Assembly: GCF_017939745.1 (NCBI RefSeq)
Contig: NZ_JAGKQQ010000001.1
Span: 2,728,001 to 2,792,000 of the forward strand
Length of the DNA stretch: 64,000 nt
DNA from: Gemmata palustris
GTDB taxonomy: Bacteria; Planctomycetota; Planctomycetia; Gemmatales; Gemmataceae
Direction: 5' to 3'
Shown: one piece after another, positions 1 through 64,000 of the stretch
Layout: the number at the start of each line of letters is the position of its first letter
How positions within the stretch are numbered: position 1 is the stretch's first letter
Notes under the pieces: generated by a model
The model's input: only the letters and a program-made list of their open reading frames with translations
Databases searched by the model: none
Told to the model about the DNA's origin: nothing
Made by a program: the position numbers and the translations under genes

Positions 1-417
1 AACGAACGGCGGGAGTTGCAATTTCGTGACGAGCAAGCCGTTTACGAGACCACACACGCCACCCGCACTTACCCCGGCCACGATCGCGACCAAACTGTTC
101 GTGGGTGACGGGCCGGAGGAAGTGTACATCGCGGTGTAGACGCGCATCGTGACCACAGTAACGAGCGCGACCGTTGCGCCGACGGACAGATCAATGCCCC
201 CGCTGATGAGCACGAGCAGCATTCCCAGTGCGACGATTGCGGGCACAGTTCCTTCGTGGAGCATCACGCGCAGGTTGCCGAGACTCAAAAACGTACCGAG
301 TTCGCCCTGAATTCCGATCAGCGCGGTGAACAGCGCCAGCACTGCCGCGAACCCGATCCACGGACCGGTAGGGAGGCTAAACGACTTCGCAGGAGATCCG
401 GCCGGAGAGGTAGACAT
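1..417 (-). CDS. Sugar ABC transporter permease, RbsC-like, 3' end beyond window
   Basis: This is the N-terminal 139 codons of an inner-membrane permease of the ribose/xylose (CUT2, BPD_transp_2) family; the C-terminus lies beyond the left edge. The reading frame is open from an ATG at 417 to base 1. A hydrophobic segment begins at about residue 19. Residues 71-80 read ISGGIDLSVG, the family signature in the second or third membrane segment. The start is 40 bp after the stop of the ATPase gene, so the order is binding protein, ATPase, permease, as in rbs-type operons. The transported sugar cannot be told from this fragment. Confidence 0.9.
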   Translation of the reverse strand, partial: MSTSPAGSPAKSFSLPTGPWIGFAAVLALFTALIGIQGELGTFLSLGNLRVMLHEGTVPAIVALGMLLVLISGGIDLSVGATVALVTVVTMRVYTAMYTSSGPSPTNSLVAIVAGVSAGGVCGLVNGLLVTKLQLPPFV

Positions 418-457
418 TGCGAGCCACTTTGGGTTTCTTGACGGGCCAATTCCGAGA

Positions 458-1945
458 TCACGCCCCGGTCGCGGTGGCGATCACCTGTTCCGGGGTCCAT
501 TCTGCAACCGGGCGCGCAGCCGAGAGCTTTCCGCGGCACATCACCGCGAGCGTGTCGCACACGCCGAACAGCTCGGGGAGGTAGCTGCTCACCACTAGCA
601 CCGCCTTACCGTCCGCGGCAGCGGCACCGATTTGCCGATAGATGTCGGCCTTGCTCCCCACGTCCACGCCCTTCGTCGGCTCATCGAGCAGGAGCACGTC
701 CGCGCGCTGGTGGAAGAGGCGGGCAATGGCGACCTTCTGCTGGTTCCCGCCACTCAGATCGCCTACGGCCTGGTCCGCGTCGCGAAACTTCACGCCGAAG
801 CGCGCGAGAACTTCACCGACCGCAGCGCGCAACCAGGAACGCGACAGGAATCCGAGCGTTGCGCCCCCATCGAGTCGGCTGAGGGCGACGTTATCGCTGA
901 TCGACAGGTTGAGCGCGAGCCCCTCTGTCTTGCGATCCTCACTCACCAGCCCTACGCCCTGCTCAATGCGTTCCGCGGGGGTCGCGCGTTCGCTACTGTG
1001 CGCGCCCACTTTCACCCGACCGGCGCGAACGGGATCGAGGCCGTACACCGCGCGAAGCAGTTCCGTGCGCCCGGAACCGATGATCCCCGCGATACCGAGG
1101 ATCTCCCCGCGGCGCAGCGTGAGACTCGCGCCGTTCGGCAGTTCCTCGCCGTTCAGGTCGGTGAGCTCGAGTACCGGGGCGCCGATTTCGTGCGGCGTTC
1201 GCGGGTACTGCTCCGTGACCGTGCGCCCGACCATCATCTCGACGACCCGCTCGCGCGTCACATCTCCCCAGCGCCCGCTGCCGACCGCCTGTCCGTCGCG
1301 CAGGACCGTGAACCGGTCCGCAATGGCGTCGAGTTCTTCGAGGAAGTGGCTGATGTAAACGACCGTGACGCCCCGTGCCTTCAGCGACTTCACCAACTCA
1401 AAGAGCCGCGCCGCGTCCTCTTGTGTCAGCGCACTGGTCGGCTCGTCGAGTACGAGCACTTTCACATCGGAAAGCAGCGCGCGGGCGATCTCGACCACTT
1501 GCCGCCCCGCGGGGTTGAGGGTCGCGATCGGCGCATCGGGTCGGATCTCCGGGTGCCCGAGTTGCGCGAGTGCCGACTCGACCCGCGCGCGATTGGCGCT
1601 AGATGTGAGGAACCCGTACCCGCTACGTTCCTGCCCGAGCGTGACGTTCGCTTCAACAGTGAGGTCCGGGCAGATCGCGAGTTCCTGATAAATCATCGCG
1701 ACGCCGCACTCGCGTGCCGATTGCGGCCCGGCCGGGCGGTAGAGCCCCCCATCGAGCTCCATCGCGCCGGTATCGGGCTCTTCCGCGCCCGAGAGGATCT
1801 TCATGAGCGTGGACTTACCCGCGCCGTTCTCGCCGACGATCGCGTGAATTTCACCGGGCCGCAACTCGAGGTCCACGCCGCGCAGTGCGGCCGTCGGCCC
1901 GTAGCTCTTGCGGATGTCGGTCATGCGGAGACGCACGGCACTCAT
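458..1945 (-). CDS. Sugar ABC transporter ATP-binding protein, RbsA-like
   Basis: The 495-aa protein has two fused ABC ATPase domains, as usual for CUT2 importers of ribose, xylose and similar sugars. The first domain has an intact Walker A (GENGAGKST, near residue 38) and Walker B (LVLDEPTSAL). The second has the degenerate P-loop typical of this subfamily (GIIGSGRTEL), a normal signature (LSGGNQQK) and Walker B (LLLDEPTKGVD). The ATG at 1945 overlaps the stop of the binding-protein gene by 4 bp, which indicates translational coupling. It should energise the permease encoded at 417-1. The family call is secure; the substrate is unknown. Confidence 0.95.
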   Translation of the reverse strand: MSAVRLRMTDIRKSYGPTAALRGVDLELRPGEIHAIVGENGAGKSTLMKILSGAEEPDTGAMELDGGLYRPAGPQSARECGVAMIYQELAICPDLTVEANVTLGQERSGYGFLTSSANRARVESALAQLGHPEIRPDAPIATLNPAGRQVVEIARALLSDVKVLVLDEPTSALTQEDAARLFELVKSLKARGVTVVYISHFLEELDAIADRFTVLRDGQAVGSGRWGDVTRERVVEMMVGRTVTEQYPRTPHEIGAPVLELTDLNGEELPNGASLTLRRGEILGIAGIIGSGRTELLRAVYGLDPVRAGRVKVGAHSSERATPAERIEQGVGLVSEDRKTEGLALNLSISDNVALSRLDGGATLGFLSRSWLRAAVGEVLARFGVKFRDADQAVGDLSGGNQQKVAIARLFHQRADVLLLDEPTKGVDVGSKADIYRQIGAAAADGKAVLVVSSYLPELFGVCDTLAVMCRGKLSAARPVAEWTPEQVIATATGA

Positions 1946-2988
1946 CGCTTCGGCCCCTTCCGCAATTCTTCGGTCGTGCGCTTGGCCTGGGCCACGGGGT
2001 CGTAGAGCCCGAGCGTGAACGCCGAATTGAGGTTCTCCTTCGTAACGAGGTACTCGCCGGTGCTCTCGCTCATGTCTTTTCGCCCGTTACTCACGTCGCG
2101 CCCACGCAGGTGTTGCACGCAGTACCATGTCGATAGATAACCCATGCGGTACGGGTCTTGCAGAATGCTGCCGATCACGTCCTCTTCTTGGATGGATTGC
2201 AACAGCGGTTTGCTCGCATCGAACGCCATCACGAGCACCTTTTTGTTCAGCCCCTGCGAGCGCAACACATCGACCGTGCCCGACGCGGACGACTCGTTCG
2301 GCGCGAAGATTCCGTCCACCTGGCTCCCGAACTGAACAATGAGCGGCCCGGCCTCCTTCATCGCGGAGTCGCGCGTCGCCCCGGCGTACTTGTCCGTCGA
2401 GAGCCAGACCGCGTCCGGGCAAATTTTCTTCACGGTCTCTTCAAACCCCCTCTCGCGGTCCTCTGTGGCCTGCGAGCCGATCGCGTAGCGGAACAGGATC
2501 AGCTTCGGCTTGTCCTTCCCCTGCGCTTTGAGTGTGCCGATGAGGTGCCGGGCGGCGATGCACCCGCCGTTGTAGTTGTCCGTCGCAACGTACTTGGTGA
2601 AATGGTCCGGGTCATCGAGGCCGGAGTCGATAACGACGACGGGCACGCCCGCGTCCGCGGCGCGCTTCACGCACGCGGTCATCGTCCGGCTGTGTTGAGG
2701 GGCGAGCACGATGCCGCTCGCGCCGGTCGCCACGCGCCGGTCGACGATCCGAATCTGCTCCATCGCGTCGCGCTCGCGCAGCGGGCCGTCGAAGATGATC
2801 CGCACCGTGGTGCCGTCTTCGGCCCGGAGATCCTCGGCGCAGCGCTCGGCCCCTCGGCGCACCGATTGCCAGTGTTCGTGCGTCATCCCCTTTGGGATCA
2901 CGACGATCGTGAACTGCGCCTCGGGTTTGGCGCACCCGAGCGCGAACGGGAGCACGGCGGCGAAGAGAAAGTAGAGCGAACGCGGCAT
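1942..2988 (-). CDS. Sugar ABC transporter substrate-binding lipoprotein
   Basis: This 348-aa periplasmic binding protein is of the RbsB/Peripla_BP_4 type. The chosen ATG at 2988 gives a standard signal peptide (MPRSLYFLFAAVLPFALGC) ending in a lipobox-like ALGC, so the mature protein is probably a lipoprotein. An upstream in-frame start at 3033 would bury this signal. The body has the type I fold pattern: an IVVIPKG strand at the mature N-terminus, then a GIVLAPQHS and VVVIDSGLDDP region typical of sugar-binding members. It is the first gene of a three-gene importer operon and overlaps the ATPase gene by 4 bp. Confidence 0.9.
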   Translation of the reverse strand: MPRSLYFLFAAVLPFALGCAKPEAQFTIVVIPKGMTHEHWQSVRRGAERCAEDLRAEDGTTVRIIFDGPLRERDAMEQIRIVDRRVATGASGIVLAPQHSRTMTACVKRAADAGVPVVVIDSGLDDPDHFTKYVATDNYNGGCIAARHLIGTLKAQGKDKPKLILFRYAIGSQATEDRERGFEETVKKICPDAVWLSTDKYAGATRDSAMKEAGPLIVQFGSQVDGIFAPNESSASGTVDVLRSQGLNKKVLVMAFDASKPLLQSIQEEDVIGSILQDPYRMGYLSTWYCVQHLRGRDVSNGRKDMSESTGEYLVTKENLNSAFTLGLYDPVAQAKRTTEELRKGPKR

Positions 2989-3105
2989 GAGTGCCCCGTG
3001 GGAGAGTGTTCGCAGAAGGTACACGCAGAGCACGCGCGGGTCAAGTTACCGGGGCGCGCGAGTCGATACAACGGGGTTGAGCGACCCAACGCGAGCGCCG
3101 GACCA

Positions 3106-3744
3106 ATGCCGCCCGAACCGCCACCGCCCATTAACCTGATCCGCGTCTTCGACTTCTACGTGACGCTGATGTTCGTCATCAGCCTCGTGCGGCGCTGGGA
3201 CGTGTACGTGAACGCGGTGCGCATTCTGATCGGCGTCCAGGGGCGGTGGCCCAAGCTCATCGCGCGCCTCAGCGAGCACAGCAGCCTCATCCTGAACTGG
3301 TCGTTCTTCCGCCCCGCGATCCTCGCGCTGGCCCTCACGGTCGTCCAGTTGATCGTGTCGCGGGCCATCTTCCCGCTCGCGGTCCTTACCGGGCCGCAGT
3401 TGCAACAAGAGTGGTGGTGGGTGCCGATCATCTTCGTGCCGCTCGTGCCGATGCTCGCGGTGGACGTCTACTTTGTGGTCCGCGTGGGTAAGTTCGATCA
3501 CGATGAAACGGTAAAGTATTTTGACCAAGCGGAGACGTGGCTCGGTTGGAAGGGTCCGGTCGTCCGCGCGCTCACGCTCGGTCTGGTGAACCCGCACAAA
3601 ATGGTGGACGACGAGGTGCGGAAGAGCTTGCAGGACTACCGCAGCACGCTCAATGCGTCGCTGTGGTGGGTGTCGGTCCAGATCGGACTGCGGCTGCTCT
3701 TCGGCCTCACGCTCTGGACCGTCTGGGCGATTCACTCTCTGTAA
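3106..3744 (+). CDS. Unrecognised membrane protein, 212 aa
   Basis: I do not recognise this family. The ATG at 3106 begins MPPEPPPPINLIRVFDF, a proline-rich head. Hydrophobic segments lie at roughly residues 12-24, 68-88, 100-122 and 185-210, so it is an integral membrane protein with three or four spans. A cytosolic-looking stretch at about 125-180 is charged and includes DDEVRKSLQDYRSTLN. The gene is divergent from the ABC importer and 26 bp upstream of a DinB-like gene, with which it may be co-transcribed. An in-frame extension upstream to 2158 is antisense to the binding protein and is not believed. Confidence 0.75.
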   Translation: MPPEPPPPINLIRVFDFYVTLMFVISLVRRWDVYVNAVRILIGVQGRWPKLIARLSEHSSLILNWSFFRPAILALALTVVQLIVSRAIFPLAVLTGPQLQQEWWWVPIIFVPLVPMLAVDVYFVVRVGKFDHDETVKYFDQAETWLGWKGPVVRALTLGLVNPHKMVDDEVRKSLQDYRSTLNASLWWVSVQIGLRLLFGLTLWTVWAIHSL

Positions 3745-3770
3745 CCGACGGACCCCGCGAGGACACAACA

Positions 3771-4259
3771 ATGGCCGGCGACCTCCGCTCCGCTCTCAAC
3801 CACGCGGTCTGCGACGAACTGGACGCAGCGCTCTCGCGCATCGTTCACTGCGTGAACCAACTGACCGATGCGCAAGTGTGGTGGCGCCCGCCGGACGGCA
3901 CGAACGCGATCGGCAATCTCGTTCTGCACCTCACGGGGAACATTCAGCAGATCATCGCGAACAACCTTACCGGGGCGCCCGACACCCGCGACCGCCCGGC
4001 CGAGTTCGCCGCACGCGACGTCGTGCCGAAGGCCGAACTGCTCCACCGGTTGACGGCCGCGGTCGCGGCGGCCAAAGCCGCTGTCGTGTCGGCCCCCGAC
4101 GAACAGCTTACCAGTATGCGCCGCGTGAACGCTTACGACTGGACCGGCATTCAGGCGGTGGTGCGGAGCGTCGCCCACTTCCGTGGGCACACTCAAGAGA
4201 TCATTCACACCACGCGAACCGTCCTCGGCGCCGACTACCAGTTCGCCGGGCCGCGCTGA
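3771..4259 (+). CDS. DinB-like / DUF1572 family protein
   Basis: This 162-aa soluble protein resembles the DinB four-helix-bundle superfamily, probably the DUF1572 branch, whose members bind a divalent metal through three histidines. Candidate ligands are His in LVLHLTGN and the HFRGH motif near the C-terminus. The helical pattern and the NAIGNLVLHLTGNIQ stretch fit the family well. No DNA-repair role should be read from the superfamily name; many members are thiol transferases or uncharacterised. It lies between two membrane-protein genes with short gaps of 26 bp and 19 bp, which suggests a small operon. Confidence 0.75.
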   Translation: MAGDLRSALNHAVCDELDAALSRIVHCVNQLTDAQVWWRPPDGTNAIGNLVLHLTGNIQQIIANNLTGAPDTRDRPAEFAARDVVPKAELLHRLTAAVAAAKAAVVSAPDEQLTSMRRVNAYDWTGIQAVVRSVAHFRGHTQEIIHTTRTVLGADYQFAGPR

Positions 4260-4278
4260 CCACGATTGGGGTCGACTC

Positions 4279-4830
4279 ATGACCGAAGCGGACGCCCCGC
4301 CGAAGCCGCCTTCGGCCGACGAAGTGAATCGACTCTGGCAGCACGGGATGCACGAGGAGCGGTTGTTCCACGACCGGTTGAACTATTTTTCGTTCCTCGA
4401 AACCGGGCTGCTGACAATCTGCGGCATCATGTACAACAAGGAACCCGCGATCGGGTTCTTCCTGCCGATCACGGTCGTGGGACTGCTGTTCACGCTGCTG
4501 TGGATCGTCATCCAAAAGCGCCACTGGACGTACTGCGAACACATCAACTCGCGCATCAGGGTGCTCGTGCCCGAGTACAAGGCCACGCTCGACGGCTACG
4601 TTCGACCGGGGCGCCGCGACGGGTTCTCGCTCTCCAAGCCGCTCGCGCTGGCAGTGCCGTTCCTGTTCGCCTGTACCTGGGTCGCGTTCCTCGTGTGGAT
4701 CTTGGTGAGGAACCACGTACAGACCACCACGGAAGGCATCACGGTCGAGCGCATCGGACTGGTGGTGCTCGCAGCAGCACTTGCGTGGGTGATGTTCAAG
4801 CTCCGGCGCCTGGAGCAGCGGCTCAAGTGA
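4279..4830 (+). CDS. Unrecognised membrane protein, 183 aa
   Basis: The family is not recognised. From the ATG at 4279 the protein has a charged N-terminal region of about 40 residues (EVNRLWQHGMHEERLFHDRL), then hydrophobic segments at about 42-55, 60-80, 117-140 and 153-170, and a basic C-terminal end (KLRRLEQRLK). The pattern is that of a small inner-membrane protein. It follows the DinB-like gene by 19 bp. The next gene converges on it with only 3 bp between the stops. Confidence 0.7.
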   Translation: MTEADAPPKPPSADEVNRLWQHGMHEERLFHDRLNYFSFLETGLLTICGIMYNKEPAIGFFLPITVVGLLFTLLWIVIQKRHWTYCEHINSRIRVLVPEYKATLDGYVRPGRRDGFSLSKPLALAVPFLFACTWVAFLVWILVRNHVQTTTEGITVERIGLVVLAAALAWVMFKLRRLEQRLK

Positions 4831-4833
4831 ACC

Positions 4834-5841
4834 TTACACCCACCCGTCCGGCAACGTGGCGTTCGCAAAGATCGCACGCGCATCGGCGAGCATTTCTCGG
4901 CGCGCGATCGCGTCGTAGCGGTCCGAGAAGTGGAACAGGATGAGACGCCCGATTTCGGCCCGCGCCGCCATCGACGCGACTTCTTCCGCGGTGGAGTGCA
5001 TCACCCGTTCCGCGAGGTCTGCGTCGATGGCCCGGTACTGACTTTCGCACACCACTGTGTTCACCCCGCGGAGCCACGGAACGAGTTCGTCCGCCGTCGC
5101 GGGAGTCATGCGGAAGTCGGTCAGGTACGCGATCGAGTCGCCCGGTGTGGTGACGAGCAGTTCCGCTTGAAGCGCGCTCAGTGGGTGAACAACGCCACCG
5201 ATCTCAATGGTTTCGCCGGGTGTCGCGCTCGGCCCGCGGAGTCGCTTCAGCCAGGGGCCGGGTTTCAGCCCCTTCGCGGCCAGTTTCGCGGTATCCACGT
5301 TCACCCGATCGGCCTCCCGCACCAAGTAACCCACCGATGGCGTCCCGTGATCGAGCAGCACGGCCTCCACCGTGAAGCCGTCGCTCTCGATAACGGTGTG
5401 CCCCTGGCGCGGGCGTTCGGGCGTCGCGTGCGCGGTCCGAAAGCCCTCTTTCGCGAGAAACCGCTCCTCGCGCACCGCATCCGGCCCGATCTCGGAAACA
5501 AACCACTCACCCTCCTGTTTCTCGTCCACGAGGTTCCACATGAACCCGCGAAGCCGGTGGTGAATAACCTCGGTGCTGCCGTGCGGCACCCAGATGCGGT
5601 TCTCTTTTGTGATGCGATCGAAGTTCAGCCGGAAGAACAAATCGAAGCCCGCGATGTGGTCCATGTGCAGGTGTGAGAAACACAGGTGGTCGATTTCGCG
5701 CAAGTCGGTGGGGCCGAGTTGGTGCGGGCACCCGTCGCCGCAATCGAACAACAGCCGCGTTTGCGACTGGCCGGTATCGACCTTCACGAACAGCGCGTTA
5801 TCCCGCCCCGGCTGGCCGAGAACCTGGAATGTCAGGGGCAC
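4834..5841 (-). CDS. Metallo-beta-lactamase-fold hydrolase, RNase Z-like
   Basis: This 335-aa protein has a metallo-beta-lactamase fold. The metal-binding motif HLHMDH lies at residues 57-62, followed by a C-terminal region containing LFHFSDRYD. The layout, with a long ESQYRAID...HFSDRY tail, is close to the RNase Z/ElaC branch, so a tRNA 3' end or related phosphodiester substrate is possible, though the subfamily is uncertain. I place the start at GTG 5841, preceded by GAGGAG at suitable spacing, because the sequence upstream is a long inverted repeat that would otherwise be translated. It is co-oriented with and downstream of the AMP nucleosidase gene. Confidence 0.85.
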   Translation of the reverse strand: MPLTFQVLGQPGRDNALFVKVDTGQSQTRLLFDCGDGCPHQLGPTDLREIDHLCFSHLHMDHIAGFDLFFRLNFDRITKENRIWVPHGSTEVIHHRLRGFMWNLVDEKQEGEWFVSEIGPDAVREERFLAKEGFRTAHATPERPRQGHTVIESDGFTVEAVLLDHGTPSVGYLVREADRVNVDTAKLAAKGLKPGPWLKRLRGPSATPGETIEIGGVVHPLSALQAELLVTTPGDSIAYLTDFRMTPATADELVPWLRGVNTVVCESQYRAIDADLAERVMHSTAEEVASMAARAEIGRLILFHFSDRYDAIARREMLADARAIFANATLPDGWV

Positions 5842-5860
5842 AGCGAACTCCTCACGATCC

Positions 5861-5983
5861 GGTGAACCCCGACCGCAAGGTCGGTGGGTGTATGGTGCGG
5901 ATAGTGCGATCCCGACTCGCTCCACCCGCCGACCTTGCGGTCGGGGTTCACCAGCAGTGGGCGCCGACCGCAAGGTCGGGGTC
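5861..5983. repeat. REP-like inverted repeat, copy 1, plus a partial copy
   Basis: The arms at 5861-5884 and 5929-5952 are perfect 24-nt reverse complements with the core GACCGCAAGG / CCTTGCGGTC. The pairing extends inward by several more bases. A third half-copy of the core lies at 5963-5983. The element fills the space between the AMP nucleosidase and MBL genes. Related elements occur at 52957-53079 and 56688-56781, so this looks like a dispersed repeat family and not a simple terminator. Confidence 0.85.
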
Positions 5984-5990
5984 GGCCGAA

Positions 5991-6773
5991 TCAGTGCGGC
6001 CGCTCCTCGAACCGCAGGTGCCGCACGGACGTTCCGAAGTCGCGCAGCTCCATCAGCGCCGTGATTCCCACGTCCAGGTGCTTGCGGACGAACATCTCGG
6101 TGACGGTGGCGTCGCTCTTGGACGTCTTCACGCCCTCGGGCGTCATCGGGTTGTCCGATACGAGAAGGAGGGCGCCCTTCGGGATTCGGTTCACGAACCC
6201 GACCACGTAAATCGTCGCGGTCTCCATGTCGATTGCGCTGGCGCGAATGTCCCGCAGGTACTGTTTGAACCGGTCGTCGTGTTCCCACACGCGGCGGTTC
6301 GTCGTGTAAACGGTACCGCTCCAGTAATCGATGTCGTGCTTGCTGCTGGCCGCCGCAACTGCGGCTTGCAACCGGAATGATGGGAGTGCGGGCACTTCGG
6401 GTGCGAGGTAATCGTGACTCGTCCCTTCACCGCGAATCGCCGCGATGGGCAGGATGAAGTCGCCGACCTTCGTACTCTTCAGACCGCCGCACTTGCCCAG
6501 GAACAGCACCCCCTTCGGCTCGATCGCCGAGAGCAGGTCCATCACGGTCGCGGCCATCGCGCTGCCCATCCCGAAGTTCAGGATGGTGATGTTCTCCGCG
6601 GTCGCGGACGTCATGGGCCGGTCGCGCCCGACGATCTCGACCCCGTACTTCGCAGCGAACAACTCGACGTAGTGCGCGAAATTGGTGAGCAGAATGTACT
6701 TCCCGAACTGCTCGACCGGGCGCCCCGTGTACCGCGGCAGCCAGTCCAGCACGATCTCCGCTTTTGTCTTCAT
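5991..6773 (-). CDS. amn: AMP nucleosidase
   Basis: This 260-aa cytosolic enzyme should hydrolyse AMP to adenine and ribose 5-phosphate. It matches the short AMP nucleosidase form known from Bacteroidota, without the N-terminal regulatory domain of the E. coli enzyme. Visible family features are the start MKTKAEIVLDWLPRYTG, FLGKCGGLK, the PNP/UDP-phosphorylase-type stretch IDMETATIY and the SDNPMTPEGVK loop. The ATG at 6773 has GGAG about 8 bp upstream. A GTG at 6842 overlapping the helicase stop would add 23 unlikely residues. It lies 65 bp downstream of the helicase gene, and co-transcription is plausible. How it is regulated is not evident. Confidence 0.92.
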   Translation of the reverse strand: MKTKAEIVLDWLPRYTGRPVEQFGKYILLTNFAHYVELFAAKYGVEIVGRDRPMTSATAENITILNFGMGSAMAATVMDLLSAIEPKGVLFLGKCGGLKSTKVGDFILPIAAIRGEGTSHDYLAPEVPALPSFRLQAAVAAASSKHDIDYWSGTVYTTNRRVWEHDDRFKQYLRDIRASAIDMETATIYVVGFVNRIPKGALLLVSDNPMTPEGVKTSKSDATVTEMFVRKHLDVGITALMELRDFGTSVRHLRFEERPH

Positions 6774-6838
6774 GCACACGCTCCGAGAGGTCCGCTGATT
6801 GTGCCGCGACGCATCACGCATGACAAGGCGAGCGGCCC

Positions 6839-9800
6839 TCACGCCTTCTGCACCACCTTCACCACGTTGTCCTCGGTCGAGGTCAACGTGCCTTCAGCGG
6901 AGAGAGCGTTGATCGCCTGCGCCACGCGCTCGCGGATCTTCGGGCCGACGCGCTTGAAACCGAGCCGCTTCGAGACCGCGGAGATCAAGTCTTCTGCCGG
7001 CATCGTTCCGAACTCCGTCAGCGACGCGATCAGGGTTGCGTGCAGTACACTATCGCTGACCTTCTCGATGGAATCGAAATCCAGCTCGACTTCCTTCACC
7101 GGCTTGAGTTTCACGGCCGCGACCACTTCCGGCTCGGGCGCAGGTGCAACTTTCGCGGGCGGTTTGCGGGCCGCTTCGAGCGCCGCGAGCACGCGATTGA
7201 CCTGACTGTTGCGGTCGCGGACCCAATCCGTGGACCACACCCGAACGAGGCGCCAGCCCAGTCCTTCGAGCACCGCTTGGCGAAGCCGGTCGCGGTCGCG
7301 TGCAGTTGCGGCCGAGTGATAGGTCGCGCCGTCACACTCGACACCGAGCAGGTATTTCCCTCCACCCGCATCAGTAATCGCGAGGTCGATGAGGTACCCG
7401 CCGCAACCGACTTGCCGGTGAATCGTGAGTCCGCGTCGCGCCAACTCGTCGCCGACCTCTTGCTCGAAAGGGCTATCCGCCCCGCGCCGACCGGCCTCTG
7501 TAACCACCGCTGCGAGAGCGGCAGGGCCGCGTTCGGCGAAGTCGAGAAACGCCTTGAGCAGCTTCGCGCCTTCGGCTTCGGTGCGCGTCAAATCGACATC
7601 GTTCGAGGTCATGCTCGAAATGACGCACATCGCCCGACGTGCCCGCGTGACCGCGACATTGAGGCGCCGTTCGCCGCCTTGTCGGTTCAGCGGTCCGAAC
7701 CGCATCGCGACCTTACCCGCATCGTCCGGCCCGTAGCCGATGCTCAGCACCACCACGTCGCGCTCGTCGCCCTGCACGTTTTCCAGGTTCTTCACGAAGA
7801 ACGGGTCCGGGCGATCCGCCGCGAAAAAGTCTTCGGCCCCTTTGTTCGCGCGGCGCAGCACTTCGAGTTCGTCAAGGATGCGGTCCTGTTGGCGCTGACT
7901 GAACGCGATCACGCCCAAACTCTGGTCCGGAGTTTGTCGCGCGTGCTCCATCACGAGCGCGGCCACGCGCTTCGCCTCGATCGGGTTCACGCCGTCCTTG
8001 AAGCGGCCCTCGGGCACCTTCACAAACCGCACTGCGGGGCTCGTGGCGTCGTCCGCGCTCGGGAACGTGATGAGCGAGCTGCTGTAAAAGAACTTGTTCG
8101 AGAACGCGATGAGCGCCTCGCGCCGGCTGCGGTAGTGCCAGCGCAGGCGCTTCCGGCAAATCCCCAGCGAGAGGCACACGTCCAGCAAGCTCTCGAAGCC
8201 CCCGGTGCCGCCCTCGTCGGGGTGCGGTTCGTCGCTGGTATCTTCACCGCTGCGGGCGAAGAAATCCGTCGGCGGGAGTTGCTTCGGGTCGCCACCCACC
8301 ACGAGTTGTTTCCCGCGGTAGATCGCGCACACTGCGTCGTGCGGACGCACCTGCGAGGCTTCGTCGAAGATCACCAGATCGAACGCGAACTCCGGGTTAT
8401 CGAGGTAGGTGCTGACCGCGAGCGGGCTCATCATGAGGCACGGCTTGATGCGCGGGAGCAGTGTGGGCATCTTCGCGAACAGGTGGCGCAACGGGAGGTG
8501 TCGGCGCTTCTTGTTCACCTCGCGCAACAAAATGCCGAGTTCGGATGCGTCTGGCGCGCCGTCACGCACACGCGGGCGATTCGGCTTTCCGAGCAACTGC
8601 GCCCGAACACGATCCCCGGCCGTTCGCACAGAGAGCCGGTCCAGTTCCGCAAAGCGACTTACGAGGCGTTCTTGTTTGTCCGTCGTGAATTCGCCGAGTA
8701 GCGGCGCTTGCTGGTGGATGGCATCGAGCCACAAGCGGAAGAAGCGCGAGCGGAACGCCTCGGCCGCGTGTTCTACGCCGAATTCGCCTGCGCGTACTTC
8801 TTCCAAAACGCCGCCCAAACCCGCAGCTCCGGCGTCGCGCTCGACATGCACGAATCGCACCCACTCGAACACGCGGTCGGCATCCGCAGCGCGATCGCTG
8901 GCCCACAGTGTGAGTTCCGCGAGCGGAAGATTGTTCAGGACGACATTGGTCGAGACGGTGGCGGCCGGGTCGAAAACGGCGCGCGTGACGTGTTCCCACG
9001 AAGTCGCGAACGTGCCGCCGCGCGCGGTTTCGTTCTGCTGAATCGCGCTCTTCAGTCGGTCGCGTGCCGACGGCTCGGTGAGCACACCCCGAAGTTGCGG
9101 CAAGACGGGGCGCTTCCACCGGTCGAGCAGGCGCAACAGTTCCTCGCCGAGTGCCGCACGTTCCGCGCGCACGCGGTCATCGGTCGGTTGACCCTCTTCG
9201 AGTTGCTTGAGGCGAGCGGCAACAGTTGCGAGCCGTGCTGCGGAAGTCGCCGCGTCGCGAATGCGCCCGCCGGGAATGTCCTGTCCTTGCGCGAGCAGGT
9301 TCACGAGCGCCTGCAACCCACTCGCTTCGCGTTCGAGCGCGGTCACTTCGGTCATCAGCCACGCTCGAACTTCGGCCGGAGTCTTCGCATCGAGTGGCAG
9401 CGCAGCAAAGTCACTGGCAACGACCGCGAGCCGATCACGAAATGCACGCTCGGCCGCCTCCAGAGCTGTTGCGCTGTCACCGAGCGCCTTTCGGTCGCGC
9501 TTCGATAGTGCCTCGTGCTTCACGCCCCGCTCTTCGAGCGTTTCCACCGCACGAAGAGCGTCGAGTGTTCCGGTCCAGTCCGGCCCGCCGGTCGTGTCCT
9601 TCATCAACTCGTTGCCATACGCGCCCACCACCTGGCGCGCGGCTTCGGCCTGTTGGTGATACCCCGCAAGCGCGGCGACATCGGCCCGGAGCGGCGTACC
9701 CGTGCGCGGCGAACTCGCGTACCAAGCAGAGACTTGCTTGCTCAGCCCCCACCAGCGCGGGAACAGGCGCGACCAGAACGACCGCCCGGCCTGGACCGCG

Positions 9801-12085
9801 TCGCGTGCGATCGCCGATGATTCCGGCACGAACGCGACCGGCGAGAACCGCGTGATGAGTTCCGTTCGTACCGCTTGCGCAGCGCGGTCCTGCTCATCAG
9901 CACGCGACACTACCGCGAGCAGTTCTTTTCGCCTCCCCGCAGTTCCCCAGGCACGCGGTCCGGCACCGACCCGGCCGACCACATCCCCCAAATGCACGCA
10001 CTCCGCGAGCTTCGCCAGTTCTGGGACGCGCGACACCCCGAGCGCCTGCGTTGCGGCCAGCGCAGCACGATCCAGTTCCGTCGCGAGCGTTTCGAGTTGC
10101 CTCACCGCGTTCGCGGTTTGTTGCACGGCGACGAGCCGGTTGCGGAGTGTGAGCGCAGCCCCCGCGGTGAGGCGCTCGCGATCAGCGTTCACTGCGCCGA
10201 GTGAATCAATCTGCGAAGCAGCCTGCTTCACGGCAGCGATGTCGAACTCGGGCAATTTTGCACTAAGTTCACGCGACTCCAGCACCGCCTGATGCAGTTC
10301 GACCGCGCGCTGGGCCGCGGCACGCGGATCGGTGGCAAACCACTCCGGCGGGAAGAACGACAGCGGGAGCAGCGACCGCGCGTCGGCGACGGCCGCATCC
10401 CATTCGAGTACGGAGGGCGGTTCCGGGCCAACGCCGGCTTCCGCGAGAGTCGCAACCGCTTTCTCGGCCGCGGGAATCGCCCCTGCGAGCCGGCTCAGGT
10501 GAAATCGTGCATCGTCCTTCGCTTCTTGCGAAAACGTGACGAGTTTGCACCCGCGCCACGGGTGCCCGGTGGGGTTCGCCACCACCGGCGCGCAGTCGCC
10601 GAGGCGCGTGAGAACATCGTCGCACGTTTGGAGATAAGCCGCGTCCTTACTCAGCACATCGAGAACCGCAATGCGCGAGCGTGCAGGTAGGCTCCCGAGT
10701 TTTGCGACTTCACCGTGTACGCGGAACACCGACATCCCGAGCGGGGCGCGAACCGCGTGTAGTTCCGCAACGAAATCGTTCAACTTGCGGCGGCTCTCGG
10801 CGAGTTGCGAGAGTTGCGAATCGACGTCCGGCGCGCCGACCGGCTTCAGTTCGAGGCAGCGCCCCAACTCGGTCACGACTTCGCGCTTGTTGGCCTTGTG
10901 GCTGTGAAGCTCCAAGCAGAAATCGCCCAGCCCGCAGCGGTCTAGCCTGCGCTTCACCACTTCGAGCGCGGCCGTCTTCTCGCTCACGAACAGCACCGTT
11001 TTGCCGGACTGGAGCGCCTCCGCGATCATGTTGGAAATGGTCTGACTCTTACCTGTACCGGGCGGGCCGTCCATCACGAGGTGCGCGCCGCGTTTGACTG
11101 CTTCGATGGCCTCGTGTTGGCTGCTGTCCGCATCAAGAATGTGAACGGCTGCGATCGGCGCAACCACCGCGTCGAGTTGCTCCGCGGTCGGCAAATCGCC
11201 CGGCGGCTGGAGCGCCACCGCGCCATCACCCGCGACCGCGCGACACACCGGGTGCGATTTGACCTTCTCCGCGTTGCGGCCCAAGTCCTCCCACATCGCG
11301 AGCTTCTGGAAGTTGAACACCCCCAGCGCCGCTTCCGGGACCACGCCCCACCGGGGAATGTCCTTCACGCGGTCCGCGACGAGCGCGAAATACTTCGCCG
11401 CGCACTCCGGGTCTTCCGGGTCGAGGGTGTACTCGTTCGCAGCGGGTAGCTTGATGCGGAACTGCGTTTGGAGCAGTTCGGCGAGACAGTGGTTCGGCAG
11501 AATATCGTCTTCTTCCGCGACGAGTGTGAACGCCGACTCCACCGTTTCACGTTCGAGCTTCACCGGCACGAGCAGCAGCGGCGAGCGGACCTCTTCCTCC
11601 GAATCGGCACTCTCGTACCACCGGAGGAAGCCGAACGCCGCGAACAGCGTGGTGACGCCGTGATCGGTTTGCGCTTCGTCCGACAGGCGCTTGAGCCGGA
11701 TCAGGCGCGCGGCGAGTTGCCGGTCGGTCTGATCCGTGAGCAGGTGCGCCGGCTTGAGGCGGTTCGAGCGCAAGCACTGTTCGAGCAAATCCCGGCGAAC
11801 CGCGTCCTCGTTCGTTTGCGTCGTTCCGGTCGTGGGATCGAAATCGGACGAGAGCATCTCCGCATCGAGCACATCTTGCGGCAGCCCGAGGATGTCGCGC
11901 TTCCACGCGAACGTGAGCCGGTGACCGTCCTGAACGAGTTGGCGCCAAAAATCGGGCGCAAGCGGGTGCATCAGCGACACGCCGCCGATGCGCCCGGCCA
12001 CGAACTTGATGAGCCGGTTCCGCTTCGTGGTGTCGAGCAGGGCCTTGCGCCACTCGGCGAGTCGCGCGTCGAGATCAGTAGGCAT
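6839..12085 (-). CDS. Giant DUF4011-helicase-nuclease-DUF3320 protein
   Basis: The 1748-aa protein combines several domains. An N-terminal DUF4011-like region covers about residues 1-330. An SF1 (AAA_11/AAA_12) helicase follows, with Walker A GPPGTGKSQT near residue 338, Walker B VIFDEASQV near 1238, and C-terminal motifs NVQGDERDVVVLSIGYG and LNVAVTRARRAM. A PD-(D/E)XK/Vsr-type nuclease lies at about 1530-1635 (LIDLAI, GVECDGATYH, GWRLVRVWSTDW), and a DUF3320-like module occupies the last 70 residues. The middle, about 400-1150, looks largely helical and is unassigned. Proteins of DUF4011-helicase-Vsr layout have been reported as antiviral defence genes (Hhe type). A defence role here is inferred from architecture alone; no other defence gene is adjacent. 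Confidence 0.9.
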   Translation of the reverse strand: MPTDLDARLAEWRKALLDTTKRNRLIKFVAGRIGGVSLMHPLAPDFWRQLVQDGHRLTFAWKRDILGLPQDVLDAEMLSSDFDPTTGTTQTNEDAVRRDLLEQCLRSNRLKPAHLLTDQTDRQLAARLIRLKRLSDEAQTDHGVTTLFAAFGFLRWYESADSEEEVRSPLLLVPVKLERETVESAFTLVAEEDDILPNHCLAELLQTQFRIKLPAANEYTLDPEDPECAAKYFALVADRVKDIPRWGVVPEAALGVFNFQKLAMWEDLGRNAEKVKSHPVCRAVAGDGAVALQPPGDLPTAEQLDAVVAPIAAVHILDADSSQHEAIEAVKRGAHLVMDGPPGTGKSQTISNMIAEALQSGKTVLFVSEKTAALEVVKRRLDRCGLGDFCLELHSHKANKREVVTELGRCLELKPVGAPDVDSQLSQLAESRRKLNDFVAELHAVRAPLGMSVFRVHGEVAKLGSLPARSRIAVLDVLSKDAAYLQTCDDVLTRLGDCAPVVANPTGHPWRGCKLVTFSQEAKDDARFHLSRLAGAIPAAEKAVATLAEAGVGPEPPSVLEWDAAVADARSLLPLSFFPPEWFATDPRAAAQRAVELHQAVLESRELSAKLPEFDIAAVKQAASQIDSLGAVNADRERLTAGAALTLRNRLVAVQQTANAVRQLETLATELDRAALAATQALGVSRVPELAKLAECVHLGDVVGRVGAGPRAWGTAGRRKELLAVVSRADEQDRAAQAVRTELITRFSPVAFVPESSAIARDAVQAGRSFWSRLFPRWWGLSKQVSAWYASSPRTGTPLRADVAALAGYHQQAEAARQVVGAYGNELMKDTTGGPDWTGTLDALRAVETLEERGVKHEALSKRDRKALGDSATALEAAERAFRDRLAVVASDFAALPLDAKTPAEVRAWLMTEVTALEREASGLQALVNLLAQGQDIPGGRIRDAATSAARLATVAARLKQLEEGQPTDDRVRAERAALGEELLRLLDRWKRPVLPQLRGVLTEPSARDRLKSAIQQNETARGGTFATSWEHVTRAVFDPAATVSTNVVLNNLPLAELTLWASDRAADADRVFEWVRFVHVERDAGAAGLGGVLEEVRAGEFGVEHAAEAFRSRFFRLWLDAIHQQAPLLGEFTTDKQERLVSRFAELDRLSVRTAGDRVRAQLLGKPNRPRVRDGAPDASELGILLREVNKKRRHLPLRHLFAKMPTLLPRIKPCLMMSPLAVSTYLDNPEFAFDLVIFDEASQVRPHDAVCAIYRGKQLVVGGDPKQLPPTDFFARSGEDTSDEPHPDEGGTGGFESLLDVCLSLGICRKRLRWHYRSRREALIAFSNKFFYSSSLITFPSADDATSPAVRFVKVPEGRFKDGVNPIEAKRVAALVMEHARQTPDQSLGVIAFSQRQQDRILDELEVLRRANKGAEDFFAADRPDPFFVKNLENVQGDERDVVVLSIGYGPDDAGKVAMRFGPLNRQGGERRLNVAVTRARRAMCVISSMTSNDVDLTRTEAEGAKLLKAFLDFAERGPAALAAVVTEAGRRGADSPFEQEVGDELARRGLTIHRQVGCGGYLIDLAITDAGGGKYLLGVECDGATYHSAATARDRDRLRQAVLEGLGWRLVRVWSTDWVRDRNSQVNRVLAALEAARKPPAKVAPAPEPEVVAAVKLKPVKEVELDFDSIEKVSDSVLHATLIASLTEFGTMPAEDLISAVSKRLGFKRVGPKIRERVAQAINALSAEGTLTSTEDNVVKVVQKA

Positions 12086-12697
12086 TGCGTTCTCGTGTGA
12101 CCGGGGGTCCGCCGTGTCAGCGTATCCGCGGGGGCTAGCGGGGAAACCGAAATTGCCTCACTCGTCTTGAAGTGGTTCGCCACAAACCGCGCGGCGTTTT
12201 CGTTCTGCTGAAACGAGATCGTATTCGCCTGTGCTGCCCCACCCGAAAGCCGGTCCTCCGAAGACCGAGGCCTCGAGGCTAACAATTGCTAACAATTCGG
12301 GCCAGTGAGCGAGCCACACGCGCCGCAAGAGTTACAAAACGCTGATATTTCTAGCAATTTCTCCTCATTCCGCCCCCGATCAAGCTCTCGAAAACGGCTC
12401 ACAATCGCTAACATTTCGCCCACCGACGTCACGATTTTCGGACTCTCGCGTGCGTCCCTCTACAGCCTTGCGGACACGCACCGCGACACAGCTACTCCAT
12501 TATAGCAATTAGTATACGGAAAAACAGTAAACTCCATCTCGGTTTGCCCTCCGGCTGCGTGCAGGCGTTCTTGACGCGATCTCACATCCCGACACCACAA
12601 TTCGTTTTCTCAGATTCGCCGTTCTTGTTGCCGGTGCGGGAGCACTACTATGTGAAGAGGTCGCCGTTGCCCCACCGAACAACCCGCCACACGAACC
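12086..12697. other. Divergent 612-bp intergenic region with short repeats
   Basis: No convincing gene is visible. The 10-mer GCTAACAATT occurs twice in exact tandem at 12278-12297, with a variant GCTAACATTT at 12407-12416 and related TAGCAATT words near 12352 and 12503. An AT-rich island (12495-12535) stands out from the GC-rich surroundings. The region separates the divergent helicase and DUF1549 genes and must contain both promoters. Confidence 0.6.
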
Positions 12698-14608
12698 ATG
12701 CGATCACTGTTAGCGCTCGCCTCTCTCGCGATCTGCGTTGGCCCGAGTTCGGCGCAGCAGCCGGATAAGAAAACGGACTTCGCACCCGACGTCGTTCCGA
12801 TCCTCAAAGCGAGGTGCGCGAAGTGCCACACGAACGGCACCTATAAGGGCGGCGTGTCGTTCGATACGCGCGAAGAGTTGCTGAAATCGAAAGCTGCAGT
12901 GCCCGGGAAATCGACCGCGAGCGAGATCATCAAGCTCGTCACGTCCACCGATAAAGACACGCGGATGCCCCCGCAGGGCGATCCCCTGAGCGCGAAGGAG
13001 ATCGCGGCGCTCGCGAAGTGGATCGATGACGGTCTGCCGTGGGAGCCGGGGTTCAGCTTCAAGCCCGCAACCTATGTCGCGCCACTCAAACCGCGGAAGG
13101 TCGCGCTCCCGCCCACGATGCCGGGCCGCGAGCACCCGATCGACCGCATCATCGATTCTTACTTCGCCAAGAACAAAATCATTGCCCCGGAACCGCTCGA
13201 TGATGCGGCCTTCGCCCGGCGCGCATACCTCGACCTGATCGGGTTGCCGCCCGCGGCCGGGGAACTGGAAGCATTCGTCGCGAACACGAGCGCCAATAAG
13301 CGCATCGAGTTGGTGAACAAGCTGCTCGCGGAAGATCGTTCCTACACCGACCACTGGCTCGGGTTCTGGAACGACGCGCTCCGCAACGAATACCGCGGAA
13401 CCGGGTACATCGACGGCGGGCGCAAGCAGATCACCGCGTGGCTGTACAAATCACTTTTAGAGAACAAGCCTTACGACAAATTCGCGCGCGAGCTGATTAG
13501 CCCGAACGCGAGTTCCGAGGGCTTCGTCAAGGGCATCAAGTGGCGCGGCGAGGTGAACGCCAGCCAAATTGTGGAGCTTCAGTTTTCCCAGAACGTCGGG
13601 CAGGTGTTCTTCGGCGCGAACCTCAAGTGTGCATCGTGCCACGACAGCTTCATCGACTCGTGGAAACTCGACGACGCCTACGGGTTGGCCGCTGTGATTG
13701 CGGACAAGCCGCTCACGGTCCACCGGTGCGACAAGCCGATCGGCCGGACCGCGAGCGCGAAGTTCCTGTTCCCGGAACTCGGCTCCATCGACGCGACCGC
13801 CCCCAAAGCCAAGCGGCTCGAACAACTCGCCGCCCTGGTCACGCACCCGGACAACGGGCGGTTCACCCGCACGATGGCGAATAGAATTTGGCACCGGCTG
13901 ATGGGGCACGGGATCGTTCACCCGGTCGACGTGATGGGCAACAAACCGTGGAGCGAAGACCTCCTCGATTACCTCGCGGTCTACTTCGCGGAGAACGGCT
14001 ACGACCTCAAAAAGCTGATGGCGCACATCGCGACCTCGCGGACTTACCAGGCGAAGGCAGTGCCGCTCGAAAAGGAGATCATCGGCGACGGTTTCGTGTT
14101 CCGCGGACCCGAACTGAAGCGCCTCAGCGCGGAGCAGTTCACCGACGCGATCTGGATGCTGACCGATACGGCGCCCGCGAAGCAGTCGGCCGCGTTCCCG
14201 GGCGCGCTGCCACCCTTCCCGGCCGGCGTGCCAAAGGAGCGGCAATTCGTCCGCACCACGCTGGTAGACTGCGACCCACTCATGCGCTCACTCGGTCGCC
14301 CCAACCGCGAGCAAGTGGTCACAACGCGCCCGGACCAGTTGTCTACGCTCCAGGCACTCGACCTCGCGAACGGTCAGATCCTCACGACGACACTCGAACG
14401 CGGCGCGACCAACATCCTGAACGCGAACGCGAAACTGTCGCCCAACGAACTCGCGGATTGGGTCTTCCTGGGAGCACTTTCGCGCAAGCCGACCGCGAAC
14501 GAGCGTGCCGCGGCGAAATCGCTCCTGGGCGCGAAACTGACCACCGAGAGCGTGGCCGATCTACTGTGGGCCGTCGTCATGCTGCCCGAGTTTCAATTAG
14601 TAAGGTGA
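12698..14608 (+). CDS. PSCyt1/DUF1549/DUF1553 planctomycete cytochrome-like protein
   Basis: This 636-aa exported protein starts with a signal peptide (cleavage near SSAQQ, residue 20). A c-type heme motif CAKCH lies at residues 40-44 in a PSCyt1-like domain, then comes the DUF1549 region, which includes GANLKCASCHDS, and a DUF1553-type C-terminus ending LLWAVVMLPEFQLVR. The family is greatly expanded in planctomycetes and is almost always paired with a DUF1501 gene; a role in periplasmic carbohydrate or sulfated polymer use has been proposed but is not established. Here the DUF1501 partner is about 1.2 kb downstream, after two unrelated genes. Confidence 0.92.
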   Translation: MRSLLALASLAICVGPSSAQQPDKKTDFAPDVVPILKARCAKCHTNGTYKGGVSFDTREELLKSKAAVPGKSTASEIIKLVTSTDKDTRMPPQGDPLSAKEIAALAKWIDDGLPWEPGFSFKPATYVAPLKPRKVALPPTMPGREHPIDRIIDSYFAKNKIIAPEPLDDAAFARRAYLDLIGLPPAAGELEAFVANTSANKRIELVNKLLAEDRSYTDHWLGFWNDALRNEYRGTGYIDGGRKQITAWLYKSLLENKPYDKFARELISPNASSEGFVKGIKWRGEVNASQIVELQFSQNVGQVFFGANLKCASCHDSFIDSWKLDDAYGLAAVIADKPLTVHRCDKPIGRTASAKFLFPELGSIDATAPKAKRLEQLAALVTHPDNGRFTRTMANRIWHRLMGHGIVHPVDVMGNKPWSEDLLDYLAVYFAENGYDLKKLMAHIATSRTYQAKAVPLEKEIIGDGFVFRGPELKRLSAEQFTDAIWMLTDTAPAKQSAAFPGALPPFPAGVPKERQFVRTTLVDCDPLMRSLGRPNREQVVTTRPDQLSTLQALDLANGQILTTTLERGATNILNANAKLSPNELADWVFLGALSRKPTANERAAAKSLLGAKLTTESVADLLWAVVMLPEFQLVR

Positions 14609-14678
14609 GATCGCGTTCGCGTCCTTCCGCGGCGGCCCAAACCGGGCTACGCTAAATGAAGCCCACGGGAGTCGTTCG

Positions 14679-15380
14679 ATGAGCAAAGAAGGGTTCTTCT
14701 CCGCTGTTCGCCAGGCGTGCCGACTCGCCGGGCCGACGCTCGTCACGGACAGCGAAAAGCTCGACGCTGGCGCGATCGAGTTGCAGTTGCGCGGAACCGA
14801 TTTGTGGTTAACGTCACGGGTGGTAGAAGGGTACGACCCCGAGGACTACCGTGACCTCCCGACCGCCGCGCAGGAGGCTCTCGCAAACGCCATCGAAGGG
14901 TTCCGGCGCGTCGCCAGTGCGGTGCCGCCCGATGCGCCTGCGACGCGCGATCAACGAGACGAAGCATGGGGGCACTTCAGCCGGATCCTTCGGTTCGTTC
15001 GGGAATACGTCACCGCGGAGTGGCTCGGTGCGGTCGAGTTCCTGTTCCAGCAAGCGGAATCGCTCGCCGTCAAGCGGGAGTGGGGCACTAAACGCTTTCC
15101 GAAAACACTCGCGGACTCATTCCTCGGTGCATACGAGGTGTCCCAACTGCTCATCCACCGCCCGGACGCACGGTTCATGTTGGACCCGGTCGCGCGGTAC
15201 GCGCCGGGAACCACCGGGCTGGTCGATTTGTACGTCATGCCGTCACTGGGCGGAACGGTACTGACCCGGGCGAACGGTATCTGGCGGATTCACCCGCCAC
15301 AGCCCGGCCAGCCCTTACAACCGTGGTCCGAGGCCGCGTTCCTCTCCGCGCTCGACGGGCTGGCGAGGGCCGCGGCGTGA
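14679..15380 (+). CDS. Unrecognised 233-aa partner of the HEPN protein
   Basis: No family is recognised. The ATG at 14679 is preceded by GGGAG at suitable spacing. The protein is soluble and predicted mixed alpha/beta, without signal or membrane segments; about residues 85-160 look helical. The last bases overlap the GTG start of the next gene (GTGA overlap at 15377-15380), so the two are translationally coupled and probably act together. The position, between a DUF1549 and a DUF1501 gene that are usually neighbours, suggests later insertion of the pair. It could be a substrate-recognition or antitoxin-like partner, but nothing in the sequence shows this. Confidence 0.7.
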   Translation: MSKEGFFSAVRQACRLAGPTLVTDSEKLDAGAIELQLRGTDLWLTSRVVEGYDPEDYRDLPTAAQEALANAIEGFRRVASAVPPDAPATRDQRDEAWGHFSRILRFVREYVTAEWLGAVEFLFQQAESLAVKREWGTKRFPKTLADSFLGAYEVSQLLIHRPDARFMLDPVARYAPGTTGLVDLYVMPSLGGTVLTRANGIWRIHPPQPGQPLQPWSEAAFLSALDGLARAAA

Positions 15381-15826
15381 AGCGGCAAGAGCGGATCGAG
15401 CGCGTTCGGGCGATCGAACGTGAATTCTGGGCCGCCGCATTTGCAGCCAACCTCCTTGACGAGGCCCTCCAGAAAGACTCGGGGTTGCTCGCCGCGGAAG
15501 CGTTCAAAGTGCCGGACGTGCGCAACTGGAAAAAGAACCTGGAGGGCACGTACCTGATCCGAATGTTCGCGGAATTCGAGGCCACACTCCGAGACGTGTG
15601 GGCGCGGTTCTTCAAGCGCGATACGCACCCGCGAATGGTCGACCTGATCGACGCCATTGCGGGGTACCAGTTCGTACCAGATGACGTGATCGACGGGGCA
15701 CACGCGGTCCGGCGCTACCGGAACAGTTTGGTTCACGAAGGTGGCGAAGAGGCGGCCACGCTCCCTTTCGGCCACGCCCGGAGCTTCCTTGGTTCCTACC
15801 TCAGTCGGCTCCCGACCGATTGGTGA
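15377..15826 (+). CDS. Small HEPN-like protein
   Basis: This 149-aa all-helical protein carries RNSLVH at residues 115-120, matching the R-x4-H signature of HEPN-domain RNases, within the context AVRRYRNSLVHEGG. In the HEPN superfamily (RiboL-PSP, MAE_28990 and related groups) Arg and His of this motif are catalytic for RNA cleavage, but many HEPN proteins are non-enzymatic. The GTG start at 15377 overlaps the stop of the previous gene, and the upstream in-frame extension to 15323 is antisense-like and unlikely. It ends 18 bp before the DUF1501 gene. The HEPN assignment rests on one motif plus helix pattern. Confidence 0.65.
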   Translation: MKRQERIERVRAIEREFWAAAFAANLLDEALQKDSGLLAAEAFKVPDVRNWKKNLEGTYLIRMFAEFEATLRDVWARFFKRDTHPRMVDLIDAIAGYQFVPDDVIDGAHAVRRYRNSLVHEGGEEAATLPFGHARSFLGSYLSRLPTDW

Positions 15827-15844
15827 CCACAACCTTGGTTCGTT

Positions 15845-17290
15845 ATGCAATCCAACGATACCCGCGAACTCTCCCGACGCGAATACCTGCGAGCCATGAC
15901 CGCGGCCGGCCTCGCGACCATCGCGGGCGGCGAACCGCGTCTGCGTGCATCGGACCCGGTCGCGCACCCCAAGCCCACCGCCGATACGTGCATTCTCCTC
16001 TGGATGGCCGGCGGAATGGGGGCGCCGGACACGTTCGATCCGAAGCGCTACACCAAGTTCGAGGTCGGCGTCCCGGTCGACAAGATCCTGTCCACGTTCC
16101 CGGCCATTGACACGGTCGTGGACAACATTAAGTTCACCGAGGGCTTGGAAAACATCGCGAAGGTGATCGACCGCGGGACACTCATCCGATCGCACGTCGT
16201 CGCGGATCTCGGCAACATTCTGCACTCGCGTCACCAGTACCACTGGCATACGGGATACGTCCCGCCGCAAACGGTCGCGTGCCCGCACATCGGGGCGTGG
16301 ATGGCGCGCGTGCTCGGCCCGCGGAACCCCGCCATTCCGCCGTTCATCAACATCGGACAGAAACTCGAAGGCCACGGCGAATCGGAAGAACTCAAAGCGT
16401 TCACCACGGGCGGGTTCTTCGGCACCGAGTTCGGGCCGTTCAACCTGCCCTTCCCCGACGACGCCGTGAACGCGGTCCGGCCGCCCAAGGGCATGACGCC
16501 CGAACGCTTCTCCGCGCGCCACGAGAAATTCAAGGAACTGCTGAAGGCTTCCCCCGTGGGCGAGATGGCGAGCGACCACCACCACGAGTCGATGCTCAAG
16601 TCCATTGAGAACGCGCACCGGTTGCTCACGAGCAAGGAACGCGACGCCTTCGACATTACCAAAGAACCGAAAGCGAGTTACGACAAGTACAACACCGGGC
16701 GGTTCGGGTTGGGGTGCCTGCTCGCCCGGCGCCTGGCAGAGTCCGGGGCGCGATTCATCGAGGTGACGACCGAGTACGTGCCGTTCCTCCACTGGGACAC
16801 GCACGAGAACGGCCACACTACGTACACCCGCATGAAGAAGGAAATCGACCGCCCCATCGCCCAACTGATCCTCGACCTGGAGCAGCGCGGGATGCTCGAC
16901 CGCACGCTCGTCGTCCTGGCGAGCGAGTTCAGCAGAGACATGATGATCGAGGGCGTACCGGGCAGCACGGCGAAGGACCAGTCCCTCGCGAAAGCCGAAA
17001 AGCTCGGCGAACTGAAACACTACGGGCTGCACCGGCACTTCACCGGCTCCGGGTCGGTGCTGATGTTCGGCGGCGGAATCAAAAAGGGCGCTCTGTACGG
17101 CGAGACGGCAGCAGAACGGCCGCTCATCACCACGAAGAACCCGGTGAGCATTCGCGACCTGCACGCGACCATCTTCCACGCGATGGGGATCTCGCCGAAG
17201 ACCGCGTTCGACGTCGAGAAGCGCCCGTTCTACGCGACTGAAGACGGTAAGGGCAAGCCGGTGATGGACCTGTTCGCGCGCGGGAAGTGA
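15845..17290 (+). CDS. DUF1501 family protein
   Basis: The 481-aa protein belongs to the DUF1501 family, which has an alkaline-phosphatase/sulfatase-like fold and is the standard partner of DUF1549 proteins in planctomycetes. The N-terminus (SRREYLRAMTAAGLATIAGG) looks like a twin-arginine signal, so export is likely. Family features include ILLWMAGGMGAPDTFDPK near residue 52, HSRHQYHWHTGY, HWDTHENGH, and VVLASEFSR near residue 358. No enzyme activity has been demonstrated for the family to my knowledge. The usual upstream partner (12698-14608) is separated from it by the HEPN pair. Confidence 0.92.
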   Translation: MQSNDTRELSRREYLRAMTAAGLATIAGGEPRLRASDPVAHPKPTADTCILLWMAGGMGAPDTFDPKRYTKFEVGVPVDKILSTFPAIDTVVDNIKFTEGLENIAKVIDRGTLIRSHVVADLGNILHSRHQYHWHTGYVPPQTVACPHIGAWMARVLGPRNPAIPPFINIGQKLEGHGESEELKAFTTGGFFGTEFGPFNLPFPDDAVNAVRPPKGMTPERFSARHEKFKELLKASPVGEMASDHHHESMLKSIENAHRLLTSKERDAFDITKEPKASYDKYNTGRFGLGCLLARRLAESGARFIEVTTEYVPFLHWDTHENGHTTYTRMKKEIDRPIAQLILDLEQRGMLDRTLVVLASEFSRDMMIEGVPGSTAKDQSLAKAEKLGELKHYGLHRHFTGSGSVLMFGGGIKKGALYGETAAERPLITTKNPVSIRDLHATIFHAMGISPKTAFDVEKRPFYATEDGKGKPVMDLFARGK

Positions 17291-17411
17291 GCCCCTCGAT
17301 CACATTTTACCGTGCGGGAGTTCCTAATTTCACACGGGTAGACACCCCTTGTCTGCCCGCGAGAGCGGATAATGGAAGTGCCGCGCACCAGTTCCCAACC
17401 GGTAGAATCCC

Positions 17412-18104
17412 ATGCGAGCCGTGCTGATGTGGGCCGTTCCGCTCGTGCTGGTTGTCGCCTATTTGCTGCTCGCAAAAATCATTACCCGTGACGCATCAAT
17501 GGTACCGGAAAACTTCCCCGTTCTCGAACCCGATGAAATCGGCACCGCACCAGCCGCGCCCGCGGGTGTGGTCGAAGTGGCCACCTTCGGGTCCGGCTGC
17601 TTCTGGTGTACCGAGGCCGTGTTTCAGCAGATGAAGGGCGTGCAGAAGGCCGTGTCCGGCTACAGCGGCGGGCACGTGCCCAACCCGACCTACGAGCAAA
17701 TCTGCACCGGGCGCACCGGCCACGCGGAAGTGGTTCAAGTCACGTTCGACCCGGCCGTGGTGTCGTTCGCGGAACTGCTCGAAGTGTTCTGGCGGTCGCA
17801 CGACCCCACCACGCTGAACCGGCAGGGGAACGACGTTGGCACGCAGTACCGCTCTGCCGTCTTCTACCACACCGAGCGGCAAAAACAGCTCGCCGAACGG
17901 TACAAGTCGAAAATCGACGCCGCGGGCGTGTACCAGTCCCCGTTGGTCACCCAAATCGTGCCGTTCAGCGAGTTCTTCTCCGCGGAAGCCTACCACCAAG
18001 ATTACTACGCGAGTAACACCCAGCAGCCGTATTGCCGCGCGATCATCGGCCCCAAGGTCGAAAAGCTGCGCAAGGTGTTTCACGATCGGTTAAAAGGTGA
18101 GTGA
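17412..18104 (+). CDS. msrA: Peptide-methionine (S)-S-oxide reductase, membrane-anchored
   Basis: MsrA reduces methionine-S-sulfoxide in proteins. The catalytic motif GCFWC lies at residues 62-66 (catalytic Cys in GCFW), followed by the family stretches VSGYSGGHVPNPTYEQICTG and RSAVFYHT. The protein is 230 aa, longer than the usual 180 or so, because the first 25 residues form a hydrophobic segment (VPLVLVVAYLLLAKII), so the enzyme is probably tethered and may act in the periplasm. A short Pro/Ala-rich linker follows. The XRE regulator gene begins 47 bp further downstream. Confidence 0.95.
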   Translation: MRAVLMWAVPLVLVVAYLLLAKIITRDASMVPENFPVLEPDEIGTAPAAPAGVVEVATFGSGCFWCTEAVFQQMKGVQKAVSGYSGGHVPNPTYEQICTGRTGHAEVVQVTFDPAVVSFAELLEVFWRSHDPTTLNRQGNDVGTQYRSAVFYHTERQKQLAERYKSKIDAAGVYQSPLVTQIVPFSEFFSAEAYHQDYYASNTQQPYCRAIIGPKVEKLRKVFHDRLKGE

Positions 18105-18151
18105 CGCCGGGCCGAGAGCGTGCAGAGACCGGATCGATACGCGAGGCGACC

Positions 18152-18454
18152 ATGACCCTGGCCAAGAAGAAAACGACGCCCGCGTTCCGGGTCCGCCTCC
18201 GGCAACTGCGGGACGCGGTCGGCATCTCCCAGGTGCGCACCGCCAAGATCGTGGGCGTTCACATCGCGACGTACATGCGCTGGGAGCGCCTCGGGGAGAC
18301 CGAACCGACGTTCTCGCAACTGTGCGTGCTGGCCGACACGTTCGGGGTCACGCTGAACGATTTCGTGACCGAAGCGCCCGCAACCGAGTCGCCCGAACCT
18401 GCGGAGGAGGTTCCCAAGAAGCCGGCCCCAAAGAAGGGGAAGAGCAAGAAATAA
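18152..18454 (+). CDS. XRE-family helix-turn-helix regulator
   Basis: The 100-aa protein has an XRE-type helix-turn-helix covering about residues 12-68 (LRQLRDAVGISQVRTAKIVG, then HIATYMRWERL and FSQLCVLADTFGV) and a low-complexity Pro/Glu/Lys tail ending in KKGKSKK. I choose ATG 18152, preceded by GAGGC; an in-frame GTG at 18101 overlaps the msrA stop and would add 17 residues. It may be co-transcribed with msrA. The DNA target is unknown. The kefB-like gene converges on it 16 bp downstream. Confidence 0.85.
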   Translation: MTLAKKKTTPAFRVRLRQLRDAVGISQVRTAKIVGVHIATYMRWERLGETEPTFSQLCVLADTFGVTLNDFVTEAPATESPEPAEEVPKKPAPKKGKSKK

Positions 18455-18470
18455 CGCCGCGAACAAGCCG

Positions 18471-20216
18471 TCAGCCCTTCTTCTCTTCACCTCCCGCGTC
18501 GCCGAACAAATCGGTGCGAACCCGCTCGCGCTCCCGGTCGATCTGCTCCGGTGCGGCTCCGAGTTCTCGCAGAACCGACTCGGTCATTGCCAGTGCCACC
18601 TCTCCCTCGCCCGCGAATACCTCGTCCGCCCCGGCCTTCCGCAAGTCGGCGCGCTCGCGCAAGTATGCCGACCGCGCCAGCACCCGAACGTCCGGGTTCA
18701 GTTCACGGGCCAACCGAACCACCTCTTCGGCCCCCTTCAACCCGGACGCACTGAGGATCAGGCTCCCGGCGCGGTCCAGGCCCGCTTCCTTCAGCGTGTC
18801 ATGGCGCGCGGCGTCCCCGTACACTGCCGCCACCCCATCGGCGCGCAACCGCCGGACCGTTTCTAGGTTCATTTCGATGATCGTGGGCACGATCCCGTTC
18901 TCCTTGAGGAGCCGGGCCAGCGTGCGCCCGACCGGACCGTACCCGATGACCACCGCCCGGTACCGCGGGTCCGCCTCCTCCGGAAGTACCGGGTTGGTCC
19001 CCTCGAGTCCGCGCCGGCGGGCATTCAACATACCCCACAGCCGCGGACGGGCCGCGGCCCACGCCTCGATCGGCCCGACCGCACGGTAGAGGAGCGGGTT
19101 GACCGAGATCGAGACGATGGCCGCCGCGACCAGCGCGCTCGTGGCCTCTCCGGGCAGCACCTTCAGGCTGGTTCCCAGCGCGGCCAGGATGAACGAGAAC
19201 TCGCCGATCTGCCCGAGCGCCACGGACACGGCGATCGCGATCCGCACGGGGTACCCGAGGAGCAGAACGATCCCGACGGCCGCGAGCGGCTTCCCGATCA
19301 TGACGACCGCGAGGGTCGCCAGCACCACCAGCGGGGCGTCGATCAGGTACCGCGGATCGAACAGCATCCCGACCGAGACGAAGAACAGCACCGCGAACGC
19401 ATCGCGCATCGGCAGAGCGTCGGACGCCGCCCGGAGGCTGAAATCGCTCCGGCCCACGATCATCCCCGCGAGGAACGCGCCCAGGGCCATCGACACACCG
19501 AACAGCATCGAAGAACCGACCGCGATCCCCAGTGCCACCACGAGTACCGTCAGGGTAAACAACTCGCGCGACCCGGTGTCGGCCACCCGGTTCAGGAGCC
19601 ACGGAATGACGCGCCCGCCGACCGGCATCGCCACGACAATCAGCAGGCCGATTTTGACCACCGCCAGTCCAACTGCGAGGGCGAGTCCGCCTTCCGAGTT
19701 CCCAAAAAGGGGCGGGAGCAGAACCAGCACAAGAACGGTGAAAATGTCCTCGACGACGAGCCACCCGATCGCGATGTGTCCCGTCGGCGTGTGCAACTCG
19801 TTGGCGTCCGAAAGTACCCGTGTCAGGACGACCGTACTGGCAACCGAGAGGGCCAGCCCGAACACCACTCCGGCCGAAGCCCCCCACCCCAGCGCCAGAG
19901 CCACGGCCGCCCCGAGCGCCGTCGCCACCAGACTTTGAACAATCGCCCCCGGCAGGGCTATGCGGCGAACGGCAAGCAACTCGTTGAAATGGAAGTGGAG
20001 CCCGACCCCGAACATGAGCAAGATGACCCCGATCTCGGCCATCTGTTCGGCCAGGTGCTTATCCGCAACGAAGCCGGGTGTGTGCGACCCGACCGCGATC
20101 CCGGCCAACAAGTACCCGACGATCGGGGAAAGCCCGAACCGGTGCGTGACGTAACCAAAGGCCAGCGCCGCGGTGAGCCCAAAAGTCAGAGTCAGTATCA
20201 GTTCCGTGTCGTGCAT
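18471..20216 (-). CDS. CPA2 cation:proton antiporter with RCK domain, KefB/YbaL-like
   Basis: The 581-aa protein has about 12 membrane segments of the CPA2 (Na_H_Exchanger) family, followed by a cytosolic Rossmann-type RCK_N/TrkA-N domain at about residues 410-530 (VVIGYGPVGRTLARLL). It should exchange K+ or another monovalent cation for protons, with nucleotide or ligand control through the RCK domain. The ATG at 20216 begins MHDTELILTLTFGLTAALAF directly at the first membrane segment; an upstream ATG at 20300 would add 28 non-matching residues. The C-terminal tail (DRERERVRTDLFGDAGGEE) is acidic. The transported ion is inferred from the family. Confidence 0.92.
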   Translation of the reverse strand: MHDTELILTLTFGLTAALAFGYVTHRFGLSPIVGYLLAGIAVGSHTPGFVADKHLAEQMAEIGVILLMFGVGLHFHFNELLAVRRIALPGAIVQSLVATALGAAVALALGWGASAGVVFGLALSVASTVVLTRVLSDANELHTPTGHIAIGWLVVEDIFTVLVLVLLPPLFGNSEGGLALAVGLAVVKIGLLIVVAMPVGGRVIPWLLNRVADTGSRELFTLTVLVVALGIAVGSSMLFGVSMALGAFLAGMIVGRSDFSLRAASDALPMRDAFAVLFFVSVGMLFDPRYLIDAPLVVLATLAVVMIGKPLAAVGIVLLLGYPVRIAIAVSVALGQIGEFSFILAALGTSLKVLPGEATSALVAAAIVSISVNPLLYRAVGPIEAWAAARPRLWGMLNARRRGLEGTNPVLPEEADPRYRAVVIGYGPVGRTLARLLKENGIVPTIIEMNLETVRRLRADGVAAVYGDAARHDTLKEAGLDRAGSLILSASGLKGAEEVVRLARELNPDVRVLARSAYLRERADLRKAGADEVFAGEGEVALAMTESVLRELGAAPEQIDRERERVRTDLFGDAGGEEKKG

Positions 20217-20572
20217 GGGATTACGTGTACCGTATGGCAAAACGAACGTGTATCGAAATCCAATCGGTCCGCGAGACCAGATCCTGGCCACGCGGTCCAA
20301 ATACTGGACACACGAACGACTCGTTTGATCGAGGTCATTCGCGCTGTTTTCGCCTGGAACTGCGCCCGCGAGCGAGCGCGATTATCGCGCCCGGTGCGCG
20401 TAAGAGCAAACGAGTTGCCGCCTCAAACGGGACCGGCAAAAAAATGTGGGACCGTCCGACTTCGATCTCGGAAGGGCGAAAGCGCGGTCAGCCCCTCGAT
20501 ATATGGGGCAAAGAGGCTCGGCGGTCTATTATTGGTGCCCTCCGGCCGGGGTCGCCGAGCGGCACAACGCCT
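20217..20572. other. 356-bp gap, nothing recognised
   Basis: This stretch lies between the start of the antiporter gene and the stop of the BASS-family gene, both on the minus strand. It must contain the antiporter promoter. I see no clear gene, strong hairpin or repeat. The in-frame ORFs here lack family features. Confidence 0.5.
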
Positions 20573-21619
20573 TCACATCGCCTTCCTGTATCGAAGTCGC
20601 GCATCAGCGTACCCCGCAACGAGGTGTTGGATGAGGTTGATGGCGACCACCGGCAGCAGCGCCAACGGGCACCCCGCGAGCGCGCCTGCCGCCAGCCCCA
20701 ACCCGGCCCCGTTGTTCGCCATGCCGACGCCGAACACGAGTGCCGCGCGCTGTGCGGGGTCGGCGCGCACGGACCGCGCGGCCAAGAACCCGCTCGTGAA
20801 CGCCGCCACACACATCGTTCCGGCCGCGACCGCGATCAGCGCCAGGAAGTCCCAATCGGGATCGGCAACAACACCGGGCAGACACATTGAGGCATTCGTG
20901 TAGCACAGAACTAGCAGGATCACAGACGCGACCGGCTTCACCCACGGCCCGGTCGCGTCCGCCCGGCTCCCACCGATCATCCAACGACTGAGAAGCCCCA
21001 AACCGGTCGGGACGACCACCCACAAAACGACAAACGCGCCCGCACCACCCGATCCGGCGAGGTGATTCAATACCTCGCTCGCACCACTCGAGGCAAACGT
21101 ACCCGCCGCACCGAGTGCGAGCGGGGTCGTGAAAGGGCTGAACACGGTCGAGAGCAGAACGAGGCCGAGACTCAGCGCGCAATCGCCGTCGGCGGCGCGG
21201 GACCAACCCGCCGACGAACCCGCCACCGGCATCGCGGCGACCACCGCCAGGCCCACGAGCAGGTCGCGGGCTTCGGCGGGATCGTGCCAGAGCAACAGTA
21301 CGGGCGCGACCGCCATCAGCACAACAACGGGCGCCACAACGCTCACAATCAGCCCAACAACCAGAGACAATGGCCGCCGGAACATGCCCCACAGGTGCTC
21401 GCCCCGCACCGCGAACCCGGCGGCAAACAGAAGCGCGCCGAGCATCACCGCCGGCGCGGATATTCGAACCGGGTGGCCCAATACGCAGCCCGCCCGTGCC
21501 AGTTCCGATATCCAGCGGCCGGCCCCCGGCACGGCCCCGGCCGCCACATACGCCCCGATCAGGAGCCCGAGGAAATGTCGGTGCAGGAACCCCGAAACTG
21601 ATCCGTGTTCGCGACGCAT
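20573..21619 (-). CDS. BASS-family transporter (bile acid:sodium symporter-like)
   Basis: The 348-aa protein is highly hydrophobic with about nine or ten membrane segments and fits the BASS/SBF superfamily (PF01758 type). Family-like stretches are AAMPVAGSSAGWSRAADGD and GMANNGAGLGLAAGAL, which resemble the crossover-helix regions of the fold. BASS members move organic anions with sodium, and the related ACR3 branch exports arsenite; no arsenic genes are nearby, so the substrate is open. The ATG at 21619 is divergent from the PepSY-like gene at 21822, and the 202-bp spacer must hold both promoters. Confidence 0.75.
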   Translation of the reverse strand: MRREHGSVSGFLHRHFLGLLIGAYVAAGAVPGAGRWISELARAGCVLGHPVRISAPAVMLGALLFAAGFAVRGEHLWGMFRRPLSLVVGLIVSVVAPVVVLMAVAPVLLLWHDPAEARDLLVGLAVVAAMPVAGSSAGWSRAADGDCALSLGLVLLSTVFSPFTTPLALGAAGTFASSGASEVLNHLAGSGGAGAFVVLWVVVPTGLGLLSRWMIGGSRADATGPWVKPVASVILLVLCYTNASMCLPGVVADPDWDFLALIAVAAGTMCVAAFTSGFLAARSVRADPAQRAALVFGVGMANNGAGLGLAAGALAGCPLALLPVVAINLIQHLVAGYADARLRYRKAM

Positions 21620-21821
21620 CTGGGTCGGTCCTTTTCAGTTGAACGGCTTTGAACTGAACTGCCGACACCGTACCCGATGGACCTAAGCGGGCCGTGACGC
21701 GGGGATAAAGTATTTCTTATCTTCGCTTCATCCTCAGTTCACCGAGGTCGGGTACAGTGCCCCGCGACGGTTCGGGTCCGCCCGCGTCGGGAGCGGCCGA
21801 CCGCGTATTGAGGAGCAAGCC

Positions 21822-22310
21822 ATGCGTTACCTCGCAGCAGCCACGGTCGTCGCGTTCGTGTTGGCCGCACCGGTTCGGGCGGACGAAGAAAAAGTTCCGT
21901 TGGAAAAGGTGCCGAAGGCCGTTCTGGAGGCCGCCAAGAAGCGGTTCCCGAAGGCCGAGGTGGTCGGCGCGAGTAAAGAAACCGAGAAGGACAAGACGGT
22001 GTACGAGGTCGAGCTGAAGGAAGCCGGCAAGACGATCGACGTGACCCTCACCCCGGAGGGTATCATCACCACCATCGAAAAGCAGATCGACGCTAAAGAG
22101 CTCCCGAAGGCCGTGACCGATGCGCTCGAGAAGAAGTACGCGAAGGCCACCTTCAAGGTCGTCGAGTCGGTTTACTCCGTGAAGGACGGAAAAGAGGCAC
22201 TCGACTACTACGAGGTGCTCCTCGTCACGGCCGAGAAGAAGGAGATCGAGGTGGAGATTCTCGCCGACGGTAAGATCAAGCACGAAGAAGAGAAAAAATC
22301 GGAGAAGTAA
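21822..22310 (+). CDS. Exported PepSY-like protein
   Basis: This 162-aa periplasmic protein has a signal peptide (MRYLAAATVVAFVLAAPVRA) and two PepSY-like repeats at about residues 25-85 and 95-155, each with a KxVxEAAKKRFP or KAVTDALEKKY helix followed by beta strands. GAGGAG precedes the ATG. It lies 108 bp upstream of a response regulator and kinase; small PepSY-like proteins often sit beside two-component systems and may inhibit a protease or modulate the sensor. That role is inferred from position only. The C-terminus is very lysine/glutamate rich. Confidence 0.85.
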   Translation: MRYLAAATVVAFVLAAPVRADEEKVPLEKVPKAVLEAAKKRFPKAEVVGASKETEKDKTVYEVELKEAGKTIDVTLTPEGIITTIEKQIDAKELPKAVTDALEKKYAKATFKVVESVYSVKDGKEALDYYEVLLVTAEKKEIEVEILADGKIKHEEEKKSEK

Positions 22311-22374
22311 CAAGCGAAGCCCGGCGTGCGACGGCGCAGCCGGGGCTGGCAAAAAGGCTGACAGGTCTACGTCC

Positions 22375-22400
22375 GCGGGTGCCCGAATTCGGGCGCCCGC
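22375..22400. promoter_or_regulatory. 26-bp near-perfect palindrome upstream of the response regulator
   Basis: The sequence is self-complementary about a central GAATTC, with 12 of 13 pairs matching and one G-T wobble. It ends 18 bp before the response-regulator start. It could be an operator for autoregulation or, as RNA, a hairpin near the ribosome binding site. Confidence 0.45.
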
Positions 22401-22418
22401 GCTTTCGGGGCGGTTGAT

Positions 22419-23096
22419 ATGGGAATCCGCATTCTGCTCGTTGAGGACGAACCGGCGATCGGCGACTTCGTCGCCCGCGGGTTGCGCGAAGAAGGGTACC
22501 AAGTCGAATGGGCCGTGGACGGCGACACCGGGTGGCACCACCTGCGAACCGCCGTGTGGGACGTGATCCTGCTCGACTGGTGGCTACCCGGTCCGAACGG
22601 CCTGACGCTCCTCAAGAAGTTCCGACAAGCGGGTTGCGACACGCCGGTGCTCATGCTCACCGCGCGCGACGCCGTTTCCGACCGCGTGCAGGGGCTGGAT
22701 TGCGGGGCCGACGATTACCTGTGCAAACCGTTCGCGTTCGAGGAACTGCTCGCGCGCGTCCGCGCGCTGGCGCGCCGGCCCGGCGCGACGTCGGGCACCA
22801 CGCTCTCCTACGCCGACGTGCAGCTCGACCTCGCGACCCACCGCGCCGAGCGCGCCGGTACGAAACTGGACCTGACCGCGAAAGAGGAATCGCTCTTGGT
22901 GCTGTTCCTCCGGCACCCCGGCGAAGTGCTGAGCCGCACCCGGATCTACGAGGCGGTCTGGGACGAGCGGTACGACGGGATCTCGAACACGCTCGAGGTT
23001 CACGTCATGGAACTGCGCAAAAAACTCGAAGCACACGGCCCGCGCCTCATTCAGACGGTCCGCGGGCGCGGGTACGTGTTCGGGGAGCTCGAGTGA
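22419..23096 (+). CDS. OmpR-family response regulator
   Basis: The 225-aa protein has an N-terminal receiver domain (VEDEP at 8-12, phosphoacceptor Asp53 in ILLDWWLPG, Lys in CKPFAFEEL) and a C-terminal winged-helix Trans_reg_C domain (SRTRIYEAVWD, VHVMELRKKLE, TVRGRGYVF). Its stop overlaps the GTG of the histidine kinase gene, so the pair is translationally coupled. It lies upstream of RND metal-efflux genes, so CzcR/CusR-like control of the downstream pump is likely. This is inferred from synteny. Confidence 0.95.
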   Translation: MGIRILLVEDEPAIGDFVARGLREEGYQVEWAVDGDTGWHHLRTAVWDVILLDWWLPGPNGLTLLKKFRQAGCDTPVLMLTARDAVSDRVQGLDCGADDYLCKPFAFEELLARVRALARRPGATSGTTLSYADVQLDLATHRAERAGTKLDLTAKEESLLVLFLRHPGEVLSRTRIYEAVWDERYDGISNTLEVHVMELRKKLEAHGPRLIQTVRGRGYVFGELE

Positions 23097-24568
23097 CCCT
23101 CACGACCCGTCTGTCACTGTTCTTCCTGGCCGCGCTCGCAACGGTACTCGTCGCGTTCTCCGCGGCGCTGTACGTCCTCGCGCACCGCCACCTGACGCGG
23201 CAACTGGACGACCGGTTGGACGCATCCGCGCGCACCCTGGCTTCGGCCGCGGAGATCAAACCCGACGGTGTGGAGTGGGAACCGGAGGAGCGCCCGTTCC
23301 CGTTTACGTCGAGCCCCTTCGGGGACGAGCTCCGGTGGAACGTCACCACCGACGACGGCACCGTCGTCGATCAATCTACCCAGGAAGGCGCGCGAGAACT
23401 GTTGACGGAAGCCGAAGAAGGCTTCCGCACCGGGCACCGGAACCCGCGCCGGGTGGACCGTGCGGGCCGCGCGTGGCAGGCGACGCGCATCCGACTCGCG
23501 CCAGAACTGGCCCCACACCCGGTCCCACTCCGGCGCGGAAAGTTCTCGGCGCTCGTGCTGACGGTCGCGGTACCGCTCGATCCCGTTCACGGCACGCTCC
23601 GCACCCTCGCGGCAACACTAACCGGTCTCACGCTCGCGGTTCTCGCCGTCGCGCTCGTTGCCAGTCGCGCGGTCTGTCGGCGGGCGCTCGCTCCGGTCAC
23701 GCGAATGGCCGAGACCGCGCGATCGATGGGCACTGACCTGACCGAGCGCTTACCGGATACGCGATCCACGGACGAAATCGCGAACCTGACGAGCGCGTTC
23801 AACGGTTTACTCGATCGACTGATGGAGGCGTTCGAGCGCGAACGGCGGTTCGCGGGCGAAGCGTCGCACCAGCTCCGCACGCCGCTCACGGCCCTCATCG
23901 GGCAGATCGAAGTCGCGCTGCGCCGCGACCGCCCGCCCCAGGAATATCAACGGGTACTCGGCGCGGTTTTGGAACAGGCCGGCCGGCTCCGGCGGGTCAT
24001 CGAAGCGCTCCTGTTTCTGGCCCGCTCGGAATCCGACGCCCGGCTCCCCGGCTTGGAGCGGATCGACCTGGCGAAGTGGGTTCCCGCGCGGCTGGGGGAG
24101 TGGGCCGATAATCCGCGCTCCCGAGATCTCACCTTTGAAGCGCCGAGTGAAGAAGTGCCCGCGGCGCTTCACCCGGATTTGTTTGGCGAGTTACTCGACG
24201 CCGTTCTCGATAACGCCCTCAAGTACAGCGAACCGGGAACACCCGTCACGATGCGCGCTGGCCGCACCGCGAACGACGTGTGGGTGGAAGTTGAAGACCG
24301 GGGGTGCGGGATTTCGGCGGACGAGTTGCCGCACCTGTTTCGGCCGTTCTTTCGGTCCGAGACCGCGCGAAAACGGGGCGTACCCGGCGTGGGGTTGGGG
24401 TTGGCCGTCGCCGCCCGAATCGCGTCCGCTCTGGGCGGCACGATTGCTCTGACGAGTGAAGGCGGCCGGGGGTGTCGGGTCACGATTCGCCTGCCCCTAT
24501 CTTTGGCACGCGAAGAACGCACGGGCGAACTCGGCCCACACAGTTCGACTCAAGGAGGAGAGCTTTGA
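23093..24568 (+). CDS. Sensor histidine kinase, CusS/CzcS-like
   Basis: The 491-aa inner-membrane kinase starts at GTG 23093 within the stop of the response regulator. Two membrane segments (about residues 6-28 and 170-190) flank a periplasmic sensor region of about 140 residues. A HAMP-like region, an H-box (GEASHQLRTPLTAL), N-box (VLDNALKYS) and G-boxes (DRGCGIS, GVGLGLAVAARI) follow. The pairing with an OmpR-type regulator and downstream czc-like genes suggests metal sensing, but no metal-binding motif is obvious in the periplasmic part. Confidence 0.93.
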   Translation: MTLTTRLSLFFLAALATVLVAFSAALYVLAHRHLTRQLDDRLDASARTLASAAEIKPDGVEWEPEERPFPFTSSPFGDELRWNVTTDDGTVVDQSTQEGARELLTEAEEGFRTGHRNPRRVDRAGRAWQATRIRLAPELAPHPVPLRRGKFSALVLTVAVPLDPVHGTLRTLAATLTGLTLAVLAVALVASRAVCRRALAPVTRMAETARSMGTDLTERLPDTRSTDEIANLTSAFNGLLDRLMEAFERERRFAGEASHQLRTPLTALIGQIEVALRRDRPPQEYQRVLGAVLEQAGRLRRVIEALLFLARSESDARLPGLERIDLAKWVPARLGEWADNPRSRDLTFEAPSEEVPAALHPDLFGELLDAVLDNALKYSEPGTPVTMRAGRTANDVWVEVEDRGCGISADELPHLFRPFFRSETARKRGVPGVGLGLAVAARIASALGGTIALTSEGGRGCRVTIRLPLSLAREERTGELGPHSSTQGGEL

Positions 24569-25148
24569 TGACGCGACGGCGGTTCCTTGCGCTCGCCGCG
24601 GGCCTTCCCGTGGTGGGCGGCTCGCTCGGAGCGTGGGGTACCACACCCGAAACTTTCACACGGTCAAGTCGGGCGTTCTCTACCGGAGCGGGCAGCAGAC
24701 GCCGACAGGCTTAAAGCTGTCTCTGCGCGCCTACCAGATCAAGACCGTCGTCACGCTGCGGACGGTCCGCGACCCCGATCGGCCCTACCCCGACGAATGG
24801 GAGGCCGAATTGTGCGCGGCCCACAGCGCGCGTCACGTCCGAATCGTCCCTCAACCGTGGTCGTTGGACGAGGGGGGCGAACTCCCGGCCGAACGAGTCG
24901 TGCGGGCGTTCCTGGACATCGTGTGCGACCCGGCCAACCACCCGGTACTCGTTCACTGTTTCGCGGGCATCCACCGGACCGGGGCCATGTGTGCCCTTTT
25001 TCGGATGGAGTGCCAGGGGTGGTCGGCCGAACGAGCGATCGCCGAGATGCAGGACCACGGCTTCGAGCCCGGGCAGAGCCGGAACGGGATCGAGCAGTAC
25101 CTGCGCGACTACCGCGCCCAGGCCCCACCTTCGGCGCCATCATCATAA
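24568..25148 (+). pseudogene. Dual-specificity phosphatase-like gene with a frameshift
   Basis: A good start (ATG 24568, AAGGAGGAG upstream, overlapping the kinase stop) opens a twin-arginine-type signal (MTRRRFLALAAGLPVVGG), but this frame stops at 24714. The phosphatase body continues in another frame from about 24640 to 25148 with the context SGVLYRSGQ and active site HCFAGIHRTG (C-x5-R). One extra G in the GGGG run near 24640 would join both parts into one protein of about 190 aa. It resembles the intact phosphatase at 51181-51855. It may be a real null allele, a sequencing error, or slippage during expression. Confidence 0.75.
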
Positions 25149-25253
25149 TCGGAATTTATCTCCGGTTTATCCTGCATTGCCGATAACAAATTGACACAAC
25201 AAGAGCCCAAGTAACTTTGGCAGGTGGCGAGCTTTCGGTAACCGGGGCGATTC

Positions 25254-26618
25254 GTGACGGCATTACGCACAGTTTTGTTCGCGGTCACGGGGTGCGGCTT
25301 AATCGGCTGCTCGACACCGAAGGGAGCGGATCGCTCCCGGGTTTCGGCCGCCGTCGAAGCGCGCTTCGGCCAACCGGTGGGACTGAACGGCCCAAACACT
25401 GAGCAATTGATTGTTCCGGAGCGCCTGGGGCGCGGCGAACCGCTCACCGAAGAACAAGCCGTGGTCCTCGCGTTATGGAACAACGCGGCGTTCCACGAAC
25501 AGCTCGTCGAACTCGACCTGACGCGGGCCGATCTCGTTCAAGCCGGGCTGCTGCCGAACCCGGAGTTCGTCTATTACTGGCCCGCCGGGAACAAGCCGTT
25601 CAAGTACCTCATCGATTTCCCGATCGAGTCGCTCTGGCTCCGCCCGCTGCGAATGAAGGCAACCGCGGCAGAAAACGAACGGGCCTCCGCGCGGCTCACG
25701 CAACTCGCACTCGACCTCATCCGCGATACCCGCCAGGCGTATGCCGACCTCCAACTGGCCCGTGACCGCGTGCGCGTATCGGAGCGGGCGGTGCAGTTGC
25801 GCGAGGACATCCTCAAACTCGCGGAGGCGCGCCTGAAGGCCGGGGACGCGAGCGAACTGGAAGCCTCGACCGCCCGGATCGATGCGCTCCAGGCGCGGCA
25901 AGACCTCACGCGCACCGGGTACGAGATCCCGGTCGCGCGGGAGCGGTTGCGGAACCTCACCGGGCTCTCGGCGGTCACGGTCGAACTCGTGCCGGACGAC
26001 GCGGTGTTCGACCCGCACGTGGAAACCCCGCTCGACGAACTCGTCGCCGACGCGGTCGCGACGCGCCCGGACGCGGCCGCCGCCGACCACGCGGCCCGCG
26101 CCGCGGTCGAGCGCCTGCGGGTCGCGCGCCTCGGCTGGGTGCGGTTCCTCGGGTTGCTCGACGCCACCAGCGGCCGCGTTACCGGGCACGAGTTCAGTCC
26201 GGCGCTGCGGATGACGGTCCCGATCTTCAACCGCAACCAGGGCGGGATCGCGCGGGCGCAGGCCGAGCTCGACCAACTCGAGCGCCGCAAGGTAACGGTC
26301 CACAACCAGATCGTGCAGGACGTGCGGACCGCGCACGCGCGATACCAACAGGCCCGGGCCGAATTGGACCTCCTGAAGAACAAGACGCGGCCGGAAGTGG
26401 AAGCCACAATCAAGCGGGCGCGGGCCGCGTTCGAGAAGGGCGGCGTGACGTACCTGCTGGTACTGGAAACCAACCGGCAGTTGATCGACACCTACGCCCG
26501 CGAAGCGCAACTGTTCGCCGACTTGAGACGGGCGTGGGCCGAACTGGAGCGGAGCGTGGGGCGCAAGTTGAGTCCCCCGGGCCGCGATTCCGTCGGGAGC
26601 GACAAACCATCACCATGA
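25254..26618 (+). CDS. Outer-membrane efflux protein, TolC/CzcC-like
   Basis: The 454-aa lipoprotein has a signal with lipobox GLIGC near residue 19 and two outer-membrane efflux repeats rich in long helices, such as LVELDLTRADLVQAGLLPNP, NPEFVYYW and PIFNRNQGGIARAQAEL. These fit TolC/CzcC-family channel proteins that export metal from the periplasm across the outer membrane. The GTG at 25254 is the likely start. Its stop overlaps the adaptor ATG by 4 bp, so it forms a CBA-order operon with the genes at 26615 and 27928. Confidence 0.92.
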   Translation: MTALRTVLFAVTGCGLIGCSTPKGADRSRVSAAVEARFGQPVGLNGPNTEQLIVPERLGRGEPLTEEQAVVLALWNNAAFHEQLVELDLTRADLVQAGLLPNPEFVYYWPAGNKPFKYLIDFPIESLWLRPLRMKATAAENERASARLTQLALDLIRDTRQAYADLQLARDRVRVSERAVQLREDILKLAEARLKAGDASELEASTARIDALQARQDLTRTGYEIPVARERLRNLTGLSAVTVELVPDDAVFDPHVETPLDELVADAVATRPDAAAADHAARAAVERLRVARLGWVRFLGLLDATSGRVTGHEFSPALRMTVPIFNRNQGGIARAQAELDQLERRKVTVHNQIVQDVRTAHARYQQARAELDLLKNKTRPEVEATIKRARAAFEKGGVTYLLVLETNRQLIDTYAREAQLFADLRRAWAELERSVGRKLSPPGRDSVGSDKPSP

Positions 26619-27922
26619 CATACCGGCACGGTCTTCTCACCGGGATCACCAGCACCGCGCTCGCGGCCGGGGCCATCGGCGCGGCGTGGTGGCTCGCCGC
26701 CGCACCCCCCAAGGAGCCGACCAAGTCGGCGGCCCCCGGCATCCCCGCGACCGTGCCCAAGCCGTTCAAGGAAGATCAGGCCGCGACGGTCGTGCTCACC
26801 GCCGACGCCGAAGCGAAGCTCGCGCTCCGCACCGCGCCGGTGACGCGCGCGTCGGTACCGCGGGCGCGCGTGTTCGGCGGGGAGGTGGTGATCCCGCCCG
26901 GGCGCGCGATCCTGGTCTCCGCGCCGCTCGCCGGCACGCTCAAAGCGGGCGCTGCGCCGGTTGCCGGCCAGCCCGTGCGAGCCGGGAAACCGGTACTCCA
27001 ACTCGTACCGGTACTCGACCCGGTCGGCCGCGCGAACCTGACCGCGGCCCGCGTGGACGCCGACGGGCAGGTGAAGACGGCCGACGAGCAGTTGAAACTC
27101 GCTCGCATTACGCTGGGGCGCGCCAAGGAAGTTCTCGCCGAAGGCGGCGGGCGCCAGCGCGACGTGGACGACGCGAACGCCGCGCTGAAGGTGGCCGAGC
27201 AGACCCACGCGGCCGCGACCGCTCGGCGCGACCTGCTCGGGAGGGTGCTGGGCGAGCTCGACTCCGGCACCGCGGCCCCCATCCCCATTGATGCACCCGC
27301 GGACGGCGTGCTGCGGAACGTGAACTCGCTCCCCGGCCAGATGGTCCCGGCCGGCGCGCCACTGTTCGAGGTCATCAACCTCGATGTCGTCTGGGTCCGC
27401 GTGCCGGTGTACGTCGGCGACCGCGAGGAGATCGACGGCACGTGCGCGACGATTCGGCCGCTCGCGGCTCCCGTCGGAAGTGCCGGGCGGTGCGCGTGGC
27501 TAGTAGCCGCACCCCCAACCGCGAACCCGCTCGCGGGGACCGTGGACCTGTTCTTCCAAACACTGAACCCGGACCCGAGCGACGACCGCTGGAAGGCGCT
27601 CGCCGGGGCCGTGGGCGGGTTCGCCGTCGCTCCGTTCGCGGGTTCGCCGCTCGGCCCCGGTCAGCGGGTCGCGGTCTCGCTCGCGCTCAAGGAACCGGCC
27701 GAAGCGCTGACGGTGCCGTGGGCGGCCGTGCTCTACGACTTCCACGGCGGGACGTGGGTGTACGTGAAGACCGCCGACCGCACGTACTCACGCGAGCGCG
27801 TGCGGGTGCGCCACGTGACCGGGGAGCGGGCCGTTTTGGACGACGGGCCGGCGCCGGGCAAGGAAGTCGTGAGCGCGGGCGCGGCGGAACTGTTCGGTAC
27901 CGAAACCGGCTTCAGCAAGTAA
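26615..27922 (+). CDS. RND efflux adaptor (membrane fusion protein), CzcB-like
   Basis: The 435-aa periplasmic adaptor has an N-terminal signal or anchor (about residues 8-28), a lipoyl-like barrel half ([20 protein letters not shown]), a helical hairpin ([20 protein letters not shown]), a second barrel half and a C-terminal membrane-proximal domain ([20 protein letters not shown]). It links the pump and the outer-membrane channel. ATG 26615 overlaps the preceding stop; an upstream start at 26534 would add 27 poor residues. Five base pairs separate it from the pump gene. Confidence 0.93.
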
Positions 27923-27927
27923 CCGCC

Positions 27928-30900
27928 ATGCTCACCGCGCTCATTTCCAATTCGATCCGGCTCCGGGCAGTCGTCCTCGCGCTGTGCGCGGTGCTGCTCG
28001 TCGTCGGGTCGCGCTCCGTTCAGCGGGCGCCGCTCGACGTGTTCCCCGAGTTCGCCCCGCCGCTCGTCGAGATCCAGACCGAAGCGCCGGGCCTCTCCAC
28101 GAACGAGGTCGAATCGCTCGTCACGATGCCCATCGAGAACGCACTCAACGGCGTGCCGCACGTGAAAACGGTGCGGTCCAAGTCCGTACTCGGGCTCTCG
28201 CAGGTGGTGCTGGTTCTCGAAGACGGCGCGGACGTGATGCGGGTCCGCCAAATTGTTCAGGAGCGCGTCACCGCGGTCACGCGCCTGCTCCCCACCGTGG
28301 CTCTCCCTCCGGTCATCCTCCAACCGCTGTCCACCACCAGCCGGGTCATGAAGATCGGCATCCTTTCGGCGAAGGGCGCCAACCTGTCGCAGCGCGACCT
28401 CACCGAGGTGGTGATGTGGACGATTCGGCCGAAGTTGATGTCGGTTCCGGGGGTGGCGAACGTCGCGGTGTGGGGCCAGCGCGACAAGCAGTTTCAGGTG
28501 ATCGTCCACCCCGACGAGTTGCGGGTGAACAACGTCACGCTCGACATGGTGACGCTGGCCGCGCGCGACGCGGTCGCACTCGAGGGCGGCGGGTTCGTGG
28601 ACACGCCGAACCAACGGGTCGCGATCCGACACTCGCAGTACGTGCGCACTCCGGCGGACCTCGGACAAACGGTGGTCGATCCGCGCGGCGGGGCGTCCCT
28701 GCGGTTGCGGGACGTGGCAAAGGTCCAGTACGGCTCCCCGTCGGCCATCGGCGACGCGGTCATCAATGACGAGCCGGGCATTCTGCTCATTGTGGAGAAG
28801 CAGCCCGAAGCGAACACGCTCGAGCTGACGCGCCGGGTCGAGGCCGCCATCGAAGGCCTGCGGCCGGGGTTGAAGGGCGTGGACGTCGACACGACCATTT
28901 TCCGCCCGGCCACGTTCATCGAGCGGGCCATCGACAACTTGTCGCACGCCCTCGTCATCGGGTGCGCGCTGGTCGCGGTGATCCTCGTGGTGTTCCTCTT
29001 CGACTGGCGCACCGCGGTCATCAGTTTGACCGCGATCCCGCTGTCCCTGGTCGCCGCACTCATGGTGTTCGCGTACAGCGGCGCGACGATCAACACGATG
29101 GTGCTGGCCGGGTTGGTGATCGCGCTGGGCGAGGTTGTGGACGACGCGATTATTGACGTCGAGAACATCGCGCGCCGGTTGCGCCTGGCAACACCGGAGG
29201 CCGCACGATCCCCGTTCCGCATCGTGCTCGCGGCCTCGCTTGAAGTGCGCTCCGCGGTGGTCTACGCGAGCCTGATTGTGGTGCTCGTGTTCCTGCCGGT
29301 CTTCTTCCTGGACGGGCTGGCCGGGGCGTTCTTCCGGCCGCTCGCACTGGCCTATGTCGTAGCCATCGCCGCGTCGCTGTTCGTCGCGCTCACCGTCACG
29401 CCCGCGATGTCGTACCTGCTGCTCGCGGGCCGCGCTCACACCGCGGAACGCGACCCGCCGCTCACGCGCGTTCTGAAGCGCGGGTACCGGCTCTTATTGC
29501 CGGCATTCGTGGCGCGGCCGTGGCAGTGCCTCGCGGCGCTGGTCCTCGCGTTCGCCGTTACCGGGGCCGCGGCTACGCGGCTCGGTCAGGAGTTCCTGCC
29601 GAACTTCCAGGAAACCGACTTCCTGATGCACTTCGTGGAGAAGCCCGGCACCTCCGTGGAGGCGATGAACCGCGTGACGACAGCCGCGAGCAAGGAGCTG
29701 CGCGCGCTCGAAAACGAGAAGGGGCAGAAGCTCGTTCGCAACTTCGGCTCGCACATCGGGCGCGCGGAGGTCGCGGACGAACCGGTCGGGCCGAACTTCA
29801 CCGAGCTGTGGATCAGCATCCCGGAAGACGCGGACTACGAACCGACGGTGAAGAAGATCGCGGACGTGGTGTACGCCTACCCCGGACTGTACCGCGACCT
29901 CCTGACCTACCTGCGCGAGCGCATCAAGGAAGTCCTCACCGGCGCGAGCGGGAGCGTCGTCGTGCGGCTCTACGGCCCCGACACGGCAGTGCTGCGCGCG
30001 AAGGCGAAAGACGTGGAATCCGCGATGAAGGACGTGCCCGGGGTCACGAACCTGAAGGTCGAACCGCAAGTGCTGGTCGCCCAAATCGACGTCCAGTTGC
30101 GCCCCGAAGACCTCCGCAAGTTCGGTCTGACGCCGGGCCACGTGCGCCGCGCGTCGACCGTACTCCTGAAGGGCCAGAAAGTGGGCGAGGTGTTCGACGG
30201 GCAGAAGAAATTCGACGTGGTGGTGTGGGGCGCAAACAACCTCCGTTCTGACCTGGGCGCCGTTCAGGAGCTGCCGATCGACGTGCAGAACGGCACCCAG
30301 GTGCGCCTGAAGGACGTGGCCGACGTGCGCATCGTGTCCGCACCGAACGAGGTGCGGCGCGAGAACACGAGTCGGCGCCTGGACGTGACGTGCAACGTGT
30401 CCGGCCGCGACCTCGGGTCGGTCGCGCGCGAGGTCGAGGAGAAGGTGAAGCAGATCCCGTTCGAGCGCGAGTACCACCCGGAGTTCCTGGGCGAGTACCA
30501 AGCGCGCCAGGAATCGACGCGGAAGCTGTACGCGCTCTCGGCGCTCGCACTGGCGGGGATCGTACTGCTGTTGTTCGTGGACTTCGGCGCGTGGCGGCCG
30601 ACGCTGCTCGTCGCGCTCACGATCCCGTTCGCACTCGTTGGCGGGGTGTTCGCCGTGACAATCACAACGGGCGTCGTGTCACTGGGTTCGATGGTGGGCT
30701 TCGTCACGGTGCTGGGGATCGCGGCGCGAAACGGGATCATGCTGGTGAGTCACTTCCGGCACCTCGAAACCGAGGAAGGTGTGCCGTTCGGCGTGGGCCT
30801 CGTTCTGCGCGGCGCGGAGGAGCGCCTCGCGCCCATCCTGATGACAGCGCTCGCAACGGGCCTGGCCCTTCTCCCGCTCGCGATTACGGGCAACAAGCCG

Positions 30901-31035
30901 GGCCAGGAGATCGAGTACCCGCTCGCGGTGGTCATCCTCGGCGGGCTCGTCACCTCGACCCTCTTGAACCTGTTCCTGCTCCCGCCCCTGTACGCCCTCT
31001 TCGGCCGCCCCGCTTCTACGGTCGAAGGAGAGTAA
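27928..31035 (+). CDS. Heavy-metal RND efflux pump, CzcA/CusA-like
   Basis: The 1035-aa inner-membrane proton-driven pump has 12 predicted membrane segments and two large periplasmic loops, as expected for the HME group. The fourth membrane segment carries the acidic motif [14 protein letters not shown], with the Asp/Asp/Glu residues used for proton relay in CzcA. The N-terminus reads [20 protein letters not shown], characteristic of the group. It ends the czcCBA-like operon. The exported metal (Co/Zn/Cd or Cu/Ag) cannot be decided from the sequence alone. Confidence 0.95.
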
Positions 31036-31417
31036 TTCCGATTCGATCATTATCGATTACTTCTTCCGACGACAATTCTGGCGAGATCGGACAGCGTAGC
31101 TACGTCCGCTTAGCCAACGCAGTCTCCACCTTCGCCTGTAGGAAGGGCGGAGTGAAGTGGCTCACCGAACAACAAAAGCCGCATGGGAACGGACTCGCGA
31201 TGAGCATCGGGAATCCGTTGCTCACCGCAAGTCACAGTGGCGCGCCCCGGCGCGAACCGCCTGGATGTTCAGAAGTGTTTTTGACAGGATTAGCAGGATC
31301 GACAGGATAAAAATCAAACACGAGTCGTCTTCTGAATCCTGTTAAAAGCACTCCTTCGCAACACTCAAATCCGCGCTCCACAGCCGGGCGCTAAATCGCC
31401 GCCCCAGGTGCGCGGTA
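31036..31417. other. 382-bp gap between convergent genes
   Basis: The gap lies between the RND pump gene and the hybrid kinase gene, which converge. The only clear structure is the inverted repeat at 31275-31351. The rest shows no supported gene. Confidence 0.5.
31275..31351. repeat. Inverted repeat with TGACAGGAT arms
   Basis: The arms at 31275-31290 and 31336-31351 are complementary at 14 of 16 bases. The arm sequence (TTTTGACAGGAT) is shared with the perfect repeat at 48550-48627. It sits between convergent genes and may act as a bidirectional terminator. Confidence 0.7.
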
Positions 31418-34003
31418 TCAAGCTCGAATTACCGGGGCGGGCAGAGCACTGAGTGCGGAATTGACGGCCGATTTGGGCTCGCTCCGAATGAGCCGGAGCG
31501 CCTTGTTCAGCGCCTCGAACAGATCGGCCGGGGGGAACGGCTTCGACAGAAACACGGAGTGCGCGATCGGCTCGACGCGCTCGGACTCCGCCGCGTACCC
31601 GGACATCACGACCACCGCGATGTCCGGGCGCAGCGCGCGAACCCGCGCGGCCAGTTCGCGCCCGTCGATGCCGGGCATCGTCACGTCGGTCACGATGGCG
31701 TCGAAATGGGTGCCCCGGCTCGCGAGTTCCAGCGCGACCTCACCGTTCTCGGCCTCGGTGACCTGGTGCCCCTGTGTCTGGAGGGCGAGCCGCGCGAACT
31801 GCCGAACGGCGTCCTGGTCCTCGACGAGGAGCACCGAGACGGCCCGCCCCCCGCGCCGCTCCGCCAGCGAGCGCGGGGCCGGCGTGCGCGCGAGCACCGA
31901 GGCGCTCCCCTCCCACCACGGCAGGTCCACCCGGAACGTGGTCCCGGCCCCCGGTGCGGACTCGACCTTGATCCGCCCCCCGGCCTGCTCGACGATCCCG
32001 AACACCGTCGCCAGCCCCAGCCCGGTCCCCTTGTCCGGCCCCTTGGTGGTGAAGAACGGCTCGAAGATCTGGCCCTTCACCTCGTCCGTCATGCCGGTCC
32101 CGGTGTCGGCGACCGTGAGTTGCGCGAACCGCGGCGCGCCGGGGGGGGCGCGCTCGGGCACCACCGTGCCGACGGTCACCGTACCGCCCCCGGGCATGGC
32201 GTCGCGCGCGTTCACCGCCAGGTTCAGGATCACTTGTTCCAGGTGGCTGCGGTCGGTCCGAACCGTCACCGGCACGGGCGCGAGCACGGTTTCGACCGAG
32301 ACGCGCTCCCCCAGTAACCGGCGCAGCAACCCGGACAGCGCGGTCACGACCTCGTTCAGGTCGAGCACCTCGACCCGGACCGGCTGGCGCCGGCTGAACA
32401 TGAGGAGCTGGCGCACCAGGGCCGTTGCGCGATCGGCGGCCAGCAGGAGGTCGTCGAACAGTGCAGAGTCCCCGGCGTCTTCGGTCGGGGACCGGAGCAG
32501 TTCCGCGTTCCCGCGAATGATGGTGAGCAGGTTGTTGAAGTCGTGTGCGACCCCGCCGGCCAAGCGCCCCACGGCTTCCATCTTCTGCGACTGCCGGAGC
32601 TGCTCTTCCAAGCGCTTCCGGTCGGTGATGTCCTGGTACACGCCGAGCACCCCGACCACCTGGCCGCGTGCGTCCCGCAGCGGCACCTTGCTGGTCAGGA
32701 GCGTGGCCCGGGTTCCGTCGGGGCGCGTTTGGAACTCTTCGAGGTTGAGAATCGGGTGCCCGCTCTCCATCACCTGCTGGTCGCAGTCCCGATAGAACTC
32801 GGCCTCCGAAGCGACGCTCGTGATGTCGAAATCGCTGCGGCCCAGCATGTGCTCGGGAGCGGCGATCCCGTGGTCGCGCGCGACCTGATCGTTGCACCCG
32901 ATGTAGGTCAGTTCGCGGTTCTTCCAGAACACCCCGCAGGGGATGTGGGTGATGACGGTGCGGAGCATGTCCTCGCGCTCGCGCAGGGCCTGCTCCGCGC
33001 GGCGCCTCCGGGTGACGTCCCGAATGATCGCCAGGTGCAACCGGCGCCCCGCGGTCTCGATCACGGTGTACCGGACCTCGACCGCGATCGCCCCGCCGTC
33101 CCGCCGCCGGTACGTGCTCTCCGACGTACTCGTCTCCCCCGGCCCCAGGTCCGCGGCCGGCGTCATGCCGAGGTCGCCCAGGGTCAGCGCGGTCAGGTGC
33201 TCGCGGGCGTAGTCGAGGCTGTGGCACGCCTGACGGTTCGCGTCCACGATTTTCCCGCTCCGGTCGAGCACGAGGATCGCATCGGCGGCCTGCTCGAACA
33301 GCCCGCGGAACCGCGCCTCGCTCTCGCGCAGGGCCTGCTCCGCGCGCCGGCGCTCCGTGGTTTCTCGGATCACGGCCACCGAGTGCGTGTGCCGCCCGGC
33401 CGCGTCCGACACGGGGACGATCTGCCACTCGGCCCATACCCGGGTGCCGTCCTTTCGGCGCCCCGGCAACTCGACGCGGACCGGTTCGGTGCTCCGAACG
33501 GCTTCGCGGATCGCCGCCAGCCCGTCCGCCTCGTCCGCCAGGACGCTCGGGCTGAGCCCCACCGCCTCGTCGCTCGAGTACCCGGTGAGGCGCTCGAAGG
33601 CCGCGTTCGAGTACACGACCTGCACCCCGTCGAGGTCGTCGGTGGTCGCGATGACCACGCCGTCCCCGCACGCCCCGAGCGCCACGTCCAACAACTGCGG
33701 GTCCGTACCCGCTTCGAGGGGCGGAGGGGGCGGCGCGTGCCGCCACATCCGCGCCACCGCGAACCACGCGAGCGCGGCGCCGAACCCGCACGCGCCCGCC
33801 ACGGCTCCCGCACCGATCAGCGGCGCGAGCGCGTGCCCCGCGGCCCCCAGCCCGACCGCACCGAGCAGCGCGGCAAGCGCGCGGGGGGGCACGGGCCGCC
33901 GGTGTTGAAGCGCAACGAAACGCACGCCGCTCAGTGCCGCGAGCGCGAGGAGCCCGTCCGCGAATGCAGTAATCGTGGTGAGTGGCGGAAGGGCGCTGGG
34001 CAT
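31418..34003 (-). CDS. Multi-PAS hybrid histidine kinase with receiver domain
   Basis: The 861-aa protein starts with about four membrane segments (residues 10-90), then three PAS domains at about 105-230, 230-340 and 345-470, each followed by PAC-like tails such as VIRETTERRRAEQALRE. A HisKA domain has H-box GGVAHDFNNLLTIIRGN, followed by an HATPase (GLGLATVFGIV) and a C-terminal receiver (LVEDQD, Asp in IVTDVTMPG, near residue 800). It should autophosphorylate in response to a cytosolic signal read by the PAS domains and pass phosphate to its own receiver. No output gene is adjacent. Such proteins can contact a separate phosphotransfer protein. Confidence 0.93.
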   Translation of the reverse strand: MPSALPPLTTITAFADGLLALAALSGVRFVALQHRRPVPPRALAALLGAVGLGAAGHALAPLIGAGAVAGACGFGAALAWFAVARMWRHAPPPPPLEAGTDPQLLDVALGACGDGVVIATTDDLDGVQVVYSNAAFERLTGYSSDEAVGLSPSVLADEADGLAAIREAVRSTEPVRVELPGRRKDGTRVWAEWQIVPVSDAAGRHTHSVAVIRETTERRRAEQALRESEARFRGLFEQAADAILVLDRSGKIVDANRQACHSLDYAREHLTALTLGDLGMTPAADLGPGETSTSESTYRRRDGGAIAVEVRYTVIETAGRRLHLAIIRDVTRRRRAEQALREREDMLRTVITHIPCGVFWKNRELTYIGCNDQVARDHGIAAPEHMLGRSDFDITSVASEAEFYRDCDQQVMESGHPILNLEEFQTRPDGTRATLLTSKVPLRDARGQVVGVLGVYQDITDRKRLEEQLRQSQKMEAVGRLAGGVAHDFNNLLTIIRGNAELLRSPTEDAGDSALFDDLLLAADRATALVRQLLMFSRRQPVRVEVLDLNEVVTALSGLLRRLLGERVSVETVLAPVPVTVRTDRSHLEQVILNLAVNARDAMPGGGTVTVGTVVPERAPPGAPRFAQLTVADTGTGMTDEVKGQIFEPFFTTKGPDKGTGLGLATVFGIVEQAGGRIKVESAPGAGTTFRVDLPWWEGSASVLARTPAPRSLAERRGGRAVSVLLVEDQDAVRQFARLALQTQGHQVTEAENGEVALELASRGTHFDAIVTDVTMPGIDGRELAARVRALRPDIAVVVMSGYAAESERVEPIAHSVFLSKPFPPADLFEALNKALRLIRSEPKSAVNSALSALPAPVIRA

Positions 34004-34388
34004 CGCGGAGAACTCGTGAGCGCGGCGGGCGTGGCGCGTTCCCGAACGTGGTGGTGCGGGCGAGCACGCGGAGTCAAGAATGACATTATTCTTAGCTCAC
34101 GCCCCGGTTCCGCGCCGATCCGTGCGCAACGAAAAACGACCGTTAGTGGTTCCCGCGTCCCGGGTCTCCGCGTCGGACAAAAAATGTCTTCGGGGGCGGC
34201 GCGATTTCTGTGGCCGAGCGCGACGGATCGCTTCGCGCGACGGGGCGATTCTGTACCCAGACATTACTTTGGAGAATTCTTACGATCTTGCTCACATCTC
34301 CAAGAGGACGGATCTATCCTCATTTCGTGTGATTGCCGCTGCTTCGTTCGCCGCTCCCGCGAACGGTTCGCCCATCAGCGAGAACTCG
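34004..34388. other. 385-bp divergent spacer, nothing recognised
   Basis: This spacer lies between the divergent hybrid kinase and matrixin-like peptidase genes and should contain both promoters. It is more AT-rich around 34280-34330. An open frame from 34080 runs into the peptidase but has no family features. Confidence 0.5.
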
Positions 34389-36275
34389 ATGCCCCCGCCC
34401 CGTCTCCGCGCGTTTGAACAACTCGAAGACCGCTCGCTCCCCAGTTCGTTCGGCGTCCCCTGGGCCGACCCCGGACACATGACGCTCAGCTTCGTGCCCG
34501 ATGGCACATCAGCGCCTACGGGACCGAGCAGCCTGTTCGGAACCATGTCCGCGAGCGGCTCTACTGCCGCTTGGGAGCGCGAGATCCTTCGCGCGTTCCA
34601 GACGTGGGCGGTGAACGCGAACATCAACATCGGGCTCGTCGCCGACGGCGGACAGGCGCTCGGCGCGGTCGGCGCGGTCCAGGGCGACACCCGGTTCGGT
34701 GACGTCCGCATCGCCGCGGGGCCGATCTCGGCCAGTGAAGCGGCCGCCGCGTCCCCGTTCAGTTGGACCGGGACGACCTTCGCGGGCGACGTCACGTTCA
34801 GTAAGTCGTCCCCGTACCGGATCGGCAACGTCGCAAACACCTATGACGTGTTCTCGGTCGCCCTGCACGAAGCCGGACACGTCTTCGGACTGGATCACTC
34901 GGCCGTGTCCGGTTCGGCCGTGAGCGGGATCTATGCTTACCGAACCGGGCTGTCTGCGGGCGACGTTGCCAACCTTCAAGCGCTGTACGGTGCCCGGTTG
35001 CCCGACGAGTTCGACCTCGCGGGTCCGAACGACACGCGCGCGACCGCGAGCACCATGCCGAAGGACGCGACCGTCGGGGCCTACGTCGCCAACGGCGATC
35101 TGACCACGACCGGCGACGTGGACGGTTACAAGTTTAAGGCCGGGGCCTCGACCACCATAACGCTCCAGGCGAAGGGGCTCAGTCTCCTTCAGGCCCGGGT
35201 GAGCGTGTACGACTCGACCGGCAAGCTCGTGGCCAGCGCGACCGCCCAGGACGCGCTCAATAACGACGTGACCCTCGATCTCGCGCTCACCGACGGTGCC
35301 GTGTACTTCATCAAGGTCGAGAGCGCGACGTCCGACGTGTTCGGGGTCGGCAGTTACAAATTGACCGCCGACCCCAACAAGCGAGCTGCCAAACCGCTCC
35401 GGACCGCGCCGGTTCTGGACGCCCACTCGAACGACACCCGCGCGTCGGCTCTGAACCTCACGACGGCCCGGCGCGTCGCGATCGTGGGCACGGGCCAGTT
35501 CGACGTCGAGTACCGCGGATCGATCGAGGACGCGACCGATACCGACTTTTACCGGGTCCACTCGCCGGCGACGGCGAACGGGACCGCGACCCTGAACGTC
35601 GTGGCGTGGTCCACCGACGGGGCGCTGAACCCGCGCGTGCGGGTGTTCGACGCGCGGGGGAGCGCGGTGGCGTTCCAGGTGCTCGCGAACAGCGCGGGTG
35701 TCATGAGCGTGGCGATCCCGAACGCGCCCGCGGACGTAGACTTCATCATTCAGATATCCGCCCGAACTCCGGGCGGCGCGAACAACACCGGGGGCTACTA
35801 CTTCGGGGCCGATTTCAACCAGTCCGTGACCGCGGCCGCTCAAGAAATCGGTGGCGGTACACTCAGTTCGTCCGCACCCACGGGCACGGCGCAATTCACC
35901 GTAACCGACGGTGGGATCTACCAGTTCGCGCTATTTTCCGAGGCCCTCGCGGCGGGCGCCGGCGGGACGACCCTGACCGTGACCGATGCGACCGGGAAAG
36001 CGGTCTTCGTCCTCGACGCCGTGTCCGGACAGCCCGCGGTCACAGTGGCACAGTACCTCGCGGCCGGCGTTTACACGTTCAAGTACACGTACCACACGGT
36101 GGGTGGGCAATCCGCGGCCCCGATCCGCTACCACCTCGCGCTGCTGAAATTGACCGAGGGGGTCGGGACGTATGCCCCGCCACTGACCTCCCCTCTTCCA
36201 CCGCCCGCGTACTCTCCGACCGTCTACACCGCGCCATCGCTGCCGGTCCCGATGGGTCTGTGGTACTTCTTCTAA
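34389..36275 (+). CDS. Secreted matrixin-like (M10) metallopeptidase with PPC domains
   Basis: The 628-aa protein carries the zinc motif HEAGHVFGLDH at residues 160-170, which fits the M10 (matrixin/serralysin-type) pattern HExxHxxGxxH. The remainder contains two or more beta-rich PPC-like domains (for example DVDGYKFKAGASTTITLQAK) and a Pro-rich C-terminus. The N-terminus (MPPPRLRAFEQLEDRSLPSS) lacks a classical signal peptide but has the 'LEDR' motif seen at the start of many planctomycete exported proteins. The ATG at 34389 is chosen because it places this motif at the usual position. Secretion is inferred. Substrate unknown. Confidence 0.88.
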   Translation: MPPPRLRAFEQLEDRSLPSSFGVPWADPGHMTLSFVPDGTSAPTGPSSLFGTMSASGSTAAWEREILRAFQTWAVNANINIGLVADGGQALGAVGAVQGDTRFGDVRIAAGPISASEAAAASPFSWTGTTFAGDVTFSKSSPYRIGNVANTYDVFSVALHEAGHVFGLDHSAVSGSAVSGIYAYRTGLSAGDVANLQALYGARLPDEFDLAGPNDTRATASTMPKDATVGAYVANGDLTTTGDVDGYKFKAGASTTITLQAKGLSLLQARVSVYDSTGKLVASATAQDALNNDVTLDLALTDGAVYFIKVESATSDVFGVGSYKLTADPNKRAAKPLRTAPVLDAHSNDTRASALNLTTARRVAIVGTGQFDVEYRGSIEDATDTDFYRVHSPATANGTATLNVVAWSTDGALNPRVRVFDARGSAVAFQVLANSAGVMSVAIPNAPADVDFIIQISARTPGGANNTGGYYFGADFNQSVTAAAQEIGGGTLSSSAPTGTAQFTVTDGGIYQFALFSEALAAGAGGTTLTVTDATGKAVFVLDAVSGQPAVTVAQYLAAGVYTFKYTYHTVGGQSAAPIRYHLALLKLTEGVGTYAPPLTSPLPPPAYSPTVYTAPSLPVPMGLWYFF

Positions 36276-36412
36276 CGTGTGGTGAGCCGGGGCGGTATTC
36301 GCCGCCCTCGGTGGCTCCGAACTTTGCCACGTGACGGTCCTCAGCACCCGCGAGGAGCGCGTCCCGTCCGTTTTCCAATCGAGCACTTCGGACTCGCCCC
36401 GAGAGAACCGCG

Positions 36413-39232
36413 ATGCCCCCCTCCCCTTCTGCCGTTCCGACCACCGGCATTCTCAACCGTGCGGCTCACGAACCGGTCGTTCGCGCCGGTGGCGACCTGC
36501 TCGCCAGCGCGGAGAGCCTGTCGGAGTGGGTCAAGACCGAAGCGCGGTTCCCCAAACCCGGGGACGAGTACCTCGGCTTCCACATCGAGCGGGAGCTGGG
36601 CCGCGGGGCGTTCGGGCGGGTGTACCTGGCGCGCCAGGGCGACCTGGCCGGGCGCGCGGTCGCTCTCAAGGTGGCGTGCGACGTCGGGGGCGAGTCGCAG
36701 ACGCTGGCCCAGATGCAGCACACGAACATCGTCCCGGTGTACTCGTTCCACCGCGACGGGCCGCTCCAGGCCGTGTGCATGCCGTACTACGGCCGCACGA
36801 CTCTGGCCGACGTCGTCGGCAGCCTCCGCGACCGAGCCAGCCTACCGAGTTCCGGGCGTGAGTTGCGGAGTACGATCGCCCAGTGCGGCGACCACACCGT
36901 GCCGTCGGCCGGGTCCGCCCCATCGGGTGTAGACCCGGGACTGACGCCGGGGGTACTCCCCACATTACCTGAACGGCCCGTGCTCTCGGCCGACGCGCAC
37001 GACGGGTGGGCACGACTCGAGGGGCTCTCGTTCGTTGAGGCGGTACTCTGTCTCGCCCAGCAACTGGCCGATGGTCTCGCTCACGCCCACAACCGTGGGA
37101 TCTTGCACCGCGACCTGAAGCCCGCGAACGTGCTACTCACGGACGAGGGGCGCCCGATGCTCCTCGACTTCAACCTCGCCGAAGACACGAAAGCCCGCGA
37201 CGGGGCCGAGCGCGCCGCGGTCGGCGGCACCCTGCCCTACATGGCCCCCGAGCAGATGCGGGCGTTCCGCGACAAGAGCGGCGCGCTCGACGGCCGGTGC
37301 GACATTTACGCGCTCGGCGTCGTCCTGTTCGAGTTGCTCACGGGCCGGCACCCGTTCCCGTCCCGGCGCAGCCTCGGGCGCCCCCCGATATCGGCCCTGC
37401 TCGCCGACCGGGAGCAGCCACCGCCCGCGGCGAGGGCGTTCAACCGCTCCATATCCCCGGCCGTCGATGCGATCGTGCGGAAGTGTCTGGCGCCCGACGC
37501 GGTGGACCGCTACCAGCGCGCGGAACACCTCAGCGAAGACATCGACCGGCACCTGAACAACCGCCCGCTGCGATTCGCGCCGAACCCGTCCGTGCGGGAA
37601 CGGGTACGAAAATGGGCGCGGCGGAACCCGCGGCTCGCGTCATCGGGTACCGTCGGCGCCCTCGCCACCGTGCTCCTTGTGAGCCTCGGGGCGAGTTTCG
37701 CGTACTCGTGGGACCGGAGCCGCGACGATCGCGCCCGTGCGGTCTTCGCGGACCACCGGGCCGAGTTCGCGGACGCGCAGCTCTTCCTCGACGACCGGAA
37801 CCAGTCCCGCCCCCGACTAGACGAAGCGGACACCAAACTCCGGGCGGTTCTCGCGCGCTACGACGTGCCAGACGACGCAGAGGCATGGGCGGCAAGCGAT
37901 AAAGTGGGCCGCCTACCGGATGCGGACCGCACGCGACTGCGGGGAGACGTCGGAGAAACGTTTTATCTGATGGCTCAAGTCGCGTATCTACGGGCGATGG
38001 GGTCGGACAACCCACCCGCGCGGTCCGAGAACCTGGATCGGGCCGCGAAGTGGAATGAGGTGGCCGCACGATTCGCGGGCGACCGGCTCCCGCACGCGGT
38101 CCGCGAACAACGCGCCGCGATCACCGATCTGCGCGGCAACCGCGCCGAGGCCGAAACACTCCGCGCCGACACGGGCACGGCCCCGCCGGACTCCGCCCGC
38201 GACCTCTACTTGTTAGGGGCGGTACTCACGCAGCAGGGCCGGCACCGTGAAGCACTACCGCACCTGCGAAAATCGACCCACCTCGACCCGAAGAACTTCT
38301 CCGCGTGGTTCGTTCGCGGAACGGTTCATCTGGCGCTGGACCACGACGCCGACGCGGTCGCGTGCTTTACGGCGTGTCTCGCATTGCGCGACGATTTCGC
38401 CCCGGCGTGGCGGAACCGGGGGCTGGCTCTGGCGCGGAGCCGCGCGTTCAAAGACGCCCGCGACGACTTCACGCGCGCCATCGCGCTCGATCCGGTCCCG
38501 GCCGAGGTGTACGTTCAGCGGGCCGTGATTCACGAAGTGGAAGGCAATCTCGAAGAGGCCGAAGCCGATCTCTCGCGCGCCCTGGAAGCGGGCGGGGCGC
38601 CGGTACACATTCGGCTTCTTCGCGCATCCGTTCGCCAGCGCCGGAACAACCTCCCGGGAGCCCAGACGGACCGCGAAGAGGGACTGCGCCTCACGCCGGC
38701 CGATGAAGCGAGCTGGGTCGCGCGCGGCACGGAGCGCCTCGCCGGTGACGCCAAAGGAGCACTCGCGGACGCCGAGGAAGCGCTGAAAATCAACCCGTTC
38801 TCGATGACCGCGCTGCAGTTGAAGGCGCACATTTTGGGCGAGCGCCTGAACAAACCGGACGACGCGCTCGCGGTGCTGAACCGCGCCGTCGAACTGCACC
38901 CGGACCACGTCCCGACGCGCGCCGGGCGCGGGGTCGAACTCGCCCGGCGCGGGAAGCGCGCCGATGCCCTCAAAGACGCGCACGAAGCGCTCCTCCGAGA
39001 CACGCGCCCGGCGAACCTTTATCAGGTCGGGTGCATTTACGCGCTCACCGCGAAATCGCACCCCGAGGACAAGAAAGAAGCGCTCCACCTGCTCTGGTCC
39101 GCGCTCAAAACCGGCTTCGGCCTCGACATGGTCGACACCGACGCGGACCTCGATCCGTTGCGGAAAGACCCCGAGTTCACAAAGATGGTCGCCGCCGCCC
39201 GCGCGCGCCTCGCCGCTGCGAAGCACGATTAG
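36413..39232 (+). CDS. Ser/Thr protein kinase fused to TPR repeats
   Basis: The 939-aa protein has an N-terminal eukaryotic-like kinase at about residues 48-380: glycine loop GRGAFGRVYLA, catalytic HRDLKPANVLL, LLDFNLAED in place of DFG, and APEQM. A single membrane segment lies near 405-430 (TVGALATVLLVSLGASFAYS), followed by a mostly helical region with TPR-like repeats up to the end. The domain order places the kinase in the cytosol and the TPRs outside, probably in the periplasm. Such kinase-TPR fusions are abundant in planctomycetes. The metal-binding Asp is kept in DFN, so activity is plausible. A 63-residue insertion (roughly 145-205) precedes the catalytic loop. Confidence 0.93.
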   Translation: MPPSPSAVPTTGILNRAAHEPVVRAGGDLLASAESLSEWVKTEARFPKPGDEYLGFHIERELGRGAFGRVYLARQGDLAGRAVALKVACDVGGESQTLAQMQHTNIVPVYSFHRDGPLQAVCMPYYGRTTLADVVGSLRDRASLPSSGRELRSTIAQCGDHTVPSAGSAPSGVDPGLTPGVLPTLPERPVLSADAHDGWARLEGLSFVEAVLCLAQQLADGLAHAHNRGILHRDLKPANVLLTDEGRPMLLDFNLAEDTKARDGAERAAVGGTLPYMAPEQMRAFRDKSGALDGRCDIYALGVVLFELLTGRHPFPSRRSLGRPPISALLADREQPPPAARAFNRSISPAVDAIVRKCLAPDAVDRYQRAEHLSEDIDRHLNNRPLRFAPNPSVRERVRKWARRNPRLASSGTVGALATVLLVSLGASFAYSWDRSRDDRARAVFADHRAEFADAQLFLDDRNQSRPRLDEADTKLRAVLARYDVPDDAEAWAASDKVGRLPDADRTRLRGDVGETFYLMAQVAYLRAMGSDNPPARSENLDRAAKWNEVAARFAGDRLPHAVREQRAAITDLRGNRAEAETLRADTGTAPPDSARDLYLLGAVLTQQGRHREALPHLRKSTHLDPKNFSAWFVRGTVHLALDHDADAVACFTACLALRDDFAPAWRNRGLALARSRAFKDARDDFTRAIALDPVPAEVYVQRAVIHEVEGNLEEAEADLSRALEAGGAPVHIRLLRASVRQRRNNLPGAQTDREEGLRLTPADEASWVARGTERLAGDAKGALADAEEALKINPFSMTALQLKAHILGERLNKPDDALAVLNRAVELHPDHVPTRAGRGVELARRGKRADALKDAHEALLRDTRPANLYQVGCIYALTAKSHPEDKKEALHLLWSALKTGFGLDMVDTDADLDPLRKDPEFTKMVAAARARLAAAKHD

Positions 39233-39256
39233 GAGTGACGGCGGGAGCTCGGGGCG

Positions 39257-39769
39257 CTACGCCGCTTCTTCTTTCCGCCCTTCGGGGAAGGCGACCACAG
39301 GACCGGGTAGCGTGGCCGGCACCTCGCACCACGCGATGACCGCGTCCAGTTCCCGAATGCCCTCCGACAAGTCGGCCACCGGTCCCCGACCCACCGGTTC
39401 CTTCCCCACCCGCGCCGCGATCCGGTCCGCGAGGCGGTGAACCTTCGTTACGAGTGCCGCCGGGCTGCCGCTCTCCGCACGGCGCAGAACGGCGCGCAGG
39501 GTCCGGCACCAAATCGCCAGTCGGTCCGGCACGTTCTGCGTCGGTTCCGGGAGCTGAGCAGTGCGGTACTCCGCGGTGAACTCGCGCCACGCCGATCGGA
39601 ACGCCTCGAACGCCTTCTGGCGCACCTGGAGGTCGGCCGTGGCCGATGCACTCTTCGCGGGATCGTCGCGGTGATTCTCCCACCGGGCCTGGAGGTCGAG
39701 AACCCGGGTCAGGGCCGTTGCCTGTTGCGGGGTGAGCTTCTCGGCAGCGCTCTCGCTCATCTGCGGCAT
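39257..39769 (-). CDS. Unrecognised 170-aa helical protein
   Basis: No family is recognised. From the ATG at 39769 the protein (MPQMSESAAEKLTPQQATAL) is predicted mostly helical, with no signal or membrane segment and a C-terminal low-complexity tail (FPEGRKEEAA). No strong ribosome binding site separates ATG 39769 from ATG 39760, so the exact start is uncertain. It converges on the kinase-TPR gene with a 24-bp gap. Confidence 0.55.
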   Translation of the reverse strand: MPQMSESAAEKLTPQQATALTRVLDLQARWENHRDDPAKSASATADLQVRQKAFEAFRSAWREFTAEYRTAQLPEPTQNVPDRLAIWCRTLRAVLRRAESGSPAALVTKVHRLADRIAARVGKEPVGRGPVADLSEGIRELDAVIAWCEVPATLPGPVVAFPEGRKEEAA

Positions 39770-40317
39770 TGGGGGCTTTCGCACGGGAGTTAGGGGCGGT
39801 CTTACGGATCTCATCGGTCCGACCAGTTCGACGGGTTCATAGCGAAGAGCGCGAAGAAGGGGAAGACGGGTCGGCGGGACGGCATATCCGGTCCGCGGAC
39901 CGGGCAAGAATGTTCCCAGCCGGCCGTATGGCTTGCACAAAACGGTAAGAATTACACCCTGTTTCCCGGTGACGCTGAACCGCTACGAGCCGCAATACCT
40001 GAAAATCCTGCCGAGAATGGACCGCGCGACCGACGATTCGAGCTTTGGCACACGGTCTGCATTACTTTTCTTCGTCGAACACCAGGTCGGGCCGAGTCCC
40101 CAGGCCCGCTTCACACACCCCACTGCCCTTCCCCCAACCTATCCACGAGAGCCGGCGGCTTTGGTCGCCGGCTTCCTCTTTTCGTGCGACCACCAAAACC
40201 GGCGCCGTTCGCGGCGAGTCGTTCCGCCCGGAAACCTTTCCAAAATTTCTGATGGATTGGACAGCGAATTCGGATCGAGTTACGAGTAGAATGACTAAAT
40301 ACTTTCACGGAGATCAG
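39770..40317. other. 548-bp gap with one orphan hairpin
   Basis: No gene is supported between the divergent 170-aa and 90-aa protein genes, although open frames extend into the region. The one clear structure is the terminator-like hairpin at 40151-40183. A small transcript ending there is possible; see findings. Confidence 0.45.
40151..40183 (+). terminator. Orphan terminator-like hairpin
   Basis: A 7-bp GC-only stem (GCCGGCG 40151-40157 with CGCCGGC 40166-40172, 8-nt loop) is followed by a pyrimidine-rich TTCCTCTTTTC tract on the plus strand. No plus-strand gene ends nearby, so it may terminate a small RNA or act as an attenuator for the gene at 40318. Confidence 0.4.
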
Positions 40318-40590
40318 ATGCGGATTACCGAAGTATGCAAGTCGTGGGTCGTGTACCGGATGACCCTTCACGGCAACACGTTTGCCGGGAACGTGGTCTG
40401 CGAACAGCGGGAGTGGGACGCCCTCGACGCCGCCCGCCCCGGCTTCCACACGCTGCTGCACACGGGGCTGAAGACCGAGCAGGAAGCCGAGAAGCTCGCC
40501 CGCGGCACGGCCGGCGAGGTCCCGCCGCGCGGGTCGAAAAAGAAAGTGGCGCCGAAGACCGCCCTGCCCGTAGCGCCCCTCGCGTCCTGA
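40318..40590 (+). CDS. Unrecognised 90-aa protein
   Basis: The family is not recognised. ATG 40318 follows GGAG at good spacing; an alternative ATG at 40291 would add nine residues. The first 60 residues look like a compact alpha/beta fold (MRITEVCKSWVVYRMTLHGN), and the last 20 form a Lys/Pro/Ala-rich tail (RGSKKKVAPKTALPVAP). The stop is followed by a strong hairpin shared with rpsU. Confidence 0.6.
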   Translation: MRITEVCKSWVVYRMTLHGNTFAGNVVCEQREWDALDAARPGFHTLLHTGLKTEQEAEKLARGTAGEVPPRGSKKKVAPKTALPVAPLAS

Positions 40591-40619
40591 ATTCGCGGTT
40601 CGCTCGGATCTGCTCTCCC

Positions 40620-40660
40620 GAAACGCGGCCCGCCCCAGTGGGGCGGGCCGCGTTCGTTTC
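40620..40660. terminator. Bidirectional terminator between a 90-aa gene and rpsU
   Basis: A 13-bp GC-rich stem (CGCGGCCCGCCCC with its complement, loop AGTG) is flanked by GAAACG on one side and CGTTTC on the other. It lies between convergent genes and can terminate both. Confidence 0.8.
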
Positions 40661-40676
40661 GGGAACCGGGTCTCGA

Positions 40677-40895
40677 TTAGTACGCCCGTTCCTTCTTGAC
40701 CGGCTTGCCGAGGGCCGCCTTCTTGATCGCGCTGCGCCGCTTGGCCTCTTTACGGCTGCGGGCCTCGCACGGCTTTTCGTAGTACTCGTGGGCGCGCAGT
40801 TCGCGCTTCAGCCCGCTCCGCTCGACCAACTTCTTGAACCGCCGAAGGGCCGCCCCGATCGGCTCCCGGTCGTGAACCCGCATGCGCAATCCCAT
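40677..40895 (-). CDS. rpsU: 30S ribosomal protein bS21
   Basis: The 72-aa basic protein matches bacterial S21: the start MGLRMRVHDREPIGAALRRF, then the SGLKRELRAHEYYEKP and RRSAIKKAALGK stretches. It helps the 30S subunit recognise mRNA at initiation. ATG 40895 has GGGAGG 5 bp upstream, so it is favoured over ATG 40883. It is a monocistronic gene here and shares a terminator with the convergent 90-aa gene. Confidence 0.95.
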   Translation of the reverse strand: MGLRMRVHDREPIGAALRRFKKLVERSGLKRELRAHEYYEKPCEARSRKEAKRRSAIKKAALGKPVKKERAY

Positions 40896-41099
40896 TCTGC
40901 CTCCCGGTAGTGTGACAACGAGAAACTATACGAGCGCCGGCCAAATGAGCCACCCGAATTACTTTAAACGTCGAACGGACACGAGTTCCCCGGCTCGAAG
41001 AAATCTCGTGTATTCGATAATTTTATCCCGAATGTCTGCAAGGGGCGAGCCCCCGACCTGCTACGATGACCACGGGTCGCGGGCGCGCTCGCGACCTCA

Positions 41100-41117
41100 A
41101 AGGCGCCCAGGCGCCTT
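41100..41117 (+). promoter_or_regulatory. Short hairpin in the leader of the RRM gene
   Basis: AAGGCGC at 41100-41106 pairs with GCGCCTT at 41111-41117 with a 4-nt loop, 27 bp upstream of the RRM start. It could be a leader structure that controls translation, but this is a guess from position. Confidence 0.3.
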
Positions 41118-41144
41118 CCTTACCGTTCTACTCCGAGGCCCGCG

Positions 41145-41531
41145 ATGGCGAAGAATTTGTATGTCGGGAACATGTCGTTCTCGACCACCGAGGACCGACT
41201 CCGGGAGATCTTCTCCCAGTACGGCACGGTGACCAAAGTGCAGCTGATTATGGACCGGGAAACCGGTCGCCCGCGCGGGTTCGCGTTCGTCGAGATGAGC
41301 GACGGCGGCGACGAGGCGATTGCGGCCCTTAACGGGACGCAGCTCGACGGCCGGGCACTGACCGTCAACGAGGCCAAGCCCCGTGAAGGTGGCGGCGGTG
41401 GCGGCGGTGGCCGTAGCGGTGGTGGCGGCGGTTACGGCGGCGGTGGTGGTGGCTACGGCGGTGGCGGCGGTGGCCGTAGCGGTGGTGGCGGCGGTTACGG
41501 CGGCGGTGGTGGTGGTGGTCGCCGGTACTAA
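41145..41531 (+). CDS. RRM RNA-binding protein with Gly-rich tail
   Basis: The 128-aa protein has one RRM (residues 3-80): RNP2 LYVGNM at 5-10 and RNP1 RGFAFVEM at 44-51, followed by a glycine-rich tail from about residue 85 with [11 protein letters not shown] units. Proteins of this type in bacteria (Rbp family of cyanobacteria, planctomycetes and others) bind RNA and several are cold-inducible. The tail-coding DNA contains an exact internal duplication (see repeat). A strong terminator follows the stop. Confidence 0.93.
41394..41515 (+). repeat. In-frame 63-bp tandem duplication in the RRM tail
   Basis: 59 nt at 41394-41452 recur exactly at 41457-41515, 63 bp (21 codons) apart. The duplication keeps the frame and lengthens the glycine-rich tail, so it looks like recent replication-slippage growth. 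Confidence 0.85.
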
Positions 41532-41552
41532 GCTTCAATTAGAATAATCCAA

Positions 41553-41590
41553 CGGCCCCCGACATTTGTTGTCGGGGGTCGGTCTTTTTA
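41553..41590 (+). terminator. Intrinsic terminator after the RRM gene
   Basis: The 8-bp stem CCCCCGAC / GTCGGGGG (41556-41563 with 41571-41578) is followed by GGTCTTTTTA, a standard rho-independent terminator. It ends 59 bp after the stop codon. Confidence 0.9.
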
Positions 41591-41780
41591 TGCACCGCCT
41601 CTCGACCACGCCCGCTCATCTCTAATCAATTCAACACGCTGCGATTCCGGAACTGTTCATTTTTTGTTCAGGCTTGCTCGGTCGGAACCCTTCTGTTATT
41701 GCCGCGCCAATTCACCGTTTGAGACACGGGTCCGCGAGGGGGATCGTGGGTCCGCGCCCGCACACGACCGGAGATAGGTC

Positions 41781-42431
41781 ATGGACCGTCGTCGCTTTTT
41801 CGGACTGGCCGGAACCTCGCTCGCGGGCTTCACCGCTGCCACCCTTTTGGGGTGCCGCGGGCAACAAGTCGGCGAGGTGATGAAGGACAACAAGAAAGAC
41901 CTCGTCGGTAACACCGCGGCCGGGGCCGAGACGTTCAAGCCGCTCATCGAAGAGGCGGTCGGAAAGTTGCTCGCGCGCCAAAGCGCCGGTCTTCAGCCCG
42001 CGTCCGTCCCAGCACCGGCGCCAAAACGCATCTGCTTCGTGGGTTTGAAAAACAAGTCTTCTGAAGAGCTCTTCGACTTCAAAGACCAGATCGTTGAAAT
42101 CATTGACACACGCATCAATACTTCGCAAGTCTTTGCACAGATTAGCCGCGAGTTCTTCGTAGCCGGCCTGCGCGAAGCACAGCTCCAGCCGGACGATTTG
42201 TTCGTGCCCACAAAGCAGCGCCAGTTTATTAAGGTCATGGAATCGCAGGGGAGCCCGATCGACTACCTGCTGTTTGCGAGCCTCACATCGGGTACGACCC
42301 GCTCCACTAACGACAACACGCAGAAGGACTACTTGCTCACGCTGGAACTGGTGAACATCCAGACCGGAACGCCGGACAAGGAGTCGGCCTCGATCCGCAA
42401 GGGGTACCGCAAGAGCCACGGGCTGCGCTGA
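41781..42431 (+). CDS. LpoB-like lipoprotein
   Basis: The 216-aa protein begins with a Tat-like signal (MDRRRFFGLAGTSLAG) and lipobox LLGC with Cys25. The body resembles the LpoB fold (PBP1b activator): VGLKNKSSEE, then LLTLELVNIQTGTPDK and ASIRKGYRK. In Proteobacteria LpoB activates a peptidoglycan synthase from the outer membrane. Planctomycetes have only minimal peptidoglycan machinery, so a cell-wall role here is unproven. It lies 50 bp upstream of another lipoprotein gene and the two are probably an operon. Confidence 0.85.
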   Translation: MDRRRFFGLAGTSLAGFTAATLLGCRGQQVGEVMKDNKKDLVGNTAAGAETFKPLIEEAVGKLLARQSAGLQPASVPAPAPKRICFVGLKNKSSEELFDFKDQIVEIIDTRINTSQVFAQISREFFVAGLREAQLQPDDLFVPTKQRQFIKVMESQGSPIDYLLFASLTSGTTRSTNDNTQKDYLLTLELVNIQTGTPDKESASIRKGYRKSHGLR

Positions 42432-42481
42432 GCCGCCGAACGCTCGTTGTGCTGAAACTCTAGCCCCACCCGGAGAGCTCG

Positions 42482-43825
42482 ATGCCCAGACTGCTTGCGC
42501 TCGCACTCGCGACCGCGTTCCTGGTCGGGAGCGGGTGTACGACCCACGCGGACCGGCTGCAAGACATCCGCTCCGCGTACAACACCGGCAACGTGTCCGC
42601 GGCCAAAACGAAGATCGACGCGGCCATCGCCAAAAACGGCCGTGAGGCCGACGTGCTGAAACTCGACCGCGCGATGGTGCTGCTCTCCGAAGGTAAACCG
42701 CGCGAGGCGGAAGCCACCTTGCGCGAGGTGCGGGACCGCTTCGAGGAGAAAGAAGGCAAAGACCTCGCCGAGGGCGTGCTTTCCATGCTCGCGGACGACC
42801 AGCAACTCGCCTACGCGGGCGAGGACTACGAGAAGGTGCTGATCCGCGTCATGCTGGCGCTCAGTAACCTGCTCGGCGACGGGTCCGACGCGACCGCCTA
42901 CGCGCTCCAGGTGAACCAGAAGCAGCAGCAAATCATCGAGAAATCGAAGAGCACCGACGGCGAGGGGAAGAACCTCAAGGCGAACTACAAGTTCGTGTCC
43001 TCGGGCGCGTACCTGCACGCCGCGCTGCGCGAAGAGACGCAAACGAACTACGACGACGTGGCCCGGTCACTGGAACTGGTCGCGAAGTGGCAGCCCGATT
43101 TCGCGCCGATCAAGCAAGATCTGGAACGCGCCAAGAACGGGCGGCACTCGCAGAAGGGCAACGGCGTCGTGTACGTGTTTACGCTGGTCGGGCGCGGACC
43201 GTACAAGGAAGAACGGTCCGAGATCGTCAGCACTGTGGCCATGTTGATCGCGGACCGGATACTCACCGCGACCGGCAAACAGTCGCTCCCGCCGACGATC
43301 GCCCCGATCAAGATCCCGCGCGTGGTGCGCCCGATCAACCAGATCGCGAGCGTGACCGTGGGCGCGGACGGCAAGCCCGCGGGCCGGACCGAAACGATCA
43401 CCGACGTGGGCCAGATGGCCTCAGAACAGTGCGAAGCGCTGCTGCCCGAAACACTCGCGCGAGCCGTGGTGCGCCGGGTTGTGAAGAAGGGCGTGATCTA
43501 CGGCGTGAAGGAAGCGACCGGCACCGACAAAACGCAAATGGCGAGTTTGGCCCTCAACGTCGTCGGGGTCGCGTGGGAAGCCACGGAATCCGCGGACACG
43601 CGGTGCTGGGGGCTGCTGCCGGACAAAATCCAGGTGCTGCGCCTCGAACTGCCCGCGGGCGAACACGACCTGACACTCCAGCCGCAGGGCCGCAACGGGT
43701 CCGCGATGGGCGCGGCCGAAACGATCCGCGTTCAGGTCCGCGACGGGCGCAACAGTTATGTGTTGGGGAACTTCCCCGACTCCAAACTCGTCGGGCGCCT
43801 CGTCACCAACGGTACGGGGAAGTAA
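42482..43825 (+). CDS. Exported lipoprotein with TPR-like N-terminus, COG3014-like
   Basis: The 447-aa protein has a signal ending VGSGC (Cys19) followed by a TPR-like region (residues 25-200: KIDAAIAKNGREADVLKLDR and similar) and a beta-rich second half. It resembles the COG3014-type lipoproteins that accompany LpoB-like genes. Its function is not established. A strong terminator follows within 25 bp. Confidence 0.75.
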   Translation: MPRLLALALATAFLVGSGCTTHADRLQDIRSAYNTGNVSAAKTKIDAAIAKNGREADVLKLDRAMVLLSEGKPREAEATLREVRDRFEEKEGKDLAEGVLSMLADDQQLAYAGEDYEKVLIRVMLALSNLLGDGSDATAYALQVNQKQQQIIEKSKSTDGEGKNLKANYKFVSSGAYLHAALREETQTNYDDVARSLELVAKWQPDFAPIKQDLERAKNGRHSQKGNGVVYVFTLVGRGPYKEERSEIVSTVAMLIADRILTATGKQSLPPTIAPIKIPRVVRPINQIASVTVGADGKPAGRTETITDVGQMASEQCEALLPETLARAVVRRVVKKGVIYGVKEATGTDKTQMASLALNVVGVAWEATESADTRCWGLLPDKIQVLRLELPAGEHDLTLQPQGRNGSAMGAAETIRVQVRDGRNSYVLGNFPDSKLVGRLVTNGTGK

Positions 43826-43847
43826 CTTCGGCCCCAAACGCACTGAC

Positions 43848-43893
43848 GCGCACGCGGTAGCCAGTTGGCCACCGCGTGCGCGTCTGTGTTTTT
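43848..43893 (+). terminator. Terminator between the lipoprotein operon and desaturase
   Basis: Arms at 43848-43863 and 43866-43881 match at 15 of 16 bases around a tight loop and are followed by GTCTGTGTTTTTA. It ends the plus-strand operon and may also block read-through of the convergent desaturase gene. Confidence 0.85.
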
Positions 43894-43925
43894 ACCGCCG
43901 GAGGTGAACCTGACCGCCGATCGCA

Positions 43926-45065
43926 TCACCCCGGAATCGCTTGCGGGCGCCCGAGTTGACGCAGCCAACGGAAATGCGAGGCGACTCCGGCCAGGAACGT
44001 CCGGTGGGCCGAGTACCGCACCCCGAAGTCGTGGCACGTGTTTTCGATGATCCGGGACAGCGCCGGGTAGTGGACGTGGCACACGCGCGGGAACAGGTGG
44101 TGGACCACCTGGAAGTTCAACCCGCCCAGGAGCCAACATAGCACGCGGCTCTTGCGCGCGAAGTCCACTGTCGTGTGGACCTGGTGGACCGCCCACGCAT
44201 CTTCCATGCGGCGCCCGTCTCCGATCGGTTGCGGGAACTCGGCTTCCTCGACGCAGTGTGCCAGTTGGAACACCACCGTGAGCACCACCCCCACTACCGC
44301 CGTCACCACCGCGTAGAACGTGAGCACGACCCACCACGAGTGGACCATCATCGGGATTCCCAACAGGAGCCCGATCGAAACCGCCTTACCCGTCAGGAAC
44401 ACGACCAGGTCCCAGCCCCTGGGGCGCGGGATGCGGTGCGGCCCGATGGCCCCGGCAATCACGTCCCGGAAGTCGCCGTACAGGTGCCACAGGGCCGCGG
44501 TCACCCCGTACAGGGGCCACAGGTACAGGTGCTGCCACCGGTGGAACCAGAGACGCGGCTGCTGGGGCGCGAGCCGCGCGACGCGCCCCACATCAATGTC
44601 GGTGTCCTGGCCGGCCACGTTCGGGTACGTGTGGTGGTACACGACGTGCTTCCACTTCCACAGGTACGAGCTGGCCCCGATCAGATCGAGCGAGAGGGCC
44701 GCGAGCCGGTTCACCCAGGCGAACCGGGAGTAGGCGTGGTGCCCGCCGTCGTGCTGGATGCTGAACCCGACCGCGGAGATGGCGAGCGCGAGCGAGATCG
44801 AGAGCGGGGCCGCGAGCCACACGGTCGGCGCCGCGAACACGAGCAGCGCGTAGGAGGTCGCGAGCCACCCGAGGATCACCGCGGTCTTCAGGTACATGCG
44901 CCAGCAGTCGCGCTCGCTGCGCCCGGTCTCGGCGAAATACGCATCGGTCCGGCGCTTCAGTTCGTTCAGGAACCCGGCCTCGTCCTTCGGGAACTTCGGC
45001 TTCGGGTCCGAATGATCCAGTTGCGCGGGGGGCGCATGAGGGGCGAGTTCCGTTCGTACAGACAT
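43926..45065 (-). CDS. Acyl-lipid fatty acid desaturase
   Basis: The 379-aa di-iron membrane desaturase has the three histidine boxes: HDGGHH (about residue 110), HVVYHH (about 145) and QVVHH (about 318). Hydrophobic pairs lie before box 1 and between boxes 2 and 3. The third box with Gln in place of the first His is typical of front-end (Delta-6-like) and linoleoyl-CoA-type enzymes; no cytochrome b5 domain (HPGG) is present, so electrons must come from elsewhere. The ATG at 45065 starts MSVRTELAPHAPP; the longer frame upstream is rejected. Confidence 0.9.
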   Translation of the reverse strand: MSVRTELAPHAPPAQLDHSDPKPKFPKDEAGFLNELKRRTDAYFAETGRSERDCWRMYLKTAVILGWLATSYALLVFAAPTVWLAAPLSISLALAISAVGFSIQHDGGHHAYSRFAWVNRLAALSLDLIGASSYLWKWKHVVYHHTYPNVAGQDTDIDVGRVARLAPQQPRLWFHRWQHLYLWPLYGVTAALWHLYGDFRDVIAGAIGPHRIPRPRGWDLVVFLTGKAVSIGLLLGIPMMVHSWWVVLTFYAVVTAVVGVVLTVVFQLAHCVEEAEFPQPIGDGRRMEDAWAVHQVHTTVDFARKSRVLCWLLGGLNFQVVHHLFPRVCHVHYPALSRIIENTCHDFGVRYSAHRTFLAGVASHFRWLRQLGRPQAIPG

Positions 45066-45393
45066 GAAGTCAGTTATCCGCCGGTTGCGGCGAATCCTTG
45101 CGCGGGAGAACCGGAGCCACGCCACACGATGCAGCGCGGGCGAACCGCTTCGTTGTGAGTGAGGGGTTCGTGCGAGGTAGGTATTATATCCCACAAGCGC
45201 GCGAGGCACGGTCGGAATCGGGCCGCGCCGCACGATTTACGAGCAATCTGGCGCTGCAACCTCACCCGATTCCACTGATTTCCAGTGAACCGAGAACGGT
45301 TCGCCGCGACGAGAATATTGCGAATTCGCTCGCGACCGGGCACGAGTTGCACGGCCAGTGCTTCCAGCGGCACAGGACCCGTTCGAGTTGTGC
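45066..45393. other. 328-bp gap, nothing recognised
   Basis: This lies between the start of the desaturase gene and the stop of ftsY, both on the minus strand. It should contain the desaturase promoter. No structured element or gene was found. Confidence 0.45.
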
Positions 45394-46308
45394 CTACTCT
45401 TTCTCGAACAGCGCGTTGACGAACGCATCCGGGTCGAACGGCTCCATGTCGTCGATCTGCTCGCCGACCCCCACGAACTTCACCGGCATCCCGAGTTTCT
45501 GTTTGATCGCGAACACCGAGCCGCCCTTTGCGGTGCCGTCCAGTTTCGACAGGATGATGCCGGTACACTTCACCGACTTCGAGAACTGTTCGGCCTGCGT
45601 GAGCGCGTTCTGCCCGGTCGTCGCGTCCAGCACCAGCAGCACTTCGTGAGGCGCACCGGGGATTTGTCGCGTCACGATGCGGTGAATCTTTTCCAGCTCT
45701 TTCATCAGGTGCGTCTGCGTGTGGAGCCGGCCCGCGGTGTCCACAATCAGGACATCGAACCCCCGCGCCTTGGCCTTCTCGCAGGCGTCGTGTGCCACCG
45801 CGGACGGGTCCGCGTTCTGGCCCTGTTTGACGATCTCGCAGCCGATCCGCCCGGCCCACACGGTCAGTTGTTCGACCGCCGCGGCGCGGAACGTGTCGCA
45901 CGCCGCGAGCAGCACCTTCTTGCCGTCCGCGTGGAGCCGGTTCGCGAGTTTCGCGATGGACGTGGTTTTACCGGCCCCGTTCACCCCCGCGATCATGACC
46001 ACGGTGGGGCCGCTGGCCTGGTAGTTGATGCCCGGGGCGGTGGCCGTGAGCAGCTCGCGGAGCTGGGCCTTCACGAACACTTCGACTTCGCCGGTGATTT
46101 CTTTGTCGCGGAACGCTTGCCGCACGCGGTCCACAATCAGGAGCGTGGCCTGTGTCCCCACGTCCGCGAGGTACAGGCGCTTCTCGAGTTCGTCCAGGAA
46201 CGCCTGATCGACGCGCCCCTTCCCGCGGAGCAGGTCGAACACGCCACCGAAGACGCCCTTGGTCTTTGTCAGCCCCGCCTTGATGCCCTTGAACAGCCGC
46301 CCCAACAT
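45394..46308 (-). CDS. ftsY: SRP receptor FtsY, NG-domain form
   Basis: The 304-aa protein is the signal recognition particle receptor GTPase. GTPase motifs are visible: GVNGAGKTTSIAKLA (G1), DTAGRLHT (G3) and SKLDGTAKGG. The long acidic A domain of E. coli FtsY is absent; the N-terminus MLGRLFKGIKAGLTKTKGV can form a membrane-binding amphipathic helix. The start at 46308 fits this better than an upstream ATG at 46398. It works with Ffh, which is not in the window. Confidence 0.95.
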   Translation of the reverse strand: MLGRLFKGIKAGLTKTKGVFGGVFDLLRGKGRVDQAFLDELEKRLYLADVGTQATLLIVDRVRQAFRDKEITGEVEVFVKAQLRELLTATAPGINYQASGPTVVMIAGVNGAGKTTSIAKLANRLHADGKKVLLAACDTFRAAAVEQLTVWAGRIGCEIVKQGQNADPSAVAHDACEKAKARGFDVLIVDTAGRLHTQTHLMKELEKIHRIVTRQIPGAPHEVLLVLDATTGQNALTQAEQFSKSVKCTGIILSKLDGTAKGGSVFAIKQKLGMPVKFVGVGEQIDDMEPFDPDAFVNALFEKE

Positions 46309-46504
46309 GCGCCGCCCTCGTGAGTGCGTGAGACCCTCATTGTATCGGACGCGGTTCCCGGCACATCCCGCCCCCGCGACAAAGCGCGTCACGGGCACGG
46401 GGGCTTCGGTTGACCGCGCAGCGCACCGGCCATATCATTAACTCAATCTGCAGAATGTGCCGCTTGTGCCGGCCGCAACGCCTCCCTGGTGTGTCGAGAG
46501 CGCT

Positions 46505-47290
46505 ATGAGTACGGAACAACAACCGCCCGCGACCCAGCCCCTGGCCAAGACCGAACCGAAGGCGGAGCCGAACGTGCTCGCGGCGAGCCTCACGACCGGG
46601 TGGGAGAAATTCAAGCAGGGGGAGCTGGTCAGTTACCGGGTCATGGCGCTGGTTCTCGTCGTCACGGCGGCGATCGGGGTGACGTACTACATCCTCCACA
46701 GCAACAGTAAGGTCGAATCGGCCAAGTGGGTCGAGTGGGACTCGCTCGGGACGATCGCGTCGATGGAAGAGTACGCCAAGAAGAACCCGAACACGATCCA
46801 GGGCCGGCTCGCGACCCTCGACGTGGCCCGCATCCAGCTCGGGCAGGACGGCATCGACCGGTTCGCCGCGCCGGACCAAGACGTGCGCAAAAAGGCCGTC
46901 GAGAGCGTGGAGAAGGCCCGCGAGTCGTTCACCAAGTTGGTCGACGAGTTCAAGGACGATCCGCTCCTCAAGACGCAGTGCCTGCTCGGGTGCGCGAAGG
47001 CCGAGGCCGCGCTCGTGGGCATGACGAAAGAGGGCCAGCAGGACCAGTTCCGCGGCGACCCGAAGAAGGCCGTCGAGTGGCTCGACAAGGTCGCGGAATC
47101 CGCCCCGGACACGGACTGGGGCAAGGACAGCAAGAAGCTCGCCGACGAGCTCCGTAACCTGAACACCCAAGACCAAGTCATCAAGCTCCAGACGAGCGCG
47201 TACAACATCCCGGCGCCGACCCTCCCCGGACTCGACCCGAAGATGCCGCGCGACCCGATCCACGGCGGGCTCCCCGGTACCGCGCCGTAA
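46505..47290 (+). CDS. Membrane-anchored protein with TPR-like domain
   Basis: The 261-aa protein has a charged N-terminal stretch of about 46 residues, one membrane segment (MALVLVVTAAIGVTYYIL, about 47-64) and a helical C-terminal region (about 75-225) with repeated patterns such as KAVESVEKARESFTKLVDEF. It resembles YfgM-type single-pass TPR proteins, though weakly. The ATG at 46505 gives a compact N-terminus; an upstream start at 46457 adds 16 residues. The gene is divergent from ftsY. Confidence 0.65.
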   Translation: MSTEQQPPATQPLAKTEPKAEPNVLAASLTTGWEKFKQGELVSYRVMALVLVVTAAIGVTYYILHSNSKVESAKWVEWDSLGTIASMEEYAKKNPNTIQGRLATLDVARIQLGQDGIDRFAAPDQDVRKKAVESVEKARESFTKLVDEFKDDPLLKTQCLLGCAKAEAALVGMTKEGQQDQFRGDPKKAVEWLDKVAESAPDTDWGKDSKKLADELRNLNTQDQVIKLQTSAYNIPAPTLPGLDPKMPRDPIHGGLPGTAP

Positions 47291-47309
47291 TTGATCAGAG
47301 AACAGAAGC

Positions 47310-47474
47310 CAGAGTTCAGAGAACAGAAATCAGAAGCCAGAGTTCAATACAGAGGTCGGACGACAGAGAACGGGGAACGAGGCGCTGACTTCTGGGCACG
47401 TGCCTCTGTCTTTCTCTGATCTCCGTCTTCTGTTCTCTGAACTCCGGCTTCTGATTTCTGTTCTCTGAACTCTG
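47310..47474. repeat. Long inverted repeat with 37-nt arms
   Basis: The arms at 47310-47346 and 47438-47474 match at 36 of 37 bases and are built from short words such as AGAGAACAGAA and AGCCAGAGTTC. A 91-nt spacer separates the arms. The element fills the gap between the membrane protein gene and the pseudouridine synthase gene, which have the same direction. Confidence 0.85.
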
Positions 47475-47493
47475 TCCTGTGATGTTTGCCACC

Positions 47494-48543
47494 ATGTCCG
47501 ACGAACTCGAAGACGATCTCATCCCGGAACCGGCGCCCGTCGCGTCCAGTGTGCGGTTCCGCGAACCCCTCGACCTGCTCGTGATGGTCAAGTCCGAGGG
47601 GATGCGCCTCGACCAGTACGTTCAGCTCCACCTGGGCGCGGACTTCAGCCGGTCGCTGGTGCAGCGCGCGATCGAGGCCGGCGGCATCACGGTCAACGGC
47701 AAACCGGTCACGAAGCCCAGCTACAAGGTGCGGAAGCACGAGCGGCTGCACGTCTCGATGCCGGAACCGACGCACGAGATCCCGGTCCCCGAAGACATCC
47801 CGCTCGACATCCTGTACCAGGACGAGTGGCTCGCGCTCGTCAACAAGCCGTCCGACATGGTCGTTCACCCCGCGAAGGGGAACTGGTCCGGTACGCTCGT
47901 TAACGCGCTCCAGTGGCACTTCCGCGCGCACCTGAGCACCGGGGCCGGCCACCTGCGGGCGGGCATCGTCCACCGGCTCGACAAGGACACCAGCGGCGTC
48001 ATCCTCGTCGCGAAGGACGACCTCACGCACCGCGACCTCGCGATGCAGTTCGAGTCGCGCAAGGTGTTCAAGGAGTACGTCGCGATCGCGGCCGGGGAAC
48101 TCGAGCGCGATTCCGACTACATCGAGGGGGCGCTCAAGATGCACCCCTACGACCGCCTCAAGATGATGGTTTCGACCGACCCCGACGCGAAGCACGCCCT
48201 GAGCTACTACGAGGTGCTGGAACGCTTCCGCGGGTTCACGCTGGTCAAGGTACAACCGCGAACGGGCCGCACGCACCAGATCCGCGTTCACCTGCTGCAC
48301 GTCGGGTGCGCCGTGCTCGCGGACAAGATTTACGGCGGGCGATCGCAAATGAAGTTGTCGGAACTGGCACCCGGCACTCCCCAGACCGAAGACGAAGTGT
48401 TAATCGCGCGCCAGGCGCTTCATGCGTTCCGGCTCCGATTCCAGCACCCGCGAACGGGTCAGTGGATCGAAGCGGAAGCCCCGCTCCCGCCCGACATGCG
48501 CCGCGTCTTGGACGCACTGCGGGCACACCGAGCCGTGAGGTGA
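47494..48543 (+). CDS. RluD-family 23S rRNA pseudouridine synthase
   Basis: The protein is 349 aa from ATG 47494 (GTG 47479 and ATG 47482 are alternatives). An S4 RNA-binding domain covers about residues 28-90 (MRLDQYVQLHLGADFSRSLV), followed by the catalytic domain with motif HRLDKDTSGV (catalytic Asp) and VQPRTGRTHQIRVH. RluD isomerises uridines in 23S rRNA helix 69; RluC is a related alternative target, so only the family is assigned. A perfect inverted repeat begins 6 bp after the stop. Confidence 0.92.
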   Translation: MSDELEDDLIPEPAPVASSVRFREPLDLLVMVKSEGMRLDQYVQLHLGADFSRSLVQRAIEAGGITVNGKPVTKPSYKVRKHERLHVSMPEPTHEIPVPEDIPLDILYQDEWLALVNKPSDMVVHPAKGNWSGTLVNALQWHFRAHLSTGAGHLRAGIVHRLDKDTSGVILVAKDDLTHRDLAMQFESRKVFKEYVAIAAGELERDSDYIEGALKMHPYDRLKMMVSTDPDAKHALSYYEVLERFRGFTLVKVQPRTGRTHQIRVHLLHVGCAVLADKIYGGRSQMKLSELAPGTPQTEDEVLIARQALHAFRLRFQHPRTGQWIEAEAPLPPDMRRVLDALRAHRAVR

Positions 48544-48549
48544 GAACGC

Positions 48550-48627
48550 GGAAGAGTTTTTGACAGGATTACCAGGATTCAGAAGAGCGTTTCTCTTGAT
48601 CCTGGTAATCCTGTCAAAAACTCTTCC
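48550..48627. repeat. Perfect inverted repeat with 29-nt arms
   Basis: The arms 48550-48578 and 48599-48627 are exactly complementary across 29 bases with a 20-nt loop. The core word is TTTTTGACAGGATTACCAGG. It may serve as a terminator for the pseudouridine synthase gene. A weaker relative lies at 31275-31351. Confidence 0.9.
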
Positions 48628-48690
48628 GTCCGACTTCGACACGACGGAGAAACGGTGTCACCGCGAGGTGTTTTCGCGGTGACCGAAAGT

Positions 48691-48748
48691 GAACGGCCGG
48701 TGGGTGTGCGACCCGCACACTGGCGCGTCGCACACCCACCGGCCGTTC
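48691..48748. terminator. Perfect 22-bp stem after the PPIase gene
   Basis: Arms at 48691-48712 and 48727-48748 pair perfectly over 22 bp with a 14-nt loop, 17 bp past the stop of the minus-strand PPIase gene. No long T-tract is present on the minus side, so efficient intrinsic termination is uncertain. Confidence 0.7.
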
Positions 48749-48764
48749 GCCGGGAACCATCGAC

Positions 48765-49850
48765 TCACTTCGGCGTGATGGTGATCTGCGCCTTGGGCTT
48801 CATCATCGAAATGACCGATTCGCGAATCCGCATCGCGTAGAGCATCTGCACGTCTTCCTTCACGCCCTTGTCCTCGAACTTCTTGGGCGCGCCCTGGCGC
48901 CGCGAGGTCACGAGGATCAGGTGGTAGCCGAACTCGGTGGCGACCACGTCGGTCATCTCATACGGCTTGAGCGCGAACGCGGCCTTCGCGAACGGCTCGA
49001 CCATCGCCCCGGCGCGGGGGAAGAAGTTCAGGTCGCCGCCGTCCTTCTTGGACGGGCAGGTGGAGTACTCTTTCGCGTAGGCCGAGAACAGTTCGTCGGT
49101 CTTGTTGGTCCGGGCCTGCTCCTTCGCGAGCGCGTCCGCCGTGGGGGGCAGCGCGGCGACGGCCTTGGCCGCCTCCTGCTCCACGACCTGCTTGATGCCG
49201 CGCAGCTTCTGGGCCGCGTCCTTTTGCTTGGCCTCGTCGGTGCCCGGCGTCATGAGGATGTGCCGGGCGCGGACCATCGTGCCGTCGAACACCTCGGGGC
49301 TGCTGTCGAACAGTTGCTTGAGGGCCGCGTCGGTCCCCTGCTGCTGGACGAACTTCTCCCACTTCATCTGGGCCGTCACCTCGGACCGAAACTCGGCCTC
49401 GGTGAGCATCATCGCTTCGAGTTCCTTGACGTAGTCCTTCTTCGCGTCGGTCAGCTCCTTCTTCAGGTCGCCGATGAGCTTGTCGACGTCTTTATCGTCC
49501 ACCGTCACCTTGAGGAGCGTGAGGTACTCGTCGATGAGGGCGTTCTCGATCAGGTGGGCCATGATCTCTTTGCGGGCCATCTCCTTGTGCGCGTCCGGGA
49601 ACTGGCGCAGCGCGCGGTAGACGGCGACCTCGGGAATGGCCTTCCCGTTGACGGTCGCGGCGTTGCCGGTGGGCCGGACCTCGGGCGCTTTGGCGGCGGG
49701 CGTCACGGACGGCGCCACGCTCGGCGCTACGGGCGGTGTTGCGGGTACACCGGCGGGCGGCGCCCCCGGCGCGGGCGGTTGGGCAACGGCCGACGCGGCC
49801 AGGGCCGAACCGAGAACCAGGGCCGCGGCCCCGCGAATCGACTTGCGCAT
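48765..49850 (-). CDS. Parvulin-type peptidyl-prolyl isomerase, exported
   Basis: The 361-aa protein has a signal peptide (cleavage near VAQPP, residue 24), a Pro/Ala/Val-rich linker, a SurA-N-like helical region (about 65-185) and a PPIC domain (about 190-330; ARHILMTPG near 200, and EFGYHLILVTSRR). It should act as a periplasmic folding chaperone or isomerase for exported proteins. ATG 49850 is chosen because the upstream frame enters non-coding repeats. The PPIC domain includes a long charged insertion rich in Gln and Ala. Confidence 0.9.
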   Translation of the reverse strand: MRKSIRGAAALVLGSALAASAVAQPPAPGAPPAGVPATPPVAPSVAPSVTPAAKAPEVRPTGNAATVNGKAIPEVAVYRALRQFPDAHKEMARKEIMAHLIENALIDEYLTLLKVTVDDKDVDKLIGDLKKELTDAKKDYVKELEAMMLTEAEFRSEVTAQMKWEKFVQQQGTDAALKQLFDSSPEVFDGTMVRARHILMTPGTDEAKQKDAAQKLRGIKQVVEQEAAKAVAALPPTADALAKEQARTNKTDELFSAYAKEYSTCPSKKDGGDLNFFPRAGAMVEPFAKAAFALKPYEMTDVVATEFGYHLILVTSRRQGAPKKFEDKGVKEDVQMLYAMRIRESVISMMKPKAQITITPK

Positions 49851-49975
49851 CTCGGACTTCCTCCAGGCGAATCGGGTGCCCCTACTAGCCCCCCAACAAG
49901 GCACCCCGGGTCTACGAAGGCCGTGCTGATAGCGGGGGCGAAAAGAGGCGTCAAGTCGGAGTTCCGTGTATGAGA

Positions 49976-50064
49976 GCTCCACGTTCCAAGTTCCAGAGTT
50001 CCAAGTAAAGACAGAAAACCGTCCCGTGTCTCTTCTTGGAACTCTGGAACTTTGGAACGTGGAA
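49976..50064. repeat. Inverted repeat of GGAAC/GTTCC words
   Basis: A left arm at 49976-50005 and a right arm at about 50035-50064 match along their length with one indel. Both are made of repeats of TTCCA/TGGAA words. The element lies between the PPIase and LptF/G-like genes, which have the same direction. Confidence 0.75.
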
Positions 50065-50080
50065 CTTTGGAACTCTGAAG

Positions 50081-51184
50081 TTAGGTGTGAACCGAGTCGA
50101 ACGCGACGAGCGCGGGCGGGCCGAAGACGATGACGGGCAGCCACGCGGCCAGCGCCGCGGGGAGCACGTCCTGGTCGCCCAAATACTTGCACGCGATCAC
50201 GAACAGGAACAGCCCGCCGGAGATCAAAAGGCACAGGCCCGAACTGATGATGACGTGCCGGTTCGGGTTCCACAGGATCACCGACAGCCCGAACACCACC
50301 ATCAGCATACCGACGAACGGGCGCGTCACGCGGGTGTGGAACAGCACGGCCATTTTCCCGCGCCGCCGCGGTTCCGGGTCGATGAGCATTTCGCGGAGGT
50401 CGGTAGTGGACGCATAAACGTACCACGCCCCGCCGCGGCACACCGTGTCGTAGTCCGCGTCCTGAACTTTGATGAAGAACCGACTGGTGCCCAGAACCGT
50501 GAGGTTGGTCGGCAGTTTCCCCTCGAACGACTCGGGGGCCGTGCGCGTGAGGAGCCACCCGCCGGTGAGCGGGTCGTCACCGTTCTTCGGGATGAAGACG
50601 GCTTCTTCGGCGGTCAGGTGCAGCATCCCGCTCGGCGAGTTCTCCGGGAACGTGACGCACATCCGGTCCACGCGCCGGTCCTTCTTGTACCCGGCGAACC
50701 CCTCGAAGTGAATGCCGCTGGCGTCGTAAGCGCCCATCAGCACTTGCGCCTTCGCCCGGTCCGGGTCGTCGCGCTGCATCGTCAACTGGTCGGCCACTTC
50801 GGGGATCACGAACTGCTGGTTCAGTGGCGCGAGCGCGAGCGTGAGCGCCGAGCCGAGGAGCACCGGGCGCACCGCGCGGCGCGTGGGCACGCCCGCGGAC
50901 AGGAGCGGCAGCAGTTCGTTGTTGCGCTGCATCCAGGCCACGGTGAACGCGCCGGCGATCAGCGTCATGAAGTTGCCCAGCAGGTCGAACAGTTCCGGTA
51001 CGCGGTTCCCGTAATAAACGGTGATGTGCCGCACGGACGCCGCGAACCCGCCCGGCTTGTTCACGAAGTCATCGAGGTGCGTGAACAGGTCGATCACGAC
51101 GAACAGCGAGATCAAGCTGACCAGCACGATCGCGTAGGACCGGAAGAAGGTCACCAGGAACATGCGGTCGATGGCGGTAATCAC
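50081..51184 (-). CDS. LptF/LptG family permease
   Basis: The 367-aa protein has membrane segments near residues 10-35, 55-80 and 98-118, a soluble periplasmic region, and three more near 275-365, matching the six-span YjgP/YjgQ (LptF/LptG) pattern. These permeases extract lipopolysaccharide from the inner membrane. The GTG at 51184 overlaps the stop of the phosphatase gene. LptF and LptG cannot be told apart here, and no second lpt gene is nearby. Confidence 0.88.
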   Translation of the reverse strand: MITAIDRMFLVTFFRSYAIVLVSLISLFVVIDLFTHLDDFVNKPGGFAASVRHITVYYGNRVPELFDLLGNFMTLIAGAFTVAWMQRNNELLPLLSAGVPTRRAVRPVLLGSALTLALAPLNQQFVIPEVADQLTMQRDDPDRAKAQVLMGAYDASGIHFEGFAGYKKDRRVDRMCVTFPENSPSGMLHLTAEEAVFIPKNGDDPLTGGWLLTRTAPESFEGKLPTNLTVLGTSRFFIKVQDADYDTVCRGGAWYVYASTTDLREMLIDPEPRRRGKMAVLFHTRVTRPFVGMLMVVFGLSVILWNPNRHVIISSGLCLLISGGLFLFVIACKYLGDQDVLPAALAAWLPVIVFGPPALVAFDSVHT

Positions 51185-51855
51185 GGGCGCGCCCCCCCCG
51201 CGGCGACCGCGCCCCCGACCACCTGCCCCGCGGCCCCGGCCGTCAAGCGTTCGTTCTTCGATCGCGGTTTGTAGTTCTGGATGAACTGAATCACGAACTC
51301 GTCGTTCTCGCTCGCCGCCACGAACCCGTACCCGTTCGCGCGCAACTCGCGCAGCGCTTCACCCTCCGACCACCCGTGGTACTCCATCCGATAGATCGCG
51401 GTGAGCCGACCGGTCCGGTGCAACCCTGCCTTGCAGTGCAAAAGAATGGGATAGTTCTTCTCGTCGTCGAGCAGCGCGATCCACTCCTTCACGGCCGGCG
51501 GCTCGGTTTCGAGCGTGTTGCCGGGCGGGAGAATATCGGGCGTGATAAGCCGGTACCCCACGCCAAGCTCCTTACACAGTTCGCTCTCGCGCACTTTTCC
51601 CTTACCGAGCCAGTCGTCCGGCAGCAGTGGGTCGGGTTCCTCGTGCTGGAGGTTCACCACGGTCTTGATGCCGTGGCGCTCGATGAACTCGCGGAACCCC
51701 TCGGCGGTCATCTGCCCGGACCGGTACAGTTTCCCCGCGTCCACCTCGCGGAAGCGCTTGGCGTGAATGTACTGCGAGCGATAGAGTGCGGCGGGCGGGC
51801 CGAGAACGACCACCGCCACGACCGCGCCGAGAACCCACTGCAATACGATCCGCAT
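51181..51855 (-). CDS. Membrane-anchored dual-specificity/tyrosine phosphatase
   Basis: The 224-aa protein has an N-terminal membrane segment (about residues 6-24) and a DSP-type phosphatase fold. The catalytic motif HCKAGLHRTG (C-x5-R) is intact near residue 144, and KLYRSGQMTAEGFREF precedes it, as in the frameshifted gene at 24568-25148. ATG 51855 places the anchor at the N-terminus. The stop overlaps the permease start, so the two are translationally coupled. Confidence 0.88.
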   Translation of the reverse strand: MRIVLQWVLGAVVAVVVLGPPAALYRSQYIHAKRFREVDAGKLYRSGQMTAEGFREFIERHGIKTVVNLQHEEPDPLLPDDWLGKGKVRESELCKELGVGYRLITPDILPPGNTLETEPPAVKEWIALLDDEKNYPILLHCKAGLHRTGRLTAIYRMEYHGWSEGEALRELRANGYGFVAASENDEFVIQFIQNYKPRSKNERLTAGAAGQVVGGAVAAGGARP

Positions 51856-52005
51856 CCCGAGGCCTGCTGTAGCGGGAACCGTGGTCCCGCCGGTGCGGGA
51901 GCGCGTCAAAAAGCGAGTGCGACACTAATACACAACCGCGCGGGCGTGTCAACCGCGACCGCGGGACGTATCTTGACCCAACCCCACCCCCGCGAGGAAC
52001 CCCAA

Positions 52006-52950
52006 ATGCTCCTCTCCGCTGCGTTCGCCGTACTAATCGGCACGCAATCTCTCCCGCCCGGCTCCGCCCGCACACTCAGCCCCACCGCACAGCCCGCCCA
52101 ACCCGCAAATCAGCCCAAACCGTTCGAGTTCAAAGACGGCGACCGGATCGTGTGGCTCGGTAACACGCTCGTCGAGCGCGAGCAGCGCTACGGCTACTGG
52201 GAAACCGCACTCATCGCCGCGAACGCCGACAAGAACCTCACCGTGCGCAACCTCGGTTGGAGCGGCGACACGGTGTTCGGCGACGCCCGCGCCGGCTTCG
52301 ACAACGCCGCGAAGGGCTACGAGCGCATGGTGTCGCTCACCCTGGAACTCAAGCCGACCGTGATCTTCGTGAACTTCGGCTCGAACGAGGCGTTTGGGGG
52401 CAAAGAGGGGTTACCGAAGTTCGAGAAGGGACTGGAAAAGCTCCTCGACTCGCTCAGGCCCGCCAACGCGCGCGTGTTCCTACTTACGCCGATCCCTGTC
52501 GAGAAATCGGCAAGTCTCTCAGACCCGAAGGCTCTCAACGACAAACTCGCGATCTACAGCGGCGCGATCAAAGCGATTGCGGAAAAGCGCGGGCTCCCGC
52601 TCGCGGACCTGTTCCACAACTTCCAGAACATCCGCTCTTCGGGTCCGTTCACGGATAACGGAATGCACCTAACCGAAGCCGGATACAAGGAATTCGCGCC
52701 TTTTTTCACGAACAGTCTCGTGCAACCGGGGACGGTCGCCAGTGGGGAGAAGCTCGAACCACTCCGTCAGGCGATCATCGCGAAGAACGAGCAGTTCTTC
52801 AACAAGTGGCGCCCGCAGAACGAGACGTACCTGTTCGGGTTCCGCAAGCACGAGCAGGGGAAGAACGCGAAAGAGATCGTCGAGTTCGACCCGTTCATCG
52901 CGAAGGCCGAGGACGAGATCGCCAAGATTCGGAAGTCGCTGAACAAGTGA
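52006..52950 (+). CDS. SGNH-hydrolase-like protein with altered nucleophile motif
   Basis: The 314-aa exported protein (signal to about residue 18) resembles SGNH/GDSL hydrolases: IVFVNFGSNEAFGG fits block III, and NGMHLTEAGYKEFA gives the block V His. In place of the usual GDS motif, block I reads RIVWLGNTLVERE, so the nucleophile Ser appears to be missing. This variant recurs in planctomycete paralogues associated with PVC dehydrogenases, so loss or change of activity is a family trait more than damage here. It lies upstream of and co-oriented with such a dehydrogenase. Confidence 0.8.
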   Translation: MLLSAAFAVLIGTQSLPPGSARTLSPTAQPAQPANQPKPFEFKDGDRIVWLGNTLVEREQRYGYWETALIAANADKNLTVRNLGWSGDTVFGDARAGFDNAAKGYERMVSLTLELKPTVIFVNFGSNEAFGGKEGLPKFEKGLEKLLDSLRPANARVFLLTPIPVEKSASLSDPKALNDKLAIYSGAIKAIAEKRGLPLADLFHNFQNIRSSGPFTDNGMHLTEAGYKEFAPFFTNSLVQPGTVASGEKLEPLRQAIIAKNEQFFNKWRPQNETYLFGFRKHEQGKNAKEIVEFDPFIAKAEDEIAKIRKSLNK

Positions 52951-52956
52951 CCGCCC

Positions 52957-53079
52957 GGTGAACCCGGTCCGCAAGGGCCGTGGGTCCTTCACCCACCACA
53001 ACGCCCGACCGCACCCAACATTCACTCGCCCCGCGCCCCCGACGCACTCAACCCACGGCCCTTGCGGGCCGGGTTCGCC
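52957..53079. repeat. REP-like inverted repeat, copy 2
   Basis: Arms at 52957-52985 and 53051-53079 match at 27 of 29 bases and contain the CCGCAAGGGCCG / CCTTGCGGG core shared with 5861-5983. The element lies between the SGNH-like and PVC dehydrogenase genes. Confidence 0.85.
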
Positions 53080-53101
53080 CGACACAACCACCCTCTCACT
53101 T

Positions 53102-56100
53102 ATGCGCCAATACACACTCTCGCTACTACTTCTGCTCTCACCCTCACTCGCGTTCGCGCAGAACGACGCGAAGGTGCCCGACCCGGACCCGGAACTGGAG
53201 CGCAAGACGTTTACCGTCGCGCCCGGGTTCGAGGTGAGCCTGTTCGCGGCCGACCCGCTGCTGGCGAAGCCGATCCAGATGAACTTCGACCCGCAGGGGC
53301 GGTTGTGGATCGCGTCGAGCGAGATCTACCCGCAAATCAAGCCGGGCGAGAAAGCGAACGACAAGATCATCGTCCTCGAAGACACCAACGGCGACGGGAA
53401 GGCCGACAAGACCACCGTGTTCGCGGACGGACTGCTCATCCCGACCGGGCTCGAACCCGGTGACGGCGGCGTGTACGTCGCGAACAGCACCGAACTCGTT
53501 CACCTGAGCGCGAGCAAGCCCGGCGGCAAGGCCGACAAGAAGCGCGTGCTGCTGAGCGGGTTCGGCACGGAAGACACGCACCACATCATCCACACGTTCC
53601 GCTGGGGGCCGGACTGCCGGCTGTACTTCAACCAGTCGATTTACATTCACAGCCACATCGAAACGCCGAGCGGCGTGAAGCGTCTGAACGCGGGCGGCAT
53701 CTGGCGGTACAACCCGGACAAGACAGAACTCGACGTCTTCGCCCGCGGCTGGGTGAACACATGGGGCCACGCCTTCGACAAGTACGGGCAGTCGCTCGCG
53801 ACCGACGGTGCGGGCGGTGAGGGCATCAACCACGCGATCCCCGGCGCCTACTATCTCACGTCCGTCGGCCCGCACGCCCAGCGCTTGCTGCACGGGATGA
53901 ACCCCGGCTCGCCGAAGTATTGCGGCCTCGAAGTGATCTCGGGCCGGCACTTCCCGGACGACTGGCAGGGCGACGTCGTCACCAACGACTTCCGCGGGCA
54001 CCGCGTGTGCCGGTTCAAGCTTCAAGAAGACGGCAGCACGTTCGCCGCGCGAGAGATGACGGAAGTCATCAAGAGCAACCACCCCGCGTTCCGCCCGATC
54101 GACGTGAAGATGGGGCCGGACGGCGCGCTGTACATCGCGGACTGGTACAACCCGATCATCCAGCACGGCGAAGTGGACTTCCGCGACCCGCGCCGCGACC
54201 ACACGCACGGCCGCATCTGGCGCGTGACCGCAAAGGGCCGCGATCTCGTGAAGAACCCGAAGCTCACCGACGCGACCATTCCCCAACTGCTGGAACAACT
54301 GAAGTCGCCCGAACAGTGGACGCGCCAACAAGCCAAGCGCGTGCTCAAGGAGCGCGGCGCGGAAAAGGTGCTGCCGGAACTCGCGAAATGGGTCGCGGCT
54401 CAGCCGAAAGAGAACGAGGACGCCCGACTCGAAGCAGCGTGGATGTACCAGTCGCTTGCGGAATTCGATCCCAATAACAATTACCTGGCACTGCTCGAAG
54501 AACTACTGCAAGCCAAGCAAAAATCGGTTCGTGCTGCCGCGGTCCGCCTCCTTTCTCACCACCATGAGATGGTCGCGCGTCCGCACATTCGCCCGTGGCT
54601 GGAGCGCGCCGTTTCGGACCCCAGCCCCCTGGTCCGCCTTGAAGCGGTCCGGGCCACGATTTCGTTAATTAAGACGTTGCCCGAGGAGGCCGTTCTCGGC
54701 ACCGACGTCGCTCTGCGTGCGCTGAACCAACCAATGGACCGCACACTCGATTACGCACTGTGGTTGACCGCACGCGAACTCGAACCGTACTGGCTCCCCG
54801 AGTTCCAGTCCGGGAAACTCACCTTCGGAGGCGACGCGAAGAAGCTCGCGTTCGCACTCAACGCGATCGGCAACAAGGACACCGTGAAGCCGGTTCTCGC
54901 GCTCATTGATGCCGGTAAGGTACCGAAGGAGAACGTTCACGGGCTGTACCTGCTGCTCGCGCAGATCGGCGGATCGGAAGAGTTGGGCAAGGTGTTCGCC
55001 CACGCGGACCGTGACACCGGTGTGAGCGCGGAGCAACGAAACGCCCTCTTCCTCGCGCTGGAAGACGCGGTCCGAACACGAAAAGTCGCCGCACCCAAAA
55101 ACGCCGACCAACTCCACGCGATCATCGATGAGATCAACACCCAACCGGACAGCAAAACGCGGCCCGCGTCGCGTTCGGCACTTCGGCTCGCGGGGCTGTG
55201 GAGGATCGGCGGCCTGCGCCCGACACTGGAAAGCATCGCCAAGTCCGAAAAGGTTGTCGATTCGGCCGACCGTACTGCAGCACTCGAAGGGCTTGCACTG
55301 TTCGGCGACGCGAATGCGAAAGCGTTCATCACGAAGCTCAGTAGTTCGGAACAGAAACCGGACGTGCGTCGACTCGCCATCGTCGTCCTTACCGCGCTCG
55401 ATACGCCCGCGGCGGCGGCCGAAGCCGCGAAGTTCCTCCCGGACGCCAAGCCCGACGAAGCGCTGATTGACCTGTTCGCGGCGTTCGTCAATCGGAAGGG
55501 CGGCGCGACCGTGCTGGCGAAAGCGCTCGCAGACAAGAAGCTCCCGGCGGATGTCGCGAAGATCGGCCTGAAGGCGGTTCGCGCCGCGGGCCAACCGGCC
55601 GACGACCTGACCGCAGCGCTCACGAAGGCCGGCGACCTCACGGCCGCTCGCAAACCGCCGACCGAGGCCGAAGTGAAAGCAATCGCCGCGGACGCACTCA
55701 AAACGGGCGACGCGGCACGCGGAGAGGCAGTGTACCGCCGCAAGGAGCTCCAGTGCCTCGCGTGCCACGCTTATGGTGGCGCCGGCGGGCAGGTCGGCCC
55801 GGACCTCACCAGCATCGGCGCCAGCGCCCAAGCCGACTACGTCGTCGATTCACTCCTACTGCCGCACAAAGCGATCAAGGAGGGCTTCGACGTGACGCGG
55901 ATCGTTACGACCGAGGACCAGGTCGTTCAGGGGATCAAGGTACGCGAAGGCAACGGGGTGCTCGTGCTCCGCACGGCCGAAGACAAGGAGATCACGATCC
56001 CGGTGAAGGACATCGCGGAGCGCACGAAGTCCACCAAGTCCCTCATGCCCGAAGGGTTGACGGACCAGCTCACGAAGCAGGATTTCGCGGACCTCGTGCG

Positions 56101-56602
56101 GTACATTTCGGAACTCGGTAAGGTCGGTGGGGCTTACGCCCCGAGCAAGGCCCGCGTCGTCCGGCGCTGGCAGGTGATCGAGCCGACCAACGCGAACCTG
56201 AACGCCTTCCGGCGCGCCCGCGTTTCGGCCGCCGCGGAAGCAGAAAGCCCGTTCTCGTGGGCTCCTGCGTACTCGAAGGTGTCGGGCGATTTGCCGCTCG
56301 CAGAGCAACCGAAGTTCACCGTGTGGAACGATACCGCGCCGCAAACGGTGCTGCGCTTCCAACTCGACGTTACTACCGCCGGGGCCGCGAAACTGAAGTT
56401 CAACTCGGTCGCGGGCCTGACGGTGTACGTGGGCAACACGCCCATCGAACCGAAGCCGGAAACGGTCCTCGATCTGAAGGCCGGCGTGCAAACGGTGACG
56501 ATCCTCATCGACCGCTCGAAGCGCGCGACCGAAGACGTGCGGATCGAGTTGGACGACGTGGAGAAATCCCCCGCACGTGTCGCGGTCGTGGGTGGAAAGT
56601 GA
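53102..56602 (+). CDS. PVC-type heme-binding dehydrogenase with HEAT repeats
   Basis: The 1166-aa exported protein (signal MRQYTLSLLLLLSPSLAFAQ) has an N-terminal beta-propeller of the membrane-bound dehydrogenase type (residues 35-420: VLEDTNGDGKADKTTVFADG, WGPDCRLYFNQS, WYNPIIQHGE), a HEAT-like helical middle (about 450-860), and a C-terminal c-type heme domain with CLACH at 885-889. Such proteins are hallmark planctomycete/verrucomicrobial genes, probably oxidising sugars or alcohols; the substrate is unknown. ATG 53102 is used because the upstream frame crosses the REP-like repeat. Confidence 0.93.
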   Translation: MRQYTLSLLLLLSPSLAFAQNDAKVPDPDPELERKTFTVAPGFEVSLFAADPLLAKPIQMNFDPQGRLWIASSEIYPQIKPGEKANDKIIVLEDTNGDGKADKTTVFADGLLIPTGLEPGDGGVYVANSTELVHLSASKPGGKADKKRVLLSGFGTEDTHHIIHTFRWGPDCRLYFNQSIYIHSHIETPSGVKRLNAGGIWRYNPDKTELDVFARGWVNTWGHAFDKYGQSLATDGAGGEGINHAIPGAYYLTSVGPHAQRLLHGMNPGSPKYCGLEVISGRHFPDDWQGDVVTNDFRGHRVCRFKLQEDGSTFAAREMTEVIKSNHPAFRPIDVKMGPDGALYIADWYNPIIQHGEVDFRDPRRDHTHGRIWRVTAKGRDLVKNPKLTDATIPQLLEQLKSPEQWTRQQAKRVLKERGAEKVLPELAKWVAAQPKENEDARLEAAWMYQSLAEFDPNNNYLALLEELLQAKQKSVRAAAVRLLSHHHEMVARPHIRPWLERAVSDPSPLVRLEAVRATISLIKTLPEEAVLGTDVALRALNQPMDRTLDYALWLTARELEPYWLPEFQSGKLTFGGDAKKLAFALNAIGNKDTVKPVLALIDAGKVPKENVHGLYLLLAQIGGSEELGKVFAHADRDTGVSAEQRNALFLALEDAVRTRKVAAPKNADQLHAIIDEINTQPDSKTRPASRSALRLAGLWRIGGLRPTLESIAKSEKVVDSADRTAALEGLALFGDANAKAFITKLSSSEQKPDVRRLAIVVLTALDTPAAAAEAAKFLPDAKPDEALIDLFAAFVNRKGGATVLAKALADKKLPADVAKIGLKAVRAAGQPADDLTAALTKAGDLTAARKPPTEAEVKAIAADALKTGDAARGEAVYRRKELQCLACHAYGGAGGQVGPDLTSIGASAQADYVVDSLLLPHKAIKEGFDVTRIVTTEDQVVQGIKVREGNGVLVLRTAEDKEITIPVKDIAERTKSTKSLMPEGLTDQLTKQDFADLVRYISELGKVGGAYAPSKARVVRRWQVIEPTNANLNAFRRARVSAAAEAESPFSWAPAYSKVSGDLPLAEQPKFTVWNDTAPQTVLRFQLDVTTAGAAKLKFNSVAGLTVYVGNTPIEPKPETVLDLKAGVQTVTILIDRSKRATEDVRIELDDVEKSPARVAVVGGK

Positions 56603-56640
56603 AGTTTCGTGGAGCGCGGGTCGTCACCCGCTGAATGCGT

Positions 56641-56668
56641 GCTCCGGGTAACTAAAATCGCCCGGAGC
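56641..56668 (+). terminator. Hairpin after the dehydrogenase gene
   Basis: GCTCCGGG at 56641-56648 pairs exactly with CCCGGAGC at 56661-56668 across a 12-nt loop, followed by TATTTCGG. It lies 39 bp after the stop and is a plausible, weak terminator. Confidence 0.6.
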
Positions 56669-56687
56669 TATTTCGGTTTGCGTATGG

Positions 56688-56781
56688 CGAGCCGCGACCA
56701 CAAGGGAGCGGGAGGCACAAAGCTACCGGTGCCATTCCTACACTGGGAGCCACGGCTCCGCTCCCTTGCGGTCGCGGCTCG
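56688..56781. repeat. REP-like inverted repeat, copy 3
   Basis: Arms 56688-56711 and 56758-56781 match at 23 of 24 bases with the GACC-CAAGG core of the REP-like family. It lies between the dehydrogenase and CbiM genes. Confidence 0.8.
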
Positions 56782-56859
56782 TTTGCCCAATACGACGAAC
56801 TCGAAACGAGACCAAATGCCCTGACTTGCGGGTAAGCCCCGCGCTCCACCGAAGGCGAC

Positions 56860-57534
56860 ATGCACGTTCCCCTTTTCGCCGTTCACTTGTCGGACGGGGC
56901 GCTCGCGACCGCGTGGTTGGCGTCCGGCTTCGGTGGCCTGGCGGTCATGCTCGTGTTCGCGATGTGGAAGGTGCGCGAGGAGGAGATCCCGCGCATCGGC
57001 GTATTCACGGCCGCGTTCTTCGTCGCGTCCAGCGTTCACATCAAGCTCGGGGTGCTACCCACCAGTGTTCACCTCATCCTGAACGGGCTCGTTGGGGTCA
57101 TACTCGGGCGCCGGGCCCCACTCGCGATCGCAATCGGTTTGGGGCTGCAGTACCTGCTGCTCCAACACGGCGGGTATTCCACCCTCGGCATCAATGCCTG
57201 TATCGTGGGTATCCCGGCACTCATCGCGGGCGCGCTGTACCCCGTGCTCCGACGCCTGCGCGTGCCCGCTTTCGTTCGCGGCGTGCTGCTGGGTGGGGGG
57301 GCCGTGGCCGGCGCGGTCGTGCTGAACTTCCTCGTACTGCTGCTCGGTGGTAAAGACGATTGGGAACGACTCGCGCAGTTGGTCCTGCTCGCGCACATCC
57401 CCGTTGTCATCGTCGAAGGAGCAATGCTCGGTGTACTGGTGAGCTATTTGGAAAAGGTGAAGCCCGAGATGCTCGGTTCGCGGCGCGAGCCGCCAAAGCC
57501 AAACACCCCACCCAACGAAGACACTTCCTGGTAA
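56860..57534 (+). CDS. cbiM: CbiM-like cobalt/nickel ECF transporter component
   Basis: The 224-aa protein has about six membrane segments and belongs to the CbiM/NikM family of substrate-capture components, which bind Ni2+ or Co2+ through an N-terminal Met-His motif. Here the start is MHVPLFAVHLSDG; family members usually read MHIPDGFL, so this N-terminus contains an insertion before the LSDG stretch. No CbiQ or CbiO gene is in the window, so this component either pairs with distant genes or acts alone. Confidence 0.8.
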   Translation: MHVPLFAVHLSDGALATAWLASGFGGLAVMLVFAMWKVREEEIPRIGVFTAAFFVASSVHIKLGVLPTSVHLILNGLVGVILGRRAPLAIAIGLGLQYLLLQHGGYSTLGINACIVGIPALIAGALYPVLRRLRVPAFVRGVLLGGGAVAGAVVLNFLVLLLGGKDDWERLAQLVLLAHIPVVIVEGAMLGVLVSYLEKVKPEMLGSRREPPKPNTPPNEDTSW

Positions 57535-57536
57535 AC

Positions 57537-57557
57537 GGGCCGGAAGACATCCGGCCC
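57537..57557. terminator. Hairpin between convergent cbiM and mutS2
   Basis: GGGCCGGA and TCCGGCCC form a perfect 8-bp stem with loop AGACA in the 29-bp gap between the two stop codons. It can serve both strands. Confidence 0.7.
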
Positions 57558-57563
57558 GCCCAA

Positions 57564-59603
57564 TCACGTCACCGGGAATATCTCTTCAAAAGGGACTTCC
57601 CACTGCCCGATGCCGACGCTCACGGTGACGGTCTGTTTCTTCGCGTCCACCTTCACAACCTTGCCGTTCGAGCCGAACCGCTGCACCGTCACCACCGTAC
57701 CGGCTTTCAGTGTCGCACGTAATTCGTTGAGTGCGACCCGGTCTGCAGCTTCCTTATCGAGAGCGCGGCGCTCGCGCTCGAACGACTCCTTCGCGCGGTC
57801 CGCATCGTGCTTGGCGGCAAGCGCGTCCACCTTTGCCTGTTCTGCTTCGAGGCGCAGTTCCTGGAGGCGGGCGAGTTCACCGGTCTTGCCCTTGCGCCTC
57901 TTCAGATACTTGTGAGCTCTGCGCAGAAGATCCTTCGGGAGCTTCAAGCGCCGGGCGATCTTGAGCGCGTTACTCATCCCGAACTGGCCGATGTGCAGCC
58001 GATAGGTGGGCCGCATCGTCTCGATGTCGAACTCCACCGCTCCGTTCTCGGCCCGGTCGTTGTTGAAAGCGTAGGTCTTCAGGTCGCCGAGGTGCGTCGT
58101 CACGATCGCGCGGCACCGGACCGCGTCGAGCTGGTCGAGGATTGCTCGACCGAGTGCGGCCCCTTCGGTGGGATCGGTGCCGGCCCCGAGTTCGTCGAGC
58201 AGAATCAGGCTCTGGTCGTCCGCGGTGCGGAAGATCGACGCGATGCGCGAGACGTGTGAGCTGAAGGTGCTGAGTGACTGTTCGAGACTCTGCTCGTCGC
58301 CGATGTCGGCCAGGATGTGTCTAAACACCGGAACCAAACTGCCCTCGCCCGCGGGTATGTGCATCCCGCACTGTGCCATTAAGCACAACAGACCTGTCGT
58401 CTTCAGCGTGACCGTTTTGCCGCCCGTATTCGGTCCCGTAATCACCAGGATGTTGAACCCGATCCCGAGCCGAATATCGATCGGAACGACCGAGCGCGGG
58501 GCGCGGGGTACTGGGCGCGGGGCGGAAGCATCGGAGTCGGGCGGATCAACTGTCTTCGCGGATTCGTTCGCCTTTTGTTCCGCGTTCCGCGCTCCGCGCT
58601 CCGTGCTCGGCACGGGATCGTTGCGGAACATCGATTCGAGGAGCGGGTGGCGCGCTTGTCGGAGCCAGAGTCGGCCCTCGGTGTTCACGTCCGGCGGGTA
58701 CATGTTGAAGTCGCGTGCGTGCCGGGCCTTCGCGGTGATGAGGTCGAGTTTCGCGATCACATCGAGGGCGAACACCAGCGGATTCGCGACGCGGCCGACT
58801 TCGCTACTGAGCCGCCGGAGCACGCGCTTCACTTCGCGGTCCTCGTCGGCCTTCAGTTGCACGCGCTCGGCACTGAGGTTCGAGATGCTCGCGGGCTCGA
58901 TGAACACCGTTTCGCCGGTGCCGCTCATACGGTGAACGACGCCGTTGACCTTGTGCCGGTGGTTCACCGAGACGGGTAGGACGTAGTGATCGCCGTGGAC
59001 GGTCGCGTTCGGGTAGCTCAGGATCTTTCGCAATTCCGGATCGCGCAGGAGGCGCCGGATTTCCGCCTTCACTTTTTCGTCGAGGTCGAAGAGCTTTTGG
59101 CGCACCGCAGCGAGATCGCGACTCGCCATATCGAGAACGTGCCCGCGTCCATCAATACACCCGCCGATGGATTTGCCGACGGTACCGAGATCCTCGATGC
59201 CCGAGAGGTGGTCGATGATGCCCGAGAGGTGTTCCGCGAGGCGCATTCGGTAGCGGTACATTGCGCCGGTACAGTTGAGAGCTTCCGCCACTTCGATGAG
59301 TTGCTCGGCCGTGAGCATGGTGCCGATCTTGGCGCGCCGGGCTATCAATCTCACGTCATGAAGGCCGCTAAACGGCGGAGCCTGGTTCAGCCCCAGTGCT
59401 TCGACCATCTCGGTCGTGAGGGCGATTTCCTTGCGAATCGCGGCCGAATCGGTCGAGGGCTCGATCTGCCGGGCGAGGTCGCGCCCCAGCGAAGAGGCCG
59501 CGTAATCGGCGAGCAGAGCGCGGACCTTATCGAATCCGAGGAGATCGAGCGTGTGAGCGTCCATGAGGGCCAAATCGGTCCGTGTTGCTTCGAGGGTAAT
59601 CAT
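57564..59603 (-). CDS. mutS2: MutS2 ATPase lacking the Smr domain
   Basis: The 679-aa protein is a MutS2-family ATPase: an N-terminal core/clamp region (about 1-320), P-loop GPNTGGKTVTLKT near residue 388, Walker B and signature (LILLDELGAGTDPTEG, GRAILDQL), and a C-terminal KOW-like module (GTVVTVQRFGSNGKVVKV). The usual C-terminal Smr nuclease domain of about 80 residues is missing; the protein stops directly after KOW. A low-complexity Pro/Ala/Arg insertion lies at about 331-371. ATG 59603 is the best start. MutS2 acts in recombination control or ribosome rescue depending on species, and the Smr loss may change that. Confidence 0.9.
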   Translation of the reverse strand: MITLEATRTDLALMDAHTLDLLGFDKVRALLADYAASSLGRDLARQIEPSTDSAAIRKEIALTTEMVEALGLNQAPPFSGLHDVRLIARRAKIGTMLTAEQLIEVAEALNCTGAMYRYRMRLAEHLSGIIDHLSGIEDLGTVGKSIGGCIDGRGHVLDMASRDLAAVRQKLFDLDEKVKAEIRRLLRDPELRKILSYPNATVHGDHYVLPVSVNHRHKVNGVVHRMSGTGETVFIEPASISNLSAERVQLKADEDREVKRVLRRLSSEVGRVANPLVFALDVIAKLDLITAKARHARDFNMYPPDVNTEGRLWLRQARHPLLESMFRNDPVPSTERGARNAEQKANESAKTVDPPDSDASAPRPVPRAPRSVVPIDIRLGIGFNILVITGPNTGGKTVTLKTTGLLCLMAQCGMHIPAGEGSLVPVFRHILADIGDEQSLEQSLSTFSSHVSRIASIFRTADDQSLILLDELGAGTDPTEGAALGRAILDQLDAVRCRAIVTTHLGDLKTYAFNNDRAENGAVEFDIETMRPTYRLHIGQFGMSNALKIARRLKLPKDLLRRAHKYLKRRKGKTGELARLQELRLEAEQAKVDALAAKHDADRAKESFERERRALDKEAADRVALNELRATLKAGTVVTVQRFGSNGKVVKVDAKKQTVTVSVGIGQWEVPFEEIFPVT
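58490..58610. repeat. Inverted-repeat insertion inside mutS2
   Basis: Arms at 58490-58526 and 58578-58610 of GCGGGG/CCGCGC-type words are imperfect inverted complements, and the whole stretch is translated in frame as the Pro/Arg/Ala insertion of MutS2. It resembles the intergenic repeats elsewhere in the window in layout, though not in exact sequence. Confidence 0.65.
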
Positions 59604-59764
59604 GCCCCACAAGACACCTCGGCGCGCGGCCGGGTTCGGGGCCAGGGAATTGTACGTACCCGGAGCGCTTCGGGCGTTCCGGTGCGATGTGAACCGCCCG
59701 CCGCGCACCCCGGTCCGTATACTGAGTTTCCGCGGACCGAGACATTTTCAGTCGGGAGATGGTA

Positions 59765-61681
59765 ATGGCCGAGTGGCAACGAACACACACCTGCGAACAG
59801 CTTCGCGAGGAACACGTCGGGCAGACGATCACGCTCAACGGGTGGGTGCTGACCGTTCGCGATAACGGGCACCAGCTCTTCACCGACCTCCGCGACCGCT
59901 ACGGCCTAACGCAGGTGGTGTTCAACAGGGCCGACAACGCCGAACTGTTCACCCAAGCGAAGGAACTGAAGAGCGAGTGGGTGGTGTCCGTGACCGGGCT
60001 CGTCCGCAAGCGGTTGGAAGGTGCGGCCCGCGCCGACATCTCCACCGGCGAGATCGAGGTCGAGGCGAAGACGCTGCGTGTGCTGAACCAGTGCCCGCCG
60101 CTGCCCTTTGAAATCAGCGAGTTCGGCAGCGAACTCGCGAACGAAGACCTCCGGCTCCAGTACCGCTACCTCGACTTGCGCCGGCGCTCGCTCCAGAAGG
60201 TGCTGATCCTGCGCCACCGGTTGTGCAAGGTGATCCGCGACTACATGGACGCCCACAACTTCCTCGAAGTCGAAACCCCGCTGCTCGGGAAGAGCACGCC
60301 CGAAGGCGCGCGCGACTACCTCGTGCCCAGCCGCGTGTTCAACGGCGAGTTCTTCGCGCTGCCGCAATCGCCGCAGTTGTACAAGCAACTGCTGATGATT
60401 TCGGGCTACGACCGGTACTTCCAGATCGCGCGCTGCCTCCGCGACGAGGACTTGCGGGCCGACCGCCAGCCCGAGTTCACGCAGCTCGACGTCGAAATGT
60501 CGTTCGTCGAGCGCGAGGACGTCACCGGCGTCATGGAGCGGCTCGCGGTCGACATCTTCGACAAGTGCCTCGGCGTGAAGCTGAACCTGCCGTTCCCGCG
60601 CCTGAGCTACGCGGAGGCCATGTCCAAGTACGGCTCCGACAAGCCGGACCTGCGGTTCGGCCTGGAAATCACGGACGTCACCGACATTGCCGGCGCGAGC
60701 GAGGCGCAGTTCTTCAAGGACGCGATCGCGGCCGGAGGGGTGGTCCGCGCGATCAACGCGAAGGGCGCGGCTGCGGCGCAGGACGCGAAGAAGGCGCCGC
60801 TGTTCAGCAACACCGCGCTGAAGCCCGGTGGCGAACTGGCGAAAGTGACCGAGACGTACAAGGCGAAGGGACTGGCGTGGCTCAAGGTGGAGGGCGGCAA
60901 GTTCACCGGTTCCATCGAGAAGTTCCTCTCGGACGAACTGAAGGCCAAACTCACCGAGCGCCTCGGCACGGCCGACGGCGACCTGCTCTTGATCGTCGCG
61001 GGACCGGAAGCGATCGTGTGCGACGCACTCGGAGCGCTGCGCATCCACCTCGCGACGCGGCTCAAACTCTACCGGAACTGGTGGGAAGAGAAGGCCGAGC
61101 ACGACGAATCCGAGAAGAAAAAAGCGGACGCCGCCAAGAAGAAGAAAGAGAACTACGCCCCGGTCCCGTTCCAGCCGCGCGCCGAGCACTTTAACTTCGC
61201 TTGGGTGCTCGACTTCCCGATGTTCGGGTGGGACGACGAGGAGAAGAAGTGGGCCGCGATGCACCACCCGTTCACCGCGCCGATGGACGAAGACCTGCCC
61301 CACTTCTGGCAGAACGAGTCACTCGGTAAGGTGCGGGCCAAGGCCTACGACATGGTGCTGAACGGCTACGAGGTCGGCGGCGGGAGCATCCGTATCCACC
61401 GCCAGGACGTGCAGAGCCGCGTGTTTGAGATCCTCGGCATGAACCCCGAGGAAGCCAAGGCGCGGTTCGGCTTCCTGTTGGACGCCCTCCAGAGTGGCGC
61501 GCCGCCCCACGGCGGCATCGCCCTCGGTCTGGACCGCTGGGCCATGATTATTGCGGGGACGACCAACATTCGTGACGTGATCGCGTTCCCGAAGAACCAG
61601 CGCGCCCGCGACCTGATGACGGGTGCCCCGGCGTGTGTTGATGAAAGGCAGTTGAAAGAATTGGGAGTGAAGTTGAGTTGA
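59765..61681 (+). CDS. aspS: Aspartyl-tRNA synthetase
   Basis: The 638-aa class II synthetase charges tRNA(Asp), or tRNA(Asp/Asn) if non-discriminating. An N-terminal anticodon-binding OB fold (WVLTVRDNGHQLFTDLRDRYG), motif 2 (ARCLRDEDLRADRQPEFTQL) and motif 3 (GGIALGLDRW near 575) are present, with the bacterial GAD insertion at about 305-435. A Lys/Glu-rich stretch at about 441-466 is unusual. GGGAG precedes ATG 59765, favoured over ATG 59759. A strong terminator follows. Confidence 0.95.
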   Translation: MAEWQRTHTCEQLREEHVGQTITLNGWVLTVRDNGHQLFTDLRDRYGLTQVVFNRADNAELFTQAKELKSEWVVSVTGLVRKRLEGAARADISTGEIEVEAKTLRVLNQCPPLPFEISEFGSELANEDLRLQYRYLDLRRRSLQKVLILRHRLCKVIRDYMDAHNFLEVETPLLGKSTPEGARDYLVPSRVFNGEFFALPQSPQLYKQLLMISGYDRYFQIARCLRDEDLRADRQPEFTQLDVEMSFVEREDVTGVMERLAVDIFDKCLGVKLNLPFPRLSYAEAMSKYGSDKPDLRFGLEITDVTDIAGASEAQFFKDAIAAGGVVRAINAKGAAAAQDAKKAPLFSNTALKPGGELAKVTETYKAKGLAWLKVEGGKFTGSIEKFLSDELKAKLTERLGTADGDLLLIVAGPEAIVCDALGALRIHLATRLKLYRNWWEEKAEHDESEKKKADAAKKKKENYAPVPFQPRAEHFNFAWVLDFPMFGWDDEEKKWAAMHHPFTAPMDEDLPHFWQNESLGKVRAKAYDMVLNGYEVGGGSIRIHRQDVQSRVFEILGMNPEEAKARFGFLLDALQSGAPPHGGIALGLDRWAMIIAGTTNIRDVIAFPKNQRARDLMTGAPACVDERQLKELGVKLS

Positions 61682-61785
61682 TTTCGCGCAAGTCGCGTGA
61701 GACGTTGCGTTGACTGGGTAGAGCGGGAGTCGGGGTGGGAAACCGCTCCAGCCCCGCTCGCAGGCAAACTCTTCCCCGAGTTAGA

Positions 61786-61818
61786 GGCCCGCCGGGACGG
61801 TCCCGGTGGGCCTTTTTT
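61786..61818 (+). terminator. Intrinsic terminator of aspS
   Basis: A 12-bp stem (GGCCCGCCGGGA with TCCCGGTGGGCC, one G-T pair) and 3-nt loop are followed by TTTTTT at 61813-61818. Confidence 0.92.
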
Positions 61819-61843
61819 CGTGCGCACTTCTGCGCACCGCGCT

Positions 61844-61963
61844 TCACAGCGCCAATAGTGGCGGCGTTCCTTCCGGTCCCGGTGGCCACCACCAGTGACG
61901 GAAGAGGTAGACGATCACCCCGGCCGCGGGCAGCCCAACTTGTGCAACAGATGTAATTTCCAT
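61844..61963 (-). CDS. Possible 39-aa single-pass membrane peptide
   Basis: An ATG at 61963 opens a 39-codon frame ending at a TGA at 61844-61846. The peptide begins MEITSVAQVGLPAAGVIVYLF, is hydrophobic to residue 21, then has RHWWWPPGPEGTPP, a pattern seen in small membrane proteins. The ribosome binding site is weak and no homologue is recognised, so this could be chance. Confidence 0.35.
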   Translation of the reverse strand: MEITSVAQVGLPAAGVIVYLFRHWWWPPGPEGTPPLLAL

Positions 61964-62072
61964 GATGCGGACCCCGCGTGCAGCCTTGCTCTGTGAGCGA
62001 TCGGGCTACACATGGGTACGCAAACGACAGACCGGACCGGGCAATAAACGGTCGATAAGAGCCGCGGATTAC

Positions 62073-62129
62073 GCGGATGGCACGGATCTAAACCGAATAC
62101 CGTTTTCGATTTAGGTCCGTGCTATCCGC
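62073..62129. repeat. Inverted repeat upstream of the cytochrome 3' end
   Basis: Arms 62073-62092 and 62110-62129 match at 18 of 20 bases around a 17-nt spacer (GCGGATgGCACGGATcTAAA type). It lies 15 bp after the stop of the cytochrome gene and may act as a terminator for it. Confidence 0.7.
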
Positions 62130-62144
62130 AGCATTTTTCTCAAC

Positions 62145-64000
62145 TCACTTCTTCGGCGGCACGACGGGCCAGCCGCCCGCCGGGGCGAGCCCGCTGTGGT
62201 TGACCTGCACCCAATACTTGTAGATGTCGAAGTGCGGGTCGTTGTCCTGGTCGTGGCACTTCATGCACGCGCCGCCGACGCGGTTGAGGAGCAGTTGGTT
62301 GGCGGGCGGAATGGCCTGCATTCCACGCTCTTCGGGGCCGAGTTTGGCCATTTTCTCCATGAACGCCATGTCCGGCATTTTGGCGTCCCCGGGAACGCCC
62401 TGCTTCCAGAGCGCGAGGAGCGCCGTCAACTGCTTGTTCTTCGGGTCCGCGGCGTGCCCGCTGCCGGGGCCGTGGCAGCTCTCGCAGCCGACGTGTTTGA
62501 GGTGCGCCGTCTTCTTCTCGTTTTCGTAACCGGACTGGTGATCGAACCCGACCGTGTGGCACCGGACGCACTCGCCGTCGTACTGGCGCAGGCTCGGGCG
62601 CTTCGCGAGCTTCTCGAGCGCGTCCATTGCGTGCCCGTGTTTCGTCTTCGCCCACTGCTCGTGCTCCTTCGCGTGGCACGCCTTGCACGCATCGGACCCG
62701 ACATAGGTCAGGTTCACCTTGGGGTTGAGTCCCTGTGCGTGGATCTGCGCCGCGTGCGGGACGCGGGGGTAATCTTTCCCCAAAGCGATCTCGGATTTCA
62801 CCGACTTCGCGTAGTCCTCAAGGATCTTGAGCGTCTTGTTGGACTTGTAAGCCTGCTCCTCGGTGCCCGGGGTAATGAACTCTTCGCTCATCTGAACGAG
62901 TTGGTACTTGAGGTCCAGCCCACCATCGGGCTTCTTGAACACCCCCAACACGCCGACGTGCTGCCCCTTGTGGCCCACCTCAATAATCAGCGTCTTGGTC
63001 CCCTGCGGTTGCTGCGGGAGGAGCGGGGGGAGCGGGTCGCTCGCCTGACACAGGATGATGTTGAACTGCGGGAAGTCCTTCGCGACGCCGACCGCGTCCG
63101 CGCTGCTGCCCTGGTAAATGAGCACGTTGAGCTTCGGCTGCTTCTTGTGGTTCTTGAGTTCGTCCCGCACGACCTTTAGAGCGTCCGGGATCTCGCTGAA
63201 ATCGATGGACGTGTCGAGCTTCTTGGTCCGGGCATCGACGGCCAGTGACTTCCCGACGATCCCGGCGATACCGATGGGCAGCGTGCCCACGTCCGCGACC
63301 TCGGTCGAACCGATCAGCGGGCGCGTGTCACCGGGCAGCACCGGGAACCGCTGGAGCCGCGGCACGATCTTGCCGGCCCCGTCCAGGCCGACCGCGTTGC
63401 CGGCGAGCGTGAACGGGCGCTGCTCCTTCTGGGCGATGTACGCGCCGAGCAACATGTCCAGTTGCGCTGTGATGTCGGTCTGGCCGACGCCCACCGCGAT
63501 GTACCCCATCTCGCGCAGCGCGTTCATCGTGGCGATGTACTTGAGCCGCCCCTGTTCGCGGACGGCGGGCTTCTCCGGGTACAGGTCGCCGAGATCGATG
63601 CCGGCAACCGGCCAGCCCTTGTCTTTCAGTGACTGGATGAAGACGGCCCGGCGCTCGAGCCCGCCGGTTTGCGGCCGGCTGCACCCGCACGGCTGGAGCA
63701 AACCGAACGTCTGCCCGGTGAAAACGAGGACCGCTTCCGGCTTCTGGCCCTTCGGCCAGCCCACGAACAGCGGGGGATTGCCCGAAACCGGCTCCTTCCC
63801 CTTGGCGGGTGCGGGCGGGTCGTCCAAGGCGCTCGAAACGAACGCTACGGACGACAACGGGTCCGCAGCCACTTCGGGCGCGATCGATTCTACGGGCGCG
63901 GCGCGTTCGACGTGCGCCGTAGGTGCTGCGACCACGCAGCCGGCGACGAGTGCGGTGGAGACGCAGAAAAATGTGGACCAACGTACCGAGGACGCGCGGG
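62145..64000 (-). CDS. Tetraheme cytochrome c lipoprotein, 5' end beyond window
   Basis: The coding frame stays open to the right edge. Codons beyond the first in-window start encode RWSTFFCVSTALVAGC, a signal with lipobox, so the true start is beyond base 64000. The mature part contains a metallophosphoesterase-like region (LLQPCGCSRPQTGGLERR, IDLGDLYPEK; about the first half) and a C-terminal multiheme domain with four CxxCH motifs (CKACH, CVRCH, CESCH, CMKCH), similar to cytochrome c-554 types. It should be a periplasmic, membrane-attached electron carrier; the substrate is unknown. Confidence 0.88.
   Translation of the reverse strand, partial: RASSVRWSTFFCVSTALVAGCVVAAPTAHVERAAPVESIAPEVAADPLSSVAFVSSALDDPPAPAKGKEPVSGNPPLFVGWPKGQKPEAVLVFTGQTFGLLQPCGCSRPQTGGLERRAVFIQSLKDKGWPVAGIDLGDLYPEKPAVREQGRLKYIATMNALREMGYIAVGVGQTDITAQLDMLLGAYIAQKEQRPFTLAGNAVGLDGAGKIVPRLQRFPVLPGDTRPLIGSTEVADVGTLPIGIAGIVGKSLAVDARTKKLDTSIDFSEIPDALKVVRDELKNHKKQPKLNVLIYQGSSADAVGVAKDFPQFNIILCQASDPLPPLLPQQPQGTKTLIIEVGHKGQHVGVLGVFKKPDGGLDLKYQLVQMSEEFITPGTEEQAYKSNKTLKILEDYAKSVKSEIALGKDYPRVPHAAQIHAQGLNPKVNLTYVGSDACKACHAKEHEQWAKTKHGHAMDALEKLAKRPSLRQYDGECVRCHTVGFDHQSGYENEKKTAHLKHVGCESCHGPGSGHAADPKNKQLTALLALWKQGVPGDAKMPDMAFMEKMAKLGPEERGMQAIPPANQLLLNRVGGACMKCHDQDNDPHFDIYKYWVQVNHSGLAPAGGWPVVPPKK

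Follow-up and report, generated by a model that had tools for sequence, protein, structure and literature searches.

The window analysed here, the whole 64,000-nt stretch, comprises positions 2,728,001-2,792,000 of the forward strand of contig NZ_JAGKQQ010000001.1 of Gemmata palustris (GCF_017939745.1), whose genome is 9.2 Mb in three contigs. It includes a pair of overlapping genes lying between the genes for two planctomycete proteins:

12698..14608, plus strand: upstream flank, a DUF1549/DUF1553 planctomycete protein (Pfam, above cutoff)
14679..15380, plus strand: gene 1, a two-domain partner of 233 aa, putative antitoxin or regulator (ORF, translation, AlphaFold2 model with pLDDT 94.3)
14679..15011, plus strand: N-terminal helical domain of gene 1 (N-domain), about residues 1-111 (profile search of 95 genomes, downstream genes, model helices)
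15003..15377, plus strand: C-terminal domain of gene 1 (C-domain), about residues 109-233, the part present upstream of gene 2 homologues (homologous loci, model)
15377..15380, plus strand: GTGA, the 4-nt overlap of the gene 1 stop with the gene 2 start (sequence, translations)
15377..15826, plus strand: gene 2, a HEPN-fold protein of 149 aa with a GTG start, putative RNase toxin (translation, predicted structure, fold searches)
15578..15592, plus strand: E68-x3-R72 of gene 2 (E68ATLR72), which fits the HEPN Ex3[KR] motif (sequence; motif as in the available text of PMC3710099)
15719..15736, plus strand: R115-N-S-L-V-H120 of gene 2 (RNSLVH, codons 115-120), the HEPN Rx4H active-site motif (sequence, homologue alignment)
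15845..17290, plus strand: downstream flank, a DUF1501 protein (Pfam, above cutoff)

The original prediction had placed two overlapping genes, for a 233-aa protein and a 149-aa protein with RNSLVH, at 14679-15826 between DUF1549 and DUF1501; the reading frames, the GTGA overlap and the motif are as claimed, and Pfam identifies both flanks. A scan of the pair region found neither promoters nor terminators. The repeats are short, no target-site duplication was recognised, and there is no shift of GC content at the insert, which resembles its surroundings. On the opposite strand, 2.6 kb from the pair, lies a candidate defence gene (6839-12085, minus strand) for a 1748-aa protein that matches the PADLOC candidate PDC-S37 with 1299.5 bits and Hhe with 666.3 bits.

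Gene 2 is, judging by its predicted structure, a HEPN-superfamily protein. Its AlphaFold2 model (24 sequences, pLDDT 92.7, pTM 0.86) is composed of helices throughout. HEPN toxins rank first in Foldseek with a probability of 0.99, at a best E-value of 0.27 that is not significant. The top matches in VIA-align are HEPN-MNT toxins, namely 5yep (Z 11.7, rmsd 3.6, 127 aligned), 6m6u (Z 11.6, rmsd 3.5, 124 aligned) and 7ae2 (Z 10.9, rmsd 4.4, 129 aligned), whose chains share 9-10% identity with gene 2. Ranks 1-19 hold 15 HEPN or HepT entries, recognised by title or known complex, along with 1wwp, 3mfn and 1ufb, which carry no such label, and 1ylm, which is a HEPN protein according to the available text of PMC3710099; rank 20 is human SUGP1 (Z 7.4). 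Since unspecific helical bundles can reach a Z of 13 in VIA-align, the motif bears part of the HEPN assignment. The hallmarks of HEPN domains given in the available text of PMC3710099 are Rx4-6H, a polar residue following the arginine and an upstream Ex3[KR]. The RNxxxH form is kept in 24/24 aligned homologues, with R112, R115, N116 and H120 invariant across these sequences, and a looser pattern of the acidic motif is found in 22 of the 24. The 149-aa protein had been called HEPN-like at the outset, with a non-HEPN fold named as the outcome that would count against this; structure prediction gives the HEPN fold. Gene 2 is probably an RNA-cutting toxin-like protein, with RNase activity and toxicity as its presumed properties. 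In Pfam and PADLOC it matches nothing at E<=1, and NCBIfam yields just one stray match (E 0.11). Its homologues match Pfam families weakly: DUF4145 in 4/6 (best E 0.0023), HEPN_Swt1 in 2/6 (best 0.01) and HepT-like in 1/6 (5.8e-4).

The AlphaFold2 model of gene 1, built for the whole protein from 55 sequences, has helices up to residue 81, a long helix at 90-132, six strands and a final helix. The N-domain is helical, and fold searches with it are unspecific. The best fold match of the C-domain, Nqo15 (2fug_7; Z 8.5, rmsd 5.0, 116 aligned), is near the tool's background and was rejected. Foldseek against the PDB and viral models returned nothing at E<=0.001, and sequence searches against solved structures gave no convincing match. 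The 233-aa protein had been described as unrecognised, and so it stays in the family libraries: Pfam and PADLOC name no family for it at E<=1, nor does NCBIfam. The same holds for its relatives, with no Pfam match for six C-domain partners, none above cutoff for seven N-domain proteins and no NCBIfam family for ten relatives, one stray match aside. Pfam recognises no antitoxin or DNA-binding domain in gene 1. An autoregulatory DNA-binding domain is common, if not universal, among type II antitoxins, and many of the small type II antitoxins are not well folded, unlike the predicted gene 1. Among the homologous partners the C-domain occurs alone (about 140-170 aa), with the helical N-domain or with a different extension of ~85 aa; partner ORFs of up to 502 aa probably have over-long 5' ends. 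The ~85-aa N-terminal extension, a third architecture that often contains 'FTFVPKG' or something similar, is seen in the partners at L026, L028, L033, L035, L037, L042, L043 and L008.

Gene 2 alone as the query gave no match in a first scan of genome contigs. A profile of gene 2 run over contigs of 84,980 species with one peptide pattern recovered 23 loci, all from Planctomycetota. Its distribution is sparse, with matches in 4/392 genomes of the phylum; a larger profile found 19/95 genomes of the family, with 13, by hand count, reaching E<=1e-30. Removal of duplicates by the last 50 residues and by hand left 34 distinct loci, the window included. In every one (34/34) the gene 1 C-domain is encoded directly upstream on the same strand, mostly with a short overlap, and a HEPN of the gene 2 family without the partner is found in 0/34. 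A survey of this pairing had been proposed in the original prediction, with homologues mostly lacking the partner as the adverse result, and its outcome is the opposite. This constancy of the partner (34/34), like that of RNxxxH (24/24), exceeds chance. Whether the loci are variable was part of the proposed survey, and neighbouring genes do differ: among the matches listed for flanking ORFs of at least 120 aa, none is common to more than 4 of the 34 loci at E<=1e-15, in a comparison where many flanks span just 1.5 kb. Two loci (L021, L029) have common flanks, and several of the shared flank matches are reading frames antisense to the pair. Some genomes carry multiple copies of the pair (G019, G450, G453, G457). 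In its own genome gene 2 is a single copy by protein search, with a distant relative detected by profile. This genome contains a second, diverged HEPN-partner pair (L047, 826-1938; G000:C1, about 5670400-5671530). Searches of plasmids returned neither the window DNA nor a close HEPN homologue (L022), and this homologue was not in phages either; the HEPN profiles have no match in viral contigs, and a plasmid HEPN (see below) has none in phages. The family displays traits of type II toxin-antitoxin systems: adjacent genes, the partner in first position, constant pairing and a patchy, mobile distribution.

Beyond what had been predicted, the pair is, judging from profile similarity, part of a much wider two-gene family that extends over Planctomycetota and to plasmids of Burkholderia and Cupriavidus. 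Through weak matches we reached a further group of HEPN proteins, 155-209 aa long and with upstream partners, which retains RNxxxH in 14/14. Comparison of the window family with this diverged family by hhalign gives a probability of 98.9 (E 1.8e-17) for the partner profiles and of 97.6 (E 2.7e-12) for the HEPN profiles. For an independent check we searched 294 genomes of the phylum with the diverged HEPN profile, which matched 11, G. palustris included. The partner lies upstream in 10/11 diverged loci from other genomes and outside the training sets (E 2.6e-7 to 3.3e-30); at L166, the weakest diverged HEPN match, no partner was detected. Relatives detected by tblastn lie on three plasmids of Burkholderia glumae and one of Cupriavidus pauculus. 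In the two plasmid loci that were read, the HEPN motif is RDxxxH; the gene that overlaps the HEPN gene from upstream carries a "hypothetical" annotation, and profile matches (2.2e-14 and 3.7e-9) identify it as the partner. Both plasmid pairs, L124 (NZ_CP082864.1) and L125 (NZ_CP100303.1), are near SOS mutagenesis genes: imuA in one, and error-prone and Y-family polymerases in the other. The diverged HEPNs show weak matches in Pfam to DUF4145 (4/14, best 2.8e-4), RiboL-PSP (3/14, best 0.004) and HEPN_MAE_28990 (1/14, E 0.03) and similarly weak ones to the PADLOC family RTasHEPN (5/14, best 2.8e-4), while one of 11 diverged partners matches PADLOC ThsB (0.003).

To survey the junction at which the pair lies, 95 Gemmataceae genomes were searched for DUF1501 (E<=1e-100). 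Matches occur in 37 genomes, G. palustris included, at 38 places, 37 of which are in other genomes; loci were read for 29 of these 37. As originally stated, the DUF1549 and DUF1501 genes are normally neighbours: they adjoin without the pair in 27/29 relative loci, though the gap sometimes contains other ORFs, and no DUF1549 gene is in view at the two others, L148 (near a contig end) and L149. Neither gene 1 nor gene 2 is detected by tblastn in any of the 29. The nominal gap measures 85 nt or less in 21/27 loci and 124-867 nt in the other six. In the nearest relatives (G008 and G010), in which DUF1501 is 97% identical, the distance from the stop to the next ATG, read by eye, is 11 nt, as against 1236 nt in the window. 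Given this difference and the absence of the pair from the junction in relatives, insertion between the two genes, on their strand, is the most likely origin of the arrangement in the window. As five of the six long gaps contain other ORFs of at least 60 codons, the junction seems to take small cargo repeatedly, and it may be a place where small cassettes land time and again. These junctions (L131, L133, L142, L144, L145) have gaps of 367-867 nt; by eye, the one at L142 codes for a short antitoxin-like protein along with a second ORF and the one at L144 for a nucleotidyltransferase-like protein.

The copies of the pair are unevenly damaged. The HEPN frame is split in 5/34 loci (L032, L041, L044, L045, L075) and the partner frame in 0/34. 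At L090, an intact partner is followed by ~10 codons resembling the start of the window HEPN and then by unrelated sequence. By length alone (450/850 nt), all 6/6 lesions would fall in the HEPN in ~2% of cases, a figure to be read with L090 having come via the partner search. The split frames are mostly in draft assemblies, and sequencing or assembly errors may account for some of them. The HEPN at L042 is truncated by the contig end, and the G015 partner, whose match extends a few positions beyond a TGA, was read as having a normal stop. A further locus, L086 (G495:C422), has a partner of the window family with no HEPN detected downstream.

The gene 1 protein consists of two domains, and its N-terminal half recurs in a second HEPN-like gene pair, a relationship that had not been part of the original prediction. 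A profile search with this half finds matches in 15/95 genomes of the family. Where the N-domain is not fused to a C-domain, a different gene lies directly downstream or overlaps it in 17/19 distinct copies; 13 of these 17 second-pair genes trained the profile and four are independent (L003, L014, L108 as two fragments, and L116). The two copies without such a gene are L019, at a contig end, and L117, where none was seen. The second-pair protein is 158-180 aa where intact and has the patterns RRAxSxAYYALFHLL and RHxADY. We call it HEPN-like because its match to Pfam HEPN (PF05168) is weak (6/8 tested, E 0.003-0.09, below cutoff) and Rx4H is found in 1/13. Fusion of the N-domain to the C-domain occurs at three loci: the window, L058 and L059. 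These group with L020, and in the partner tree also with L090, in one clade (support 98/97 for the C-domain and 96/97 for the HEPN). L020 and L090 have no N-domain match, hence the N-domain was either gained once and then lost or gained repeatedly. In its own tree, most of which is poorly supported, the window copy pairs with that of L058 (84/91). No homology emerged when the C-domain was compared with the second pair's 'TGDP' domain (hhalign probabilities 0.3 and 1.1), the N-domain with either the second HEPN-like family or the C-domain, or one HEPN family with the other; an N-domain protein was likewise not found in plasmids. The G. palustris genome has two pairs of the N-domain and the second HEPN-like protein, ~2 kb apart (L119 and L122; G000:C1, about 5420500-5423600).

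The pair looks like a toxin-antitoxin or defence module. The reading that we prefer, with a probability of roughly 0.6, is that it is a mobile two-gene toxin-antitoxin-like RNase module in which the partner restrains the HEPN protein and carries an exchangeable N-terminal module. Gene 2, with its predicted fold and motif, would be a metal-independent HEPN endoribonuclease acting via R115, N116 and H120. The helix-sheet-helix C-domain of gene 1 would bind it and keep it inactive without covalent modification. The helical N-domain, as an exchangeable add-on, would most likely sense a trigger or tune release; a sensor role is suggested by analogy only, with Panacea as the model. Were the partner lost or to signal, the HEPN could cleave cellular or phage RNA and so arrest the cell. 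This module is favoured by the HEPN fold, by the conservation of RNxxxH in both families (24/24 and 14/14), by the partner-first order and by the constancy of the partner (34/34 and 10/11). The bias of lesions towards the HEPN, the patchy distribution, multiple copies, varied neighbours, absence from the site in relatives, the plasmid pairs and the shared N-terminal half point the same way. Counted against it are the absence of copies from the phage and viral collections searched, a gene 1 that is predicted to be well folded and has no recognised antitoxin or DNA-binding domain, the HEPN at L166 with no partner detected and the possibility that the split frames are errors; further, the partners at L086 and L090 stand without an intact HEPN and may have uses of their own.

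The same components could instead form a two-component anti-phage effector, with gene 1 serving mainly as an infection sensor or activator, or as an RNA-targeting subunit, rather than as a neutraliser. HEPN domains occur frequently among abortive infection systems, according to the available text of PMC3710099, the partners bear differing N-terminal modules, the PDC-S37 candidate is close by and the diverged HEPNs resemble RTasHEPN weakly. However, neither gene has a PADLOC match at E<=1, and a neutraliser better fits a family in which the HEPN was never seen alone and the partner can persist after its loss; we regard this alternative as unlikely. More improbable still is a domesticated host complex for RNA processing or regulation, unrelated to conflict. 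The chromosomal location, a GC content like that of the surroundings and flanking genes on the same strand would suit such a complex, but few relatives carry the pair, their junctions are empty of it, some genomes have several copies, and there are split HEPN copies and relatives on plasmids.

Membership of the type VII HEPN-MNT systems, in which the HEPN is AMPylated by the antitoxin, is hardly tenable for the pair, even though the gene order agrees and the nearest solved structures are HEPN-MNT toxins. The motifs of that system, as given in the available text of PMC7641770, are GSx10DxD in the partner and Rx4HxY (Class I) in the HEPN. The first is found in 0/29 C-domain partners and 0/11 diverged partners. 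The tyrosine of the second is missing from the window HEPN, which reads RNSLVHEG, and the full pattern occurs in 1/24 homologues and 0/14 diverged HEPNs. With neither GSx10DxD nor this tyrosine, HEPN-MNT chemistry is not to be expected.

Extending the toxin-antitoxin-like module, we tentatively envisage, at somewhat less than even odds, a network of HEPN two-gene modules in Planctomycetota. In it the N-domain, serving as a mobile unit for trigger sensing or regulation, would pass between the antitoxin-like partners of two HEPN-type effectors that have no detectable sequence relation, while the C-domain would determine the effector to be held in check. The RNxxxH pair would then represent a class of its own among HEPN toxin-antitoxin systems, separate from HEPN-MNT and reaching from Planctomycetota to proteobacterial plasmids.

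The original prediction knew of no described system of this composition. None is found among the matches listed in the open PMC literature or in the available text of PMC3710099, PMC7641770, PMC10799925, PMC13092281 and PMC10440598. Four validated defence systems with HEPN domains are reported in PMC13092281. The pair is also unnamed in Pfam, NCBIfam and PADLOC, the three family libraries searched: the Pfam families DUF4145, HEPN_Swt1, HepT-like and HEPN_RiboL-PSP are weakly matched among relatives, whereas for gene 2 none of them scores at E<=1. A dyad of a HEPN protein (MAE_18760) and ParA, proposed in the available text of PMC3710099, is similar in that two genes form the module and the HEPN gene follows a partner other than MNT. 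It differs in that partners of the gene 1 type have no P-loop (the pattern is found in 0/29 C-domain partners and 0/11 diverged partners), and Pfam HEPN_MAE_28990 is matched by just one of the 14 diverged HEPNs; membership was rejected on the P-loop pattern.

A further comparison is with the Panacea (PanAT) antitoxins, whose shared domain we take to be Pfam DUF4065; gene 1 matches nothing in Pfam at E<=1, and membership is not indicated. In the available text of PMC10440598, this domain is shared across partners of different effectors and suggested to be a sensor, and neutralisation by multidomain Panacea antitoxins is ascribed to their other domain. The N-domain of gene 1 is likewise common to partners of different effectors but has no Pfam match and so far links just two HEPN-type pairs.

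The closest likeness in layout and fold is to HEPN-MNT (HepT-MntA, type VII), in which the partner also comes first, an Rx4H protein of HEPN fold is the second gene and the nearest solved folds are found. Against this, the gene 1 partner lacks GSx10DxD and gene 2 lacks the AMPylated tyrosine, and membership was rejected on both motifs. HEPN-MNT, neutralised via AMPylation, is the best-known HEPN toxin-antitoxin module in the cited papers. A broad HEPN family with a constant partner that has no MNT motif would give a second means of restraining a HEPN RNase, and an N-domain common to two HEPN-type pairs offers a direct handle on the triggers of such modules.
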